DNA of 64,000 nt. It comes from Pseudomonadota bacterium. Its GTDB lineage: Bacteria; Pseudomonadota; Gammaproteobacteria; Steroidobacterales; Steroidobacteraceae. The stretch lies in the NCBI GenBank assembly GCA_025355105.1, contig JANYAE010000006.1:1-64000 (forward strand), read 5' to 3'. Below the pieces are notes generated by a model. It was not told the DNA's origin. It did not search any database and saw only the letters and a program-made list of their open reading frames with translations. This document shows positions 1 through 64,000 of this stretch, piece after piece. The position numbers were made by a program, and so were the translations under genes. How positions within the stretch are numbered: the first letter of the stretch is position 1; every line of letters starts with the position of its first letter.

Positions 1-47
1 CGTCGCTGCCGCCCGGCCGGGTCATCTGCTGCGCGCCGCCCGTCACC

Positions 48-875
48 TCAGCGCAGCGGCTTCCTGAACTTCAGCACGAAGTTGTCGGCCTCGCCGATCA
101 CGACATACTTGGCCTTGTCCTTCTCGCCCTGCGACAGCGTCGGCGGCAGCGTCCAGACGCCGTCCACCCAGTCCTTGGTGTCCTTCGGGTTGGCGTCGAT
201 CTCCGAGGAGCCGACCAGCTCGAAGCCGGCCTTCTTGGCGAGCGCGATCGCGTAGTCCTCGCGGACGTAGCCCATCGGTGCCTTCGGGTCCTGCGGCTGG
301 TCGGTGCGGCCGCGATGGCCTTCGACGCCGAGGATGCCGCCCGGCTTCAACGCCTTGTAGCAGGCCGCCAGCACGTCGTCGACGTAGCCGGCGTCCATCC
401 AGTTGTGGATGTTGCGGAAGGTCAGCACGAGGTCAGCGGAGCCGGCCGGCGCGATCTCGAAGTGGCCGGGGCCGAGCGTCGTCTCGACGACGTCGCCGAG
501 GCGGCCCTGTTGCGACGCGACGCGGCCGCGCCAGCGGGCGACGCCGGCATCCTCCTCGGCGTTGCCCGGCAGCGGCAGCGCGACGTAGTAGTGGCCGTGC
601 TTGGCGATGTACGGGCCGAGGATCTCGGTCCAGTAGCCGCCGCCCGGCCAGAGCTCGACGACCGTCATCGACGGCTTCAGGCCGAAGAAGGTCAGTTCCT
701 CGAGCGGGTGGCGCGCGGCGTCGCGCGCCACGAAGCGCGGCTCGCGCGCCGGGCTCGCGATCGTCGCCGCGAGGGCTGGATCCGGAGACGTCTCCACCGG
801 CGGCGCGGCGCCGGCGAGAGCGGTGAAGGCGAGGCAGACGAGCGCGGCAAGGCGCGGGGCAGAGATGGCGGGCAT
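48..875 (-). CDS. exported class I SAM-dependent methyltransferase
   Basis: About 275 residues from the ATG giving MPAISAPRL, which is followed directly by a signal-peptide-like hydrophobic run ending near AGAA. A second ATG 12 bases upstream (887) is possible; the longer ORF-track start is in unconserved sequence. The body resembles predicted periplasmic methyltransferases: a SAM-binding loop at VVELWPGGGYWTEIL (about residue 75), then LTFRNIHNWMD and LKPGGILGVEGHRG further on. Substrate unknown. It lies 71 bases downstream of the GNAT gene on the same strand and may be separately transcribed. Family assignment is good; the exported location is inferred from the N-terminus. Confidence 0.85.
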   Translation of the reverse strand: MPAISAPRLAALVCLAFTALAGAAPPVETSPDPALAATIASPAREPRFVARDAARHPLEELTFFGLKPSMTVVELWPGGGYWTEILGPYIAKHGHYYVALPLPGNAEEDAGVARWRGRVASQQGRLGDVVETTLGPGHFEIAPAGSADLVLTFRNIHNWMDAGYVDDVLAACYKALKPGGILGVEGHRGRTDQPQDPKAPMGYVREDYAIALAKKAGFELVGSSEIDANPKDTKDWVDGVWTLPPTLSQGEKDKAKYVVIGEADNFVLKFRKPLR

Positions 876-946
876 CGGACACTCCATGTTCGGGGTGGGC
901 ATTCTAGCGCCGCGCGGCGCGCCTGCGCCGCGACCCGGCGCGCCCG

Positions 947-1474
947 TCACGCCAGTCGGCGCAGCAACAGCCGGTCGCTCTGCAGCGTCGCGCCGAGCAA
1001 GAAGGAGGTCGTGCCGACGTCCTCGAAGCCCTGCCTGGCGTAGAAAGCGCGGGCCCGATGGCTGTGCTCCCAAGTGGTGAGCCAGAGCGCGTCGCTGCCG
1101 GCAGCCCGCGCCTGGTCGACAGCGGCCGCCATCAGCGCCCCGGCGACGCCGCGACCGTGCCGGCTGCCATCGACGTAGAAGCGGCGGATTTCGCAGGGAT
1201 GCGACAGCGCGACATCGGCATGGGCCGACGCCGGGACCAGCACCGCGAAGCCGACCAGCTGGCCGCCGTCGAGCGCGAGCAGGCAGACGAGGCCCGGGCG
1301 CGCGAGGTCGGCGGCCTGGCGCGCGGCGCCGTAGTGGCGGGCGACATGCTGCTCGACGTCCGCCGGCGTGTTGAGCGGGCCGTAGGCCTCGCGGAAGGCG
1401 CGTTCGGCAAAAGCCGCGAGCGTCGCCGCGTCGCCGACCGCGGCGCGGCGGATCTCAAGTCCTGCCGCGCTCAC
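947..1474 (-). CDS. GNAT family N-acetyltransferase
   Basis: A 175-residue single-domain GNAT protein. It shows the usual order: an N-terminal strand (LEIRRAAVGDAATLAAFAE), the central strand IRRFYVDGSRHGRGVAGALM carrying the acetyl-CoA pyrophosphate-binding R/Q-x-x-G-x-G/A region (HGRGVAG), and the C-terminal ALWLTTWEHSHRARAFYARQGF motif typical of the fold. It would transfer acetyl from acetyl-CoA to an amine; the substrate cannot be read from sequence. Its start overlaps the stop of the PHA-system gene by 4 bases, so it is probably the last gene of the purH-purD transcription unit. Confidence 0.9.
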   Translation of the reverse strand: MSAAGLEIRRAAVGDAATLAAFAERAFREAYGPLNTPADVEQHVARHYGAARQAADLARPGLVCLLALDGGQLVGFAVLVPASAHADVALSHPCEIRRFYVDGSRHGRGVAGALMAAAVDQARAAGSDALWLTTWEHSHRARAFYARQGFEDVGTTSFLLGATLQSDRLLLRRLA

Positions 1475-1749
1475 GCCTCGAGCTCGCGCTCGAGGATCCG
1501 CGTGATCTCCGCCTCGGCGTGGCCGCGGAACATCGATAGTGCGAAGCCGAGGCGCGCATCGACCAGGATCTCGTCACGCCCGACCCGGACCGTGCCGTTG
1601 ACGTTGGCGTGCTCGATCCTGAGCAGATCACCTTGCCAGTGGCAGGCGGCGCCGAAGCGTTCGGTCAGCTTGTCGGCGACCTGCGAGATGCGCCGGTGCG
1701 CCTCGGCGTGCGACAGCGCGTGCGGCCGCCGGATCGACAGGTGGCTCAT
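1471..1749 (-). CDS. polyhydroxyalkanoic acid system family protein
   Basis: A 92-residue protein matching the small PHA granule-region family (PHA_gran_rgn). The family pattern is visible: I-R-R-P-H-x-L near the N-terminus, an amphipathic helix (AEAHRRISQVADKLTERFG), then a beta-rich half with W-x-G-D-x-L and a VNGTVRVGRDEILVDARLGF segment. The family was named from neighbours of PHA genes and its biochemistry is unclear. No phaC or phasin gene is in this window. It overlaps purD and the GNAT gene by 4 bases each, so it is translationally coupled within the purine operon. Confidence 0.85.
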   Translation of the reverse strand: MSHLSIRRPHALSHAEAHRRISQVADKLTERFGAACHWQGDLLRIEHANVNGTVRVGRDEILVDARLGFALSMFRGHAEAEITRILERELEA

Positions 1750-3038
1750 CGGCCGGCAGCCCGCTCGCGGGCGATCGCGCGAAAGCCGATGTCACGGCGG
1801 CACTGCATGCCGGCGAAGGCGATCACCTCGACCAGCGCGTAGGCCTCGCGCTGCGCCGCCGCGACGCTCGCACCGCGGCCGACCGCGCACAGCACGCGCC
1901 CGCCGGCCGTGACCACGGCGTCGCCGCGGCGCTCGGTGCCGGCATGGAACACCTTGCCCGGCAGCCGTGCAGCCGCCTCGAGGCCCTCGATCCGGTCGCC
2001 CTTGCGCGGCGCGTCCGGGTAGCCGGCCGCGGCGAGCACGACGCCGACCGCGGCGCGCGCGTCCCAGCGGGCCTCGGTGGTCGCCAGCCGGCCGTCAAGC
2101 GCGGCCTCGACGAGCTCGACGAGGTCGGACTCGAGGCGCATCAGGATCGGCTGTGTCTCCGGATCGCCGAGGCGGCAGTTGAATTCGATGACGTTCGGCG
2201 TGCCGTCAGGCGCGATCATCAGGCCCGCGTACAGGAAGCCGGTATAGGGCGTGCCGTCGGCGACCAGTCCGCGCACCGTCGGCTCGATGACCTCGCGCAT
2301 GATCCGCGCGTTGAGCGCGTCGCTGACCACCGGCGCGGGCGAGTAGGCGCCCATGCCGCCGGTGTTCGGGCCCTGGTCGCCGTCGCCGACGCGCTTGTGG
2401 TCCTGCGAGGTGGCGAGCGCGAGGGCATGCGCGCCGTCGACGATGACGATGAAGCTCGCCTCCTCGCCGGGCAGGAACTCCTCGACGACGATCGTCTCGC
2501 CGGCGCGGCCGAAGGCGCCGTCGAACATCGACTCGATGCAGGCCAGCGCCTCCTCGTGGGTCGCGGCGATCACCACGCCCTTGCCGGCGGCGAGGCCGTC
2601 GGCCTTGACGACGATCGGTGGACGCTGCGCGCGCACGAAGGCAGGGTCGAAGCTCGCGCGCGTGAAGCGCGCGTAGGCGGCGGTCGGGATCCGGTGCCGG
2701 CTCAGGAACTCCTTGCTGAAGGCCTTCGAGCCCTCGAGCCGCGCGCAGGCGCGCGACGGACCGAAGCAGCGCAGGCCAGCCGCTTGGAAGGCGTCGACCA
2801 CGCCGGCGACCAGCGGCGCCTCCGGCCCGATGATCGTCAGATCGATGCGCGCCTGGCGCGCGAACGCGATCAGCCCGGCGACGTCGTCGGCGGCGACGGC
2901 GACGTTCTCGCAGCGCGCCTCGGCGGCGGTCCCGGCGTTGCCGGGCGCGACGAACACGCGCGTGACGCGCGCCGAGGCGGCCGCCTTCCAGGCGAGGGCG
3001 TGCTCGCGGCCGCCGGCTCCGACGATCAGGATGCGCAT
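1746..3038 (-). CDS. purD: phosphoribosylamine-glycine ligase
   Basis: A 430-residue GAR synthetase, full length for the family. It joins glycine to 5-phosphoribosylamine with ATP in step 2 of de novo purine synthesis, in the cytoplasm. Seen in order: N-terminal [17 protein letters not shown], the ATP-grasp domain with [15 protein letters not shown] and [13 protein letters not shown], the substrate and metal region [15 protein letters not shown] (about residue 285), and a C-terminal domain. It starts 16 bases after purH and overlaps the next gene by 4 bases, so purH-purD form an operon as in many proteobacteria. Confidence 0.98.
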
Positions 3039-3054
3039 CGGAGCCCCGCGTGCG

Positions 3055-4632
3055 TCAGTGGCGGAAGTGGCGCATGCCGGTGAACAGCATCGCCATGCCG
3101 TGCTCGTCGGCGGCGGCGATGACCTCGTCGTCGCGCAGCGAGCCGCCGGGCTGGATCACCGCGCCGATGCCGTACTCGGCGGCGACGTCGAGGCCGTCGC
3201 GGAACGGGAAGAACGCGTCCGAGGCCATCGCCGCGCCCTTGACCGCGAGGCCGGCGTCGCCGGCCTTCATCGCGGCGATGCGGCTCGAGACGACCCGGCT
3301 CATCTGCCCGGCGCCGATACCGAGCGTCAGCAGCTCGCGCGCATAGACGATCGCGTTCGACTTCACGTACTTGCAGACGCGCCACGCGAATAGCAGGTCG
3401 GCCAGTTCGCCGGCATCCGGCGCGCGGCGCGTGACGAGCCTGAGCGCGCCGGCCTCGATCGCGCCGGTGTCGCGGTCCTGGACCAGCAGGCCGCCGGTGA
3501 CGCTCTTGTATTCGTGGGCCGCGGCGGACGGCCCGCCGAGCTCGCCGGTGACCAGCACCCGTACGTTGGCCTTCGCCGCGGTCACCGCGAGCGCCGCTTC
3601 GCTGGCCGCGGGGGCGACGATCACCTCGACGAACTGCTGCTCGACGATCGCGCGCGCGGTCGGCGCGTCGAGCGCGCGGTTGAAGGCGATGATGCCGCCG
3701 AAGGCCGAGGTCGGGTCGGTGCGGTAGGCCTGGCGGTAGGCGGACTCGCAGCTCGCGGCGAGCGCCACACCGCAGGGATTGGCGTGCTTGACGATCACGC
3801 AGGCCGGCGTGTCGAACTGCCGCACGCACTCGAGCGCCGTGTCGGCGTCGGCGATGTTGTTGTACGAGAGCTCCTTGCCCTGCAGCTGGCGGCCGGTGGC
3901 GATGCCGGTGCCGCGGCGCACCGCGTCGGCGTAGAACGCGCCGTGCTGATGCGGGTTCTCGCCGTAGCGCAGGTCGAGCTGCTTGACGAAGCGCAGCTCG
4001 AGCGCCGCAGCGAACGGCGGCGCGACCGGGCGCGCGGCGCGCGCGAGCCAGTCGGCGACCATCGTGTCGTAGCGCGCGGTGTGCGCGTAGGCGCTCGCCG
4101 CGAGGCACTGGCGCAGCGCGAAGTCGGTGCCGCCGGCATCGAGCGCCGCGAGCACCGCGGCGTAGTTGGCCGGATCGACGAGCACCGCGACGTGCGCGTG
4201 GTTCTTGGCGGCGGCGCGCAGCATCGCCGGCCCGCCGATGTCGATGTTCTCGACGCCGTCGGCGTAGCTGCAGTTCGGGCGCGCAACGGTCTCGGCGAAG
4301 GGGTAGAGGTTGACGACCAGCAGGTCGATCGGCTCGATGCCGTGCTCGCGCATCACCGCGTCGTCGGTGCCGCGCCGGCCAAGCAGACCGCCGTGCACGC
4401 GCGGGTGCAGCGTCTTGACGCGGCCGTCCATGATTTCCGGGAAACCGGTGTAGGCCGACACCTCGGTGACCGTGAGACCGGCGGCGGCGAGCAGCTGGGC
4501 GGTGCCGCCGGTCGACAGCAGCGCGACGCCGCGCTCGGCGAGCGCCTGGCCGAGCTCGACCACGCCGCGCTTGTCGGAGACGCTCAGCAGCGCGCGGCGC
4601 ACCGGCGTCCGCGCGGCGACGCTACTCGACAA
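3055..4632 (-). CDS. purH: bifunctional AICAR transformylase/IMP cyclohydrolase
   Basis: A 525-residue enzyme of usual length that performs the last two steps of IMP synthesis. The N-terminal MGS-like cyclohydrolase domain begins [17 protein letters not shown] and holds a [11 protein letters not shown] motif. The C-terminal transformylase domain shows [19 protein letters not shown] and IVKHANPCG, the last with the catalytic Lys-His pair. The ATG at 4632 lies inside the end of fis (11-base overlap), so it is read from the dusB-fis unit or from a promoter within it. Confidence 0.98.
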
Positions 4633-4927
4633 GTCCGTAGTCCTCGAGCTTGCGCCGCAGCGTGCCGCGGTTGATGCCGAGGATCTCGGCGGCGCGGCAC
4701 TGGTTGCCGTCGGTGTGGCGCATCACCGCGCGGAACAGCGGCTCCTCGACCTCGCGCATCACGAGCTCGTACAGCCGCGACGGTCGGTGGCCGTTGAGCC
4801 GCTCGAAGTAGGCGCCGAGAGCGGCCTCGGCGTGCTCGCGCAGCGGCACATCCTTGAAGCCGCCGCGCGGCGGCGCACGGACCACGATCTCGCGGCGCGA
4901 GCGCGCCGCCTTCTTGCCGTTGACCAT
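4622..4927 (-). CDS. fis: DNA-binding protein Fis
   Basis: 101 residues when started at MVNGKK, close to the 98 residues of E. coli Fis. The ORF-track start adds unconserved upstream sequence and was rejected. The C-terminal helix-turn-helix is clear: [21 protein letters not shown]. The N-terminal half carries the dimer helices ([20 protein letters not shown]). Fis is a nucleoid protein that bends DNA and activates rRNA and other growth genes. The dusB-fis pairing, here with a 44-base gap, is the standard gammaproteobacterial arrangement. Its stop overlaps the purH start. Confidence 0.95.
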
Positions 4928-4971
4928 CGTTCGTCCCCGTCGTCCCGCCGGTCGCGGGCGGCGGCCGCGCG

Positions 4972-6072
4972 CTACGCGACCTTGGCCCTCGGCCGTGAGC
5001 GGTCGCCTGTCGGCGTTCCCGCGTCCGGCTCCGGCTCTTCGTGCCCCCCGGCAATCGAGCCGTCGCCGACTGCCGCCTCCAACCACGCCCGCGCGAGCGT
5101 CAGCTGCACCACGGCCGACTCGGCGACGCGCATCTCGCGAAACAGCGCGTCGGCGCTGGTCACGGCGATGAGTTCGTCTCGATGGCTCTGGTGGTCCGGC
5201 ATCGCCGCGGCGCGATACCAGCCGAGATGCTTGCGTGCCACTCGAACGCCGGCGTGCTCGCCGTAGAAGGCGTACAGCTGCTCCAAGTGCGCGAGCATGA
5301 TATCACGGACTTCGGCGTGAACCGGCGGTGGCAACTCCCGCCCCGAGGTAAGGAAATGCCGTATTTCGCGGAAGATCCACGGCCGGCCCTGCGCGGCGCG
5401 CCCGATCATCACGGCATCTGCGCCGGTTTCTTCGAGTACCGCGCGCGCTTTCGCTCCGGAGTCGATGTCACCGTTCGCAAAAACCGGAATGCGCACCGAT
5501 TCTTTGATCGCGCGGATGGTTGCGTATTCGGCGGGCCCCTGATAATGGTCCGCCCGGGTGCGGCCGTGGACGGCGAGCGCCTGCACGCCGAGCGACTCGG
5601 CGAGTCGCGCGATGCGTGGCCCGTTGCGATGCTCGGTATCCCAGCCGGTGCGGATCTTGAGCGTCACCGGGACGTCGACCGCGCGCACCACGGCGTCGAG
5701 GATCGCGGCGACCAGCGACTCGTCGCGCAGCAGCGCCGATCCCGCGGCGCGATTGCATACTTTCTTCGCCGGGCAGCCCATGTTGATGTCGATGATCTGC
5801 GCGCCGAGCTCGGCGTTGCGGCGCGCCGCCTCGGCCATCATCGCCGGTTCGCCACCGGCGATCTGCACGACGCGCGGCTCAGGCTCGCCGCGGTGATCCA
5901 TGCGGTGGCGCGACTTGGCGGTGTGCCAGAGCCTGACGTCGGCGGTCACCATCTCCGAGGCGGCGATCCCGGCGCCGAGGCTGCGGCACAGCAGCCGGAA
6001 CGGCCGGTCGGTCACGCCGGCCATCGGCGCCAGCGCGAGCGGCGCGGTCAGCGTGAACGGGCCGATGCGCAT
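4972..6072 (-). CDS. dusB: tRNA-dihydrouridine synthase B
   Basis: A 366-residue FMN enzyme that reduces a uridine in the tRNA D-loop. It has the TIM-barrel start LTAPLALAPMAGVTDRPFR, the family signature INMGCPAKKVCN with the catalytic Cys (about residue 100), VHGRTRADHYQG, and the FMN phosphate loop FANGDIDSGAKA ... [16 protein letters not shown]. The C-terminal tail of about 35 residues is longer than usual and of low complexity. It lies directly before fis, as in other gammaproteobacteria, which supports DusB over DusA or DusC. The start overlaps the stop of the upstream gene by 1 base. Confidence 0.96.
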   Translation of the reverse strand: MRIGPFTLTAPLALAPMAGVTDRPFRLLCRSLGAGIAASEMVTADVRLWHTAKSRHRMDHRGEPEPRVVQIAGGEPAMMAEAARRNAELGAQIIDINMGCPAKKVCNRAAGSALLRDESLVAAILDAVVRAVDVPVTLKIRTGWDTEHRNGPRIARLAESLGVQALAVHGRTRADHYQGPAEYATIRAIKESVRIPVFANGDIDSGAKARAVLEETGADAVMIGRAAQGRPWIFREIRHFLTSGRELPPPVHAEVRDIMLAHLEQLYAFYGEHAGVRVARKHLGWYRAAAMPDHQSHRDELIAVTSADALFREMRVAESAVVQLTLARAWLEAAVGDGSIAGGHEEPEPDAGTPTGDRSRPRAKVA

Positions 6073-7598
6073 CAGTTGCCGCCGGCCTTGGCGTCGGCGC
6101 CACAGGCGAGCGCGTCGTGGCGCGGCAGGCAGACGTCGAGCTCGAAGCCGACCGCCTGGTTGCCGGGATCGGCGAGGCTGAGGTCGGCGTCGGCGCGTGC
6201 GCCGGGGCCGAGCAGCTCGCGCGGCGCGGCGCGGCCCGGCAGGTACTCAGCCGGTGCGAACTCGCGGCGCCCGACCTGCGCGCCGAAGCGATCCTCGAGC
6301 GTGACGCGCAGCAGCGGAAACGGCTGGGCGCGGGTCGCTCGGTTGACGATGCTGGCGCGCAGCCGCAGCACGCCCGCGGCTTCCTCGCTCTGTGCACCCC
6401 ACTGCCGGACGTCGTAGGCGGCGAGGTTCCAGCGTGGCTCGATCGGCATGCCGAGGCGCGCGTAGAGCGTCGTGACCGCGGGCCCGATCAGCGGCAACTC
6501 GGCCAGCGCGTCGCGGTAGTAGTGCAGCGCCTGGACCCCGAGCGCGAGCGCAAGCAGCAGCGCCGCCGCGACGCTCGCGCCGCGCGGCAGACCAGGGCGC
6601 GCGCCGCCGTCCGCCGCGGCCTCGCGCGGCGCGAATTCCTCCGGAAGACCGGCCATGTCCTCGAGCGGCACCGGTGTCCAGGCCGGCGCCGCTCGCAGCG
6701 CGCGAACCGCCTCGTCCGGCGCGGGCGCCGCCGCCTCCGGCCTGCCGGCGCGCGCCGCAACCGCGGCGTCCGTGACCTCCGCGAGCTCGATCTCCGTCAC
6801 CTCATCCGCGCCCAGCTCGCCCACCTCGGCGGGTTCAAGCTCGAAGTCCGCCGCGAATGCCGGTGCCCGGTACTCGTCGGTGCGCGCCAGCGGATCGTCC
6901 GCGGCTTCGAGGATCACGAGCTCGTCCGGCGCTTCGAAAGGTTCGCTGCCACCCGGCGGGCTCGTGCTCGCGAAATCCAGGTCGAGCGCGGGGTCCGGCG
7001 CGGACGGGTCGCGGACGAACACCTGCTCCCAGCGCTCCGCCGGCAGATCGAATTCGAGGGCGGCGTCCGGGATGTCCGCGGCGCCCTCGTCGCCGAGCAC
7101 GATGTCCTCGACGTCGCTCGGCTCGAGGATGTTGATCTCGTCGCCGTCCGGAACGTGGACCGTCACCGGCGCCGCGGGCGGCGCGGTGGCCGGCGCCGGC
7201 ATCGAGCGCGGTTGCGCGCCTCGAGCGAGGATCGCCGCGATTTCGCCGAGCTCGCGTTCCTCGTCGGCCGAGGGCCGGTTGCGGGTCGCGGCGCCGAAGG
7301 CGCGCGGCGATTCCGGTGGTGGCGGTGGCTGTGGCGCTGGTGGCGCCGCCGGTGGCGGCGACGAAGGTGACGGCGCGGGCGAAGGCGACGGCGCGGCGGC
7401 CGGGCGGCCGTCGGCCGGCTCGCCGACGATGCGCGAGGCGGACGCGGCGTTCACCTCCATCTCGATGTCGTCGGTGAGGAAGCGCAGCGCGTCAAAGCTC
7501 GTGTCGCAGACGCCGCAACGGACCTGACCCTGCGCCGCGCGCAGCACCGGGGCGGTCACGCGGAACACGGTGCCGCATTCAGGACATTGCGTATACAC
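6072..7598 (-). CDS. zinc-ribbon and DUF3426 domain membrane protein
   Basis: 508 residues. It begins with a zinc ribbon of the MJ0042 type: MYTQCPECGTVFRVT ... VRCGVCDTSFDA, two CxxC pairs. A long proline/alanine-rich and then acidic linker (about residues 60-330) follows, then one transmembrane helix (AALLLALALGVQALHYY) and a C-terminal DUF3426 domain (PRWNLAAYDVRQWGA ... EYLPG). Proteins of this build often sit between prmA and dusB-fis in gammaproteobacteria. The function is unknown; a membrane-anchored zinc-binding regulator is a guess. It starts 9 bases after prmA. Confidence 0.88.
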   Translation of the reverse strand: MYTQCPECGTVFRVTAPVLRAAQGQVRCGVCDTSFDALRFLTDDIEMEVNAASASRIVGEPADGRPAAAPSPSPAPSPSSPPPAAPPAPQPPPPPESPRAFGAATRNRPSADEERELGEIAAILARGAQPRSMPAPATAPPAAPVTVHVPDGDEINILEPSDVEDIVLGDEGAADIPDAALEFDLPAERWEQVFVRDPSAPDPALDLDFASTSPPGGSEPFEAPDELVILEAADDPLARTDEYRAPAFAADFELEPAEVGELGADEVTEIELAEVTDAAVAARAGRPEAAAPAPDEAVRALRAAPAWTPVPLEDMAGLPEEFAPREAAADGGARPGLPRGASVAAALLLALALGVQALHYYRDALAELPLIGPAVTTLYARLGMPIEPRWNLAAYDVRQWGAQSEEAAGVLRLRASIVNRATRAQPFPLLRVTLEDRFGAQVGRREFAPAEYLPGRAAPRELLGPGARADADLSLADPGNQAVGFELDVCLPRHDALACGADAKAGGN

Positions 7599-7607
7599 GC
7601 TCGAGCC

Positions 7608-8501
7608 TCATGTGCGCCGCCGCCCGGCCAGGAGGGCCCAGTCATCGCGCAGCCGCGGAACCTCCATATCAAACCACGGCCCGTAGGCAGCCGCCACGGC
7701 CGGCGCCTGGCCGGTCAGTAGGCCTGACAGCACGACGGCGCCACCGGGCCGGGTCGCGGCGGCGATCTGCGACGCGAGGGCGATCAGCGGCTCGGCGAGG
7801 ATGTTGGCGAGCACCAGCCCGTAGCCGCTTCCCCAGGGCGCATCGGCAGGCGCGATCGCCAACGCCGCGCTGACGGCGTTGCGCTCGGCGTTGTCGCGGG
7901 TCGCGATCAGCGCCTGCGGGTCGATGTCCTGCGCATGCACGCTCGCGGCGCCGAGCTTGATCGCGGCGATCGCCAGGATCCCCGATCCGGTGCCGACGTC
8001 GAGCACGCGCTCGCCGGCGAGCGGCGCGCCGTCGAGCCAGTCGAGGCACAGGGCGGTGGTTGCGTGCGTGCCGGTGCCGAAGGCCAGCCCGGGATCGAGC
8101 CAGACGATCACCGGCGCGTCCGCCGTACGCTCGTCGACCGGTGGCGTGAGGCCGCCGGGGCAGATCCACAGCCGCCGACCGAAGCGCATCGGCCGGAAGT
8201 CCTTGAGCCACTCGCGCTCCCAGACGCGGTCGGCCAGTGTCTCGAAGCGGATCTCGAGCTCAGGCGCACCGAGCGCGCGCCGCAGCCTCGCCGCGAGCGT
8301 TGCCGGCACGGTCGCGGCATCGTAGAGCGCCGCCAGCGCCACCGACGGCCAGAGCGGCGTCGCGCCCGGCGCGGGCTCGAGGATCGGCGCGTCGCCGGCG
8401 TCCTGCAGCGTGACCGACAGTGCCCCGGCGTCGAAGCACGCCGTCTCGGCCGCCTCCGGGTCCAGGTTGCCGAGCGTCAGGTGGGCTTGCAGGTACGGCA
8501 C
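7608..8501 (-). CDS. prmA: ribosomal protein L11 methyltransferase
   Basis: A 297-residue enzyme, close to E. coli PrmA in length, that methylates ribosomal protein L11 using SAM. The N-terminal substrate-recognition domain (MPYLQAHLTLGNLDPEAAE) is followed by the methyltransferase domain with DPGLAFGTGTHATTALCL, GERVLDVGTGSGILAIAA (SAM loop) and LVLANILAEPL, the PrmA form of motif IV. It sits 59 bases downstream of accC, a common gammaproteobacterial order. Confidence 0.97.
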   Translation of the reverse strand: MPYLQAHLTLGNLDPEAAETACFDAGALSVTLQDAGDAPILEPAPGATPLWPSVALAALYDAATVPATLAARLRRALGAPELEIRFETLADRVWEREWLKDFRPMRFGRRLWICPGGLTPPVDERTADAPVIVWLDPGLAFGTGTHATTALCLDWLDGAPLAGERVLDVGTGSGILAIAAIKLGAASVHAQDIDPQALIATRDNAERNAVSAALAIAPADAPWGSGYGLVLANILAEPLIALASQIAAATRPGGAVVLSGLLTGQAPAVAAAYGPWFDMEVPRLRDDWALLAGRRRT

Positions 8502-8560
8502 GCGGGGAGCGGGCGGCGGCGGGGCCGGCGCGGCAGGCCCGCGGCGGCGACGGGCTCGGC

Positions 8561-9904
8561 CTACTTGAGGCCGAGCCGGCGTTCGAGATAGTGGATATCG
8601 AGACCGCCCTGGCGGAACGCGGTGTGCCCGAAGATCTCCTGGTGCAGCGGCGCGTTGGTCTTGATGCCCTCGACGACCATCTCGGACAGAGCGTTTCGCA
8701 TCCGCGCGATCGCGGTGTCGCGGTCCTCGCCATGCGCGATCACCTTAGCGATCAGCGAGTCGTAGTAGGGCGGCACGTTGTAGCCGGTGTAGAGGTGGCT
8801 GTCGACGCGGATCCCGGGCCCCCCCGGCGGGTGCCACAGGCGCACCGGCCCAGGGCTCGGCACGAAGCCCTTCGGGTCCTCGGCGTTGATGCGGCACTCG
8901 ATCGCGTGGCCGCGGAACTCGACGTCCTCCTGCTTGAACGGCAGCGGCTCGCCGCCGGCGATCTTGAGCTGCAGCTTGACGAGGTCGATGCCGGTGATCA
9001 TCTCGGTGACCGGATGCTCGACCTGGATGCGCGTGTTCATCTCGATGAAGAAGAAGCGCCCATCCTCGTACAGGAACTCGAGCGTGCCCGCGCCGCGGTA
9101 GCCGACCTTCGACAGCGCCGCGGTGATGCTCTCGGTCATCATCTGGCGCTGCTTGGGCGTGATGCCGGGGGCAGGCGCTTCCTCGACGATCTTCTGATGA
9201 CGGCGCTGCAGCGAGCAATCGCGCTCGCCCAGCACGACGACGTGCCCGTGGCTGTCGGCGACCACCTGGAACTCGATGTGCCGCGGCCGCTCCAGGAATT
9301 TCTCCATGTAGACCTGGTCGTTGCCGAAGGCGGCGAGCGCCTCGGCCCGGGTCACGTTGAGCGCGTTGAGCAGCGCCGCCTCGGAGTGCACGACGCGCAT
9401 GCCGCGGCCGCCGCCGCCCGCGGAGGCCTTGATGATCACCGGGTAGCCGAGGTTCTTGGCAATCTTGCGCGTCACGTCGGCATCGGCGCCCAAGGGCTCG
9501 CCCGAGCCCGGCACGCACGGCACGCCGGCCTCCTTCATGGTGCGGATCGCCGAGACCTTGTCGCCCATCAGGCGGATGGTCTCGGCCTTGGGTCCGACGA
9601 ACACGAAGCCGGACTTCTCGACGCGCTCGGCGAAGTCGGCGTTCTCGGACAGGAAACCGTAGCCCGGGTGGATCGCGACCGCGTCGGTGACCTCGGCGGC
9701 GGCGATGATCGCCGGCATGTTGAGGTAGCTGTCCTTCGACTGCGGCGGGCCGATGCAGACGGTCTCGTCGGCGAGCAGCACGTGCTTCAGCGTGTTGTCG
9801 GCGGTGGAATGCACGGCGACGGTCTTGATGCCGAGCTCGCGGCAGGCGCGCAGGATGCGCAGCGCAATCTCGCCACGATTCGCGATCAGCACTTTGTCGA
9901 TCAT
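8561..9904 (-). CDS. accC: acetyl-CoA carboxylase, biotin carboxylase subunit
   Basis: A 447-residue biotin carboxylase, full length. It carboxylates the biotin on AccB using ATP and bicarbonate, the first half-reaction of fatty acid synthesis. Seen: N-terminal [21 protein letters not shown], the glycine-rich ATP loop [31 protein letters not shown] (metal and bicarbonate binding), and [13 protein letters not shown] in the C-terminal part. It lies 10 bases after accB, so the two subunits are co-transcribed. Confidence 0.98.
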
Positions 9905-9914
9905 GGCGGCGGTG

Positions 9915-10373
9915 TTATTCGATGATGAATAGCGGCTGGCCGAACTCGACCGGATCGCCGTTCTTCACCAGCACCGAGACGACCTTGCCGGCCTTGTCCG
10001 ACTCGATCTGGTTCATCATCTTCATGGCCTCGATGATGCAGAGCGTCTGGCCGACCTTGACCTCGCTGCCGACCTCGACGAAGGACTTCGCGCCGGGCGC
10101 CGCGGAGCCGTAGAAGGTGCCCACCATCGGTGCGGTGACGGCGGTGTCCGGGCGCGGGCCGGGGTCCGGCTCCTCGGCCGCGGCCTTGGCAGCTGGCGCC
10201 GGGGTCGCGGCGGCGGCCGGGGGCGCGGCTTGCGGCGCCTGCACGTAGGTCGTCACGGCGCCCGGGCCGTGGCGGCTGATGCGCACGGACTCCTCGCCCT
10301 CCTTGATCTCGATCTCGGCGACACCGGACTCCTCGAGCAGTTCGATGAGCTTCTTGACCTTGCGTATGTCCAT
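9915..10373 (-). CDS. accB: acetyl-CoA carboxylase, biotin carboxyl carrier protein
   Basis: 152 residues, the usual size. The N-terminal part ([17 protein letters not shown]) is followed by a proline/alanine-rich flexible linker (about residues 45-75) and the biotinyl domain, where lysine in [11 protein letters not shown] is the biotin attachment site. It carries the carboxyl group from AccC to the carboxyltransferase. It follows aroQ by 21 bases and precedes accC by 10; aroQ-accB-accC is a widespread proteobacterial operon. Confidence 0.98.
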
Positions 10374-10394
10374 CAGAATTCCCCGTCGAATGGA

Positions 10395-10841
10395 TCAGCG
10401 TCGCGAGGCGAGGCGCGTCAGCGCCGCCTCGAGCGCGAACTCGTAGCCCTGGGCGCCGAGGCCGACGATCACGCCGGCCGCGAGCGCGGAAAGATAGGAG
10501 TGGTGCCGGAACGCCTCACGCGCGTAGACGTTCGACAAGTGCACCTCGTAAAACGGCAGTGCCACTGCCTGGAACGCGTCCATCAGCGCGATGCTCGAAT
10601 GCGTGAACGCGCCGGCATTGACGATGATCGCGTCCGTTCCGTCCTGCTTGGCCTTCTGGACGGCGGCGATCAGCTCATGCTCGGCGTTCGACTGCACGGC
10701 CACCAGCGTCGCGCCGCGCGCCGACGCCAGCTGCTCCAGACGGCCGATGATGTCAGGGAGCGTCTGGGAGCCATACAGGTGCGGCTCCCTCGTCCCCAAC
10801 AAATTCAGGTTGGGTCCGTTGAGGACCAGAATCCGCGGCAT
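10395..10841 (-). CDS. aroQ: type II 3-dehydroquinate dehydratase
   Basis: A 148-residue small dodecameric dehydroquinase of the shikimate pathway. It has the family start [21 protein letters not shown] (the active-site Tyr is in LYG), [24 protein letters not shown] and [18 protein letters not shown] with the catalytic His. Full length. It is the first gene of the aroQ-accB-accC unit. The 119 bases upstream (10842-10960) probably hold its promoter, but only weak matches are visible on the minus strand. Confidence 0.97.
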
Positions 10842-10960
10842 CGGCTCCCCTATCGCCGTGGCGAGGCCGCGGAGTTTAACCGTAATCCGGTGCTGGCGCG
10901 CAATTGGGCGCGATCAGGGGCCGATCTGCGGCAAACAGCCGCGATCTATCGGTGAAAACC

Positions 10961-11659
10961 CTAACCTGGGGCGGCGCCGGCGGTGACCGGCTGCGACGGT
11001 GTGAGGCGCTCAAGCGCTGCCTTGACCGCCGTGCGTGCCGACTCCGGGGTGAGTTCGCCGCGGTTCACGCGGGTGACGATGCCTAGGATGGCCTCCGCCT
11101 GCGCCGGGTGCAATTCCCCGAGGCGCACCGCGATCACCCGGCCCTGCTGGTCCGTGAACGCCGTGAACGGGAAGGCCATGGTCGCGACGCCGAACGCCTT
11201 GGCCGCCGCGAGTCCGTCCTCCTCGCCGATCAGCAGCGGATAGCCGATCGGGACGTCCTTCGTGAAGGCGCGCACGTCGTCGGCAAAATCGACCGCGATA
11301 CCGACAACTTCGAAGCCGTTCGCGGCGTAATCGCCCCTGATCTTGTTCAGCAGCGGGATCTCGTGGCGGCACGGCGCGCACCAGGTGGCCCAGAAATTGA
11401 TCACGAGCGACTTGCCGTCCCAGTCGGCCAGCGAGCGCGGACGGCCGTCCAGGTCCTTGAGCGTGATGTCCGGCCGGCGCGCTGGGACGGTCGGTGCCCC
11501 CGCCGCAGGCGTGAGCGTCGCAACCGCCGCCCGAGCGCTGACGACAGTCGCCGCGACCGGGGCCGGGCGCCAGGCGCGGTCGTAGACGAAGGCGCCGAGC
11601 ACGGCAGCGCCGAGCGCCGCGAAACCGAAGTACGCCAGCGTCAGCGGCCTCGAGCTCAA
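10961..11659 (-). CDS. TlpA/ResA-like membrane-anchored thioredoxin
   Basis: 232 residues. An N-terminal hydrophobic segment (LAYFGFAALGAAVLGAFVYD) acts as signal anchor, and a thioredoxin domain follows from about residue 60 with WATWCAPCRHEIPLL containing the redox CxxC. The cis-proline region (MAFPFTAFTD) and WDGKSLVINF are typical of the TlpA/ResA group of periplasmic disulfide reductases. The C-terminal 30 residues are variable. Its start overlaps dsbD by 4 bases, suggesting that it receives electrons from DsbD. The target is unknown; cytochrome c maturation or general disulfide reduction are both possible. Confidence 0.92.
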   Translation of the reverse strand: MSSRPLTLAYFGFAALGAAVLGAFVYDRAWRPAPVAATVVSARAAVATLTPAAGAPTVPARRPDITLKDLDGRPRSLADWDGKSLVINFWATWCAPCRHEIPLLNKIRGDYAANGFEVVGIAVDFADDVRAFTKDVPIGYPLLIGEEDGLAAAKAFGVATMAFPFTAFTDQQGRVIAVRLGELHPAQAEAILGIVTRVNRGELTPESARTAVKAALERLTPSQPVTAGAAPG

Positions 11660-13875
11660 GGCGCTGCCTCGAAGGCGCTGAGATGCGCCCGGAACGGAAC
11701 CGCTGCGACGAAGCCCACCAGGCGAAAATCGGTGCGCTCCTGGCCGTCGGCTGCAAAGAAGGCGGTGGTCGGCGGGCCGATGATCCGAAAGCGCTTCAGC
11801 AGCGCCTGGTCGTCGTCGCCGTTGGCGGTGACGTCCGCCCGCAGCAGCGCGTAGCCGGCCAGCGCAGCACGCACCGCCGGGTCACTGAAGGTGTGGGCTT
11901 CCATTTCCTTGCACGAGACGCACCAGTCGGCGGAGAAGTCGAGCATCGTGCGCCGGCCGGCGGCGGTGGCCGCCGCCAGCTCCCGGTCGAGGTCGGCGAG
12001 GTTGCGCACCGCCTTGAAGGGTAGCGTCTCGATGCGCGTCCGCGCGCCGAGCAGGCCGGTGCCGTCCAACGGCTTCAGCGGGTTGGTGCCGCCGGCCAGC
12101 CCACCGATCGCGATCAGCAGGCCATAGGCGCCGACCGCCGCCGCCGCGATCCAGCGCGGCACGGTGCGCCGTCCGCCGCGCAGGCCGACGCTGAGCACGA
12201 CCCAGACCGCGACCCACGCCACCGCGCTCCAGGCGAGCATCTCGACCCGCGCCGGCAGCACGCGGTCGAGCATCCAGGCGGCCACGCCGAGGAACACGAC
12301 GCCGAAGATCGCCTTGACGGTCTCCATCCACGGGCCCGCCTTCGGCAGCAAGGTGCCGGCGGAGGCGCCGACGACCAGCAGCGGCGTGCCCATGCCGAAC
12401 GACAGCGCGAACAGCGCGAGCGCCCCGCGCACGACGTCGCCGGCCTGGCCGATCACGGCGAGCGCGGCCACCAGCGGCGGCGCGACGCAGGCGGTGACGA
12501 CCAGCGACGACAGCGCGCCCATGATCGCGGTCGAGATGAACTTGCCGCCGCGGATCCGGTTGCTCGCGTCCGCGAAGCGCGTCTGCAGCCCCGAGGGCAT
12601 CTGCAGTTCGTAGAGGCCGAACATCGCCAGCGACAGCAGGACGAACAGCAGCGCGAACACGACGATGATCCACGTCTGCTGGAAGAAGGCCTGCGCCTGC
12701 CGGCCGGCGAGCGCAAAGACGGCACCGGCGACCGTATAGGTCAGCGCCATGCCGAGCACGTAGGCAAGCGACAGCGCGAAGCCACGCCCGGGGGTGATCT
12801 TCTCGCCGTCGCCAGCGATGATTCCCGACAGGATCGGCACCATCGGCAGGACGCACGGCGTGAAAGCGAGCAGCAGACCCAGGCCGAAGAACGAGGCGAT
12901 CACCACCAGCAGGTTGCCGTCGCGGATCAGCCGCGCCAGCCGGTCCTGCTCCGACACCGGCGCGCCGCCACCACCGGCGTTGCCGGCAGGCAGCGCGAGC
13001 GAGATCAGCTGGGTCTGCGGCGGGTAGCACAGCCCCTTGTCGGCGCAGCCCTGGTAGACGACCTTGAGCGCCACCACGCCCGGCGCGGGTCCGGAGCGCG
13101 CGTACGGCACCGGCAGCACGAGTTCGCCGCGGTAGATCTGCTGCTCGCCGAAGTAGTCGTCGCTGTGCGGCAGTCCCTCCGGGAAGGCCGGCGTGCCGAG
13201 CGCGGCGAGCGTGCTCTCGCCGCTGACCTTGATCCGGCCGCGGTACAGGTAGTAGCCCTCGGCGATCGTCCAGCTGAGACGGATGCTGCTCGCGCCGTCG
13301 GCGCTCGCCGCGAAGCGGAAGGCCTCGTCCACCGGCAGGAAGTCGTCGTCCGCGGACGCGCTGCGCGGCACGAGCTTGGCGAGCAGCTTCCCGGCAGGTG
13401 GCGCGCCGCTCGCCGCGGCGACCGGCGCCGCGGCGAGCGCGACGTGCGCCGTCCAGATCTGCGGCGGGTAGCACAGCCCCTTGTCGGCGCAACCCTGCAG
13501 CTTGAGCTTCAGGTCGATCGCGGCCGGTGCCTTGCCGGTGAGCGTGTAGGGCACGCGAAAGGCCGCCGCGCCGCGATAGATTTCCTGCTCGCCGAAATAG
13601 TCGTCGTGGTGCGGCAGCCCCTTCGGGAAGTCCGCCGCGCCGAGCGTGATGCCGGGCGTCTCGGTCGCGAAGCTGATGCGCTGGCGGTAGAGGTAGTAGC
13701 CCTCGTGGATGTTGTAGGACACGACCAGCGAGCCCGGCTCGGTGGTCAGCGCGTATTCGAAGGCCTGCTCCACCGGCAGGAAGTCCTCCTCGACGGCGTA
13801 CGCCGCCGGCGCGGCGACGAGGGCGAGCAGGACGGCAAGCGCGCGGGCCGCGCGGTGGACGGAACGGATGTTCAT
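11656..13875 (-). CDS. dsbD: thiol:disulfide interchange protein DsbD with two N-terminal domains
   Basis: 739 residues from MNIRSV; E. coli DsbD has 565. It carries electrons from cytoplasmic thioredoxin to the periplasm. Order: signal peptide (about 1-28); a first nDsbD domain starting EDFLPVEQAF with Cys pair GCADKGLCYPP; a second nDsbD domain starting DDFLPVDEAF with the same Cys motif; an eight-helix membrane domain with FTPCVLPMVPIL and VTACVAPPLV (the two membrane cysteines); and a C-terminal thioredoxin domain with DWCVSCKEME. The extra N-terminal domain explains the added length. It follows cutA by 7 bases, the usual cutA-dsbD order. Confidence 0.96.
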   Translation of the reverse strand: MNIRSVHRAARALAVLLALVAAPAAYAVEEDFLPVEQAFEYALTTEPGSLVVSYNIHEGYYLYRQRISFATETPGITLGAADFPKGLPHHDDYFGEQEIYRGAAAFRVPYTLTGKAPAAIDLKLKLQGCADKGLCYPPQIWTAHVALAAAPVAAASGAPPAGKLLAKLVPRSASADDDFLPVDEAFRFAASADGASSIRLSWTIAEGYYLYRGRIKVSGESTLAALGTPAFPEGLPHSDDYFGEQQIYRGELVLPVPYARSGPAPGVVALKVVYQGCADKGLCYPPQTQLISLALPAGNAGGGGAPVSEQDRLARLIRDGNLLVVIASFFGLGLLLAFTPCVLPMVPILSGIIAGDGEKITPGRGFALSLAYVLGMALTYTVAGAVFALAGRQAQAFFQQTWIIVVFALLFVLLSLAMFGLYELQMPSGLQTRFADASNRIRGGKFISTAIMGALSSLVVTACVAPPLVAALAVIGQAGDVVRGALALFALSFGMGTPLLVVGASAGTLLPKAGPWMETVKAIFGVVFLGVAAWMLDRVLPARVEMLAWSAVAWVAVWVVLSVGLRGGRRTVPRWIAAAAVGAYGLLIAIGGLAGGTNPLKPLDGTGLLGARTRIETLPFKAVRNLADLDRELAAATAAGRRTMLDFSADWCVSCKEMEAHTFSDPAVRAALAGYALLRADVTANGDDDQALLKRFRIIGPPTTAFFAADGQERTDFRLVGFVAAVPFRAHLSAFEAAP

Positions 13876-13882
13876 GCAGAGG

Positions 13883-14230
13883 TCACCGAGGGCTGAAGCC
13901 ATTGCTAGCAAGAGCGCACGGGCCGCGCGTCGGCCGTGCCAGGATCATCGGCACCTCAACCGCGAGGCGCTCGCGCACGCGGCGCGCGAGCGCCGGATCG
14001 CCCGCGATCGGGGCCAGAACGAGCGGCAGCGCCTCGCCGGCCTGCGCTACCGGGCCTTGCCACCGGTAGGTAGAGCGCGCGCCGGGCAACTGGTTCACGC
14101 CGGCTGCGCGGTCCTCGGCGAGCCGTTGCCGGGCGACGGCCGAGGCCGCGGCCGGCGGCAGCGTCTTGAGGACCGACAGCGCCTCGGCGGTTGCGGGCGT
14201 GGCGCCCGGATCGCGGCCGGGGCCCGTCAT
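13883..14230 (-). CDS. cutA: divergent CutA-like protein
   Basis: 115 residues that align to CutA1 by pattern: LSVLKTLPPAAASAVARQRL for the first strand and helix, AAGVNQLPGARSTYRWQG for the conserved A-C-V-N-x-x-P-G-x-x-S-x-Y-x-W-x-G block, and VEVPMILARP for the VPEIL strand. The usual Cys of ACVN is Gly here, and the I-K-T strand is poorly kept, so metal binding may be lost. CutA is a small trimeric protein linked to divalent-cation tolerance. The place before dsbD is the classic one and supports the call. Confidence 0.72.
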   Translation of the reverse strand: MTGPGRDPGATPATAEALSVLKTLPPAAASAVARQRLAEDRAAGVNQLPGARSTYRWQGPVAQAGEALPLVLAPIAGDPALARRVRERLAVEVPMILARPTRGPCALASNGFSPR

Positions 14231-14372
14231 CGGGAGCTCACGCGAAGAAATCCCTTTTTAAACAGAGTATTGCAGGGCTGTTGGCAACCGCCGAGAAGCC
14301 GCGGCGGCAGGATATCCCCCTCCGCCGGCGCTGTCACTGCGGATCCGTCACGCTTATAAACGTCGGCCCCGC

Positions 14373-14400
14373 TTGAATTGCGCCGGTTCGTCGCTATAGT
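14373..14400 (+). promoter_or_regulatory. groESL promoter, sigma70-like
   Basis: TTGAAT (14373-14378), a 16-base spacer, then TATAGT (14395-14400), about 100 bases before the groES ATG. The last T of the -10 is also the first base of the CIRCE element. CTTGAA at 14372 also resembles a heat-shock-sigma -35, but there is no good matching -10, so sigma70 with HrcA control is favoured. Confidence 0.7.
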
Positions 14401-14426
14401 TAGCAGCCGCTGGGGTAGAGTGCTAA
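14400..14426 (+). promoter_or_regulatory. CIRCE operator (HrcA site)
   Basis: TTAGCAGCC, 9 bases, then GAGTGCTAA. The CIRCE consensus is TTAGCACTC-N9-GAGTGCTAA: the right arm is perfect, the left arm has two mismatches, and the spacer length is exact. It lies at the expected transcription start of groESL, where HrcA would block transcription until heat shock. hrcA itself is not in the window. Confidence 0.85.
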
Positions 14427-14501
14427 CAACGCCTCATGCCCCCCGGGCCTCCGAATGGAGGTCCCCGCATTCATTCCAGAAAGATCCTGAGGAGGACAAC
14501 G

Positions 14502-14801
14502 ATGTCGATAAAAATCCGTCCGCTCCATGACCGAGTCATCGTCAAGCGTGAGGACGACGAGCGCAAGTCGCCGGGCGGGATCGTGATCCCGGACACCGCG
14601 ACCGAGAAGCCGATGAAAGGCCGCGTTCTTGCCGTCGGCAAGGGCAAGATCCTCGAGAGCGGCGAGATCCGCCCCCTCGACGTCAAGATCGGCGACAAGG
14701 TGCTGTTCGGCAAGTACAGCGGCACCGAAGTGAAGATGGATGGCGATGATGTCCTCGTGATGCGCGAGGAAGACATCATGGCGATCATCGAAGGCAAGTA
14801 A
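14502..14801 (+). CDS. groS: co-chaperonin GroES
   Basis: 99 residues from [16 protein letters not shown], chosen because a strong ribosome site (gaggagg, about 14489-14495) lies just upstream and because GroES is usually 95-100 residues. The mobile loop ([19 protein letters not shown]) and the C-terminal [14 protein letters not shown] are standard. It forms the heptameric lid of the GroEL folding chamber in the cytoplasm. It is co-transcribed with groL 42 bases downstream under the CIRCE-bearing promoter. Confidence 0.98.
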
Positions 14802-16493
<1,692 letters not shown>

Positions 16494-16556
16494 TCCCGCG
16501 CTCCGGCCGGGGGCTGACCCCGGCCGGAACCTGAAGTCCCGGACCACGAGGTCCCC

Positions 16557-16588
16557 GAAGCCCCGCGCCTGCGGGGCTTCGTCGTTTT
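16557..16588 (+). terminator. intrinsic terminator of groESL
   Basis: A perfect 10-base-pair stem GAAGCCCCGC / GCGGGGCTTC with loop GCCT, followed by gtcgtttt. It ends the groESL unit and separates it from the LacI/GH31 genes. Confidence 0.9.
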
Positions 16589-16617
16589 GGGGGCAGGCCA
16601 TCCGCTATGCTTTGCGC

Positions 16618-17001
16618 ATGAGCACGCGCAGCCGGCCAGGCCCCGCCATGATGGCGGCAATCGCCCAGCTCGCCGGCGTCTCGGCATCGACCGTGTCGCG
16701 GGCGCTGGCCGCCAGCCTGCGGGCCGCGACGCCGCGGCGCGACCGCAGCGTCCGCCTCGCCCGCGAGCAGGGCGACGTCGTCAGCGCGACCGCCCGCGCC
16801 CTGCGGCTGCTGCGCACCGAGACGCTCGCGCTCGCGATCCCGCTCGGCCCCGAGGCAGGCCAGCAGGTCAACCGCACGTTTCGGCTCATCGCCGGCCAGG
16901 ACACGCCGTCGGTGACCCTGCCGGCGGAACGTCTGGTTAGCGAATCAACCGTCGGCGCCGCGAGCGCGCCGGCGTCGGCGGCTGCCGCCGGCCGCAGATG
17001 A
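16618..17001 (+). pseudogene. LacI-family regulator with large internal deletion
   Basis: The frame from the ATG at 16618 gives 127 residues, against about 340 for the family. The N-terminal helix-turn-helix (IAQLAGVSASTVSRALA) and hinge (SATARALRLLRTETLALAIPLG) are LacI-like. Right after EAGQQ the sequence jumps to the family's C-terminal end (LIAGQDTPSVTLPAERLVSEST). About 200 residues of sugar-binding domain are missing, without loss of frame. The Tyr usual in the E-x-G-Y segment is Asp (EQGDVV). It may still be expressed but cannot bind a sugar ligand normally. Its TGA overlaps the ATG of the GH31 gene, which it presumably once controlled. Confidence 0.8.
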
Positions 17002-19517
17002 GCTACCGGGAAGCGGGCCCGCGACGTTCGCCGCACGCGCTTCGCTCGCGGCAGGGTCGTGGCCTGCGTTGCCTCGTGCCGCTCGCCGCCGCGTGGTTCG
17101 CCGCACTCGCCCCGGCGCGTGCGGCGGCGGCAACGGTCGAGCGCTACGCGCTGCGCCGTGCCGGCGTCGTGCTCGAGCTCAGCGCGCCGCGTGCCGACAT
17201 CCTGCGGATCCGTGCCGGCCGTGAGCGTCTTCCGGAGGATGCCTCCTGGTCGGTCGATGCCGCGACGCGCGCCCGGCACGTCCCGCTGCAGGTCGGGCGG
17301 AGCGGGCGCGACGTCGTGCTGCGCACGGCGGCCATCGTCGCGCGACTCAATCCCTCGACGCTGCAGCTGCGCATCGAGGACGCGGCCGGGCAGCTCTTGC
17401 TCGACGACGCCGTTGCTCCCGGCGCGCTCGAGTTCGAGCGCGCCTCGGCTGCCGGCGTCGCGGCCTTCCGGCTGCGCAAGCGCATGCCGCCTGACGCGCA
17501 TTACTTCGGCCTCGGCGACAAGGCCGGCCCGCTGGACCGCCGCGGCGGCGCGTTCGTGCTGTGGAACACCGACGCCTATGGATTCGGTGCGGCAACCGAC
17601 CCGCTCTACAAGTCGGTGCCGTTCGTGCTCGGCGTCCTCGAGGGCGGCGCGGCCTTCGGACTGCTGCTCGACAACACCTGGCGCACCAGCTTCGACTTCG
17701 GCCGCAGCGAGCGCGACACGCTCGCGATCCGCGCCGACGGCGGACCGGTGGACTACTACGTCATGGTGGGGAGTGAGCCGAAGGCCGTCGTCGAGGCCTA
17801 CGCGTTCCTGACCGGGACGACGCCGCTGCCGCCGATCTGGGCGCTCGGCTTCCAGCAGTCCCGCTACTCCTATGGCACGGCGGCTGAGGCCCTGGCGGTG
17901 GCCCGGCGACTGCGCGCCGAGCGCATTCCGAGCGACGTGATCTACCTCGACATCGACTACCAGCAGCGCCATCGGCCGTTCACCGTCTCGGACGCGGCGT
18001 TCCCGGACTTCGAGGGCTTCGTCGCCAGCTTGCGGGCTTTGGACTTCGGCGTCGTCCTGATCACCGACCCGCACATCGCCGAGGCACCCGGCGAGTCCTA
18101 CGCCCCGTACGACAGCGGCACGCGACAGCAGGTGTTCCTGCGCGCGGCCGACGGCCGTCCGGCGGTCGCGGAGGTGTGGCCCGGCGCGGCCCTGTTCCCG
18201 GACTTCAGTCGGCGGCTGGTCCGCGACTGGTGGGGCACGCTGTACGGCCGGTTCGCGGCGGCCGGCGTGGCCGGATTCTGGAACGACATGAACGAGCCCG
18301 CGGCGTTCGGCGTCCGCGACAAGACCCTGCCGCTCACGGTCCGGCACCGCATCGAGGAGCCCGGCTTCGCCGCGCGCGACGCCCCGCACGCCGAGATGCA
18401 CAACGTCTACGGCATGCTCAACTCGCGGGCCACCTACGACGGCCTGCGGCTGCTGCGGCCGGGCCTGCGGCCCTTCGTTCTGACCCGCGCGAGCTTCGCC
18501 GGCGGGCAGCGCTACGCGGCCACGTGGACCGGCGACAACGTCTCGAGCTGGGAGCACCTGCGGCTCTCGACGGCGATGCTGCTCAACCTCGGGCTCAGCG
18601 GCTTCGGCCTCGCCGGCGACGATATCGGCGGCTTCAGCGGCGCCGGCCCGCCACCCGAACTGCTGACGCGCTGGCTCGAAGTCGGGGCCTTCAATCCACT
18701 CTTTCGCGACCACGCCGGCAAGGGCAAGCCGGCGCAGGAGCCGTACGCGGGGCCGGCGGACCAGGTCGCGATCCGTCGCCGCTACATCGAGGCGCGCTAC
18801 CGGCTGCTGCCGTACCTGTACGCGCTTGCCGAGGAGCAGAGCCGCACCGGCATACCGATGATGCGGCCGGTATTCCTCGAGTTCCCAGCGGTGCTGCGCG
18901 GCGGCGAGCGGCTGGGCGGAACGAGCGAGGAGTTCATGCTCGGGCCGGCGCTGCTGGTCGCGCCGGCACCGGAGGGCGAGTCGCCGCAACCCTACCGGGT
19001 CACGCTGCCCGGGCCCGGCTGGTACGACTACTGGAGCGCGGCGCGCCTGGCGGCGTCGGTCGTCGACGAACAGCCGCAGCTCGAGCGGCTGCCGGTCTAC
19101 GTCCGCCCGGGCACGATCCTGCCGCGCCAGCCGCTGGTGCAGAGCACCCGCCAGCGGCCGCAGGGGCCGCTGGAGCTGTGGGTGTATCCGGGCCCCAGCT
19201 GCGCCGGCGAGCTCTATCTCGACGACGGCGAATCCGATCGTCACAGCGAGGGGGCCTATCTCCGCCAGCACCTGAGCTGTCGGACGGAGGGCGGCGCCAC
19301 GGTGGTCGAGATCGGCGCGCGCGAAGGGCGATTCACGCCGTGGTGGAGCGGGATCGACGTCGTCGTGTGCGGCCTCGCGGCGCCGCCGCAGCGGACGCTC
19401 GTCGATGGCGCCGTCGCGCCGAGCGACTACGACGCGGCGGGCGGCGCCGTGCGGGTCCATCTGCCCGACGTGCCCGGCGGCGTCGGCGTGCGCATCGAAG
19501 GGGGTACAGCGCGATGA
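16998..19517 (+). CDS. exported GH31 alpha-glucosidase
   Basis: 839 residues. A signal peptide (LRCLVPLAAAWFAALAPARAAA) precedes the N-terminal beta-sandwich and the GH31 barrel. Catalytic signatures: VIYLDIDYQQRHRPFTVSD, GFWNDMNEPAAFG with the nucleophile Asp (WNDMNEP), and ATWTGDNVSSWEHL with the acid/base Asp. The C-terminal beta domains are present (YDYWSAARLAAS, LYLDDGESD). It would release glucose from alpha-glucosides in the periplasm or outside the cell. Its start overlaps the LacI remnant and its stop overlaps the antiporter start, so all three are coupled. Confidence 0.93.
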   Translation: MSYREAGPRRSPHALRSRQGRGLRCLVPLAAAWFAALAPARAAAATVERYALRRAGVVLELSAPRADILRIRAGRERLPEDASWSVDAATRARHVPLQVGRSGRDVVLRTAAIVARLNPSTLQLRIEDAAGQLLLDDAVAPGALEFERASAAGVAAFRLRKRMPPDAHYFGLGDKAGPLDRRGGAFVLWNTDAYGFGAATDPLYKSVPFVLGVLEGGAAFGLLLDNTWRTSFDFGRSERDTLAIRADGGPVDYYVMVGSEPKAVVEAYAFLTGTTPLPPIWALGFQQSRYSYGTAAEALAVARRLRAERIPSDVIYLDIDYQQRHRPFTVSDAAFPDFEGFVASLRALDFGVVLITDPHIAEAPGESYAPYDSGTRQQVFLRAADGRPAVAEVWPGAALFPDFSRRLVRDWWGTLYGRFAAAGVAGFWNDMNEPAAFGVRDKTLPLTVRHRIEEPGFAARDAPHAEMHNVYGMLNSRATYDGLRLLRPGLRPFVLTRASFAGGQRYAATWTGDNVSSWEHLRLSTAMLLNLGLSGFGLAGDDIGGFSGAGPPPELLTRWLEVGAFNPLFRDHAGKGKPAQEPYAGPADQVAIRRRYIEARYRLLPYLYALAEEQSRTGIPMMRPVFLEFPAVLRGGERLGGTSEEFMLGPALLVAPAPEGESPQPYRVTLPGPGWYDYWSAARLAASVVDEQPQLERLPVYVRPGTILPRQPLVQSTRQRPQGPLELWVYPGPSCAGELYLDDGESDRHSEGAYLRQHLSCRTEGGATVVEIGAREGRFTPWWSGIDVVVCGLAAPPQRTLVDGAVAPSDYDAAGGAVRVHLPDVPGGVGVRIEGGTAR

Positions 19518-20713
19518 GCGGCCCGCAACTCTTCCTGATCGCGATGCTGATCATCTTCACGGTGCCCTACCTGCTGTGGCGCGTGCTGCGCACCGACTAC
19601 TACGCGCCGCTGGTCGTGGTCCAGATCCTGCTCGGCGTCATCCTCGGCCCGGGCGTGCTGGGCGCGGCCTTTCCCGATTACTACGCGCGGATCTTCACGC
19701 CGACCACGATCACGGCGCTGTCAGGCGTCGCCGCGTGGGCGGTCATGCTGTTCGTGCTGATCGCCGGAATCGAGCTCGACGTGCGCGAGGCCTGGTCGAA
19801 CCGTCGCGAGAGCGCGATCACGGCCGGCCTCGCGCTCGGCGCGCCGCTCGTTGCCGGCACCCTGGTCGCGCTCGGCGCGACGGCATTCCCGGGCTGGGTC
19901 GGGTCCGGTGCGCACCGCTGGCAGTTCGTGCTGGGCGTCGGCATGGCCTGTGCGGTGACGGCGTTGCCGATCCTGGTGCTGCTGATGGAGAAGCTCGGCA
20001 TCCTCCGCCAGCCGATCGGCCAGCGGATCCTGCGCTACGCGAGTCTCGACGACATCGCGATCTGGGCCGTGCTCGCGCTGATTCTCGCCGACTTCGACCG
20101 GGTCGGGCACCAGCTCGGCTTCCTCGGCGCGTTCGTCGCCGCCGCTGCGGCTTACCGTTGGCTGATGCGCCGGCTCGGCGCCGCCGATCGCTGGTATGCC
20201 GCGCTGATCTGGCTGCTGTGCTGCGCCTTCGGCGCGGATCTGGCCGGCCTGCACTTCATGGTCGGCGCTTTCCTCGCCGGCGCAAGCACCGACGGCGAGT
20301 GGTTCGAGCGCGAGCGGCTCGACGAGTTGCGCCACAACGTGTTGCTGGTGCTGATGCCGGTGTTTTTCCTGAGCACCGGTCTGCGCACGCTGTGGACGCC
20401 GGGCGGCGTCGGCGTCGCGGTGTTCGCGGCGGCGCTGCTGGTGGCCTCGATCGCGGGCAAACTGCTCGGCGTCGCCCTCGCCGGGCGCGTGCTGCGCTGG
20501 CAGCGCGGCGAGGCCGCGCTGATCGGCTGGCTGCTGCAGACGAAGGCGCTGATCATGATCATCTTCGCCAACGTGCTGCTCGACAAGGGCATCATCACCA
20601 ACGCGACGTTTACCGCGCTGCTGCTGATGGCGGTCGCGAGCACCATGTTGACCGTGCCGGTCGTGACGCCGCGGCTGCTGCGGCTGCGGGACGTCGTACT
20701 GCGCCGCTCGTGA
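19514..20713 (+). CDS. CPA2 family cation:proton antiporter
   Basis: 399 residues from the ATG overlapping the GH31 stop (ATGA). It is hydrophobic with about 11-12 membrane helices and has the fold features of the Na+/H+ exchanger group: GVILGPGVLGAAFP early on, MLFVLIAGIELDVREAW, SLDDIAIWAVLALIL, and GLHFMVGAFLAGAS. No C-terminal TrkA-N or UspA domain is present, so it is the bare membrane module. It exchanges K+ or Na+ for protons; which ion is not readable. The link with alpha-glucosidase is positional only. Confidence 0.9.
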   Translation: MSGPQLFLIAMLIIFTVPYLLWRVLRTDYYAPLVVVQILLGVILGPGVLGAAFPDYYARIFTPTTITALSGVAAWAVMLFVLIAGIELDVREAWSNRRESAITAGLALGAPLVAGTLVALGATAFPGWVGSGAHRWQFVLGVGMACAVTALPILVLLMEKLGILRQPIGQRILRYASLDDIAIWAVLALILADFDRVGHQLGFLGAFVAAAAAYRWLMRRLGAADRWYAALIWLLCCAFGADLAGLHFMVGAFLAGASTDGEWFERERLDELRHNVLLVLMPVFFLSTGLRTLWTPGGVGVAVFAAALLVASIAGKLLGVALAGRVLRWQRGEAALIGWLLQTKALIMIIFANVLLDKGIITNATFTALLLMAVASTMLTVPVVTPRLLRLRDVVLRRS

Positions 20714-20990
20714 TGGCGACGGCGCGCCCGCGAGCCCGTCGACCGCGTGCGCAGCGTCCGGCCGACGCGAGCGATCGGCGGCGACGCCGCGGAGAGTCCT
20801 GCAAATTGGCCGCGGGCCACCGTCGCGGACCGGCTGCAGCCGGCCGCGTGGCGGGCGCCGACCTCGCTTGCGCCGCAACGGGCAGGTCGTTAGGGTGCTG
20901 GCAAGGGCAGGCGCGGCAGCGTCGCTCCGCATCGGTCGCGACCGCGGCGCGGCTTCGTCGGGGCCGCGCGTCCTGTATCGGAACGAGATC

Positions 20991-21995
20991 GTGACGAGCA
21001 TCAATCTGGTGGCGTTCGAGAACGGGGTCGGCAATTCGCGGGATATCCTCCTGCTCGGCCGCGCCTTCGCCGAGCTCGGTTGCCAGGTCACGCTTACGAT
21101 CCCCAGCAAGCACGCGCGTCGCCGGCGCAAGCTGCGGCTGGTCCGCGGCTTCGCCCGCGCGCGCCTGCACTTCAGCCGCCAGCGGCAGGCGCGCGGCCGG
21201 TCGGCCGAGTTCGACCTGGGCGTCATGCTCGAGCACGTGTGGCCCGAGCAGCTGCACCTCGCGCGCCGCAACGTGATCGTGCCGAATCCCGAGTTCTTCG
21301 ACCGCCACGATCGCAGCCTGCTGCCGGCCTTCGACCGCGTCTGGGCGAAGACGTGCCGGACCTTCGAGATCTTTTCGCGGCTCGGCTGTGCCACCAGCCT
21401 CACGGGCTTCGACGGCGAGGACCGCTATCTCGAGGACGTCGCGCGCGAACCGGCCTTCCTGCACGTTGCCGGCAGGAGCCGAATGAAAGGCACGGGCCGG
21501 TTGGTCGCGCTGTGGCGGCGGCATCCGGAGTGGCCAACGCTGACCGTGGTCCAGAGCCTGTCCGGCGCGCCGCCGCAGGCCACCGCGCCCAACATCGAGT
21601 TCCAGACCCGCTTTGTGTCCGACGCCGAGCTCCGCCAGCTGCAGAACCGCCACCAGTTCCACATCTGCACCTCCGAGACCGAGGGCTGGGGCCACTACAT
21701 CGTCGAGGCCGAGAGCACCGGCGCGATCGTGCTGGCGACCGACGCGCCGCCGATGAACGAGCTGGTGACGCCGCAGCGCGGCATCCTGTTGCGGGCGGCA
21801 GCCAGCGGCCAGCAACACCTCGCGACCACCTATCAGGTCGACAGCGCGGCACTCGAGCAGGCGGTCGCCGGCGCGCTCGGCATGGAAGGCGCCGAACGGC
21901 GCCGGCTCGGCGCCGCGGCGCGCGCGTGGTTCTGGGACAACAAGCGCGGCTTTCCGGGGCGAGTGGCGGCGGCGCTGGCGGTCGCCGCGTCGTGA
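20991..21995 (+). CDS. GT-B glycosyltransferase (GT4-like)
   Basis: I favour the GTG at 20991 (protein VTSINLVAFENGVGNS, about 334 residues) because the sequence upstream of it is arginine-rich and unconserved; the ORF track starts at 20868. The C-terminal half has the GT-B donor-site pattern EGWGHYIVEAES, an E-x7-E motif, followed by VLATDAPPMNEL. The acceptor and sugar are unknown. It opens the envelope glycan region and precedes a second glycosyltransferase by 55 bases on the same strand. Confidence 0.82.
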   Translation: MTSINLVAFENGVGNSRDILLLGRAFAELGCQVTLTIPSKHARRRRKLRLVRGFARARLHFSRQRQARGRSAEFDLGVMLEHVWPEQLHLARRNVIVPNPEFFDRHDRSLLPAFDRVWAKTCRTFEIFSRLGCATSLTGFDGEDRYLEDVAREPAFLHVAGRSRMKGTGRLVALWRRHPEWPTLTVVQSLSGAPPQATAPNIEFQTRFVSDAELRQLQNRHQFHICTSETEGWGHYIVEAESTGAIVLATDAPPMNELVTPQRGILLRAAASGQQHLATTYQVDSAALEQAVAGALGMEGAERRRLGAAARAWFWDNKRGFPGRVAAALAVAAS

Positions 21996-22050
21996 CGCCG
22001 ACCGCGTCGCCTGCAGCGGTCGCCGTGGCGCGGCGCGGCCGGGAGCGTCG

Positions 22051-23274
22051 ATGAAGGTCGCGATCTTCCACCCGCACTTCGACGCGCCGCGCGGCGCCGA
22101 AAAGGTCTGCCTGACGCACGCGCACGCACTGCGCGAATTCGGCTGGGACGTGCGGCTGCTGGCCTTCGACTGGAAGCCGGAGCGCTTCTCCGCCGCCGAT
22201 CGCGACCTGCAGCCGGTGTTCCTGCCGGCCGCGCGGCGCTCGTGGTCCGGGCGGCCGGACCCGGTGACCGTCGCGGCGCTCGAGCGGGCGATCGCCGACC
22301 GCGACGTTGCCGTCGCCCACAACTATCCGGCGAGCGCCTACCTCGGCCACGCGGCGCGCGCCCTGCCGCGCGCCTGGTACTGCGAGGAGCCGTTCCGGGC
22401 GCTGTACATCCCCGAGACCCGCCCGGGCCTGCACCGCGCCTACAGCGACGGGCGCGTCGACGCGAGCTCGCCGATCGGCCGTTACTATCGGCGCGAGTTG
22501 CGCAAGTCCTTCTGGAGCCTCGCGCTCAACCCGCGCTACCGCGGCAAGCGGCGCCACGACCGGATCGGCGTCGCCGGCCTCGACGCCGTCGCCGCCAACA
22601 GCGCCGCGACCGCCGCGGTGTTCCAGAGCATCTACGGCATCGCGGCCTCGGTGCTGTATTGCCCGGTGGAATTTCCTCCGGATCTGCCGCCGCCGGCCGG
22701 CGACGGACCGCTGCGCATTCTCACCCAGGGCGGCTTCGCGCCGCTCAAGGGGCTCGCGCTGCTGCTCGCGGGCTACGAGCGCTTCCTGGCGACCTCACGC
22801 CGGCCGGTGATGCTCGAGATCGTCGGCGCCGGATCCGAACGCGCGAGCATCGAGCGCCTGATCGCCGGCACGCGCACCGCCGCGTGCGTGCGCATCCATG
22901 GCTGGATCTCGAACGAGCAGCTCGCCGAGCTGCGTGCGCAATGCCACGGCTTTGCGGCGATGCCCGCCGACGAGCCGTTCGGTCTCGTCTTCGCCGAGGC
23001 GCTCGCGGCCGGCCTGGTCGCGATCGGACCTGATCACGGCGGTCCGGTCGAGATCCTCGGCGCAGGCGAGTTCGGCCTGGTGGCCGATCCGTTCACGGCG
23101 GAACGGGTCGCCGACGCGCTGCGACGCTTCGCCGAGATGGATGGCGCGGCGCGCGGCGAGCTGCGCGAGCGGGCCTTCGTCGCCGCGCGACGGCGCTTCG
23201 ACGTCCGCATGCTGCCCTCGCAGCTCGACGGTTGGCTGCGCGCGGTGCAGCGCGCCGGCGCCGCGCGCGCCTAG
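22051..23274 (+). CDS. GT4 family glycosyltransferase
   Basis: 407 residues with a classic GT-B layout: MKVAIFHPHFDAPRGAEKVCL at the N-terminal glycine/nucleotide loop, ILTQGGFAPLKGLALLL at the start of the donor domain, IVGAGSERASIERL, and the E-x7-E motif DEPFGLVFAEALAAG followed by GGPVEIL. It probably adds a hexose to LPS core or an exopolysaccharide. It converges with the GT9 gene 17 bases away, with no clear terminator between them. Confidence 0.9.
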   Translation: MKVAIFHPHFDAPRGAEKVCLTHAHALREFGWDVRLLAFDWKPERFSAADRDLQPVFLPAARRSWSGRPDPVTVAALERAIADRDVAVAHNYPASAYLGHAARALPRAWYCEEPFRALYIPETRPGLHRAYSDGRVDASSPIGRYYRRELRKSFWSLALNPRYRGKRRHDRIGVAGLDAVAANSAATAAVFQSIYGIAASVLYCPVEFPPDLPPPAGDGPLRILTQGGFAPLKGLALLLAGYERFLATSRRPVMLEIVGAGSERASIERLIAGTRTAACVRIHGWISNEQLAELRAQCHGFAAMPADEPFGLVFAEALAAGLVAIGPDHGGPVEILGAGEFGLVADPFTAERVADALRRFAEMDGAARGELRERAFVAARRRFDVRMLPSQLDGWLRAVQRAGAARA

Positions 23275-23291
23275 CCCCTGCAGCGCGACCC

Positions 23292-24281
23292 TCAGTCGAA
23301 CGCTGCGGCGAGGACCTGCTCGACGCTCGCCCACTCCGGCCGGTGCAGCAGCGTGACGCGCGGACCGAGCGGTCGCCAGGCGGCAACCGACTGCGGACCG
23401 TACACGGCGATCAGCCGCGCGCCGACCGCGGCCGCCAGATGCCCCGGGCCGGTGTCGTTCGCGACGACCGCCTGCGCGCTCGCCATCAGCGCACCATAGG
23501 CGCCGAGGTCGAGCCCGCCCAGGCGGATCGCGCCGGGCAGCAGTGACTCGGCCCGCGAGTCCTCGCCCGGCCCAGGGCAGACGATCGTCGCGACCTGTCG
23601 GTCGGCGAGGCGCTCACCGAGAGCCGCGAAGCCCGGCCACACTTTGCGGGCCTCGCGGTCATCCGCGCCGGAGAACGGGCACAGCACGATGAAGGGTCGG
23701 GCGGTGAGGCCGTGCGCCTGCAGCAGGGCCGCAGCGCGCTCGGACTGGGCGATGCTAGGGCGCAGCATCACCTCGGTCGGGTAGGGCGCTGTGGTGCCGA
23801 GGAAGCGGCTGGCGAGGTGCCAATAGGCATGCGAGGCATGCTCGAACGACGGCAGGGCATAGGCCTGCGTCAGCAGCAGGCTGCGACCGTCCCGCGCGTA
23901 GCCGACCGGATTCCAGCCGCCGAGCCGTGCCTCGAGCGCGGACGAGAACGATTTCGTCAGCAGCAGGGCCGCCGGCCGCCGGCCGGCGACGGCAGGCGCC
24001 GCGAGCTGCCGGCGCAATGCGGCGAGCTGGCGGCCGGCGGGCCACAGACCCGGTGGCCGCGCCAGCACCGGCCAGCCGGTCCCTTCGAGCAGCGCGCGCG
24101 CCCAGCCGCGGCCGACCAGCTGCAGCTCGTAGCCGGCCGCCTCGAGCCGCCGCAGCGTCGGCAAGGCGAGTACCACCTCGCCGACCCAGTTGCAGAGACG
24201 CACCGCGAGCAGCGCGCGTCCGCCCGCGACCGAGGACGTGCCGGCCGGTGCCGGCTGCGCGGCGCTCCTGTCGTGCGGCAT
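23292..24281 (-). CDS. GT9 heptosyltransferase-like enzyme
   Basis: 329 residues. Family features: LLAVRLCNWVGEVVLALPTLRRLE, resembling the RxPNWxGD start of WaaF-type ADP-heptose transferases; FIVLCPFSGADDREARKVWP; and VVANDTGPGHLAAAVGARLIAVYGP, the NDTGPxH donor-site motif. It likely transfers heptose or a related sugar to the LPS inner core on the cytoplasmic face of the inner membrane. It starts 12 bases after gmd, so the two are co-transcribed. One of three GT9 genes in this window. Confidence 0.9.
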   Translation of the reverse strand: MPHDRSAAQPAPAGTSSVAGGRALLAVRLCNWVGEVVLALPTLRRLEAAGYELQLVGRGWARALLEGTGWPVLARPPGLWPAGRQLAALRRQLAAPAVAGRRPAALLLTKSFSSALEARLGGWNPVGYARDGRSLLLTQAYALPSFEHASHAYWHLASRFLGTTAPYPTEVMLRPSIAQSERAAALLQAHGLTARPFIVLCPFSGADDREARKVWPGFAALGERLADRQVATIVCPGPGEDSRAESLLPGAIRLGGLDLGAYGALMASAQAVVANDTGPGHLAAAVGARLIAVYGPQSVAAWRPLGPRVTLLHRPEWASVEQVLAAAFD

Positions 24282-24293
24282 CGGCGCGCGGCG

Positions 24294-25244
24294 CTACGGC
24301 GACTCGGCCGCGACCATCTCGCGCACGACGTCCGCCATGTGGAACTTCGCCTGCCAGCCGAGTTCGCGCTCGGCGCGCGCGGGGTTGCCCTCGCTGCGCG
24401 CAAGGTCGGTCGGCCGGAACAGCTTCGGGTCCGAGTCCACGTGCTCGCGCCAGTCGAGGTTGACGCGCGCGAAGGCCGCGGCGACGAACTGCTCGAGCGA
24501 ATGCGACTGGCCGGTCGCGATCACGAAGTCGCGCGGCGCTGGCTGCTGCAGCAGCATCCACATGGCCTCGACGTATTCCGGCGCCCAGCCCCAGTCGCGG
24601 ACGATGTCGAGGCGGCCGAGGACCAGGCGCTCGCGCGTCCCGGCGGCGATCCGCACCGCGGTGGAGGTGATCTTGCGCGTCACGAAGCGGTGCGGCCGCA
24701 GCGGCGACTCATGATTGAAGAGGATGCCGTTGCAGGCGAACAGCCCGTAGGCCTCGCGATAGTTCTCCACCAGCCAGTGCGCCGACGCTTTGGCGACCGC
24801 GTACGGGCTGCGCGGCGCGAACGGCGTCTGCTCGTCCGCCGCTCCCTGCGCCGCCGTCCCAAAACACTCGCTCGAGCTCGCGTGGTAGAAGCGGACCGGC
24901 TGGCGCAGCAGCCGGATCGCCTCCATCAGGTTCAGCACGCCGAGCGTCGTGCTCTCGAGCGTCTCCGCCGGTTGCTCGAAGGACAGGCCGACGGAGCTCT
25001 GGCTGGCGAGCAGATAGATCTCGTCCGGGCGGCACTCGTAGAGCACCGAGATGACGCTGCGAAAATCCTTCGGCGCCATCGAACGCAGCGTCAGCCGGTC
25101 CTTCACGCCGAGCCTGATGAGGTTGCCGAACGGCGCCATCTGGGCGTCGCGGGACGTGCCCCAGACCTCGTAGCCCTTGCCGAGCAACAGGCGCGCGAGA
25201 TAGGCGCCGTCCTGACCGCCGACGCCGCAGATTAGAGCTCTCAA
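24294..25244 (-). CDS. gmd: GDP-mannose 4,6-dehydratase
   Basis: 316 residues of the extended short-chain dehydrogenase family, shorter than the 373 of E. coli Gmd. NAD(P) loop GVGGQDGAYLARLLL; catalytic triad region FYHASSSECFG and SPYAVAKASAHW (Tyr-x3-Lys); and the strongly Gmd-specific stretch FACNGILFNHESPLR ... FVTRKIT, then RDWGWAPEYVEAMWMLLQ. It makes GDP-4-keto-6-deoxymannose, precursor of GDP-rhamnose, GDP-fucose or GDP-perosamine. No reductase or aminotransferase partner is in the window, so the final sugar is unknown. Confidence 0.9.
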   Translation of the reverse strand: MRALICGVGGQDGAYLARLLLGKGYEVWGTSRDAQMAPFGNLIRLGVKDRLTLRSMAPKDFRSVISVLYECRPDEIYLLASQSSVGLSFEQPAETLESTTLGVLNLMEAIRLLRQPVRFYHASSSECFGTAAQGAADEQTPFAPRSPYAVAKASAHWLVENYREAYGLFACNGILFNHESPLRPHRFVTRKITSTAVRIAAGTRERLVLGRLDIVRDWGWAPEYVEAMWMLLQQPAPRDFVIATGQSHSLEQFVAAAFARVNLDWREHVDSDPKLFRPTDLARSEGNPARAERELGWQAKFHMADVVREMVAAESP

Positions 25245-25442
25245 GAAGCGCTGCTCCTGGCCGAAACCGCCGCGTCCGGGCGCGCCGGCGCGCGGCGCGC
25301 GGCGCGCGGACTGCGCCGCGTCGCAGGAAGCCGAGCTCGCGGACCGGTCCGATGACGCCGCTGCCCAAGCTGCCCGGCCGATGCGACACTACAATCAGTA
25401 TACCGCCGCCACGCACCGCGGTGGGTTGCCCGGAGTTCCGAG

Positions 25443-28307
25443 TTGCCGAGTTCGACAGAGCAGACCGCGAGCGTTTCCGCCGCCGCCGCCGGTCGCGCGC
25501 TGACGCGGCTTCGCGAGGCCGGCGCAGTGCCCGCCGTCGAGCCGGCGGTCCTCGAGCTCGTGCTGGCGTCGAGCGAGTTCATCGCTGCTGCGCTGCTCGC
25601 CGATCCGGCGCTGGTCGCCGCTCCGGACGCGGCCGCGGCCGAGCCTCTTGCGCTGGCGGCCGCGGCGGCCGACGACACCACGTTCATGGCGGAGCTGCGC
25701 CGCGCGCGCCGGCGCGAGCTCGCCCGCATTGCGTGGCGCGATCTCGCCGGGCTGGCCGCGACCGCGGCGACGCTCGCGGCGCTGTCGGCGCTCGCCGACG
25801 ACGCGATCGCCGTGGCGCTGGCCTTCGCGGGCCGGCAACTCTCGGCTCGCTACGGCACGCCCCGCAACGCGGCCGGCGACGCGCAGCCGCTGGTCGTCGT
25901 CGGCATGGGCAAGCTCGGCGGCAGCGAACTCAATTTCTCGTCGGATATCGACCTCGTGTTCCTCTACCCCGAGGGCGGCGAGACCGACGGGCCGCGCTCG
26001 GTCGACAACTTCGAGTACTTCACGCGCCTCGGCCAGACGCTCATCCGCCTGCTTGACGCGACCACGGCGGACGGCTTCGTCTACCGCGTCGACATGCGCT
26101 TGCGGCCGTTCGGCGACTCCGGGCCGCTGGTGGCGAGCTTCGCGGCGCTCGAGGACTACCTGCAGCAGCACGGCCGCGACTGGGAGCGCTATGCCTGGGT
26201 CAAGGCGCGGGCGATCACCGGCCGGGACGCCTACGAGGCGCTGTTCCGCGACGTCGTGCGGCCGTTCGTGTTCCGGCGCTACCTCGACTACGGCGTGTTC
26301 GAGTCGCTGCGCGAGATGAAGTCGATGATCGCCCGCGAGGTCGAGAAGCGCGAGCTCAGCGAGCACATCAAGCTCGGCCGCGGCGGCATCCGCGAGATCG
26401 AGTTCGTCGTGCAGGCGATGCAGCTCGTGCGCGGCGGCAGCGACCCGCGGCTGCGCGCGCCGTCGCTGCTGACGGTGCTGCCGCGGCTGGCCGGCCAGAA
26501 ATTGCTGCCCGAGGCCGCGGTGCGCGAGCTCGGCGCTGCCTACGAGTTCCTGCGCCGGCTCGAGAACCGGCTGCAGATGTTCGCCGACGAGCAGACCCAC
26601 AGCCTGCCGGCCGACGCCGAGCGGCGCGCGCGCCTCGCGACGGCGTGCGGGGCCGGCGACTGGGAGACGCTGGTCGCCGAGCTCGACGGCCACCGCGACG
26701 TCGTGGCGGGGCACTTCGCGGCGCTGGTGCTGGCCGCCGAGGGCGCCGCGCCGGCGACCGCCCGCGATTTCGACACCGCGCTCGCCGCCGCGGCCGCCGC
26801 CGCCGAGCTGCTGCCGAGCCTCGCCGGGCTCGGGCTCGCCGAGCCGGGGCCGGTGGCGACGCTGCTGTTCGAGCTGCGCAACGGCGGCTACTACCGGCGC
26901 CTCGACGAGCCGGGACGACGACGGCTGCACGCGCTCCTGCCGCGGCTGCTGTCGGCTGCCGCGCGGCACGCCGAGGTCGCCGCGACGGTCAAGCGCGCGC
27001 TCGACGTGGTCGAGGCGATCGGCAGCCGCACCGCCTACCTAGCGCTGCTCAACGAGAACCCGCTGGCGCTGGCGCGCCTGGTCGACATCTGCGCGCTCGG
27101 CAGCTTCCTGCCGGCGCAGGTCGCGGCCTTTCCGCTGCTGCTCGACGAGCTGGTCGACCAGCGCCTGTTCGACGAGCCGCCGGGCCGGGCGCTGTTCGAG
27201 GCGGAGATCGAGCTGCGCTCGGCCGACGCCGCCGACGATGCCGAGCGGGCCGTCGAGGCCTTGCGCCAGTTCCAGCGCGCGGCGGTGTTTCGGGTTGCGC
27301 TTTTCGATCTCACCGGCCGCCTGCCGCTGATGCAGGTCTCGGACCGACTCACCGACGTCGCGGAGCTGATCCTCGAGCGCGCGATGCGGCACGGCTGGTC
27401 CGAGATGGTGGCGCAATATGGCCTGCCGCAGGGTGGCAGCCGCGCGGCGCCGCGGCCGTGCGGCGTCGCCGCGGTCGGCTACGGCAAGCTGGGCGGGCAC
27501 GAGCTCGGCTACGCCTCCGACCTCGATCTCGTGTTCCTGCACGACTCGGCCGGCGAGCTGCAGGAGACCGCGGGGCCGAAGGTCATCGACAACGCCGTGT
27601 TCTTCCTGCGGCTCGGCCAGAAGATCGTGCATTTCCTCACGGTGCACACCGCCGCCGGGCGGCTCTACGAGGTGGACATGCGGCTGCGGCCGAGCGGCAA
27701 GGGCGGGCTGCTGGTGTCGAACGTCGACGCGTTCGTCGACTACCAGCGCGAGGAGGCGTGGACCTGGGAACATCAGGCGCTGCTGCACTCGCGCGCGGTG
27801 GCCGGGACGCCGGCGATCCGCGCGCGCTTCGAGGCGCTGCGCACCGACCTGCTGTGCCACCACGTGCGGCGCGAGCGGCTGCGCGAGGACGTGCGCCACA
27901 TGCGCGACCGCATGCGCCGCGAGTTGTCGCGAGCGGCGGCCGGGGAGTTCGACATCAAACAGGACCCGGGCGGCGTCGCCGACATCGAGTTCCTGGCGCA
28001 GTACTGGGTGCTGCGCTGGGCCGGCGACTACGCGGCGCTCGTCACCTTCTCCGACACCATCCGCCAGCTGGAATCGGTTGGCTCGGCGGCGCTCGTCGAC
28101 CACCGCGTCATCGATCTGCTGGTCAACGTCTATCGCGGCTACCGCAGCATCACCCACCGACTGTCGCTGGAGGGAGCGAGGCCGGTCGTCCCGGCCGGCC
28201 CGCACGCGGCCGCGCGCGCGACCGTGACGGCGGTCTGGGACGCGGTGATGGCGCGCGGCGAGGAACTGCCGCCCGGCGTGCCGCTGCCGGCCCCGGCTCC
28301 GATATAA
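25443..28307 (+). CDS. glnE: glutamine synthetase adenylyltransferase/deadenylylase
   Basis: 954 residues from a TTG start, near the E. coli length of 946. It switches glutamine synthetase off and on by adding and removing AMP in response to PII. Two nucleotidyltransferase domains are visible: VVVGMGKLGGSELNFSSDIDLVFLY (about residue 155, deadenylylation side) and VGYGKLGGHELGYASDLDLVFLH (about residue 680, adenylylation side), each followed by its helical domain (RGGIREIEFVVQ; DPGGVADIEFLAQ). It breaks the envelope-glycan region; glnE next to LPS core genes is also known in Pseudomonas. Confidence 0.97.
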   Translation: MPSSTEQTASVSAAAAGRALTRLREAGAVPAVEPAVLELVLASSEFIAAALLADPALVAAPDAAAAEPLALAAAAADDTTFMAELRRARRRELARIAWRDLAGLAATAATLAALSALADDAIAVALAFAGRQLSARYGTPRNAAGDAQPLVVVGMGKLGGSELNFSSDIDLVFLYPEGGETDGPRSVDNFEYFTRLGQTLIRLLDATTADGFVYRVDMRLRPFGDSGPLVASFAALEDYLQQHGRDWERYAWVKARAITGRDAYEALFRDVVRPFVFRRYLDYGVFESLREMKSMIAREVEKRELSEHIKLGRGGIREIEFVVQAMQLVRGGSDPRLRAPSLLTVLPRLAGQKLLPEAAVRELGAAYEFLRRLENRLQMFADEQTHSLPADAERRARLATACGAGDWETLVAELDGHRDVVAGHFAALVLAAEGAAPATARDFDTALAAAAAAAELLPSLAGLGLAEPGPVATLLFELRNGGYYRRLDEPGRRRLHALLPRLLSAAARHAEVAATVKRALDVVEAIGSRTAYLALLNENPLALARLVDICALGSFLPAQVAAFPLLLDELVDQRLFDEPPGRALFEAEIELRSADAADDAERAVEALRQFQRAAVFRVALFDLTGRLPLMQVSDRLTDVAELILERAMRHGWSEMVAQYGLPQGGSRAAPRPCGVAAVGYGKLGGHELGYASDLDLVFLHDSAGELQETAGPKVIDNAVFFLRLGQKIVHFLTVHTAAGRLYEVDMRLRPSGKGGLLVSNVDAFVDYQREEAWTWEHQALLHSRAVAGTPAIRARFEALRTDLLCHHVRRERLREDVRHMRDRMRRELSRAAAGEFDIKQDPGGVADIEFLAQYWVLRWAGDYAALVTFSDTIRQLESVGSAALVDHRVIDLLVNVYRGYRSITHRLSLEGARPVVPAGPHAAARATVTAVWDAVMARGEELPPGVPLPAPAPI

Positions 28308-28334
28308 TCAACGGTCTTCGCCGCCGAGGTCCCC

Positions 28335-28556
28335 ATGGCCGCACCGGTCGTCAACGATCCCCGCCTGATTCAGCCCAACGCCGAGCATCGTTACGCGGTC
28401 ACGGCCGCGGATCTGCCGCTGGCCTGCCCGATGCCGGGCATGTACCTGTGGAACTCGCACCCGCGCGTCTACCTCGCGATCGAGGCGACCGGCGAGGCGA
28501 AGTGCCCGTACTGCGGCGCCGAGTACGAGCTCGCGCGCGAGCGCCGCGCTGGCTGA
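28335..28556 (+). CDS. small zinc-finger protein (zf-CHCC)
   Basis: A 73-residue protein with the zf-CHCC pattern: LACPMPGMYLWNSHPRVYL (Cys and His) then EAKCPYCGAEYEL (CxxC). This is the bacterial relative of the C-terminal domain of the mitochondrial complex I subunit NDUFS6. Its function in bacteria is not established. It follows glnE by 27 bases on the same strand and is probably read with it. Confidence 0.88.
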   Translation: MAAPVVNDPRLIQPNAEHRYAVTAADLPLACPMPGMYLWNSHPRVYLAIEATGEAKCPYCGAEYELARERRAG

Positions 28557-28573
28557 CGCCCGGCGCCTGCCGC

Positions 28574-28966
28574 TCAGCGGTAGGCGGCGTAGCTCTTTTC
28601 CTCGACGATCGCCGAGCCGAGCGCGACGTTGATGCGCTTCTTGACCGCGGCGCGCTCGTCGTTTTCGACGTAGACCGAACGCGCGAGCGCGATGAACTCG
28701 GCGTCGAAGGCCTGCGCCCGCTCCTTGTCGCGGATCCGGTCCTCGATGTCCCACAGCCGCTCGTTGACGGCCTGCAGTGCCGCCTCGTCGCGTGCGACGT
28801 CGTGGTGGGCGTAGGCGGAGTCGCCCCAGGTGCGCTCGAGCACATCGAGTTCGCGGCGCACATTGGCGAGCTTGGCCGGGTCGGTCATGCGCGCGACCTT
28901 GATCCGCAGGATGGTGATCTTGTCGAGCACTTCGCCGGGCGAGACGGGGACGTGGATCTCGGACAT
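28574..28966 (-). CDS. DUF6165 family protein
   Basis: 130 residues from MSEIHVPVSPGEVLDKITIL, the conserved start of this family. It is almost wholly helical and charged (RRELDVLERTW, RLWDIEDRIRDKERAQAFD), ending VALGSAIVEEKSYA. No catalytic motif is recognisable. It is the last gene of a tight minus-strand unit (GT9, FkbM methyltransferase, M28B peptidase, this gene, with gaps of 39, 6 and 11 bases), so a link to envelope glycans is likely by context only. Confidence 0.85.
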   Translation of the reverse strand: MSEIHVPVSPGEVLDKITILRIKVARMTDPAKLANVRRELDVLERTWGDSAYAHHDVARDEAALQAVNERLWDIEDRIRDKERAQAFDAEFIALARSVYVENDERAAVKKRINVALGSAIVEEKSYAAYR

Positions 28967-28977
28967 GGCGTTCTCCT

Positions 28978-31269
28978 TCAGCGCAGCGCCGCGGTGGCCG
29001 CGTCGAGCGCGCGCCGGTAGGCGTCGAGCGCCGCGGCCGTCATCGTGACCGAATCGCCGACCTCGCTCCAGTGGCGTTCCTCGACCGCCTCGCGGACCGC
29101 GGGTAGCGTCTTGGCACCATAGCCGGTATACAGGCCCGGCGCATAGACCATGTGCCGGTACCACGGCCGGCCCGGCAAACCGGGCTCGCCGAGCAGCGCC
29201 CGCTCGGCACCGGCGAGCAGGCCGTTGGCCGCGGCGGCACGCGCCGGCGTCAGGCGCGCCGGATCGGCGAGCGCCGCGGCATAGGCCGCGTCGAAGGCGC
29301 GGGCGCTCGTGCCGAGCGCCGTCGCGGCGTTCCTGAGCGGCGCGAAGTTCAGGTACGGCACGTCGGCGTCGCGTGCCGGCGGACCGACCGGATCGGTCAC
29401 GTTCACCGCCAGCTCGTAGATCTTCTCGTCGAGCAGCCGATGGTTGTCCTGGGCCTCCTCGCGGATCCGGTCGGCGTAGCGCTCGATCTCCTCGACATAG
29501 CGTGCGACGGTCGCCGAGAAGTCCTGCGCGCGCAGCGGCACGAGGTCGGCGTCGGCGAGCCGCAGCATCACGTGACCGGCGACCTTGGCGAGCGTCACGC
29601 CGTAGCGCAGGTCCGGGTCCTCGACCTTGATGTAGTGGTCGAAGGAGTCGTACAGCGAGTGGTAGACGCCACCGGGCTCGCTGCCACCGAAGCCGAGGTG
29701 CAGCGAGGGGATGCCGGCGTGCTGCAGGAAAGGCGTGAAGTCCGAGCCCGAGCCGAGCGGCTCGAGCGGCAGGTCGCCGCCGTCGAGCAGGCCCTTGGCG
29801 ACGCGGCGCTCCTCGGGGGTGTGCGCGGCGCCGCGGCTCGCGCCGACGATCGCCGCGGCGCGGGCCCGCGCCAGGACGCTCGCCGCCTGCAGCGGATCCA
29901 GCACGCCCGCCGCGACCTCGTTCAGCAGCCTTTGCAGCGTATGACTGCCGCCCGCGCCGAGGAAACCGCGCGTGTTCGAGTCGGAATTGACGTAGGCGAC
30001 CGCCTTGCCGGCGAGCTCCGCGGCGTGCGTTTCGACCCACTCGGTCGATCCCAGCAGCCCGGCCTCCTCGCCATCCCAGCTCGCGTAGACCAGCGTGCGC
30101 TTCGGACGCCAGCCGCTGGCGGCGAGCGCGCCGATCGCTTTCATCTCCGCCATCAGCGCGACGTTGCCCGACAGCGGGTCGTCGGCGCCGAACACCCAGC
30201 CGTCGTGGTGGTTGCCGCGCAGCACCCACTGGTCCGGGTAGGCGCTGCCGGCGAGCTTGGCGACGACGTCGTAGATCTCGCGCTGTGCCCAGTCGGAGCT
30301 GATCGCGAGATGGGCGCGGGCCGGGCCTGGCCCGATGTGGTACGTGAACGGCAGGCCGCCGCGCCACGCCGCCGGCGCGCGCGGACCGCCGAGCGCCTCG
30401 AGGAACGGTCGCGCATCGCGGTAGGAGATCGGCAGCACCGGGATCTTGAGCAGCGACTGGGCGGCCGAGCGATCGATGCGCGGCGCGTCCTTGGTGGCGC
30501 CGATCCCCGGTGTCAGCGGATCGCCGGAGTAAATCGGCATGTCGGCGACCGAGCCGCGCTGCAGCCCCGCCGCCGGGCGGCCGGCGCCAGCCGGGTAGGT
30601 GTCGGCCGCGCCGTAGCCATCGTCACGCGGGTCGCTGTAGATGATGCAGCCGATCGCGCCGTGCTCGTAGGCGAGCTTCGGCTTCAGGCCACGCCAGCCG
30701 CCGCCGTAGCGGGCGATCACGATTCGTCCCTTGACCGAGACGTTGCGACGCGCGAGCTCCTTGTAGTCGTCCGGCATGCCGAAGTTGACGTAGACGAGCT
30801 CGCCGGTGACGTCGCCGTCCGCGCCATAGACGTTGTACGGTGGCAGCACGCCCTTGGTGCGCGACGAGCTGCGGTCGCCCGCGATCGGCGGCTCGACGAG
30901 CGCTGCGGTGAAGCGGTGCGGGCCGACGAGCTCCAGCGCGACGTGCGTCGGCGTCGGGTAGAGCACGTAAAAGGTCTCGATCTGCGCCTGCCAGCCCCAG
31001 GCGCGGAAACGCTCGAGCATGAACTCGGCGTTGGCCTTGTCGTGCGGCGAACCGACCTGGTTCGGCTCGGCCGACATCCGCTCCAGCCAGGCGCGCATCT
31101 CGCGCGCGTCGAGCTGCTCGTCGAAGCGCGCCTCGAGCGCGAGCTCGGCGCGCGCGTTGCCGGCCTCGAAGCCGATCATCGGCGGCGCGGCCTCGCCGGC
31201 GACGAGCGCCGCCGCCGGCAGCAACGTGGCGATCAGCAGGGTCGTGAGGCGGGGGAGGCCGATGGGCAT
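28978..31269 (-). CDS. exported M28B-type metallopeptidase with PA and TfR-dimer domains
   Basis: 763 residues with a signal peptide (LTTLLIATLLPAAALVAG). It has the glutamate-carboxypeptidase-II layout: N-terminal peptidase part, PA insert (about residues 110-330, GELVYVNFG ... GAIGCIIYSDPRDDG), zinc core, and a C-terminal helical dimer domain. Zinc and catalytic residues: GNHHDGWVFGADDPLSG (His, Asp), ASWDGEEAGLLGS (general-base Glu and ligand Glu), VNSDSN, and HSLYDSFDHY (last His). It removes C-terminal or N-terminal residues from peptides outside the cytoplasm. Finding it inside an LPS-type operon is unusual. Confidence 0.93.
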   Translation of the reverse strand: MPIGLPRLTTLLIATLLPAAALVAGEAAPPMIGFEAGNARAELALEARFDEQLDAREMRAWLERMSAEPNQVGSPHDKANAEFMLERFRAWGWQAQIETFYVLYPTPTHVALELVGPHRFTAALVEPPIAGDRSSSRTKGVLPPYNVYGADGDVTGELVYVNFGMPDDYKELARRNVSVKGRIVIARYGGGWRGLKPKLAYEHGAIGCIIYSDPRDDGYGAADTYPAGAGRPAAGLQRGSVADMPIYSGDPLTPGIGATKDAPRIDRSAAQSLLKIPVLPISYRDARPFLEALGGPRAPAAWRGGLPFTYHIGPGPARAHLAISSDWAQREIYDVVAKLAGSAYPDQWVLRGNHHDGWVFGADDPLSGNVALMAEMKAIGALAASGWRPKRTLVYASWDGEEAGLLGSTEWVETHAAELAGKAVAYVNSDSNTRGFLGAGGSHTLQRLLNEVAAGVLDPLQAASVLARARAAAIVGASRGAAHTPEERRVAKGLLDGGDLPLEPLGSGSDFTPFLQHAGIPSLHLGFGGSEPGGVYHSLYDSFDHYIKVEDPDLRYGVTLAKVAGHVMLRLADADLVPLRAQDFSATVARYVEEIERYADRIREEAQDNHRLLDEKIYELAVNVTDPVGPPARDADVPYLNFAPLRNAATALGTSARAFDAAYAAALADPARLTPARAAAANGLLAGAERALLGEPGLPGRPWYRHMVYAPGLYTGYGAKTLPAVREAVEERHWSEVGDSVTMTAAALDAYRRALDAATAALR

Positions 31270-31275
31270 GGTGGT

Positions 31276-32094
31276 CTACTCGAAGCTGAGCGGAAGGTCC
31301 GGATGGCGTGGCTTGCACGGGCGGTCGAGCCCGACGAGCGGATAGCGCTCGGTGGACGGCGCCGGCTCGCCGTCGCACAGGGCCTTGTTGACGAGCGTGA
31401 TTTCAAGCGTCAGCGGAACGCTGGTGCCCGGCACGCAACCGTCGTTGTTGTTGCCGTGCACGTGGGCGACATGGAAATGGCGCAGCAGCTCGGTCATCTC
31501 CGCCTCGAACTCCGGCCAGCGCCGGTCCAGCTCGTGAAACTCGATCACCAGTCCCGCGACCCGCGACCACAGCGTGCGGGACGCGGCGAGCACGGCGTAC
31601 TCTGAGCCCTCGATGTCCATCTTCACGAGCACCCAGCGCGCAGGGTCGGCGCCGCGGACCCGCGTCAGCAGCTCCTCGAGCGTCGCCAGCCCGGGACCCG
31701 GATGGGCGGCGACCATCAGCTTGAGGAAGGTGTGGCGGGCGAAGAAGCGACGAAACGCGGCCGGCTTGCCGAGACCGCGCGCGATCTCGAGCGCGCGCAG
31801 CAAGCGCAGCTGCAGCAGCACGCGGCCCAGGTTCTTGAGCACGCGCGCGCGGATGATCTCGGGACCGGTCGTGCCGTCGACGCAGGTGACCTCGAGTGCC
31901 GGTGCGACCGCGAGCAGCGCTTCCTCGAACGACCAGTCGGCCTCGACGCCGAGCGACAGGAGCGCCGCGCTCGAGGTCGCGAGGCGCCGCGGCAGCACGT
32001 AGCCGCCATCAGTGTCACGGCCGAGTCGCACCCGGTCGGGGAACTGCCGCGGGCGAAAGGCACGCAGGGACGGTTTTCCGGTGCTGGTGTTCAT
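31276..32094 (-). CDS. FkbM-type methyltransferase
   Basis: 272 residues. The FkbM-type region VLVKMDIEGSEYAVL (about residue 155) is the clearest signature, followed by VIEFHELDRRWPEFE, and the N-terminal RLGRDTDGGYVLPRRL is common in LPS-associated members. These enzymes use SAM to O-methylate sugars or lipids. It lies 6 bases before the M28B gene and 39 bases after the GT9 gene, in one unit, which suggests methylation of an LPS or surface sugar. The acceptor is unknown. Confidence 0.82.
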   Translation of the reverse strand: MNTSTGKPSLRAFRPRQFPDRVRLGRDTDGGYVLPRRLATSSAALLSLGVEADWSFEEALLAVAPALEVTCVDGTTGPEIIRARVLKNLGRVLLQLRLLRALEIARGLGKPAAFRRFFARHTFLKLMVAAHPGPGLATLEELLTRVRGADPARWVLVKMDIEGSEYAVLAASRTLWSRVAGLVIEFHELDRRWPEFEAEMTELLRHFHVAHVHGNNNDGCVPGTSVPLTLEITLVNKALCDGEPAPSTERYPLVGLDRPCKPRHPDLPLSFE

Positions 32095-32133
32095 CGCGGC
32101 GCCGGCAGACTAGCAGAAAGGCCTGCCGGCCGG

Positions 32134-33207
32134 CTAACGGCGCCGCAGCGGCTGCCGCATCAGCGCATCGAGCTTCTCGATGACGTCGCGCGGCGTGATC
32201 AGGTCCATCACGCCCGGCAGTTCGATCTTCTTCGTCCACGGCAGCTCGGCGGGCTCCTTGCCGAGGAGCTGGCGCGCGGCCTCGGTGTAGCGGTCCACGC
32301 AGCTCGAGCGGCTGAGGTAGGGCCCGCAGCGCGCGACCCGGGTCGCGGCGTACAGGCCTATGACCGGCAGGCCCACCGCCGTCGCCATGTGCGCCGGGCC
32401 CGAATCCGGGGTCACGAGCACGTCCGCTCGCGCCAGCAGGGCGAGCAGTTCCGGCAGCGTGTCCTTGCCGACCTGGTCGATGACCGGGAGCCGCGCGGCG
32501 TGCACGATCGCGTCGGCCATCGCCCGCTCGCTGGCGGCGGGCCCGCCGCAGAGGATGACGCGCATGCCGTGCGCCGCCACGGCGTGGTCGGCCACCGCCG
32601 CATAGTGCTCGGCACGCCAGTTCCGAAGCGGATGACTCGAGCAGGGGCTGATGACGAGCGTCGGGCGCGCACCTGGCGCGAGGCGCTCGGCGTAGGCGCG
32701 CGCCGCGTCGGGTAGCGGCAGTTCCCAGCGCAGCTGCCGGTCGTGCACGCCGAGCGCCTCGGCGAATCCGAACAAGCCGTCGAGCACGTGCTGGTTGCCG
32801 GTGGCGTGGATGCGGTCGGTGGTGAACAGCCACTGCAGCTCCTGGGCCCGTGGCCGGTCGAAGCCGAGCTTGACGTCAGCGCGGACCAGCGACGAGATCA
32901 GACTCGCGCGAAACGCGAGCTGCATGTGCAGCAGCACGTCGAAGCGGCGCCCGGCGAGCGCGCGCCGCAGCCGGAGGAATTCGCCGAGGCCGCCGCGCTT
33001 GTCGTAGCTGATAAACTCGACGTTTGGCACCAGCGAGAGCAGCTTGTGCTCCAGCTTGCCGATGATCCAAGTGAACTGCGTGCGCGGCCACGCCGCCTCG
33101 AGCGTGCGCAGCACGGCGAGCGTGTGGCAGGCGTCGCCGATCGCCGAGAGCCTGAGGATGCAGACGCTGGCGGGCGGCGATGTGTGGAACTGTGCGAGGG
33201 AAGACAT
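32134..33207 (-). CDS. GT9 heptosyltransferase (WaaC-like)
   Basis: 357 residues from MSSLAQF; the longer ORF-track start reads through the divergent kdkA gene and was rejected. Features: VCILRLSAIGDACHTLAVLRTLE, FDVLLHMQLAFRASLIS, LVISPCSSHPLRNWRAEHY, and VLVTPDSGPAHMATAVGLPVIGLY (donor site). It probably transfers heptose onto Kdo in the inner core. Its start codon interlocks with that of kdkA on the other strand: the four bases CATG at 33205-33208 serve both, so two LPS inner-core genes share one control region. Confidence 0.92.
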   Translation of the reverse strand: MSSLAQFHTSPPASVCILRLSAIGDACHTLAVLRTLEAAWPRTQFTWIIGKLEHKLLSLVPNVEFISYDKRGGLGEFLRLRRALAGRRFDVLLHMQLAFRASLISSLVRADVKLGFDRPRAQELQWLFTTDRIHATGNQHVLDGLFGFAEALGVHDRQLRWELPLPDAARAYAERLAPGARPTLVISPCSSHPLRNWRAEHYAAVADHAVAAHGMRVILCGGPAASERAMADAIVHAARLPVIDQVGKDTLPELLALLARADVLVTPDSGPAHMATAVGLPVIGLYAATRVARCGPYLSRSSCVDRYTEAARQLLGKEPAELPWTKKIELPGVMDLITPRDVIEKLDALMRQPLRRR

Positions 33208-33940
33208 GCGGCTTGAACGCGTCGCGACCGAGACCGGCGCGATCCTATACGACCCCTCGCGCCTCGACCATCCGACGGCGGCCGAGTTCGACGCGGCGGC
33301 ACTGGCGGCGGCCGGCCGCGTCACCGCCACCGCCACCGGCCGCGGCAGCGCCTGGTTCCTCGCCGCGAGCGGTTCCGCAGCCGGGGCGACGGTGCTGCGA
33401 CACTATCGCCGCGGCGGCTGGATCGCGCGCCTGGTCGCCGACCGCTACCTGTGGCGCGGCGAGGAAGCCACCCGCGCCTTCCGCGAGCTGCGCCTGCTGG
33501 CTGCGATCGAGGCGCTCGGCCTGCCGGCGGCGCGACCGGTCGCGGCGCGCTACGCGCGCAGCGGCGCAGGCTATCGCGCCGATCTGCTGACGCTGGCGAT
33601 CCCGGCGGCGCAACCGCTGGCCGCGCGGCTCGGCGACGGACTCGCGCCGGCCGTGTGGCGGCGCATCGGCGCGACGATCCGCGATTTTCACGACGCCGGC
33701 ATCCGGCATGCCGACCTGAATGCCCGCAACGTGCTGCTCGACGCCGCCGACCGCGTGCACCTGATCGACTTCGACCGTGGCGCGCTGGCCGCGCCGGGCG
33801 CCTGGCGCGAGCGCAACCTGCGGCGCCTGCGCCGCTCGCTGCTCAAGCTCGCCGGCACCGCGCCCGCGGGCGCCGATCCGGCCGGCTGGAGCGAGCTCCT
33901 CGCCGGCTACCGGATGCCGCGCAGCGCGCCGCCGCGGTAG
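33206..33940 (+). CDS. kdkA: 3-deoxy-D-manno-octulosonic acid kinase
   Basis: 244 residues from MRLERVATETG. It matches Haemophilus-type KdkA: GRGSAWFLA, VLRHYRRGGWIARLVADRYLWRG, IRDFHDAGIRHADLNARNVLL (catalytic loop H-x-D-L-N) and VHLIDFDRG (metal-binding Asp). It phosphorylates Kdo of the LPS inner core with ATP on the cytoplasmic side. Its 3' end overlaps the convergent lipid A acyltransferase gene by 34 bases. The ORF-track start 54 codons upstream lies in the GT9 gene. Confidence 0.94.
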   Translation: MRLERVATETGAILYDPSRLDHPTAAEFDAAALAAAGRVTATATGRGSAWFLAASGSAAGATVLRHYRRGGWIARLVADRYLWRGEEATRAFRELRLLAAIEALGLPAARPVAARYARSGAGYRADLLTLAIPAAQPLAARLGDGLAPAVWRRIGATIRDFHDAGIRHADLNARNVLLDAADRVHLIDFDRGALAAPGAWRERNLRRLRRSLLKLAGTAPAGADPAGWSELLAGYRMPRSAPPR

Positions 33941-34890
33941 GGATCCGGCTCGCCTTCCCTGGGGCGGAAGCGCTTGTAGCTCCACAGGTACTGCTCGGGG
34001 GCCTTGGCGACGGCGGCCTCGATCAGCGCGTGGTAGCGCGCGACGTCGCGCGCGCCGTCGCCGCTCGGGAAGTCCTCGAGCGGCGCGCCGATGCTCATCA
34101 GGTAGCCGCTGCCGTCGGCGAGCCGCAGCGGGAAGAACGGCAGCACCGCGCAGCGCGTCGCGCGCGCGATGAAGGTCGTGCCGGGATTGCACAGCGCCGG
34201 CACGCCGAACAGCGGCACCACGACCGAGCCCGCGCCGTCGAAGCGCTGGTCGGGCGCGTACAGGGCGATGCCGCCGCGCTTCATGACCTTGAGCAGCTCG
34301 ACGAACTTGTCGTTCGGGATCAGCCGGCCGCTGCGCGTCAGCCGGCCGCGCAGCGCGAGCTGGTTCATGAGCTCGTTACCGGAGCGCTTGTACATGATGT
34401 CGTACTGGTGCCCGGTGCGCGGCAGCACCGCGGCGGCGATCTCGTTGGTCGTGAAGTGGGCGCCGACCAGCAGCACGCCGCGGCCGGCGGCGAGCGCGGC
34501 CTCGAGGTGCTCGCGTCCTTCAAGGCGCGTCAGGCGCTCGAGGCGGCCGCGGCGGTCGAACCAGACCAGCCCGATCTCGAACAGCGAGAACACCAGCGAG
34601 CGGAAGTGCGCATGGCCGATGGCGCGGCGCGCGCGCTCGGTGAGCGCCGGGTAGGCGAGGCGCAGGTTGACGAGCGTGGTGCGCCGGTCGCGGCGCGCCG
34701 CGTACCAGGCGACCGTGCCGAGCGCCCCGGCGAGCGCGCCCTGCACCTTCCAGGGCAGCCGGTCGAGCAGCCGCAGGATGCCAAAGCCGATCCACGTCGG
34801 CCACCAGCGTGGCGCCCAGAAACCGCGCAGGGGCAGCAGCGGCACGCCGCAGGTGGCGTCGTCGGGCGGCGGGATCGCAGGACTGCTCAT
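33907..34890 (-). CDS. lpxL: lipid A biosynthesis acyltransferase (LpxL/HtrB-like)
   Basis: 327 residues from MSSPAIPP; an N-terminal membrane-associated segment is followed by the acyltransferase fold. The catalytic H-x4-E motif is GAHFTTNE (about residue 145), with YDIMYKRSGNELMNQL and GGIALYAPDQRF further on. It adds a secondary acyl chain to Kdo-lipid IVA at the inner membrane. It sits head-to-head with waaA (41-base gap), whose product makes its substrate. LpxM specificity cannot be excluded. Confidence 0.92.
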   Translation of the reverse strand: MSSPAIPPPDDATCGVPLLPLRGFWAPRWWPTWIGFGILRLLDRLPWKVQGALAGALGTVAWYAARRDRRTTLVNLRLAYPALTERARRAIGHAHFRSLVFSLFEIGLVWFDRRGRLERLTRLEGREHLEAALAAGRGVLLVGAHFTTNEIAAAVLPRTGHQYDIMYKRSGNELMNQLALRGRLTRSGRLIPNDKFVELLKVMKRGGIALYAPDQRFDGAGSVVVPLFGVPALCNPGTTFIARATRCAVLPFFPLRLADGSGYLMSIGAPLEDFPSGDGARDVARYHALIEAAVAKAPEQYLWSYKRFRPREGEPDPYRGGALRGIR

Positions 34891-34931
34891 GGGCGGTATG
34901 ATCTCTAGATCGCGACCTGGCGGGCTGGCGC

Positions 34932-36206
34932 TTGCGACTACTTTACATCTGCCTCGGGTACGGCCTCGCACCCTTCCTGCTCGCCGCATCGCTGTGGCGG
35001 GGCCTCCGCGACCGCAGCTACTGGCAGGCGCTGCCGGAGCGCTTCGGCTTCGGCGCGGCGGTCGCCGCCGGCGGGCTGTGGGTGCACGCGGTGTCGGTCG
35101 GCGAGGTGCAGGCTGCGGCGAGCCTCGTGCAGGCGCTGCGCAGGCGCTATCCGGAATTGCCGCTGACGCTGACGACGTCGACCCCGACCGGGCGCGGCAG
35201 GGCGACCCGCCTGTTCGGCGACGAGGTCGGCGTCCGCTACCTGCCGTATGACCTGCCCGGGCCGGTCCGGCGCTTCCTCGACCGGGTCCGACCGCGCGTC
35301 GCCATCGTGCTCGAGACCGAACTCTGGCCGAACCTGTTCCGGGCCTGCGAGCGCCGCGGCGTACCACTGGTGCTGGCGAGCGCGCGCGTCTCCGAGCGCT
35401 CGGTGCGGCGCTACCGCCGGCTCGGTGGGCTGGTGCGCGAGACGCTCGCCGGCAGGGTCATCGTCGCGGCGCAGAGCACGGCCGACGCCGAGCGCTTCGC
35501 GAGCCTCGGCGCCGATGCGGCGCGCGTCCACGTGACCGGCAACCTCAAGTTCGATTTCGAGCTGCCGCCCGAGACCGAGGCGCGTGGTCGTGAGTTGCGC
35601 GTGGCGCTCGGCGCCGCGCGGCCGGTGTGGGTGGCGGGCAGTACGCACGAGGGCGAAGAGGAGCAGGTCCTCGACGCGCACCAGCGGCTGCTGCCGAGCC
35701 ACCCGGACGCGCTGCTCGTGCTGGTGCCGCGCCACCCGCCGCGCTTCGAGTCGGTCGCTGCGCTGCTGCGCCGGCGCGGGGTGGCGTTCGTGACGCGCTC
35801 CAGCGGCGCCGCGGTGACGACCGCGACCCGGGTGCTGCTCGTCGACGCACTCGGCGAGCTCGTGAACTTCTACGCCGCTGCGGACGTCGCCTTCGTCGGC
35901 GGCAGCCTGGTGCCGGTCGGGGGCCACAACCTGCTCGAGCCGGCGGCGCTCGCCAGGCCGGTCGTGACCGGGCCGCATACCGCAAGCGCCGCGCCGGTCG
36001 CGCGCCTGCTGATCGAAGCCGGGGCCGCCGAGGTGGTCGCTGACGGCGCCGCGCTCGCGGCGGCGGTCGGGCGGCTGCTCGGCGATCGCGAGGCGGCGCT
36101 CGCCGCCGGTCGCGCCGGGCTCGCCGCAGTGCGCGACAACCGGGGGACGCTCGCGCGCTTTCTCGCGCTGCTCGAGTCGCTGCTCGGCGCGCGCGCCGCT
36201 ACTTGA
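34932..36206 (+). CDS. waaA: Kdo transferase
   Basis: 424 residues from a TTG start (MRLLYICLGYGLAPFLL), with an N-terminal membrane anchor. Family motifs: GLWVHAVSVGEVQAA (acceptor side, with the catalytic Glu), TTSTPTGRGRA, VLETELWPNLFRAC, VTGNLKFDFELP, WVAGSTHEGEEE, and FVGGSLVPVGGHNLLEPAAL for CMP-Kdo binding. It attaches Kdo to lipid IVA. TATGAT at about 34897 in the short gap from lpxL could be its -10. It converges with tolC with an 8-base overlap. Confidence 0.97.
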   Translation: MRLLYICLGYGLAPFLLAASLWRGLRDRSYWQALPERFGFGAAVAAGGLWVHAVSVGEVQAAASLVQALRRRYPELPLTLTTSTPTGRGRATRLFGDEVGVRYLPYDLPGPVRRFLDRVRPRVAIVLETELWPNLFRACERRGVPLVLASARVSERSVRRYRRLGGLVRETLAGRVIVAAQSTADAERFASLGADAARVHVTGNLKFDFELPPETEARGRELRVALGAARPVWVAGSTHEGEEEQVLDAHQRLLPSHPDALLVLVPRHPPRFESVAALLRRRGVAFVTRSSGAAVTTATRVLLVDALGELVNFYAAADVAFVGGSLVPVGGHNLLEPAALARPVVTGPHTASAAPVARLLIEAGAAEVVADGAALAAAVGRLLGDREAALAAGRAGLAAVRDNRGTLARFLALLESLLGARAAT

Positions 36207-37614
36207 CCGAGACGGTCTGGCTGAGCCAGCCGTTGACGCGTACCACGCGCGTCTCGTCGAGCGTGCCGACCGCCTGCTCGAGCGTCAGGACGTTGAGCAC
36301 GTAGTCGTAGCGCGAGCGGGCGTAGTTGGTCTGCGCGTCGAACAGGCGCTGCCGTGCCAGCAGCACGTCGACCGCGGTGCGCGTGCCGACTTCGTAGCCG
36401 GCTTCGGTCGCGGCGAGCGCGGTCTTGCTCGACTCGACCGCCTGCTTGAGCGCCTGCACGCGCGAGATCTCGCTGATCACGCCGAGATAGGAATCGCGCG
36501 TCGAGCGCTCGGTGGCGCGCGCGGTGGTTTCGAGGTGCTCGCGTGCGGCGCGGTGGCGGTACACGGCCTCGCGGACCTTCGACGAGGCGTAGCCGCCGGA
36601 GTAGATCGGCACCGTCAGCTGCAGGGCGATCTGCCGGTCGTTGTTCCAGCTGTCGGCCGGAAACGCCAGCAGCTGGCCGAAGGTCGGGCTGCTCGGGTCC
36701 GGGTCGGTGTACGAGGTCGTCGCCGAGGTATTGACCCCCGAACGCCGCGCCACGAGATCGAGCGTCGGCAGGTGGCCGGAGCGCGCCACGGAAATGTTCT
36801 CGCGCGCGATGTCCGCGGCGAGCCGCGCCGACGACAGCGCCAGGTTCTGGTCGAGCGCCGTCTTGACCCACTGGTCCTCGTTGACCGGATCCGGGTTCAC
36901 GAGCGGCATGTCGTCGCCCGGCCGCGCCAGGTCGTCGAAGGCGTCGCCGGTGACTTCGCGGAGCTGGTCGCGGGTCGTGGCGAGCGTGCGCTTGGCGCCG
37001 ATCACCGTCGCGATCGCCTGGTCATTGGCCGCCTTGGCCTCCTCGACGTCGGTGATGGCGATCAGGCCAACCTCGAAGCGCTTCTGCGCCTGTTCGAGTT
37101 GCCGCGCGATCGCCTCGCGCGAGGCCTCCGCCGCGTCGAGCGTGTCGCGCGCGGCGAGCACGTTGAAGTACGCGGTCGCGGTGCGCACGATCAGGGTCTG
37201 CTGCGCGGCGCGGTAGTCCACCTCCGCCTGCGCGACCTGCACGTCCGCCTGCTTCAGCATCGCGAACTGGTCCCAGCGGAACAGCGTCTGCTTGAGCTGC
37301 AGGGCCCACTGCTTGGTGTCGCTCTTGTTGACCGTCGGCAGCAGCGTAAAGCCGGTGCTGGTGAAGTACGGCGAGGTCGAGGACAGCTCGTCGTGCGCGT
37401 AGGAGCCGGTACCGGTCAGCTGCGGCAGCAGCGACGACAGCGCCTGCGGGCGGGCTTCCAGTGACGCCATGTGGTTGGCCTCGGCCTCGCGCAGCTGCGG
37501 GTCGTTGCGCAGCGCGCGGTGGTAGACCTCGGTCAGGTCCGCCGCCGACGCCAGGCCGGGCAGGGCGAGCGCCGCCGCCGTGAGCAGTGCGGTCCGAAGC
37601 AGGGTCGATTTCAT
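36199..37614 (-). CDS. tolC: TolC family outer membrane efflux protein
   Basis: 471 residues from MKSTLLRTALL with a clear signal peptide ending PGLASA. The two TolC repeats are visible: ADLTEVYHRALRNDPQLREAEAN ... YFNVLAARDTLDAAEASREAIARQLEQAQKRFEVGL and, in the second half, VAR..LPTLDL ... RVQALKQAVESSKTALAATEAGYEVGTRTAVDVL. The long helices form the periplasmic tunnel and the short beta parts the outer-membrane barrel. It is the exit duct for type I secretion and RND pumps. No inner-membrane partner is in the window; the neighbours are rhodanese and pcm. Confidence 0.95.
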   Translation of the reverse strand: MKSTLLRTALLTAAALALPGLASAADLTEVYHRALRNDPQLREAEANHMASLEARPQALSSLLPQLTGTGSYAHDELSSTSPYFTSTGFTLLPTVNKSDTKQWALQLKQTLFRWDQFAMLKQADVQVAQAEVDYRAAQQTLIVRTATAYFNVLAARDTLDAAEASREAIARQLEQAQKRFEVGLIAITDVEEAKAANDQAIATVIGAKRTLATTRDQLREVTGDAFDDLARPGDDMPLVNPDPVNEDQWVKTALDQNLALSSARLAADIARENISVARSGHLPTLDLVARRSGVNTSATTSYTDPDPSSPTFGQLLAFPADSWNNDRQIALQLTVPIYSGGYASSKVREAVYRHRAAREHLETTARATERSTRDSYLGVISEISRVQALKQAVESSKTALAATEAGYEVGTRTAVDVLLARQRLFDAQTNYARSRYDYVLNVLTLEQAVGTLDETRVVRVNGWLSQTVSVK

Positions 37615-37662
37615 GCCGTCAGGTCCCTTCGTCTGGTGCGGCCGGCCGGAGGGTCGGGCGTG

Positions 37663-37682
37663 CCGGAACTCTATCGTTCCGG
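37663..37682. repeat. inverted repeat upstream of tolC
   Basis: CCGGAAC, 6 bases, GTTCCGG: a perfect 7-base inverted repeat in the 103 bases between the rhodanese gene and tolC. No T-tract follows on either strand, so it is not an evident terminator; it could be an operator or a leader hairpin. Confidence 0.4.
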
Positions 37683-37717
37683 GCCGGGTGGCCCCAACGG
37701 CCGGTCGCGCAGGCCGA

Positions 37718-38038
37718 TCAGTATGTCGCAAGCGCCGGGTCTACGTCGCGCTGCCAGGCCAGTATGCCGCCGGTGAGGTTGGCGACCGACCGAAAGCCCT
37801 GTGCCTCGAGGTAGCGTGCGACCGCGAGGCTGCGGCCACCGGAGCGGCACAGCACGACCACGTCGCGGCTGCGCTCGAGCTCGCCGAGCCGCGCCGGGAG
37901 GTCGTTCATCGGGATGTGCAAGCTCTCCGGCAGCCGCGCAATTTCCAGTTCCCAAGCCTCGCGGACGTCCAGCAGCAGGGTGCCCGGGCGGCCGGCGAAG
38001 GTCGCCACGAAATCCGCCGGAGTCAGCTCGCGGACCAT
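37718..38038 (-). CDS. single-domain rhodanese
   Basis: 106 residues, a stand-alone rhodanese domain. It has LLLDVREAWELEIARLPESLHIPM and the active-site loop VVVLCRSGGRS with the sulfur-accepting Cys, then LTGGILAWQRDVDP at the C-terminus. It would be a cytoplasmic sulfurtransferase of the GlpE type. It lies 13 bases downstream of pcm and about 100 bases upstream of tolC, an order also seen in related gammaproteobacteria; the functional link is unknown. Confidence 0.93.
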   Translation of the reverse strand: MVRELTPADFVATFAGRPGTLLLDVREAWELEIARLPESLHIPMNDLPARLGELERSRDVVVLCRSGGRSLAVARYLEAQGFRSVANLTGGILAWQRDVDPALATY

Positions 38039-38051
38039 CCCGCCGCCGGCC

Positions 38052-38702
38052 TCAGAACACGAAGGCCGACGGCCGGCGGGCGTTGACGAGCGGGTCGATC
38101 ACCGTCTCGAACAGGTCCACCTGAGCGAACTCGTGGTCACCACTGCGGGTCACGAGCCTGGCGGTCATCGGCTCGCCGGTCCCGACCACGACGAACAGTC
38201 GCCCGCCGACCTTGAGCCACTGCTCGTAGCGCCGGTCGTACTCCGGCAGCGAGCCGGTCAGCACCACGACGTCGTAGCGCTGGGGCGCCTGCCAGGAGGT
38301 GGCGTCGGTGGCGAGCACCCCGACGCCGGGGAAGCCGGCGGCACGCAGATTGTCGGTCGCTAGCGCGACGAGCTCGGCGTGGATCTCGAGCGAGGTGACC
38401 TGACCGCCGAGCGCGGCGAGGCACGCGGTCAGGCAGCCGCTGCCGGTGCCGACTTCGAGCACGCTCTCGCCGGGGCGGACCTCCAGCGCCTGCAGGATCC
38501 GGCCGTGGATCTTGGGTGCCAGCATCGATTGGCCGGCCGGCAGCGGAATCGCGGTGTCGGCGAAGGCAATGTCGCGGTAGCCGGGCGCCGCGAAGCGCTC
38601 GCGCGGGACGACCGCGAGGACCTCGAGCACCTCCGGATCAAGCACGTCCCAGGCCCGCACCTGCTGCTGGATCATCTGCTGTCGAGCGGCTTCGAAGTCC
38701 AT
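38052..38702 (-). CDS. pcm: protein-L-isoaspartate O-methyltransferase
   Basis: 216 residues from MDFEAARQQMIQQQVRAWD. The ORF-track start is 35 codons upstream in unconserved sequence. Motifs: VPRERFAAPGYRDIAFADTA, PLPAGQSMLAPKIHGRIL (the usual Q-x-(I/M)-x-x-P-x), and the SAM loop VLEVGTGSGCLTACLAALG. It methylates isoaspartyl residues of aged proteins to start their repair. The product is of the divergent type common before tolC in gammaproteobacteria and may act on another substrate. It heads the pcm-rhodanese pair. Confidence 0.9.
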   Translation of the reverse strand: MDFEAARQQMIQQQVRAWDVLDPEVLEVLAVVPRERFAAPGYRDIAFADTAIPLPAGQSMLAPKIHGRILQALEVRPGESVLEVGTGSGCLTACLAALGGQVTSLEIHAELVALATDNLRAAGFPGVGVLATDATSWQAPQRYDVVVLTGSLPEYDRRYEQWLKVGGRLFVVVGTGEPMTARLVTRSGDHEFAQVDLFETVIDPLVNARRPSAFVF

Positions 38703-38843
38703 AGAAAATGCCGTGCTGGAGAGGCTCATGAGCTGAGCGTCGGGAGGCCCGGAGGTTACGGAGTTTCCGGCCGAGCGACAAGCGAGGAAGTCCCCTGGAA
38801 TCGACAATTATGGTGAATCCGTCGGTCCGCTGCCAAGCCCTCC

Positions 38844-38866
38844 GGTATCCTCGGTACGGGGATACC
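38844..38866. repeat. inverted repeat upstream of the GGDEF/EAL gene
   Basis: GGTATCC, 9 bases, GGATACC, a perfect 7-base inverted repeat about 80 bases before the TTG start. It lies in a 242-base divergent gap between pcm and the signalling gene, the right place for an operator. No known regulator site is recognised. Confidence 0.45.
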
Positions 38867-38944
38867 TAACGACCGATCAGACGCTGGCGGCAATGACCGT
38901 CGCGCGATCGGACTTGGGGTCGCGGACGCGTTGGGAAGGATCCG

Positions 38945-41131
38945 TTGACCGTAATCGAAGCCGTCGCGCTTGCCGCGCTACTGGCCGCGGGCATCGCGGC
39001 GCTGACCGCTGTGCGGTCACGGCGTCACGTCCGGCGGATGGAAGCCGAGCTGAACGATGTCCGTGCCGCGGCAGGGCGCGTCCGCGTGCTGCCGTCCGCG
39101 CCGCCTGAGGCCCCGTTTCACGAGCTCGCCGAGGCCGTCCACGAGGCGGTGCTGATTCACGGCGAGCGGATCCTGCTCGCCAACGCCCGTTTCGCCGCGC
39201 TGCTCGGCAAGGCGCCTGAGGAGCTCGTCGGCCGGCACCTCGCGGAGCTGGTCCCGCCGGACTACGCCGAGCTCGTCGGCGACAATGTCCGACGCCGCCT
39301 GGCGGGCGAGCCGGCGGCCGAGCGCTACGAGGTGGAGGTCGCCGACCAGCACGGCCAGGTCACCCGGCTCGAGCTCGGCGGCACGATGGTCAAATACCGC
39401 GGCGCACCGGCCGTGCTGTTTACCGCCGTCGAGATGCTGGCCCGACCCGCGCGCGGCGACATCGGCCGCGGGCGGGCGCAGGCCACGATCGACTCGCTCG
39501 GCGACGGGCTGGTGACTACCGACAGCTACGGGCGCATCGACTTCATGAACCCCTCGGCCGAGCAGTTGCTCGGACGGGTGCTCGGCGAGGTCACCGGCCA
39601 GTCCTTCGCCGACGTCGTCACGGTGGTCGACGAGGCGGATCGGCGCGCGCTGACCGATCCGGTGCGGCAGTGCCTGGCGTCGGGCGTGCGGGTCTCGCTC
39701 GGCCGACGCGCGGTGGTGCTGACGCGCGCCGACGGTGCGGAGCGCAGCATCGAGCTGACGGCCTCGCCGCTGGCCGGCGAGCGCGGCGAGACCGCCGGCG
39801 CCGTCGTGCTGCTGCACGACGTCACCGAGCTAAGGGGCATCGCCCGCCAGATGAGCTACCAGGCGAGCCACGACGCGCTCACCGGCCTGGTCAACCGCCG
39901 CGAGTTCGAGCGCCGCCTGCAGGACAGCCTCGAGCTCGCGCGAACCGCGGCCCAGACCCACGTGCTCTGCTACCTCGACCTCGACCGCTTCAAAGCGGTC
40001 AACGACACCAGCGGCCACATGGCCGGCGACAACATGCTGCGCGAGGTCGCCGCGCTCGTGAAGGACGCGGTCCGCGACTCGGACACGGTGGCGCGCATCG
40101 GCGGCGACGAGTTCGCGATGCTGCTGGTCGGCTGCCCGCTCGAGAAGGCGATCCAGATCACCGAGGACGTGTCGAGCGCGATCCGTGACTACCGCTTCGT
40201 CTGGAAGGACAAGATCTTCACGATCGGCGTCAGCATCGGGCTGGTCGAGATCGGCCGCGAGTCGAGCAGCATCGAGGACGTGATGTCGGCGGCCGATTCG
40301 GCCTGCTACGTCGCCAAGAGCCAGGGACAGGTGCATGTCTACTCGTCGCGCGACGAGGCGATGGCCCGCCAGCGCGGCGAGATCCACTGGCTGCAGCGTC
40401 TGCAGCACGCGCTGCGCGACGGCCGCTTCCTGCTGTACACGCAATCGATCGTCGCCTCGCCGTCCGGCAACGGCCGCGGCCCGGAAATGGAGGTGCTGGT
40501 GCGGCTCGCGGGCGAGGACGGTGCCGTTATCGCGCCGGGCGAGTTCCTGAAGTCTGCCGAGCGCTACCGGCTGATGTCGCTGGTCGACCGCTGGGTGGTC
40601 CAGACCGCGCTCGCCGCGCTCGGCCGCGGCGCGATCAAGCTCACCGCCGGCCGCAGCATGTCGCTGAACATCTCGGGCCAGACGCTCGGCGACGCGCAGT
40701 TCCTCGAGTTCGTCGTCGAGTGCCTTGACCGTACCGGCGTGCAGCCGGCGCAGGTCTGCTTCGAGGTCACCGAGGCCTCGGTGGTCGCGAACCTCGAGCA
40801 TGCGCGACGCTTCATCGGCGTGTTGCACGGCATGGGCTGCACCTTCGCCCTGGACGACTTCGGCAGCGGCCTCGGGTCCTTCGCCAACCTCAAGACGCTG
40901 GCGATGGACTACCTGAAGATCGACGGCGTCTACATGCGCAACCTCGCGCGCGACACCGTCAACCAGGCGATGGTGTCGGCGATGATCAAGCTCGCCCGGA
41001 CGCTCGACTTCAAGGTGATCGCCGAGCAGGTCGAGGACGCGGCGTCGCTTGAGGCGGCGCAGCGCATGGGCATCGACTTCATCCAGGGCTACGCGATCAG
41101 CCGGCCTGAGCCGTTGCAGGCTGCCGCCTGA
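38945..41131 (+). CDS. PAS-GGDEF-EAL cyclic-di-GMP signalling protein
   Basis: 728 residues from a TTG preceded by the ribosome site gggaagga. One N-terminal helix (IEAVALAALLAAGIAAL) is followed by two PAS domains (about 60-165 and 175-295), GGDEF (about 305-465) and EAL (about 480-728). The diguanylate cyclase site is intact (ARIGGDEFAML), with an upstream inhibitory R-x-x-D (RDSD) five residues before GGDEF. The EAL half also keeps its catalytic residues: MEVLVRLAGE, NISGQ, FEVTEAS, LDDFGSGLGSF, YLKIDG. Both making and breaking c-di-GMP are possible. The single N-terminal helix implies membrane attachment. Confidence 0.95.
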   Translation: MTVIEAVALAALLAAGIAALTAVRSRRHVRRMEAELNDVRAAAGRVRVLPSAPPEAPFHELAEAVHEAVLIHGERILLANARFAALLGKAPEELVGRHLAELVPPDYAELVGDNVRRRLAGEPAAERYEVEVADQHGQVTRLELGGTMVKYRGAPAVLFTAVEMLARPARGDIGRGRAQATIDSLGDGLVTTDSYGRIDFMNPSAEQLLGRVLGEVTGQSFADVVTVVDEADRRALTDPVRQCLASGVRVSLGRRAVVLTRADGAERSIELTASPLAGERGETAGAVVLLHDVTELRGIARQMSYQASHDALTGLVNRREFERRLQDSLELARTAAQTHVLCYLDLDRFKAVNDTSGHMAGDNMLREVAALVKDAVRDSDTVARIGGDEFAMLLVGCPLEKAIQITEDVSSAIRDYRFVWKDKIFTIGVSIGLVEIGRESSSIEDVMSAADSACYVAKSQGQVHVYSSRDEAMARQRGEIHWLQRLQHALRDGRFLLYTQSIVASPSGNGRGPEMEVLVRLAGEDGAVIAPGEFLKSAERYRLMSLVDRWVVQTALAALGRGAIKLTAGRSMSLNISGQTLGDAQFLEFVVECLDRTGVQPAQVCFEVTEASVVANLEHARRFIGVLHGMGCTFALDDFGSGLGSFANLKTLAMDYLKIDGVYMRNLARDTVNQAMVSAMIKLARTLDFKVIAEQVEDAASLEAAQRMGIDFIQGYAISRPEPLQAAA

Positions 41132-41195
41132 CGGGCCGCCGCCGGCGGCGCCGGCTTCTGGCACACTCGGCCTTCCCGGTACCGGAGGCCTTGCC

Positions 41196-41675
41196 ATGAT
41201 GACCGACCGTCGCCGTCCTGCCTGGCTGCCGTCCGCGGCCATCCTGACGCTGCTGCTGCCGCTGACCGCTGCGGCGGCCGAGCCGACGAAGAACACGGAG
41301 TTCCTGAACTCGCCGCAGGCGCTGGCCGCGGACCTGCCGTTTTCGCAGGCCGTGCGGCACGGCGACACGCTCTACCTGTCGGGCCAGATCGGCAGCTTGC
41401 CCGGCACGCGCACACTTGCAGCGGGCGGCCTGAAGGGCGAGGCGCAGCAGGCGCTCGAGAACATCCGCGCGACCCTGGAGGCGCACGGCCGCACGACGGC
41501 GGACCTGATGAAGTGCACCGTCATGCTCGCCGACATGGCCGACTGGCCGGCGTTCAACGAGATCTGGCGGGCGTTCCTGAAGAAGCCATTCCCGGCGCGC
41601 AGTGCGTTCGGCACCAACGGCCTCGCGCTCGGCGCCCGCGTCGAGGTGGAGTGCATCGCCGACGCCGGACGCTAG
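41196..41675 (+). CDS. exported RidA family protein
   Basis: 159 residues from a double ATG, beginning with a signal peptide (AAILTLLLPLTAAAAEP). The RidA (YjgF/UK114) fold follows: LPFSQAVRHGDTLYLSGQIG, GEAQQALENIRATLEAHG, MKCTVMLADMADWPAFNEIW, and ARSAFGTNGLALGARVEVECIA, where the Arg corresponds to the one used in imine hydrolysis. Classic RidA is cytoplasmic and removes reactive enamines; an exported copy must do something else or act on outside substrates. It lies 64 bases after the c-di-GMP gene and 91 before the M16 peptidase. Confidence 0.92.
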   Translation: MMTDRRRPAWLPSAAILTLLLPLTAAAAEPTKNTEFLNSPQALAADLPFSQAVRHGDTLYLSGQIGSLPGTRTLAAGGLKGEAQQALENIRATLEAHGRTTADLMKCTVMLADMADWPAFNEIWRAFLKKPFPARSAFGTNGLALGARVEVECIADAGR

Positions 41676-41766
41676 ATCGGCGTCGCGATCCCGGCCGACG
41701 CGGGTTCGACGCGGACTGATCGGCCGCGGTTTCGCGGCTTCCTTGACGCAGAACAAGGAGAGTTCG

Positions 41767-44586
41767 ATGGCGATCCGAATCAAGCGGTTGCTGTGCTGCT
41801 GGTCGCTGCTGGCTGCGGCGGCAGGATCGGCGGCCGGCGCTGCGGCGCCGCAAGCCGCGCCGGCGGCCAGTCCCGAGATCCGCTTCGAGAAGTTCACGCT
41901 GCCGAACGGGCTTGAAGTGATCCTGCACGAGGATCACCGCCTGCCGCTGGTCGCGGTCAACGTCTGGTACCACGTCGGCCCCGCCAGCGAGACGGCCGGG
42001 CGGACCGGGTTTGCGCACTTGTTCGAGCACATGATGTTCGAGGGCTCCAAGCACATCGGCTCGAAAGCGCACTTCAAGTACCTGGAACGCGCCGGCGCCA
42101 ATGACATCAACGGCACGACCGACTTCGACCGCACCAACTACTTCGAGACGCTGCCGTCAAACCAGCTCGAGCTGGCGCTGTGGCTCGAGAGCGACCGGAT
42201 GGGCTATCTGCTCGACGGGATCGACGCCGAGAAGCTCACCAATCAGCGCGATGTCGTGCGCAACGAACGCCGCCAGAGCACCGAGGGAACGCCCTACGGC
42301 CTCGTCGAGGAGGCGCTGTTCCACGAACTGTTCCCCAAGGCGCACCCGTACTACGCGGCCGTGATCGGCTCGCACGCCGATATCGAGGCCGCGCGGCTCG
42401 ACGACGTCCGCCAGTTCTCGCGCGACTACTACACGCCGAGCAATGCCAGCCTGGCCATCGCCGGCGACTTCGACAGGCTGGCGACCCGCCGGCTCGTCGA
42501 GCGCTACTTCGGCACGATCCCCGCAGGTCCGAAGTTGGCGCCGCCGGCGGTGACCACGCCGCGGATCACGATCGAGCGTCGCGCGGTGGTCGCCGACCAG
42601 ATCGAGCTGCCGCGGATCTACATGGGCTGGATCATGGATCCGCTCTTTCAGCCGGGTGACGCCGAGACCGACCTGATCGCGCAGATCCTCGGCGGCGGCC
42701 GCTCCGGCCGCCTCTACAAGGCGCTGGTTCACGACCTGCAGATCGCGCAGGACGTGAGCCTGCAGAGCTACGGCCTGCAGTTCGGCTCGGTGCTCGAGCT
42801 GCAGGTGACGGCCAAGCGTGACGTTCCGCTCGCGCGTCTCGAGCGGGCCATCGACCGGGAACTCGAGCGCTTCTGCCGCGACGGCCCGACCGCCGCCGAG
42901 CTCGAGCGCGCCCGCAACCTGATCGAGACCCGCGCGCTCACGCAACTCGAACGGCTCGGCGGCTTCGGCGGCGCCGCCGACCAGCTCAACCGCTACAACC
43001 AGTTCGTGCACGACCCCGGCTTCCTCGCCAGGGACCTCGGGCGATACGACGCCGCCACCGCCGCCACCGTCCGGCAGGTCGCCGCCACCAGGCTGCAGCC
43101 GACGGCCCGCGCGGTCGTCTATGGGGTGCCGGGCAAGAAGCAGATCGACGACCCGCCGCGAACCGCCGATGCGGCGGCGAGCGCCTCCGCGGATACGGGC
43201 GGTCGCATGGCCGAGGAGGCGTGGCGCACCACCGTGCCCGCCGCCGGGCCGGCGCCGGTGGTGCAGCTGCCGACGCCGCTGCGGTTCACGCTCGACAACG
43301 GCCTCAGCGTGATTCTCGCCGAGCAGCATGCGCTGCCGATCGTCGCGGCCAGCGTGGTCGCGCTCGCCGGCACGGGCGCCAATCCGGCGGCGCGCCCGGG
43401 CCTCGCGGCGTTCACGGCCGCCATGCTGCAGGAGGGCACGCGCAGTCGCTCTGCTGCCGCGCTGGCCGACGGCGCCGCGCAGGCCGGCGCCAGCCTCGGC
43501 ACCCGTGCCGAACGCGACGCCGCGGTCGCGACGCTCACGGTGCTGAAAGGCAACGCCGATCGCGCGCTCGAACTGCTCGCCGACGTCGTCGAGCGGCCGC
43601 GCCTCGACGCCCGTGACGTCGAGCGCGTGCGGCGCTTGCGTGACGGCGAACTGGAGCAGGCGAAGAGCGAGCCGTCCGCTGTCAGCCGCGCGGCCTTGCT
43701 CGCGGCGCTCTACGGTACGAAGCATCCGTACGGCTACCCGGAGCAGGGCACGCGCGACGCCAATGGCCGCGTTTCGGTCGGCGAGCTGCGGCGGTTTTGG
43801 CGCGAGCGCTACACGCCGGCGACGGCCGCGCTGGTGCTGGCCGGCGATCTCACCGTCGACGAGGCGCGCGCTCTAGCGATGCGCCGCTTCGGCTCGTGGC
43901 GCGCGCCGGCCGCGATTCCGGCGCCGCTGCCGACGGTCGGCTTCGAGCCGGGCGTCAGGGTCGTGCTGATCGATCAGCCCAATGCACCGCAGAGCTACAT
44001 CCGCGCCGGGATGCCGGGCGTGGCTCGCTCGACGCCGGACTACGTGCCGCTTGAGGTGCTGAACAACGTGCTCGGCGGATTGTTCTCGAGCCGGATCAAC
44101 ATGAACCTGCGCGAGGAGCACGGCTACACGTACGGCGCCTTTTCGGTCTTCCACTACACCCGCGGGCCCGGCTACTTCAATAGCGCAACCGCGATCCGCA
44201 GCGACGTTACGGCGCCGGGACTGCGGCAGATGCTGAGCGAGCTGGCACGGATCCATACGGTGCCGCCGAGCGCCGAGGAGCTCAAACTCGCGCAGGGGGC
44301 GTTCGCACAGTCGCTCGCCGGCTTGTTCGAGACCTCGGAGGTCACGTCGCGGACGGTTGCCGACCTGTTCGTCTACGGCCTGCCGAGCGCGTACTACGCG
44401 AGCCTGCCGGCGCAAGCCTATGCCGTGACCGCGGCCGAGATTCCGGCGCTCGCCGACCGCTACCTCGACCGCGCGGCGCTGAAGATCGTCGTCGTCGGCG
44501 ACCGCCAGCAGATCGAGGCCGGTATCGGTGAGATCGGCGTCGCGCCGATCGAGCATCGCGACGCGGACGGAGGCCGCGTGCCCTGA
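41767..44586 (+). CDS. two-module M16 (insulinase-family) zinc peptidase
   Basis: 939 residues from MAIRIKRLL, preceded by aaggag and followed by a signal-peptide-like N-terminus ending near AAGAAAPQ. Module 1 (about 40-470) has the inverted zinc motif FAHLFEHMMFEG (HxxEH) and the distant Glu in VVRNERRQST. Module 2 (about 510-939) lacks HxxEH and is the inactive partner that closes the chamber, with the substrate-side RINMNLREEHGYTYGAFS. It probably degrades peptides in the periplasm. Fused M16 pairs are common in this bacterial group. Confidence 0.95.
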   Translation: MAIRIKRLLCCWSLLAAAAGSAAGAAAPQAAPAASPEIRFEKFTLPNGLEVILHEDHRLPLVAVNVWYHVGPASETAGRTGFAHLFEHMMFEGSKHIGSKAHFKYLERAGANDINGTTDFDRTNYFETLPSNQLELALWLESDRMGYLLDGIDAEKLTNQRDVVRNERRQSTEGTPYGLVEEALFHELFPKAHPYYAAVIGSHADIEAARLDDVRQFSRDYYTPSNASLAIAGDFDRLATRRLVERYFGTIPAGPKLAPPAVTTPRITIERRAVVADQIELPRIYMGWIMDPLFQPGDAETDLIAQILGGGRSGRLYKALVHDLQIAQDVSLQSYGLQFGSVLELQVTAKRDVPLARLERAIDRELERFCRDGPTAAELERARNLIETRALTQLERLGGFGGAADQLNRYNQFVHDPGFLARDLGRYDAATAATVRQVAATRLQPTARAVVYGVPGKKQIDDPPRTADAAASASADTGGRMAEEAWRTTVPAAGPAPVVQLPTPLRFTLDNGLSVILAEQHALPIVAASVVALAGTGANPAARPGLAAFTAAMLQEGTRSRSAAALADGAAQAGASLGTRAERDAAVATLTVLKGNADRALELLADVVERPRLDARDVERVRRLRDGELEQAKSEPSAVSRAALLAALYGTKHPYGYPEQGTRDANGRVSVGELRRFWRERYTPATAALVLAGDLTVDEARALAMRRFGSWRAPAAIPAPLPTVGFEPGVRVVLIDQPNAPQSYIRAGMPGVARSTPDYVPLEVLNNVLGGLFSSRINMNLREEHGYTYGAFSVFHYTRGPGYFNSATAIRSDVTAPGLRQMLSELARIHTVPPSAEELKLAQGAFAQSLAGLFETSEVTSRTVADLFVYGLPSAYYASLPAQAYAVTAAEIPALADRYLDRAALKIVVVGDRQQIEAGIGEIGVAPIEHRDADGGRVP

Positions 44587-44639
44587 CCGATGTCCGTCCG
44601 CCGCTGCGGCGGGGGCGCTGCCGATCCGACGCCGCCGGC

Positions 44640-45503
44640 TCAGGCGCCGCCGGCCGGTTCGACGCCGTCGCGCCGTCGCTGGCGCGCCTCGGCCTCGCGG
44701 CGCTCGTCCTCGATCTGCTGCAGCACCGCGCCGACGTCGGCCGCGGTCTCGTCGTGAACGAAGCATCCGGTCAGCGCGCTCTCCGGTTCGAGAGTGCCGG
44801 CCTCGTAGCGCTGCCAGATCTCGTGCGCGTACTCGGTCGCGAGCAACTCGGGCGCCGCGCGCGCGAAGGTGGCGCGCATATTGTTGACGTCGCGCTCGAG
44901 CATGCGGAACGCGTTGTTGTTGCCGGCGGCGTTCACCGCCTGCGGCAGGTCGATGATCACCGGACCGGCGGCATCGACCAGCACGTTGAAGTCCGACAGG
45001 TCGCCGTGTATCAGGCCGGCGCACAGCATGCGGACGATCTGGCGGATCATGAACGTGTGCCACTCGTGCGCCAGCGTCGCCGTCAGCTCCACGTCGTTGA
45101 GGCGCGGCGCGGGGTTGCCGTCCGGGTCGCGCACCAGTTCCATCAGCAGCACGCCGTCGAATACGCCGCGCGGCGCGGGCACGCGCACGCCGACGCCGGC
45201 GAGCCGGTAGAGCGCGTCGACCTCGGCGTTTTTCCACTCCGCTTCCTGGACGCTGCGGCCGTGCCGGCCGCGCTTGCCCTTGGCGCGGGCATCGCGGCTG
45301 CCGCGCGTCTTGCGGCCCTCCTGGTACTGCGCGAGCTTGTGGAAGCCGCGGTGCTCGGCCTCCTTGTAGACCTTGGCGCAGAGGATGTCGCCGCCGCTGC
45401 GGACGACGTAGACCGACGCCTCCTTGCCGCTCTTCAGCCGCTGCAGCACCTCGTCCACGAGCCCGTCGTCGACGAGCGGCTGCAGGCCTTTGGGGATCTT
45501 CAT
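44640..45503 (-). CDS. RIO1-family protein kinase
   Basis: 287 residues. RIO-type features: LKSGKEASVYVVRSGGDILCAKVYK (flexible nucleotide loop and Lys), a basic insert GSRDARAKGKRGRHGR, VLLMELVRD, the catalytic loop AGLIHGDLSDFNVLVD, and VIIDLPQAV, where Asp takes the place of DFG. RIO kinases act in ribosome assembly in archaea and eukaryotes; the bacterial relatives are not well understood. It is convergent with the M16 gene, and no obvious partner is nearby. Confidence 0.92.
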   Translation of the reverse strand: MKIPKGLQPLVDDGLVDEVLQRLKSGKEASVYVVRSGGDILCAKVYKEAEHRGFHKLAQYQEGRKTRGSRDARAKGKRGRHGRSVQEAEWKNAEVDALYRLAGVGVRVPAPRGVFDGVLLMELVRDPDGNPAPRLNDVELTATLAHEWHTFMIRQIVRMLCAGLIHGDLSDFNVLVDAAGPVIIDLPQAVNAAGNNNAFRMLERDVNNMRATFARAAPELLATEYAHEIWQRYEAGTLEPESALTGCFVHDETAADVGAVLQQIEDERREAEARQRRRDGVEPAGGA

Positions 45504-45688
45504 GGGGCAGGCAAACTCATGGCGGGCGGCACGGGGCGAAGAGGTAGATGAGGCCGGCCGCGCGCGGTTCCCGTGCGGCCGCCGCGCAGCGCGCCCGGTG
45601 CGGCCGCGCGAGCGGGATGCAGTGAGGGGCGGCGGACGGGGTCAGGCCGCAGTGTAGAGGGAATCCCGGCCGGCCGCCGCGCTGAAGC

Positions 45689-47341
45689 TCAGATCTCGTG
45701 GCGTCGCGCCTGTGCCGCGATGTGCTCGGCGGCGCGGAACGCCAGCGCCTGGATGGTCATGGTCGGCTGGCCGCGGCCGCTGGTCACGAGGCTGCTGCCG
45801 TCGCACAGGAACAGGTTGGGGACGTCGTGCGTGCGGTGGTAGCGGTCGACCACCGAGCGCCGCGGGTCGTCGCCCATGCGGCAGGTGCCGAGCAGGTGCA
45901 CGCCGAAGGTCGACTCCCCGACGTTCTGCCGCCAGATCTGCTGCGCGCCGGCTGCCTCGAGGATCTCGCTGGCCCGCTGCTGCAGCCACGCCGAGAACTT
46001 GAGATCGTCGGGGTGATCCTTGTAGGTGCAGCGCATCGCCGGCAGGCCCCACGCGTCCTTGAGAGCCGGATCGAGCGACACGCTGTTGGCTTCGACCGGC
46101 AGCGAGGTGGAATGCGCGCCCGCCATCATCGTCCGCGGAAAGCTCCGCAGGTAAGCCTTGTAGGCCGTGCCCCACTGCCGGCCCGGCGGCCCGTTCAGCG
46201 CCCAGAGCGCGGGGTTTGGCCCGATGCGCGCGTCGATGCCGCCGCCGCCGTAGAAGCCGCGCTTCGGGTCCGAGTCGTAGAAGTCGTGGACGACGCGCGT
46301 CGCCTGCACGCTCTTGTACTCGTTGAGTTCGTGCTCGAAGACGCCGAAGCTGCCGGCGTTCTGGTTGAACATCAGGTGCTTGCCGACCAGGCCGCTCGAG
46401 TTCGCGAGCCCGTCGGGAAATTGCGCGTTGGCCGACATCAGCAGCAGGCGCGGGGTCTCGGCGCCGTTGGCGCAGACGACGATGGCGCGTGCCTTCTGGA
46501 CGTGCTCGCGCCGCTCGCGGTCGTAGTAGTGGACGCCCGTGACGCGGCCCCTCGGGCTGGTCGCGATGCGGAACACGTAGCTGTCGGCGCGCAGTTCACA
46601 GCGGCCGGTGGCCTCGGCCTCCGGGATCATCGTGTAGAGCGTCGAGGCCTTGGCCTGCGCCTCGCAGCCGAAGCCCATGCAGAAGCCGCAGTGGATGCAG
46701 CCGGCGCGGCCACGGTAGGGCTGCGAGGCGATCGCGAGCGGCGCCGGGAACGGGTGCAGGCCGAGGCGCCGCGCGCCGCGCTCGAGCAGCACGCCTGAGG
46801 ACTTCACCGGCAGCGGCGGCATCGGGTAGGGTCGCGAGCGCGCCGGCTCGTTCGGGTGCGTGCCGGCGAGCCCGGACACGCCGATCTCCCAGTCGACCTT
46901 GCTGTAGTACGGCTCGAGCTCCGCGTAGTCGATCGGCCAGTCCTCGAGCGACGCGCCGGGGATCGCGCCGAGCAGGCTGCGTTCGCGGAAGTCGACGTCG
47001 TGGAAACGCCAGTAGTTGCCGGTGAAGTGCGCGGTGCTGCCGCCGACGGTGCGGGCGTAGGTCAGCGGCAGCAGCGCGCCGGCGCGGCGTTGGACGGCGT
47101 CCTCGTCTGGCGTCTTGCGAAAGCTCTGCGGATTCTGGTCAGGATTGTTGGTCAGGCCGTAGTTGAACCAGTACTTGAGCTCGTCGTGCTCGAAGTCCTG
47201 CGCCGCCCGCCGCGGCCCCTGTTCCATGACGACGACGCCGAAGCCTGCCTGAGCGAGCTCGCGGGCGATCACGCCGCCGGCGGCGCCTGAGCCGATGACG
47301 ACGAAGTCGACCGGCTCCGAATCGCGGTAGCGACGTGTCAC
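45689..47341 (-). CDS. GMC family FAD-dependent dehydrogenase, large subunit
   Basis: 550 residues. FAD-binding start VDFVVIGSGAAGGVIARELAQAGFGVVVMEQG, AHFTGNYWRFHDVDF, a cysteine-containing segment CIHCGFCMGFGCEA, and the GMC C-terminal domain with VHLLGTCRMGDDPRRSVVD and GRGQPTMTIQALAFRAAEHI. It resembles the flavoprotein of periplasmic gluconate or sugar/alcohol dehydrogenase complexes. It overlaps the Tat-exported small subunit by 4 bases and so would be carried out with it. The substrate is not identifiable. Confidence 0.92.
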   Translation of the reverse strand: MTRRYRDSEPVDFVVIGSGAAGGVIARELAQAGFGVVVMEQGPRRAAQDFEHDELKYWFNYGLTNNPDQNPQSFRKTPDEDAVQRRAGALLPLTYARTVGGSTAHFTGNYWRFHDVDFRERSLLGAIPGASLEDWPIDYAELEPYYSKVDWEIGVSGLAGTHPNEPARSRPYPMPPLPVKSSGVLLERGARRLGLHPFPAPLAIASQPYRGRAGCIHCGFCMGFGCEAQAKASTLYTMIPEAEATGRCELRADSYVFRIATSPRGRVTGVHYYDRERREHVQKARAIVVCANGAETPRLLLMSANAQFPDGLANSSGLVGKHLMFNQNAGSFGVFEHELNEYKSVQATRVVHDFYDSDPKRGFYGGGGIDARIGPNPALWALNGPPGRQWGTAYKAYLRSFPRTMMAGAHSTSLPVEANSVSLDPALKDAWGLPAMRCTYKDHPDDLKFSAWLQQRASEILEAAGAQQIWRQNVGESTFGVHLLGTCRMGDDPRRSVVDRYHRTHDVPNLFLCDGSSLVTSGRGQPTMTIQALAFRAAEHIAAQARRHEI

Positions 47342-47940
47342 GTGCCCGGCTCCGGCAGCACGAAGCCGGGGTAGTCGCGGTCGTAATAGCCGAACGGCGG
47401 CGCGTAGCCGTGCGTGTCGTCGAAGCCGATCAAGCGCCAGCCGACGCCGTCGCGGTTGCCGCCGTAGGCCGGCAGCACGAACATGCCGATCAGCGTCAGG
47501 GCGCGCACCAGGCCGAAGAACGGGGTGGCCTCAACCTGCTCGAGGTAGGCGATCTGGGTGGCCGTGTCGGCCGCAGCGAACTCCGCCGGCGCCCGCCCGG
47601 CGGCGAAGCCGGCGCGGAACTCGCCGAGCCCGCTGCGCAACGACTCGGCGGCGCCGCTCGCCCAGCTGCGCATCGAGCGGTCGATGAAGTACACGGCGCC
47701 GGCCTCGCGGGCGCCGGCGGTGTCGTCGGTGGGCACGATCTGCGCGACGATCGCATCGAGCTCGCGCGCCTCGTCCGGCGTCAGGAACTCGAGCGCCTGC
47801 GGGCCGCCGGCCGCCGCCGCCGTCGCATGGCTGTGCGCCGCCGCGATCGCCGGCCACTGGGCGGTGATCCAGGCGGCGCCGAGGCTGGCGCCGGCGCCGG
47901 TGAGGAACTGGCGGCGTGACCGCGGCGGCTGTTGCATCAT
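47338..47940 (-). CDS. gluconate 2-dehydrogenase subunit 3-like, Tat-exported
   Basis: 200 residues from the first ATG of a double ATG (47940; 47937 is equally likely given the ribosome site gaggaagg). A Tat signal is clear: RSRRQFLTGAGASLGAAWI. The rest fits the gluconate_2-dh3 family: FLTPDEARELDAIVAQIVPTDD, YFIDRSMRSW, LTLIGMFVLPAYGGNRDGVGWRLIGF. It is the small subunit that exports and supports the GMC flavoprotein, whose gene follows with a 4-base overlap. A cytochrome c subunit, usual for such complexes, is not encoded here. Confidence 0.92.
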   Translation of the reverse strand: MMQQPPRSRRQFLTGAGASLGAAWITAQWPAIAAAHSHATAAAAGGPQALEFLTPDEARELDAIVAQIVPTDDTAGAREAGAVYFIDRSMRSWASGAAESLRSGLGEFRAGFAAGRAPAEFAAADTATQIAYLEQVEATPFFGLVRALTLIGMFVLPAYGGNRDGVGWRLIGFDDTHGYAPPFGYYDRDYPGFVLPEPGT

Positions 47941-48082
47941 CCTTCCTCTCGCCGGCCAGCGGTCGCCAGACACGGCGCCAGTGTGCCCGAAAGTGCGCGC
48001 GCCGGCGCCGCCGCCGCCGGTCCCGGTCGGCTGCGGTCCGGCTCGCGCATAATGGGTCGGCACCTGACCAAGGCGTCTCGCG

Positions 48083-49084
48083 ATGAACCGCCCAGCCGAC
48101 GAACGCAGCCTCTGGATCGATCTTACCCGGACGGCCGGCATCTTCCTGATCGTATTCAGTCACACGGAGCAGGGCGACTTCACCGACGCGTTCCTGTGGA
48201 CCTTCCACGTACCGCTGTTCTTCTTCCTTTCCGGCTACCTCGCCCGGCCACAGGCGCCGGGCGCGTTCCTCAGCGGGCTCGGCCGCAAGCTACTGTTGCC
48301 GTACCTCGCCATCTATCTCGTGACGACCGTGCTCACGGCCGCGATCCGCCGCGACGTCGACCTCAGCTGGTTCGCGCGCACGCTCGCCGGCGCCGTCTAC
48401 GGCACCCACAGTTATGCGGACTTCGTCAACGCCGCGCTCTGGTTCCTGCCGAGCCTGATGACGGTGGAGCTGCTGTACGTGTTCGTCGTGCGGCGCTTCG
48501 CACCGAGCTACCTCGTGTGCCTCGCGCTGTCGATCGCGCTCTACACGCGCCACCAGCTGGACCTCTTCCTCAGCATCGATCTCAGCCTGCTCGGGCTCAA
48601 TTTCTTCGTCGCCGGCGTCGCGGCACGGCAGTACGACGTCGTGGGCCGGCTCGCGGCTCGGCCGCTCGGCCTTGCGCTGCTCGCGCTCGGCGCTGGCGGC
48701 TGCACTGCCGCGGCAGCCTCGATGGGCAACGTCTGGTACGCCGGTGAGCACTACGCGCTATCGCTCGGCGCGGGCCTCGCCGGCATCCTCATGGTGGCGA
48801 GCGCCGCGCTGCTGCTCGCACCGCTGGTCGCCCGCAGCCGCCGGGCGCGGTCGCTCGTCACCTTCATCGGCAGCAACACGCTGTCGATCTTCTGCTTCCA
48901 TGTGTTCAGCAACCCGCTCGCGACCGCGCTGCTGCGGCCGCTCGAACTCGGTCCGCCGCTGACGCGCGGCGCGGCGATCGCCACGCTATCCATCACGCTG
49001 CTGGCGCCGTGCATCCTGCTGATCCGGCGTCTCGTGCCGGAGCTGATCGGCGTGCGGCGCGCCGCACCCGTTGAGCCTCGCTAG
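48083..49084 (+). CDS. acyltransferase family 3 membrane protein
   Basis: 333 residues with about 10 membrane helices. The N-terminal helix ends in LIVFSHTEQGDF, with the active His of this family, followed by VPLFFFLSGYLARPQ. Such proteins O-acylate sugars of LPS, exopolysaccharide or peptidoglycan across the inner membrane. The substrate is unknown. It stands alone, divergent from the GMC pair, and its end overlaps the convergent EamA gene by 4 bases. Confidence 0.9.
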   Translation: MNRPADERSLWIDLTRTAGIFLIVFSHTEQGDFTDAFLWTFHVPLFFFLSGYLARPQAPGAFLSGLGRKLLLPYLAIYLVTTVLTAAIRRDVDLSWFARTLAGAVYGTHSYADFVNAALWFLPSLMTVELLYVFVVRRFAPSYLVCLALSIALYTRHQLDLFLSIDLSLLGLNFFVAGVAARQYDVVGRLAARPLGLALLALGAGGCTAAAASMGNVWYAGEHYALSLGAGLAGILMVASAALLLAPLVARSRRARSLVTFIGSNTLSIFCFHVFSNPLATALLRPLELGPPLTRGAAIATLSITLLAPCILLIRRLVPELIGVRRAAPVEPR

Positions 49085-49923
49085 GCGCGCCGCCGACCGC
49101 GGACCACGATGCCGATGCCGCCGAGGATCGCGGCCGAGGCGAGCAGCACGCGCGTCGTGACCGGCTCCGCGAGCAGCCACGCGCCGCCCAGCGTCGCCAG
49201 CGCCGGGACGCACAGCTGCACGACGGCCGCCGTGGTCGAGCGCAGCGACGGCAGCACCGCGTACCAGAGCGCGTAGCCGACGCCGGAGGCCAGTGCGCCG
49301 GAGGCGAGCGCATACAGCACGCCGGCGCGGTCCAGCGATTTGCCGTGCGCCAGCGCGAGGCCGAGGCCGAGCGCGAGCGGCACGGCGCGCAGGAAGTTGC
49401 CGGCGTTGGCCGCGGTTGGCTCGCCGGCCCCCTGGCCGCGCAGCGAGTACGCGCCCCAGGCGATGCCGGCGCCGAGCATCAGCGCGGCGCGGCCAGGCGG
49501 TGGCGCCGCGAGCCCGGGCAGCAGCAGCGCGACGAGGCCGCCGACGGCGAGCGCGAGCCCGAGCAGCTGCGCGGCGTGCAGACGCTCGCCGCGGCGCAGC
49601 GCGACGCCGATCATGGTCGCCTGCACCGCACCGAACAGCAGCAGCGCGCCGGTGGCCGCCGACAAGCCGACGTAGGCGAACGAGAAGCCGACCGCGTAGG
49701 CCGCGAGCGCGAACGCCGAAGCCCAGCTGCCGCCGGCGGACCAGTGGCCGTTTCGCAGCCGCACGGCGAGCGACAGCATCGCCGCCCCGGACACCAGCCG
49801 GATCGCGGTAAAGCTCGCCGGGTCGATCGCGGTGTGCGCCAGCGCGAGGCGGCAGAGCAGCGAGTTGCCGGCGAAGGCGAGCATCGCGAGCGAGGTCAGG
49901 ACGGCGACGCGGACGGCGGGCAT
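49081..49923 (-). CDS. EamA/DMT family transporter
   Basis: 280 residues from MPAVRVAVLTSLAML; the longer track frame upstream runs through a neighbouring gene. About 10 membrane helices arranged as two EamA repeats: LAFAGNSLLCRLAL ... FAYVGLSAATGALLLFGAVQATMIG and ALMLGAGIAWGAYSLRGQ ... STTAAVVQLCVPALATLGGAWLLAEP. It is an exporter or importer of small metabolites such as amino acids; the substrate is unknown. The next gene on the same strand, upstream, is the frameshifted regulator. Confidence 0.88.
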   Translation of the reverse strand: MPAVRVAVLTSLAMLAFAGNSLLCRLALAHTAIDPASFTAIRLVSGAAMLSLAVRLRNGHWSAGGSWASAFALAAYAVGFSFAYVGLSAATGALLLFGAVQATMIGVALRRGERLHAAQLLGLALAVGGLVALLLPGLAAPPPGRAALMLGAGIAWGAYSLRGQGAGEPTAANAGNFLRAVPLALGLGLALAHGKSLDRAGVLYALASGALASGVGYALWYAVLPSLRSTTAAVVQLCVPALATLGGAWLLAEPVTTRVLLASAAILGGIGIVVRGRRRA

Positions 49924-49948
49924 GCGCGGCCGCGTCGGCACCGCCGGC

Positions 49949-51129
49949 TCAGGCGCTGCGGCCGAGCGCCAGCGCGCAGGCGCTGGCCTCGTCGAGCGGG
50001 CGGCCGTCGCCGGCGACCGGCCAATTGACGCCGAGCTCGGCGTCGAGCCGGCCGGCGACGAGCTGCCGCAGGCGTTGCTCGGTCGGACGCCGCTCGGCCT
50101 GGCCGTGCGCCTGGTCCGAGGCGCGCGCGATCCGCGCCGCGTCCTGGTAGCGCTGGTCGCCGAGCGCGAGCTGCGCCATCGCGTCGAGCGCCATGTACAG
50201 CTTGGCCGGATCCTGGCTCGTCCCGAGTTCGTAGAGCTCCGCCGCCGTGGCGTGCGCCTCCTCGGCCTCGCCGGCCAGCAGCAGTGCGCCGAGCAGCACG
50301 CACAGCAGGTCGAAGTGCGTCGCGCGACGGCCGGAGTGACGCAGGCTCCAGGACAGCGGCCGCCCGAGCTGCAGCGCCGCCGCGGCGTCGCCACAGGCGA
50401 GGTCAAGCTCGACGATGTTGACCGTCGCCGCGAGCGCCTGGCGCTCGCTGACGGTGAGGGCAAGATGCGCGGCGCGCCGATAGGCGGCGCGGGCGTCCTC
50501 GAACTGCCCGCTGCTCAGCAGCAGCGCCCCTTCGGTGAGCGCGCCGACCGTCAGCAGCCGCGCCGGCCAGCTCGAGTCCTCGAGCGAACGCGCTTCGGCG
50601 AGCGCCTCGCGGGCGGCGGCGTTGTCGGCGCGCCAGTTGAGGGCCAGCTGCAGCAGCGCGTAGTAACGCGAGCGCCCGTGGCGCGTCTCGCCGTGCATCC
50701 TGGCCGCGAGCTCGGCGGCGTAGCGCGCGCGATCGCACTGCCGGCCCGAGTCGTAGGTTGCGACCGCCTCCCAGAAGCGGGCGAGACGCGCCCGCGGTAC
50801 CGCGTCGCTGATCAGGCGCACGGTCTGCTCGAAGCGCGCGCGGGCTTCGACGAACAGCTCCATCTCGGCGAACAGCGGCCAGGCGCTGCCGTACAACGCG
50901 ACGCCGAGGGCGTGGTCGCGCTCGGCGGCCCAGTCGATCGCGGCGCGGACGTTGTCGAGCTCGGCGCCGTAGCGCTGCAGCCATACCGCCTCGTCGAGCG
51001 ACCAGTACTCGGCGTAGGCGACGTCCAGCAGCTGCAGCATCGCCACCGCCATCTGGCCGCGCGCGCCGTGCAGCTCGCCGGCCGCCAGCAGCCGGTCGTG
51101 CGCGAAGTAGCGAGCGGTTTCGTTGAGCG
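49949..51129 (-). pseudogene. C-terminal TPR-like part of frameshifted NB-ARC regulator
   Basis: This open frame continues the regulator after a shift at about 51127-51140. It begins ALTLNETARYFAHDRLLAAGE, the segment expected right after the N-terminal frame's last residues VTALPVEPPR. The remainder is helical, with repeat-like stretches (LDNVRAAIDWAAERDHALGVALYG; TEGALLLSSGQFEDARAAYRRAAHL), typical of the TPR-like half of NB-ARC regulators. If it is translated alone, the first good start is the ATG at 51052 (MAVAMLQLL, about 367 residues). Either a real broken gene or a one-base sequencing error. Confidence 0.75.
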
Positions 51130-52467
51130 TTAGCGCGGCGGCTCCACCGGCAAGGCCGTCACCAGCGAGCGGTCGACGAGCCGGCCGATCAGGTCGATGG
51201 CCACGGCGGCGTCGGTATCGGCGTCCGCCACCGCGGTCGACGCGGTCTCGAGCGAGAAGTTGCCGGCAAAGGCGCCGAGCCGGTTGAAGACGCGCTGCTC
51301 GGCCGCCGTCAGCAGGCCGTAGCTCCATTCGAACGCGGTCTGCAAGGCGCCGTGACGCGGCTCACCGTTGCGCGCCGAGAGTTTCAGCAGCCGGAAGCGG
51401 TCGTCGAGGCGCTCGAGCAGTGCGCCGACGCCGATCGACGGCACGCGCGCCGCGGCGAGCTCGAGCGCGAGCGGGTTGCCGTCCAGCCGCCGGCAGATGG
51501 CGCCGACGTGCGCGGCGTTCGACGCGCTGAGGACGAAACGCCGATCGGCGGCCGCGGCGCGCTGCGCGAACAGCGCGAGCGCCGGGTAGGCGGCGGCGTC
51601 GGCGCCCGGCGCGTCCGCCGGTGGCACCGGCAGCGGCATCAGCCGGTAGACGGTCTCGCCGGCCACGCCGAGCGGCGCCTGGCTCGTGACCAGTATCCGC
51701 AGCGCGCGCGTCTGCGACACCAGCGCGGCGAGCGGCGCCGCCAGCGCGCCGGCGAGGTGCTCGACGCCGTCGAGGATCAGCAGCAGCGACTGGTCCTCGA
51801 GCGCGTGACGCAGCGCGGCGAAGCCGTCGACCCGGTCCGACAGCGAGACGCCGACTGCCAGCGCGATCGCCGACGGCACGTGTTGCACGTCCTCGAGGCT
51901 CGCCAGCGAGACCCACGCCGCGGCGGTCCCGGGGACGTCGGCGCGGCGCGCGAGGAGCTCCTGGGCAAGGCGCGTCTTGCCGACGCCGAGGCCGCCGACG
52001 ATCGTCACGAGGCAGGCGCGCTCGAGCGCTGCGTCGACGTCGCGCAGATCCTCCTCGCGCCCGACCAGCGGTACCAGACGGTCCGGCCAGGTGCGCCGCG
52101 CTACGGACAGCGCCGCGGCTGCGGCAGGTGCTGCGGACGGATCGCCGGCAGGCGCGGCAGCGCCGGGGCCGGCGCCCGCGACGGCCAGCTCGAGCCGGTA
52201 ACCGAAACCGGGCACGGTGCGGATGGCCCCGGCGCCGAGCACCCGCCGCAGGCTGGCGATTTGCGCCGGCAGGTTGTTCTCGTCGACCACGAGGCGGGGC
52301 CAGACGCGCTCGAGCAGCGTGGCCTTGCTCACCAGTCGGCCGGGATGCTCGGCGAGCACCAGCAGCAGGTCGAAGGCGCGGGCGCCGATCTCGACCGGGC
52401 GGCCGCCGGCGCGCAGCTGCCGCTCGGTCGGGTCGACCTCGAAGGCGCCGATGCGGATCAGCTGCAT
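51130..52467 (-). CDS. winged-helix/NB-ARC transcriptional regulator, N-terminal part
   Basis: 445 residues. An OmpR-type winged helix comes first (MQLIRIGAFEVDPTERQLR ... LVSKATLLERVWPRLVVDENNL ... VPGFGYRLE, about 1-100), then an NB-ARC/AAA-type ATPase with Walker A VGGLGVGKTRLAQ (about residue 155), SLLLILDGVEHL (Walker B) and RRLDGNPLALELAAARV (GxP). The frame ends at TAA right after VEPPR, where related proteins continue R-Y-x-L. It belongs with the fragment 49949-51129. It is divergent from the two DUF4242 genes, which are its likely targets. Confidence 0.85.
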   Translation of the reverse strand: MQLIRIGAFEVDPTERQLRAGGRPVEIGARAFDLLLVLAEHPGRLVSKATLLERVWPRLVVDENNLPAQIASLRRVLGAGAIRTVPGFGYRLELAVAGAGPGAAAPAGDPSAAPAAAAALSVARRTWPDRLVPLVGREEDLRDVDAALERACLVTIVGGLGVGKTRLAQELLARRADVPGTAAAWVSLASLEDVQHVPSAIALAVGVSLSDRVDGFAALRHALEDQSLLLILDGVEHLAGALAAPLAALVSQTRALRILVTSQAPLGVAGETVYRLMPLPVPPADAPGADAAAYPALALFAQRAAAADRRFVLSASNAAHVGAICRRLDGNPLALELAAARVPSIGVGALLERLDDRFRLLKLSARNGEPRHGALQTAFEWSYGLLTAAEQRVFNRLGAFAGNFSLETASTAVADADTDAAVAIDLIGRLVDRSLVTALPVEPPR

Positions 52468-52544
52468 GCGACGCCGGTCCGCAGCGGACCGGCCGGCCGC
52501 GCCGCCAGGCCGAGGGCAGCGCCATTGCGCGAACAGTGGTGGAC

Positions 52545-52564
52545 ATTCTTTCTTTCAGAAGAAT
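52545..52564. promoter_or_regulatory. candidate operator between regulator and DUF4242 genes
   Basis: ATTCTT, 8 bases, AAGAAT, an inverted repeat in an AT-richer patch of the 234-base divergent gap. The location, between a DNA-binding regulator and the genes opposite, fits an operator. No published consensus is recognised. Confidence 0.4.
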
Positions 52565-52701
52565 TTCAGCTGCGCTTCAAGACGGTCGGGCCCGCCAGGC
52601 CGGATCCTGTCCCCACACCGAGCTGCCCCGTGCCGTCGACGACGGGTAGCTGGCGACCGAAACGACACGCTAACACGACCACCAGAACCGAGGAGAAGAC
52701 C

Positions 52702-52974
52702 ATGCCCAAGTTCGTCATCGAGCGAGACATCGCCGGCGCCGGCAAGATGACCCCGGCCGATCTCAAGATGATCTCGCAGAAGTCCTGCGGCGTGCTCAGC
52801 AGCCTTGGGCCCAGCGTGCAGTGGGTCCACAGCTACGTCACCGCCGAGAAGATCTATTGCGTCTACCAGGCGGCCGACGAGTCGCTGGTGCGGCGTCACG
52901 CCGAACTCGGCGGCTTCCCGGCCAACAGGATCTCGCGGGTGACGTCGATCATCGATCCGTCCACCGCGGAGTAG
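52702..52974 (+). CDS. DUF4242 domain protein, cytoplasmic
   Basis: 90 residues from MPKFVIERDIAGAGK, preceded by gaggag. It matches the DUF4242 pattern: a start F-V-I-E-R, a middle W-V-H-S-Y-V-T-A-E-K-I-Y-C-V-Y, and ISRVTSIIDP at the end. The family has been described as nickel-binding in some members, but the role is not settled. It has no signal peptide, unlike the next gene, which shares the same core motif. The two probably form one unit, opposite the regulator. Confidence 0.85.
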   Translation: MPKFVIERDIAGAGKMTPADLKMISQKSCGVLSSLGPSVQWVHSYVTAEKIYCVYQAADESLVRRHAELGGFPANRISRVTSIIDPSTAE

Positions 52975-53039
52975 TCGGAGAACGATCGTCGTCGCGCCCG
53001 TGCCGGGCACCGAATCCTCTCACCCTATCGGAGCTGACC

Positions 53040-53399
53040 ATGAAGACGCTGATCACTCTCGCCGCCGCCCTCTGCCTGACTCCGGCCTTCGCCGCCGACA
53101 ACCCGGCCGCCGCGACGACCGCCGCGCAGCCGGCCGACGGTACGCATCGCTATCTCATCGAGCGCACCTTCCCGCCCGGTGCCCTCGCCGGTCTGGACGC
53201 CGCCGCCAAGGCCAAGGTCAACGCCACCAACGCACAGTTCGGGGTCCACTGGGTGACGTCCTATGCCAACGCCGAACAGACCAAGACCTTCTGCATCTAC
53301 GAGGGACCGTCCGACGCCGCGGTGCGCAAGGCCGCCACCGCCAACAACATCCCGGTCGACGCGGTGGTCGAGGTGCCGGTGACCCTGTCGCCGAACTGA
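53040..53399 (+). CDS. DUF4242 domain protein, exported
   Basis: 119 residues with a signal peptide (MKTLITLAAALCLTPAFAAD). The mature part is a DUF4242 domain: HRYLIERTFPPGAL, VHWVTSYANAEQTKTFCIYEGPS, VDAVVEVPVTL. It is a diverged copy of the gene 65 bases upstream, now directed to the periplasm; the conserved W-V-x-S-Y ... C-x-Y core is in both. Function unknown. Confidence 0.87.
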   Translation: MKTLITLAAALCLTPAFAADNPAAATTAAQPADGTHRYLIERTFPPGALAGLDAAAKAKVNATNAQFGVHWVTSYANAEQTKTFCIYEGPSDAAVRKAATANNIPVDAVVEVPVTLSPN

Positions 53400-53581
53400 C
53401 CGTGGCCGCGCGCGGCGCGGTGATCCCGCGCCGTCGTTCCCGCCGCAGGGCTCGACGATGGCCGTCGTGGCCGACGAATCCGCGTGGCGTGGGGCCGGTG
53501 GCGCTCACCCCAGTGAACCCGGCGGACGAGCCGCGGAGCCCGGCGGCGAAGCAGGCGGCCGAGCGCCGCGTCGGACCCGCC

Positions 53582-53611
53582 AAAACGAAGGGCGCCTCGC
53601 GGCGCCCTTCG
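53582..53611 (-). terminator. intrinsic terminator of hppA
   Basis: On the minus strand, CGAAGGGCGCC, loop GCGA, GGCGCCCTTCG, then TTTT. An 11-base-pair perfect stem about 20 bases after the hppA stop. Confidence 0.88.
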
Positions 53612-53631
53612 TCTGGCCGGACAGGTCCCGC

Positions 53632-55689
<2,058 letters not shown>

Positions 55690-55823
55690 GCGTCTACTCC
55701 CCGACAGTTACCCGAGTTTCAGATTCGTTGTGTCTTGACCGGACGCGCCGTGCCGCACAGCCCATCGCTGGCAACTTTTTGAAAACAAAGCGTTTTTCCG
55801 GGGCAGCCTGCCAAAGGCCGCAC

Positions 55824-55829
55824 ATTATA
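55824..55829 (-). promoter_or_regulatory. possible -10 box for hppA
   Basis: TATAAT on the minus strand overlaps the pfp stop codon, about 135 bases before the hppA ATG. No good -35 is seen at the right distance, so this is tentative. It would let hppA be transcribed apart from pfp. Confidence 0.35.
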
Positions 55830-57105
55830 CCTTGAAGTCCGTCGCCAGCTTGCGCCTGACCGGCGCGTTTTTCAGTTCGACGTAAGTCGGAAGCCCGCCC
55901 TTGAAGGGCGGGAAGTCCTCGCCGGCGATCAGCGGCTCGAGGTAGCGGCGGCAGGCCGCGGTGATGCCGAAGCCGTCCTCGGTGACGAACTCGCGCGGCA
56001 CCTTTTTCTCGACGTTGGCGACCGCCTCAAGCGGCGCCGAGACGATGGTCCAGCGGTACGGCTTCGAGGAGATGCGCTTGATGACGGGCAGCACCGCGTT
56101 CTGGCCCTTGAGCGCGAACTCAACCGCCGCCTTGCCGACCGCGTAGGCCTGCAGGACGTCGGTCTTCGAGGCGATGTGGCGCGCGGCGCGCTGCAGGTAG
56201 TCGGCCACCGCCCAGTGGTACTTGTAGCCGAGGCCGTCCTTGACGATGCGGGCGATCTCGGGGCCCGCGCCGCCGAGCTGCGTGTGGCCGAAGGCGTCGG
56301 TGGTGCCGGCCTCGGCGAGGAACTTGCCGCCCGCGCCCTTGACGCCCTCGGAGACCACGATTACGCAGTAGCCGCGCTCGGTGACGCACTGCCTGACGCG
56401 GTCGAGGAACGGCTTCTGCTCGAAGGGAATCTCCGGGAACAGGATGATGTGCGGCGCATCGCCGTTGCCCTTGCCGGCGAGGCCGCCGGCGGCGGCGATC
56501 CAGCCGGCGTGGCGGCCCATGACCTCGAGGATGAAGACCTTGGTCGAGGTACGGGCCATCGAGGCGACGTCGAGTGCCGCTTCGCGCGTCGACACCGCGA
56601 CGTACTTCGCGACCGAGCCGAAGCCCGGGCAGCAGTCGGTGACCGGCAGGTCGTTGTCGACGGTCTTCGGTACGCCGACGCAGGTGATCGGGTAGCCGAG
56701 CTCGGCGCCGATCTTCGACACCTTGAGCGCGGTGTCCATCGAGTCGTTGCCGCCGTTGTAGAAGAAGTAGCCGATGTTGTGCGCCCTGAAGACCTCGATC
56801 AGGCGCTCGTACTTGGCGCGGTCCTGTTCGATGCTCTTGAGCTTGTAGCGTGCCGAGCCGAAGGCACCGGCCGGCGTGTGGCGCAGCGCCTTGATCGCGG
56901 CCGCGCTCTCGCGGCTCGTGTCGATCAGGTCCTCGGTGAGCGCGCCGACGATGCCGTGGCGACCGGCGTACAGCTTGCCGATGCGCTTGGAGTGCTTGCG
57001 GCAGGCCTCGATGACGCCGGCCGCCGAGGCGTTGATGACGGCGGTCACGCCGCCGGACTGGGCGTAGAGGGCGTTGCGCTTCGGCTCGCGGGTCTTCGTC
57101 GGCAT
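55825..57105 (-). CDS. pfp: PPi-dependent 6-phosphofructokinase
   Basis: 426 residues from MPTKTREP. An ATG two codons upstream is too close to the ribosome site ggag. Fold: LYAQSGGVTAVINASAAGVIEACR, FFYNGGNDSMDTALK, VGVPKTVDNDLPVTD, EVMGRHAGWIAAAGGLA. In ATP-using enzymes the two key sites read GGDG and PGT; here Asp follows GGN and Lys stands in PKT, both marks of PPi use. It converts fructose-6-phosphate to the bisphosphate reversibly. With hppA downstream it ties glycolysis to PPi energy. Confidence 0.95.
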   Translation of the reverse strand: MPTKTREPKRNALYAQSGGVTAVINASAAGVIEACRKHSKRIGKLYAGRHGIVGALTEDLIDTSRESAAAIKALRHTPAGAFGSARYKLKSIEQDRAKYERLIEVFRAHNIGYFFYNGGNDSMDTALKVSKIGAELGYPITCVGVPKTVDNDLPVTDCCPGFGSVAKYVAVSTREAALDVASMARTSTKVFILEVMGRHAGWIAAAGGLAGKGNGDAPHIILFPEIPFEQKPFLDRVRQCVTERGYCVIVVSEGVKGAGGKFLAEAGTTDAFGHTQLGGAGPEIARIVKDGLGYKYHWAVADYLQRAARHIASKTDVLQAYAVGKAAVEFALKGQNAVLPVIKRISSKPYRWTIVSAPLEAVANVEKKVPREFVTEDGFGITAACRRYLEPLIAGEDFPPFKGGLPTYVELKNAPVRRKLATDFKV

Positions 57106-57321
57106 GAACATCGCTCCGGACGGTGGCGGGGGCGAAGAGGATACCCGGTCGGACGCGAGGCCAGAACGGCCGTTCGGCGCCCCGCCGGCCGCGTGTACCC
57201 CGGACCGGCACAGCCGCATTTGACGCTCGGCCGACGCGGCGGGCAGCATACCGGCCGTTACCTGGCTGCGCGGGTTCCCCGGGGGAGGGAGCGCAGCCTC
57301 GGCCAGTACGGAATAACTATT

Positions 57322-57987
57322 ATGCGCATCGTGCTCCTGGGCGCGCCCGGGTCGGGGAAGGGCACCCAGGCTCAGCGACTGATCGACAAGCACCGGGTCC
57401 CGCAGATCTCGACCGGCGACCTGCTGCGCGCCGCGGTTGCCGCCGGAACCGAGCTCGGCCGGCGCGCCAAGGCGACCATGGACGCCGGCAAGCTGGTCGA
57501 CGACGCGACGATGCTCGGCATCATCCGCGAGCGGCTCGCGGCGCCGGACGCGGCACGGGGCTACATCCTCGACGGCTTCCCGCGCACGATTCCGCAGGCC
57601 GACGGCCTGAACGCGCTGCTGGCCGAGATCGGCCAGCCGCTCGAGGCGGTCGTGCTGATGGAGGTGGACCACGAGCGGCTGATGAAGCGGCTCACCGGGC
57701 GGCGCACCTGCCGCAGCTGCGGTCGCGTGTTCAACATCTACACCGCGCCGCCGCCGGTGCCGTCGCCGTGCGGCGGGCAGTGCGTGACGCCGGACCTGTT
57801 CCACCGGCCGGACGACAGCGAGGCGACGATCGGCAAACGGCTCGAGGTCTACGAGTCGCAGACCCGTCCGCTGGTCGAGTACTACGGCAGCCGCGGGCTG
57901 CTGCAGCGCGTGGACGCCGAGGGCGATATCGACGACGTCACGCAACGACTCGAGCGCGCGCTGGTCCGGGCCAGCGAACGCCGCTGA
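57322..57987 (+). CDS. adk: adenylate kinase
   Basis: 221 residues. P-loop GAPGSGKGTQAQRL at the start, STGDLLRAAV, LDGFPRTIPQADGL, and the long LID domain. It interconverts ATP + AMP and 2 ADP. The LID has cysteines at TCRSCGRVF and again at PCGGQC, so it looks zinc-binding, although the second pair is spaced C-x3-C rather than the usual C-x2-C. It is divergent from pfp with a 216-base gap. Confidence 0.98.
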   Translation: MRIVLLGAPGSGKGTQAQRLIDKHRVPQISTGDLLRAAVAAGTELGRRAKATMDAGKLVDDATMLGIIRERLAAPDAARGYILDGFPRTIPQADGLNALLAEIGQPLEAVVLMEVDHERLMKRLTGRRTCRSCGRVFNIYTAPPPVPSPCGGQCVTPDLFHRPDDSEATIGKRLEVYESQTRPLVEYYGSRGLLQRVDAEGDIDDVTQRLERALVRASERR

Positions 57988-58021
57988 CGACGACTGGCCG
58001 GCGGTCCGCCTTCGCGCGCCG

Positions 58022-58588
58022 CTAGCGCTCGAGCTCCTCGGCGCCCGGGATGCCGAACGGCACCTTCGGCGCCGGGCAGCTCGCGACGGGCGTCGCGCGC
58101 GTGCCGACCAGCGTGCTGCTCCAGCACTCGTCGAACACCGAACAGAAGCAGGCGCGCAGCCGGACGTGCAGCCGGGCGTCGTCCAGCCGCTTCCAGAGCG
58201 CGGCCGCGTCGGCGCTCGGTGGCAGCTCGAGCAGCGTCACCGCCTCCCCGGCGCGCACGATGCGTCCGGCGAGCAGGCTCTCGTTGAAACGCACGCTCGG
58301 GCCCGAGTAAGGGCTGAGCCCGCAGCACGCCGCGAGCAGCGCCTTGGCCGAGGCCACCGGCACTTCGTGCCAGAACACCTCGAGGGTCTCGACGCGTGCC
58401 GGTCCGACGCCGGCGTTCACGACCGACAGCCGGATTAGCGGCCTGCCGTCCTCGCCCTGGTTGTCGGTCGAGTACTGCAGGAACGGCCAGGAATTGGCCG
58501 CGACCAGCTTGGCGTTGGCGTCCGCCATGCGCTCCATCGTGCGGCCGTGGTGGACCGCGATCGCGAGCGACACGATCGAGACGAGCAT
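58022..58588 (-). CDS. hypothetical protein with one N-terminal membrane helix
   Basis: 188 residues from the only good ATG. Not recognised. One hydrophobic segment (LVSIVSLAIAVHH) is followed by ANSWPFLQYSTDNQGEDG, a beta-rich domain with many Cys (AACCGLSPYSG, RACFCSVFDECWS). In the same frame the hydrophobic stretch extends upstream of this ATG (VDLTLALSAML), with no ordinary start codon in that stretch, so the true N-terminus is uncertain. Convergent with adk (34-base gap). Confidence 0.6.
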   Translation of the reverse strand: MLVSIVSLAIAVHHGRTMERMADANAKLVAANSWPFLQYSTDNQGEDGRPLIRLSVVNAGVGPARVETLEVFWHEVPVASAKALLAACCGLSPYSGPSVRFNESLLAGRIVRAGEAVTLLELPPSADAAALWKRLDDARLHVRLRACFCSVFDECWSSTLVGTRATPVASCPAPKVPFGIPGAEELER

Positions 58589-58767
58589 CGCCGAGAGCGC
58601 GAGCGTGAGGTCGACCCAGCGGTGCGCGCTGCGGTGGCGGTGCGGATGGATCGCGGTCTCAGGTATCGCGGCGCCTCCATCAGCCGGCCGGCGGCCGGCC
58701 CGCCGATCTTCGCGGATGGCGCCGGCCGCGGCAACGACCGGCGCCTGAGCGCGCTCGCGGCCGCGCG

Positions 58768-59859
58768 CTAGAGCCCGGCCGCGAGCGCCGGGCCGATCAC
58801 CTCACGCCGCCAGCCGCGCAGGACCGCGTCGAGCGCCTCGCCGCGCACCAGGCGCCGCAGATCCCGCTGCGTCGCGAGCACCTCCGCGGCGATCCCGAGC
58901 TTCGCGGCCGCGTCGCGCAAGCGCTCGCCGAGCTGGCGCAGCCGCTCGCGCTCCTCCGGCGGCGGGCGACCCTCGTGGCGCTGCGCGATACCCTCGAGCG
59001 GCGCGGCGGCGGCCTCGGCGAGCGCCGCGAGGATCTCCGCGCCGAGCTTCTCGGCCGCTCCGGGCGGCATGACTTCGAGCGCCTTGAGCGCCGCGAGCGT
59101 CTCAGGCGCCGCGCGCGCGATGGCCCGCGCCGCATCGTCGGTGAGCACCCAGCCGCGCGGCAGGTTGCGGCGCATGGCGCGCGCCTCGCGCCACGCGGCG
59201 AGCGCGCGCAGCCGCAGCTGCTCGCGCGGCGGCAAGGTCTCGATCGCCTTGAAGCGCTGCCACGCGTCGCCGGGCTCGAGCCGGTAGAGGCCGGGCTCGG
59301 CGAGCAGCGCCGAGTCCTCGCGGAACCAGTCGAGCCGGCCGAGGCCGGCGAGGCGCTCTTCGAGCCGCTCGGCGAGCGGCAGCAGGTAGTGCACGTCGTC
59401 GGCGGCGTAGGACAGCTGCGCGGCCGTCAGTGGCCGGCGCGTCCAGTCGGTGCGCGCCTGGCTCTTCTCGAGCGTGACCGAGAACTCCCTGGCGATCAGG
59501 TCGCCGTAGCCGACCTGCGGCGGAAAGCCGAGCAGCGCCGCCGCGAGCTGCGTGTCGAGCACCGGCGCGAGCGGCGTCGTGGTGATCGGCAGCAGCACCT
59601 CGATGTCCTGGCGCGCCGCGTGCAGCACCTTGACCTGGCCGGGCACGGCGAGCAGCCGCGCCAGCCCGGCAGGGTCGAGGGCGGCGAGCGGGTCGACCAG
59701 CAGCGCGCCGCTGGCGTCCGCCAGCTGCACGAACGCGAGCTCCGCGTAGTAGGTGCGCTCGCGCATGAACTCCGTGTCGAGTGCGATCCGGGGGCAACCG
59801 GCGAGGCGCTCGGCGGCGGCCGCGAGCGCGGCGTCGTCGGTGATCGGAATCAGGTTCAC
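58768..59859 (-). CDS. rnd: ribonuclease D
   Basis: 363 residues from a GTG giving VNLIPITDDAAL, preceded by ggaag; E. coli RNase D has 375. It trims the 3' ends of tRNA and other RNAs. The DEDD exonuclease residues are in IALDTEFMRERTYYAELAF, LHAARQDIEVLL and LSYAADDVHYLLPL (the DEDDy Tyr). The HRDC domain lies at about 200-290. It is divergent from the membrane gene at 59938 with a 78-base gap. Confidence 0.95.
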   Translation of the reverse strand: MNLIPITDDAALAAAAERLAGCPRIALDTEFMRERTYYAELAFVQLADASGALLVDPLAALDPAGLARLLAVPGQVKVLHAARQDIEVLLPITTTPLAPVLDTQLAAALLGFPPQVGYGDLIAREFSVTLEKSQARTDWTRRPLTAAQLSYAADDVHYLLPLAERLEERLAGLGRLDWFREDSALLAEPGLYRLEPGDAWQRFKAIETLPPREQLRLRALAAWREARAMRRNLPRGWVLTDDAARAIARAAPETLAALKALEVMPPGAAEKLGAEILAALAEAAAAPLEGIAQRHEGRPPPEERERLRQLGERLRDAAAKLGIAAEVLATQRDLRRLVRGEALDAVLRGWRREVIGPALAAGL

Positions 59860-59937
59860 GGGCGCTTCCAGGTGGCAGGTTACAATCGGCGCGTCATTAT
59901 GCGGGGCGCGGCGCCGCGATCCCAAGCCGGTGGGTTG

Positions 59938-60462
59938 ATGCAGGAACTTCTGAAGGTCTTCTGGGATATCGCGCTGTGGCGCCGCGGGCCGCGCGACGTG
60001 CCGCCGTCCAGGGGCCTGCTGGCGCTTGCCGCGCTATGCTACGGGGCGACCAGCGTCGGCTTCTCCAGGCTGATCGACGGGCCGGGGCTGACGCTGGCGC
60101 TCGAGCGCGGCGCGGTGGACCTCGGTTTCACGGCCGCCACTTTCTGGCTGTGTCTCGCGGTCGGGCGTCGCGGCCACCGCCTGCAGCAGACGCTGACCGC
60201 CGCGTTCGGCACCGGCACGCTGGTCGCGCTGCCGATGGTCGCGGTGGTGCTGGTGGCCGACGCGCTCGGGCCGGCGGGGCCGGTGGCCGTCGCGATCAAG
60301 CTGTTGCTGCTGCCGCTGCAGATCTGGGGCCTGTGCGTGCTCGCGCACATCGTGCGGGTCGCGCTCGAGGCGCCGCTGATCGTCGGCATCGCGGTCTCGA
60401 CGACGTACTACCTGCTCGGATACCTCTTAATCGAGCGACTGCTTCCTTCCACGGTGGGTTGA
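59938..60462 (+). CDS. hypothetical membrane protein upstream of mpl
   Basis: 174 residues from MQELLKVFWDIALW. About four membrane helices (LLALAALCYGATSVGF, FTAATFWLCLAV, TLVALPMVAVVLVADAL, LIVGIAVSTTYYLLGYLL). It has the look of a short YIP1-like or unknown gammaproteobacterial family, but I do not recognise it with certainty. It ends TGATG, overlapping the mpl start, so the two are translationally coupled; a link to the cell envelope is plausible. An upstream ATG at 59899 is less likely. Confidence 0.8.
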   Translation: MQELLKVFWDIALWRRGPRDVPPSRGLLALAALCYGATSVGFSRLIDGPGLTLALERGAVDLGFTAATFWLCLAVGRRGHRLQQTLTAAFGTGTLVALPMVAVVLVADALGPAGPVAVAIKLLLLPLQIWGLCVLAHIVRVALEAPLIVGIAVSTTYYLLGYLLIERLLPSTVG

Positions 60463-61826
60463 TGCACGTCCACATCCTCGGCATCTGCGGCACGTTCATG
60501 GGCGGCATCGCGGCCATCGCGCGCGAGGCCGGGCACGTCGTGACGGGCTCGGACCGCAACGTCTACCCGCCGATGAGCACGCAACTCGAAACGCTCGGCA
60601 TCCGGCTCACCGAGGGCTGGGACCCGGCGCAGCTCGAGCCGCGACCGGACGTGGTCATCGTCGGCAACGCGCTGTCGCGCGGCAACCCGGTGGTCGAGGC
60701 GCTGCTCAACCGCGGCCTGCCGTACAGCTCCGGCCCCGAGTGGCTCGCGAACCACGTGCTGCAGGGGCGCTGGGTGCTCGCCGTCGCCGGCACGCACGGC
60801 AAGACCACGACCTCGGGAATCCTGGCCTGGATCCTCGAGCACGCGGGCCTGAGTCCCGGCTTCCTGATCGGCGGCGTGCCCGGCAACTTCACGGTCTCGG
60901 CGCGGCTCGGCGCGGCGCCGTTCTTCGTCGTCGAGGCCGACGAGTACGACACCGCGTTCTTCGACAAACGCGCCAAGTTCGTCCACTACCGGCCGCAGAC
61001 CGCGATCCTCAACAACCTCGAATACGACCACGCCGACATCTACCCGGACGTCGCCAGCATCCGCCGCATGTTCCACCAACTGGTGCGCACGGTGCCGGGC
61101 GAGGGCCGCCTGATCGTCAACGCCGAGGATCCCGAGCTGGCCACGGCGCTCGCGCTCGGTGCCTGGACGCCCATCGAGCGCTTCGGCCGCGGTGCCGGCG
61201 CCGAGTGGCAGGTGCGCGCGCTCGCCGCCGACTGGTCCGAGTTCGAAGTGCGGCAGGGCGCGACGCGCGTCGGCAGCGCGCGCTGGGCGCTGATCGGTGC
61301 GCACAACGCGGAGAACGCGCTCGCCGCGCTGCTGGCCGCGCGGCACGCCGGCGTGCCGATCGGCGCCGCGCTCGAGGCGCTCGGCTCGTTTCGCAATGCG
61401 CGGCGCAGGATGGAGCTGCGCGGCGGCGTGCGCGGCGTGACGGTCTACGACGACTTCGCGCACCATCCGACCGCGATCGCGGCGACCATCGAGGCGCTCA
61501 GGAACCGCGTCGGCACGGCGCGGATCCTCGCGGTGCTCGAGCCGCGCTCCGCGACCATGCGCATGGGCGTGCACCGCGACACGCTGGCCGGCTCGCTGTC
61601 CGGCGCCGACCTCGTGTTCCTCTACGAGCCGGCCGACCTCGGCTGGGACGTGCGCGCGGCCGCTGCGGCGCTCGGCGCGCGCGGCCGCGTGATCGGCGAC
61701 CTCGACGCGCTCGCGGCCGCGGTGGCCGCCGATGCCCGCAGCGGCGACCACGTGCTGGTCATGAGCAACGGCGGCTTCGGCGGCCTGCACGGCAAGCTGC
61801 TCACGCTGCTCGGTCGGGCCCCTTGA
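60462..61826 (+). CDS. mpl: murein peptide ligase
   Basis: 454 residues, full length. It reattaches L-Ala-gamma-D-Glu-mDAP tripeptide recovered from peptidoglycan to UDP-MurNAc, using ATP, in the cytoplasm. Family motifs: HVHILGICGTFMGGIAAIA, VIVGNALSRGNPVVEALL, ATP loop AVAGTHGKTTTSGILAWIL, VEADEYDTAFFDKRAKFVHY, NNLEYDHADIYPD, and VYDDFAHHPTAI. The Mpl-specific FFDKRAKFVHY separates it from MurC. Its stop overlaps the TTG start of the next gene. Confidence 0.97.
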   Translation: MHVHILGICGTFMGGIAAIAREAGHVVTGSDRNVYPPMSTQLETLGIRLTEGWDPAQLEPRPDVVIVGNALSRGNPVVEALLNRGLPYSSGPEWLANHVLQGRWVLAVAGTHGKTTTSGILAWILEHAGLSPGFLIGGVPGNFTVSARLGAAPFFVVEADEYDTAFFDKRAKFVHYRPQTAILNNLEYDHADIYPDVASIRRMFHQLVRTVPGEGRLIVNAEDPELATALALGAWTPIERFGRGAGAEWQVRALAADWSEFEVRQGATRVGSARWALIGAHNAENALAALLAARHAGVPIGAALEALGSFRNARRRMELRGGVRGVTVYDDFAHHPTAIAATIEALRNRVGTARILAVLEPRSATMRMGVHRDTLAGSLSGADLVFLYEPADLGWDVRAAAAALGARGRVIGDLDALAAAVAADARSGDHVLVMSNGGFGGLHGKLLTLLGRAP

Positions 61827-62422
61827 GCGCGCGCACCCAGCCGCTATTCCCGCTCGGCTCGGTGCTGTTCCCCGGTGGCCCGCTGTCGCTGCGGATCTTC
61901 GAGGCGCGCTATATCGACATGGTCGGCCGCTGCATGAAGGACGGCAGCGGCTTCGTGGTCGTGCTGATCGTCGAGGGGCGCGAGGCCGGCAGCGGCGCGC
62001 TCACGACCGCCGCGGTGGGCACCGAAGCCCGCATCGTCGACTTCAACCGCCTCGAGGACGGGCTGCTCGGCCTCAGCTGCGTCGGCGGCGAACGGCTGCG
62101 CGTGGTGCGGGCCTGGCGGCAGGATGACGGACTGAACCTGGCCGAGGTGACGCCGCTGGCACCCGATCCCGCGGTGGTGGTGCCAGCCGACTGCGCGCAC
62201 CTGAGCGAGGCGCTGCGACGTCTGTATCCGGACCTCGGCCCGAGCTACACCGGCATCACGCCGCTGTTCGATGACGCGGCATGGGTCGGCAACCGGCTGG
62301 CGGAACTCTCGCCGCTCGAGCCCGGGGTCAAGCAGGGCCTGCTGGAACTCGAGGACCCCGTCGAGCGACTGCGCTACCTCGCGCCGATGATCCGCCTGGA
62401 CCCGTCCGCCACCGACGCCTGA
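61823..62422 (+). CDS. LON peptidase substrate-binding-domain protein
   Basis: 199 residues from a TTG overlapping the mpl stop (TTGA). It is only the N-terminal LON domain: QPLFPLGSVLFPGGPLSLRIFEARYIDMV, a first beta part to about residue 100, then a helical part ending DPVERLRYLAPMIRL. There is no AAA+ or protease domain. Such stand-alone proteins are common but their role is unknown. It converges with the CPBP protease gene, 6 bases between stops. Confidence 0.92.
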   Translation: MSARTQPLFPLGSVLFPGGPLSLRIFEARYIDMVGRCMKDGSGFVVVLIVEGREAGSGALTTAAVGTEARIVDFNRLEDGLLGLSCVGGERLRVVRAWRQDDGLNLAEVTPLAPDPAVVVPADCAHLSEALRRLYPDLGPSYTGITPLFDDAAWVGNRLAELSPLEPGVKQGLLELEDPVERLRYLAPMIRLDPSATDA

Positions 62423-62428
62423 GCGGCG

Positions 62429-63319
62429 TCAGTCGGTGCGGCGCCACGGCCGGAACCGGCCGCGCATGGCCACCGCGACCAGCGTGATCAGCAGCGTCCA
62501 GGCGAGCACCAGCCAGCCCGTGTAGCCGTCGTCGCGACTGATGAGCCAGGCCAGCGGCGCGCCGCCATCCAGCTCGGTGGCGCCGACCGTCGCCCGCATC
62601 ATCCACACCCAGCCGGCGTGCAGACCGACCGCGAGCGCGATGCTGCCCGTCCACCACGTCACCAGGCCGAGCAGCAGTCCGACCGCGAACAGCGCGAGCA
62701 GTCGGTCGAGGACCAGCGTCGGCGCGGCGAAATTTGCCAGCGCTCCCGCGAGCAGCGCGAGCCCGCTGCTCGACGTCACCTGCTCGTGCGGAATCTGCGT
62801 CTTGGTCAGCAGGTGCACGGCCGCGAACAGCGCCGAGACGAGCGCGACGGCGAGCACCGGCCGGCGCAGCTCGCGGACCACGGCGCCCTGGATCACTCCG
62901 CGGAACAGCGTTTCCTCGGCGAAGCCGACGGCGAGGCCCGAGCCGAGCCCGACCAGCAGCGCCTTGCCGATCGTGCCGAGCACGAGGTCCGGTGGCGGGA
63001 CGCGCAGGCCGAGCAGCAGCATCGACAGCGTAACCGGCAGCATCGTCGCCACGCCGGCCGCCAGACCGACCGCGAACTGGCGCAGCCAGCGGGGCCGTGG
63101 CGCACCGTAGCCGAAGTCGCGGGCCGTCGAGAGGCGCAGGTAGCGCATGACCGCGATGAGCAGTAGCACGACGATCGGGATCCAGGCGCGGGCCGCGATG
63201 CGATCGAAGCGCCACTGCGGTTGCAGCGGATGGACCAGCTGGTACAGCGGGTAGGCAAGGGCCGCCGCGAGCAGGACGGCTGCTGCGATCGCCGCGACGA
63301 AGAGGCCGAGGGCGCGCAT
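62429..63319 (-). CDS. CPBP family intramembrane protease
   Basis: 296 residues, about eight membrane helices. The CPBP/CAAX-protease motifs are clear: VGFAEETLFRGVIQG (EExxxR, about residue 138), a His in SALFAAVHLLTK, and AVGLHAGWVW (the C-terminal His). In bacteria such proteases process peptides or membrane proteins, or give bacteriocin immunity; the substrate is unknown. Nearby genes give no clue. Confidence 0.9.
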   Translation of the reverse strand: MRALGLFVAAIAAAVLLAAALAYPLYQLVHPLQPQWRFDRIAARAWIPIVVLLLIAVMRYLRLSTARDFGYGAPRPRWLRQFAVGLAAGVATMLPVTLSMLLLGLRVPPPDLVLGTIGKALLVGLGSGLAVGFAEETLFRGVIQGAVVRELRRPVLAVALVSALFAAVHLLTKTQIPHEQVTSSSGLALLAGALANFAAPTLVLDRLLALFAVGLLLGLVTWWTGSIALAVGLHAGWVWMMRATVGATELDGGAPLAWLISRDDGYTGWLVLAWTLLITLVAVAMRGRFRPWRRTD

Positions 63320-63359
63320 GGCCGCAAGTTACGCGACGCGCCGGCCGGCGACAACCGCC

Positions 63360-64000
63360 TCAGGCAGGCGTGGCGGCCGGCGCGCGTAGCGGCAGAGTCG
63401 CGACCGCGGCTTCGACCTCGGCCGCGGCGAGGCCCTCGAGCGGTCCGGGCGGCTCGGCGCGCACGCAGACGGTCGCGGCCTGCGGGGCGCCCCAGGGGCG
63501 ATACAGCGAAGGCTCGGCGGCGCCGAACAACACCACCAGCGGCAGGCCGACGGCGGCTGCGGCATGCGCGGGTCCGGTGTCGACGCTGACCATGCCCTCG
63601 GCGAGCTCGAGCAGCGCGACGAGGCGCGGCACCGGCAGCTCGGCGGCGACGTTGAAGACCGCGGCGGCACGGGCGTGGCGGCGGATCTCCTCGTTGAGCG
63701 CGTGCTCGCTCGCCACGCCGAGCAGCAGGATGGCATGGCCCGGGCAGCGGGCGGCCATCGCGTCGATCACCGCGCCCCAGCGCTCTTCAGGCCAGTACTT
63801 GGTGTTGCTGCCGCGGCGGCGGTCGCCACGGCGCATCGTGCGCTTGTTGCCCGCCTGCACCAGCAGCAGCCGCCGTCCGGCGAGGCCGAGGCCGGCCAGC
63901 CAGTCGCGGACCTCGCGGCGGCTGAGGTCGCTGACCTCGAGCACGCTGCCCGCCACGGCGTGCGCCGGTAGCGGCGGTGGTGGCGTGCCGAGTGCCGCTG
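63360..64000 (-). CDS. GT9 family glycosyltransferase (cut by the window end)
   Basis: The C-terminal half, at least 213 codons, with the frame open to the last base. Donor-site motifs: LLLVQAGNKRTMRRGD, KYWPEERWGAVIDAM, and GMVSVDTGPAHAAAAVGLPLVVLFGAAEPSLYRPWG. It is a third GT9 member, likely acting on LPS heptose or similar sugars. The ORF track starts at an internal GTG (63956); the frame continues upstream beyond it, so the true start lies outside. Confidence 0.85.
   Translation of the reverse strand, partial: AALGTPPPPLPAHAVAGSVLEVSDLSRREVRDWLAGLGLAGRRLLLVQAGNKRTMRRGDRRRGSNTKYWPEERWGAVIDAMAARCPGHAILLLGVASEHALNEEIRRHARAAAVFNVAAELPVPRLVALLELAEGMVSVDTGPAHAAAAVGLPLVVLFGAAEPSLYRPWGAPQAATVCVRAEPPGPLEGLAAAEVEAAVATLPLRAPAATPA

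Follow-up and report, generated by a model that had tools for sequence, protein, structure and literature searches.

A gammaproteobacterial DsbD with two redox-active N-terminal modules, and the link between the doubled form and the TlpA/ResA/CcmG-like repertoire

A 739-residue protein encoded in the window, by which is meant the whole 64,000-nucleotide stretch analysed here, is an authentic DsbD with a doubled periplasmic output domain. The doubling is genuine, ancient and frequent among gammaproteobacteria, not a peculiarity of this locus, and it goes with the genome-wide count of TlpA/ResA/CcmG-like proteins, not with the adjacent gene. Judged by their sequences, the outer module (M1) and the membrane-proximal module (M2) are old, diverged, position-specific paralogues across the class, and M1 would most likely be an additional output arm through which more kinds of client can be served.

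The protein is read from a single open frame on the minus strand, starting at ATG, with an alternative in-frame TTG start upstream at 13911; its features are collected in Table 1. Pfam finds two DsbD_N stretches (whole-protein E 2.6e-63), one DsbD_TM (PF02683, residues 323-540, 2.2e-91) and one Thioredoxin_7 (residues 625-708), and each module alone exceeds the Pfam cut-off, with 114.2 bits at 12997-13347 and 106.3 bits at 13444-13788. Likewise, the NCBIfam model for DsbD, PRK00293, scores 709 bits against a cut-off of 330. The sequence and fold features that define the family are all present: a membrane domain with two redox cysteines (C341 and C463), a C-terminal thioredoxin domain with a CxxC motif, which matches cDsbD structures at 3e-27 by sequence and several of them in fold at TM 0.93-0.96, and an N-terminal Ig-fold domain with a C-x5-C pair and a cap loop, which occurs twice. 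Pfam and the sequence thereby bear out the original prediction of two consecutive nDsbD modules, adjacent in one frame and both with intact Cys pairs, ahead of one membrane and one thioredoxin domain; the motif GCADKGLCYPP is found in both (Cys 129/135 in M1, Cys 277/283 in M2). A search of the source assembly with the PF11412 profile returned no other DsbD_N.

Table 1. Features of the doubled dsbD gene and its two neighbours (positions in the window)
Feature	Position	Strand	Basis
TlpA-like membrane-anchored thioredoxin-fold protein, next gene in operon	10961..11659	-	ORF, Pfam, NCBIfam
dsbD with two N-terminal redox modules	11656..13875	-	ORF, Pfam, NCBIfam
C-terminal thioredoxin domain, residues 625-733, CVSC at 652-655	11677..12003	-	Pfam, sequence and fold matches
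Membrane domain DsbD_TM, residues 323-540, invariant C341 and C463	12256..12909	-	Pfam, alignments
Module M2, membrane-proximal DsbD_N, residues 178-296	12988..13344	-	Pfam, predicted fold
Cys pair of M2, C277/C283 (CADKGLC)	13027..13047	-	sequence, alignments
M1-M2 linker, low-confidence, residues 149-177	13345..13431	-	pLDDT <50 at 152-176
Module M1, outer DsbD_N, residues 31-148	13432..13785	-	Pfam, predicted fold
Cys pair of M1, C129/C135 (CADKGLC)	13471..13491	-	sequence; invariant in alignments
Signal peptide, about residues 1-27, predicted helix 3-20	13795..13875	-	sequence, structure model
cutA, just upstream of dsbD	13883..14230	-	Pfam

The surroundings are those of an ordinary dsbD locus and not of an extra copy, since E. 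coli likewise has cutA beside dsbD and groES/groEL a few genes away. Here the TlpA-like gene is followed downstream by aroQ, accB, accC and prmA, with groES/groEL divergent. The stop codon of dsbD overlaps the TTG start of the TlpA-like gene at 11656-11659 (TTGA, minus strand), an arrangement compatible with translational coupling. The adjacent TlpA-like protein had been suggested as a possible target of one of the arms. However, such a gene adjoins dsbD almost as often in single as in tandem genomes (42/65 against 58/80, Fisher p=0.37), and the neighbour was accordingly rejected as the partner of the doubling.

A search for other doubled DsbD proteins, with mapping on a tree as had been suggested, showed the arrangement to be widespread in Gammaproteobacteria. 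Within the genus of the window, two DsbD_N hits in one frame were found in 13 of 14 genomes, the fourteenth (83% complete) having none. Most genomes of the order are tandem, but the family also includes several single-module genera. Among the 184 genomes of the class sample, 39 outside the order are tandem by sequence, and in about 14 others two hits together with a long frame suggest the same. Of all genomes sampled from the class, no less than a fifth to a third have the doubled form. Outside the class, no adjacent DsbD_N pair was seen among the matches listed for the phylum sample. The same architecture with both Cys pairs, and no essential difference from the window protein, is found in Luteimonas cucumeris (L129), Lysobacter gilvus (L132), Thiomicrospira microaerophila (L139), Guyparkeria (L163, L172) and Marinicella marina (L156); uncultured carriers belong to Methylococcaceae, Woeseia and Thiobacillus. 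When a tree is built from the membrane and thioredoxin domains, tandem proteins are scattered among single ones; the pattern takes 27 changes, and supported branches make at least 10 of these unavoidable, which indicates that the doubling was gained or lost repeatedly. Two DsbD frames of 889 and 999 aa (L101, 2561-5227, and L053, 121-3117, both on the minus strand) have roughly 270-290 codons in front of the first module found. This stretch may conceal a further or a diverged module, or may be no more than an upstream continuation of the frame.

The client repertoire was then compared between the two genome types. DsbC was present in 75 of 80 genomes tested and DsbE-family proteins in all 80; as DsbC and CcmG are near-universal in tandem and single genomes alike, their presence or absence does not explain the doubling and was rejected as its cause. 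The source genome itself has DsbC. No DsbE/CcmG above the TIGR00385 cut-off was found in its 91%-complete assembly (G000); another genome of the genus (G010) has one (3.8e-50), and the absence in G000 is probably an assembly gap. Conversely, the number of TlpA/ResA/DsbE-like proteins does differ. In the first set of genomes the median was 9 hits in tandem against 5 in single genomes, and the family averages of TlpA/DsbE-like hits were 9.5 against 5.4 (size-adjusted t=4.5). This excess was first noticed by eye and was then stated as a prediction before a second set of 80 other genomes was scored, in which the architecture of nearly all genomes was taken from hit counts and frame lengths and not from sequences. 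The second set gave 8.7 against 4.6 hits, or 8.7 against 5.6 when size-matched (t about 3.9-5). PGLS on the gene tree yielded t=2.8-3.9 for lambda from 1 to 0.25, and independent phylogenetic pairs, few in number with 6 on supported branches, gave a median p of 1. Overall, TlpA/ResA/CcmG-like proteins are about 1.75 times as numerous in tandem as in single genomes, a difference that held in the second set and after adjustment for genome size. Tandem genomes also have 1.62-fold more c-type cytochromes and 1.31-fold more cytosolic glutaredoxins, while DsbA, to our knowledge not a DsbD client, is 1.06-fold and not significantly different (p=0.78). As c-type cytochromes are also more numerous, a difference in respiratory lifestyle may well confound the comparison; with c-type cytochromes, glutaredoxins and DsbA all included as covariates, the tandem term keeps t=3.1.

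In E. coli, oxidised nDsbD takes its electrons from cDsbD and then, with the cap loop in the open state, reduces DsbC, CcmG and DsbG (PMC7347389). By analogy with this chemistry, each module of the doubled protein would be expected to be reduced by cDsbD and to bind clients. Electrons would pass from cytoplasmic thioredoxin to the membrane domain and on to cDsbD, which would reduce either nDsbD module, and each module would then bind oxidised clients in the periplasm through its cap loop. Because M2 is like most single-module proteins, it is regarded as the standard arm, presumed to serve DsbC and CcmG; M1 is regarded as a second arm, and the two would work in parallel from one common electron source. 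That the output domain was duplicated long ago, and that M1 supplies either more capacity or another docking surface, chiefly for clients of the TlpA/ResA/CcmG class, is the reading we hold to be probable, if by no means assured. The original idea of one membrane module feeding two output arms therefore stands in part: two intact redox modules do share one membrane module, and two arms are the best reading of this arrangement, whereas the adjacent TlpA-like protein as target falls away. The excess of TlpA-like proteins suggests what the second arm may be for. A more specific reading, in which the outer module is an old paralogue dedicated to the TlpA/ResA/CcmG class in a large part of Gammaproteobacteria, kept by client-rich genomes, with single forms such as that of E. 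coli as a reduced state reached by repeated loss, is tenable but doubtful. Many single-module genomes keep both DsbC and CcmG, which indicates that M1 is dispensable over evolution.

The distinctness of M1 and M2 was assessed with profiles of the two modules in 5-fold cross-validation, the profile difference being scored on held-out proteins. The difference was larger for M1 than for M2 in 96 of the 97 tandem proteins, the window's own included, with means of +15.4 bits for M1 and -11.9 for M2; the window's M2 is weakly M2-like (+4.6). Single modules are mostly M2-like (55/74), and M1-like ones are found in Ectothiorhodospira as well as in Rhodocyclales and other betaproteobacterial lineages. 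Lone M1-like modules in L144, L151, L157, L165, L175 and L166 (Ectothiorhodospira, Zoogloea and other betaproteobacterial lineages) suggest loss of M2 or a hybrid module. Four single modules (L093, L073, L151, L179) have N-terminal, middle and C-terminal thirds with opposite M1/M2 signatures, which could be traces of recombination between the modules of a tandem; the mixed signatures are few and the pattern is too weak for singles to be claimed as recombinants. A first FastTree of the modules showed an apparent clean M1/M2 split, which blurred once more singles were added. The free module tree has no clean split and 11 changes on a short alignment of 119 columns, on which a single clade of all M1 was not rejected (p-AU 0.248). 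The cross-validated profiles are thus better evidence for distinctness than the module tree. Among the columns that separate M1 and M2 best are positions beside the active site, those of E. coli Y100 and K115 (numbered by counting): the former is Y/F in 95% of M2 and S, Y or L in M1, and the latter is K/R in 78% of M2 and often W or Q in M1.

These differences bear on whether the doubling is a matter of dosage only, with equivalent modules that raise the local concentration of output domains per membrane unit and no client specialisation. The two modules of the window do share fold, Cys motif and cap-loop aromatic, one module is enough in many genomes, and clients are more numerous overall in tandem genomes, all of which would fit. 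However, pure dosage predicts drift or homogenisation of the modules, whereas they are distinct by position throughout the class and differ beside the active site, and we regard this explanation as unlikely. That the sites are conserved in both modules while the modules diverge by position is in keeping with two arms whose docking differs in part.

The geometry of the protein could also suggest a serial relay, in which cDsbD reduces M2, M2 passes electrons to M1, and M1 reaches clients further from the membrane. Over 101 tandem frames the M1-M2 linker has a median of 32 aa and the linker from M2 to the membrane domain one of 39, so that M1, on the somewhat shorter linker, is the distal module. 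Such transfer between nDsbD modules was not found in the DsbD literature examined, where oxidised nDsbD is said to receive electrons from cDsbD alone (PMC7347389), and the cap loop, which admits cDsbD, is kept in M1, about 80% of the M1 modules having an aromatic residue (F/Y) at the F70 position. A relay seems slightly less likely than dosage.

An AlphaFold model of the whole protein, computed with an alignment of 39 tandem homologues, has pLDDT of about 88-98 across both modules, and values <50 are confined to residues 21-30, near the N-terminus, and to the M1-M2 linker. Folded in isolation, M1 reaches pLDDT 95.3 and matches the nDsbD crystal structures of E. coli and Neisseria at TM about 0.80-0.85, including those taken from complexes with cDsbD, DsbC and CcmG. 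The C-x5/6-C pair is kept in every module of the 97 tandem and 74 single proteins. The concern that M1 might lack the nDsbD fold or its Cys geometry is thereby set aside, and with it the idea of M1 as a degenerate module. The same data make it improbable that M1 is a structural or metal-handling addition and not a redox arm, as may hold for the tandem Ig-fold domain of ScsB. This reading draws on the solved tandem N-terminal region of ScsB (PDB 6c29), a Foldseek match here, and on the copper(I) binding reported for S. Typhimurium ScsB (PMC8900818), but the M1 Cys pair is kept in 97/97 tandem proteins and the match of M1 to nDsbD (TM about 0.8, E about 1e-11) is much stronger than that to 6c29 (E 2e-3).

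The modules had also been described as alike in DNA, which is true (67% nucleotide and 53% amino acid identity between M1 and M2 of the window) but is weak evidence for recency. The same codon is used at 50 of the 63 residues common to both modules, where 41.5 are expected from codon usage, and the likeness is at a similar level in a sister species; it is accounted for by common protein sequence and codon bias. Third-base identity between M1 and M2 is about equal to that between orthologues and does not indicate a recent copy. Local gene conversion around the Cys motif of the window modules is possible. The weakly M2-like score of the window's M2 (12988-13344), shifted toward M1, and its high identity to M1 (13432-13785) may reflect partial homogenisation within the genus. 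A recent duplication, gene-conversion product or assembly artefact confined to the source genome is hardly credible and is refuted as the main explanation, since the M1-M2 identity, the second highest among the 97 tandem proteins (median 41%), the K common to both motifs and the up to 34 identical nucleotides around the motif are set against an identical arrangement in other genomes of the genus and across the class, distinct M1 (LQGC...W) and M2 (YQGC...) signatures kept within the genus, and the orthologue-like third-base identity.

The biochemistry of DsbD is based on the single-module proteins of E. coli and Neisseria. If two output modules with different surfaces are common, the choice that nDsbD makes among DsbC, CcmG and DsbG becomes testable within one molecule, and the link with TlpA-like counts amounts to a prediction of the purpose of the extra arm. 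This comparative link, which is new here, is of greater interest than the single locus. The tandem layout itself is visible to domain databases. It had been allowed that doubled forms might already be well characterised in the clade; no functional study of a doubled nDsbD was found in the open-access library searched, and the doubled form seems to be unstudied. Sequence searches of the PDB returned no solved DsbD structure that contains the tandem.

Compared with known systems, the window protein has the core architecture of E. coli DsbD (1L6P, 3PFU, 1VRS, 1JZD, 1Z5Y), with both Cys-bearing membrane positions, the CxxC thioredoxin domain and the same nDsbD fold and Cys motif; the difference is that E. 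coli DsbD has one N-terminal module and the window protein two. ScsB resembles it as a membrane reductase of the DsbD family whose periplasmic Ig-like domain is doubled; only one of the two domains of ScsB is known to carry the redox Cys pair. In phmmer and profile searches of PDB sequences with the tandem region, the significant hits were DsbD N-domains only, and none was to the alpha domain of ScsB; by structure the two proteins are distant, Foldseek matching 6c29 at E 2.9e-6 for the whole model with TMt 0.32 and at 2.2e-3 for M1. The closest described precedent for the doubling is nonetheless the tandem immunoglobulin-fold N-terminal domain of ScsB from Proteus mirabilis (PDB 6c29; Furlong et al. 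2018, cited in PMC9675693).
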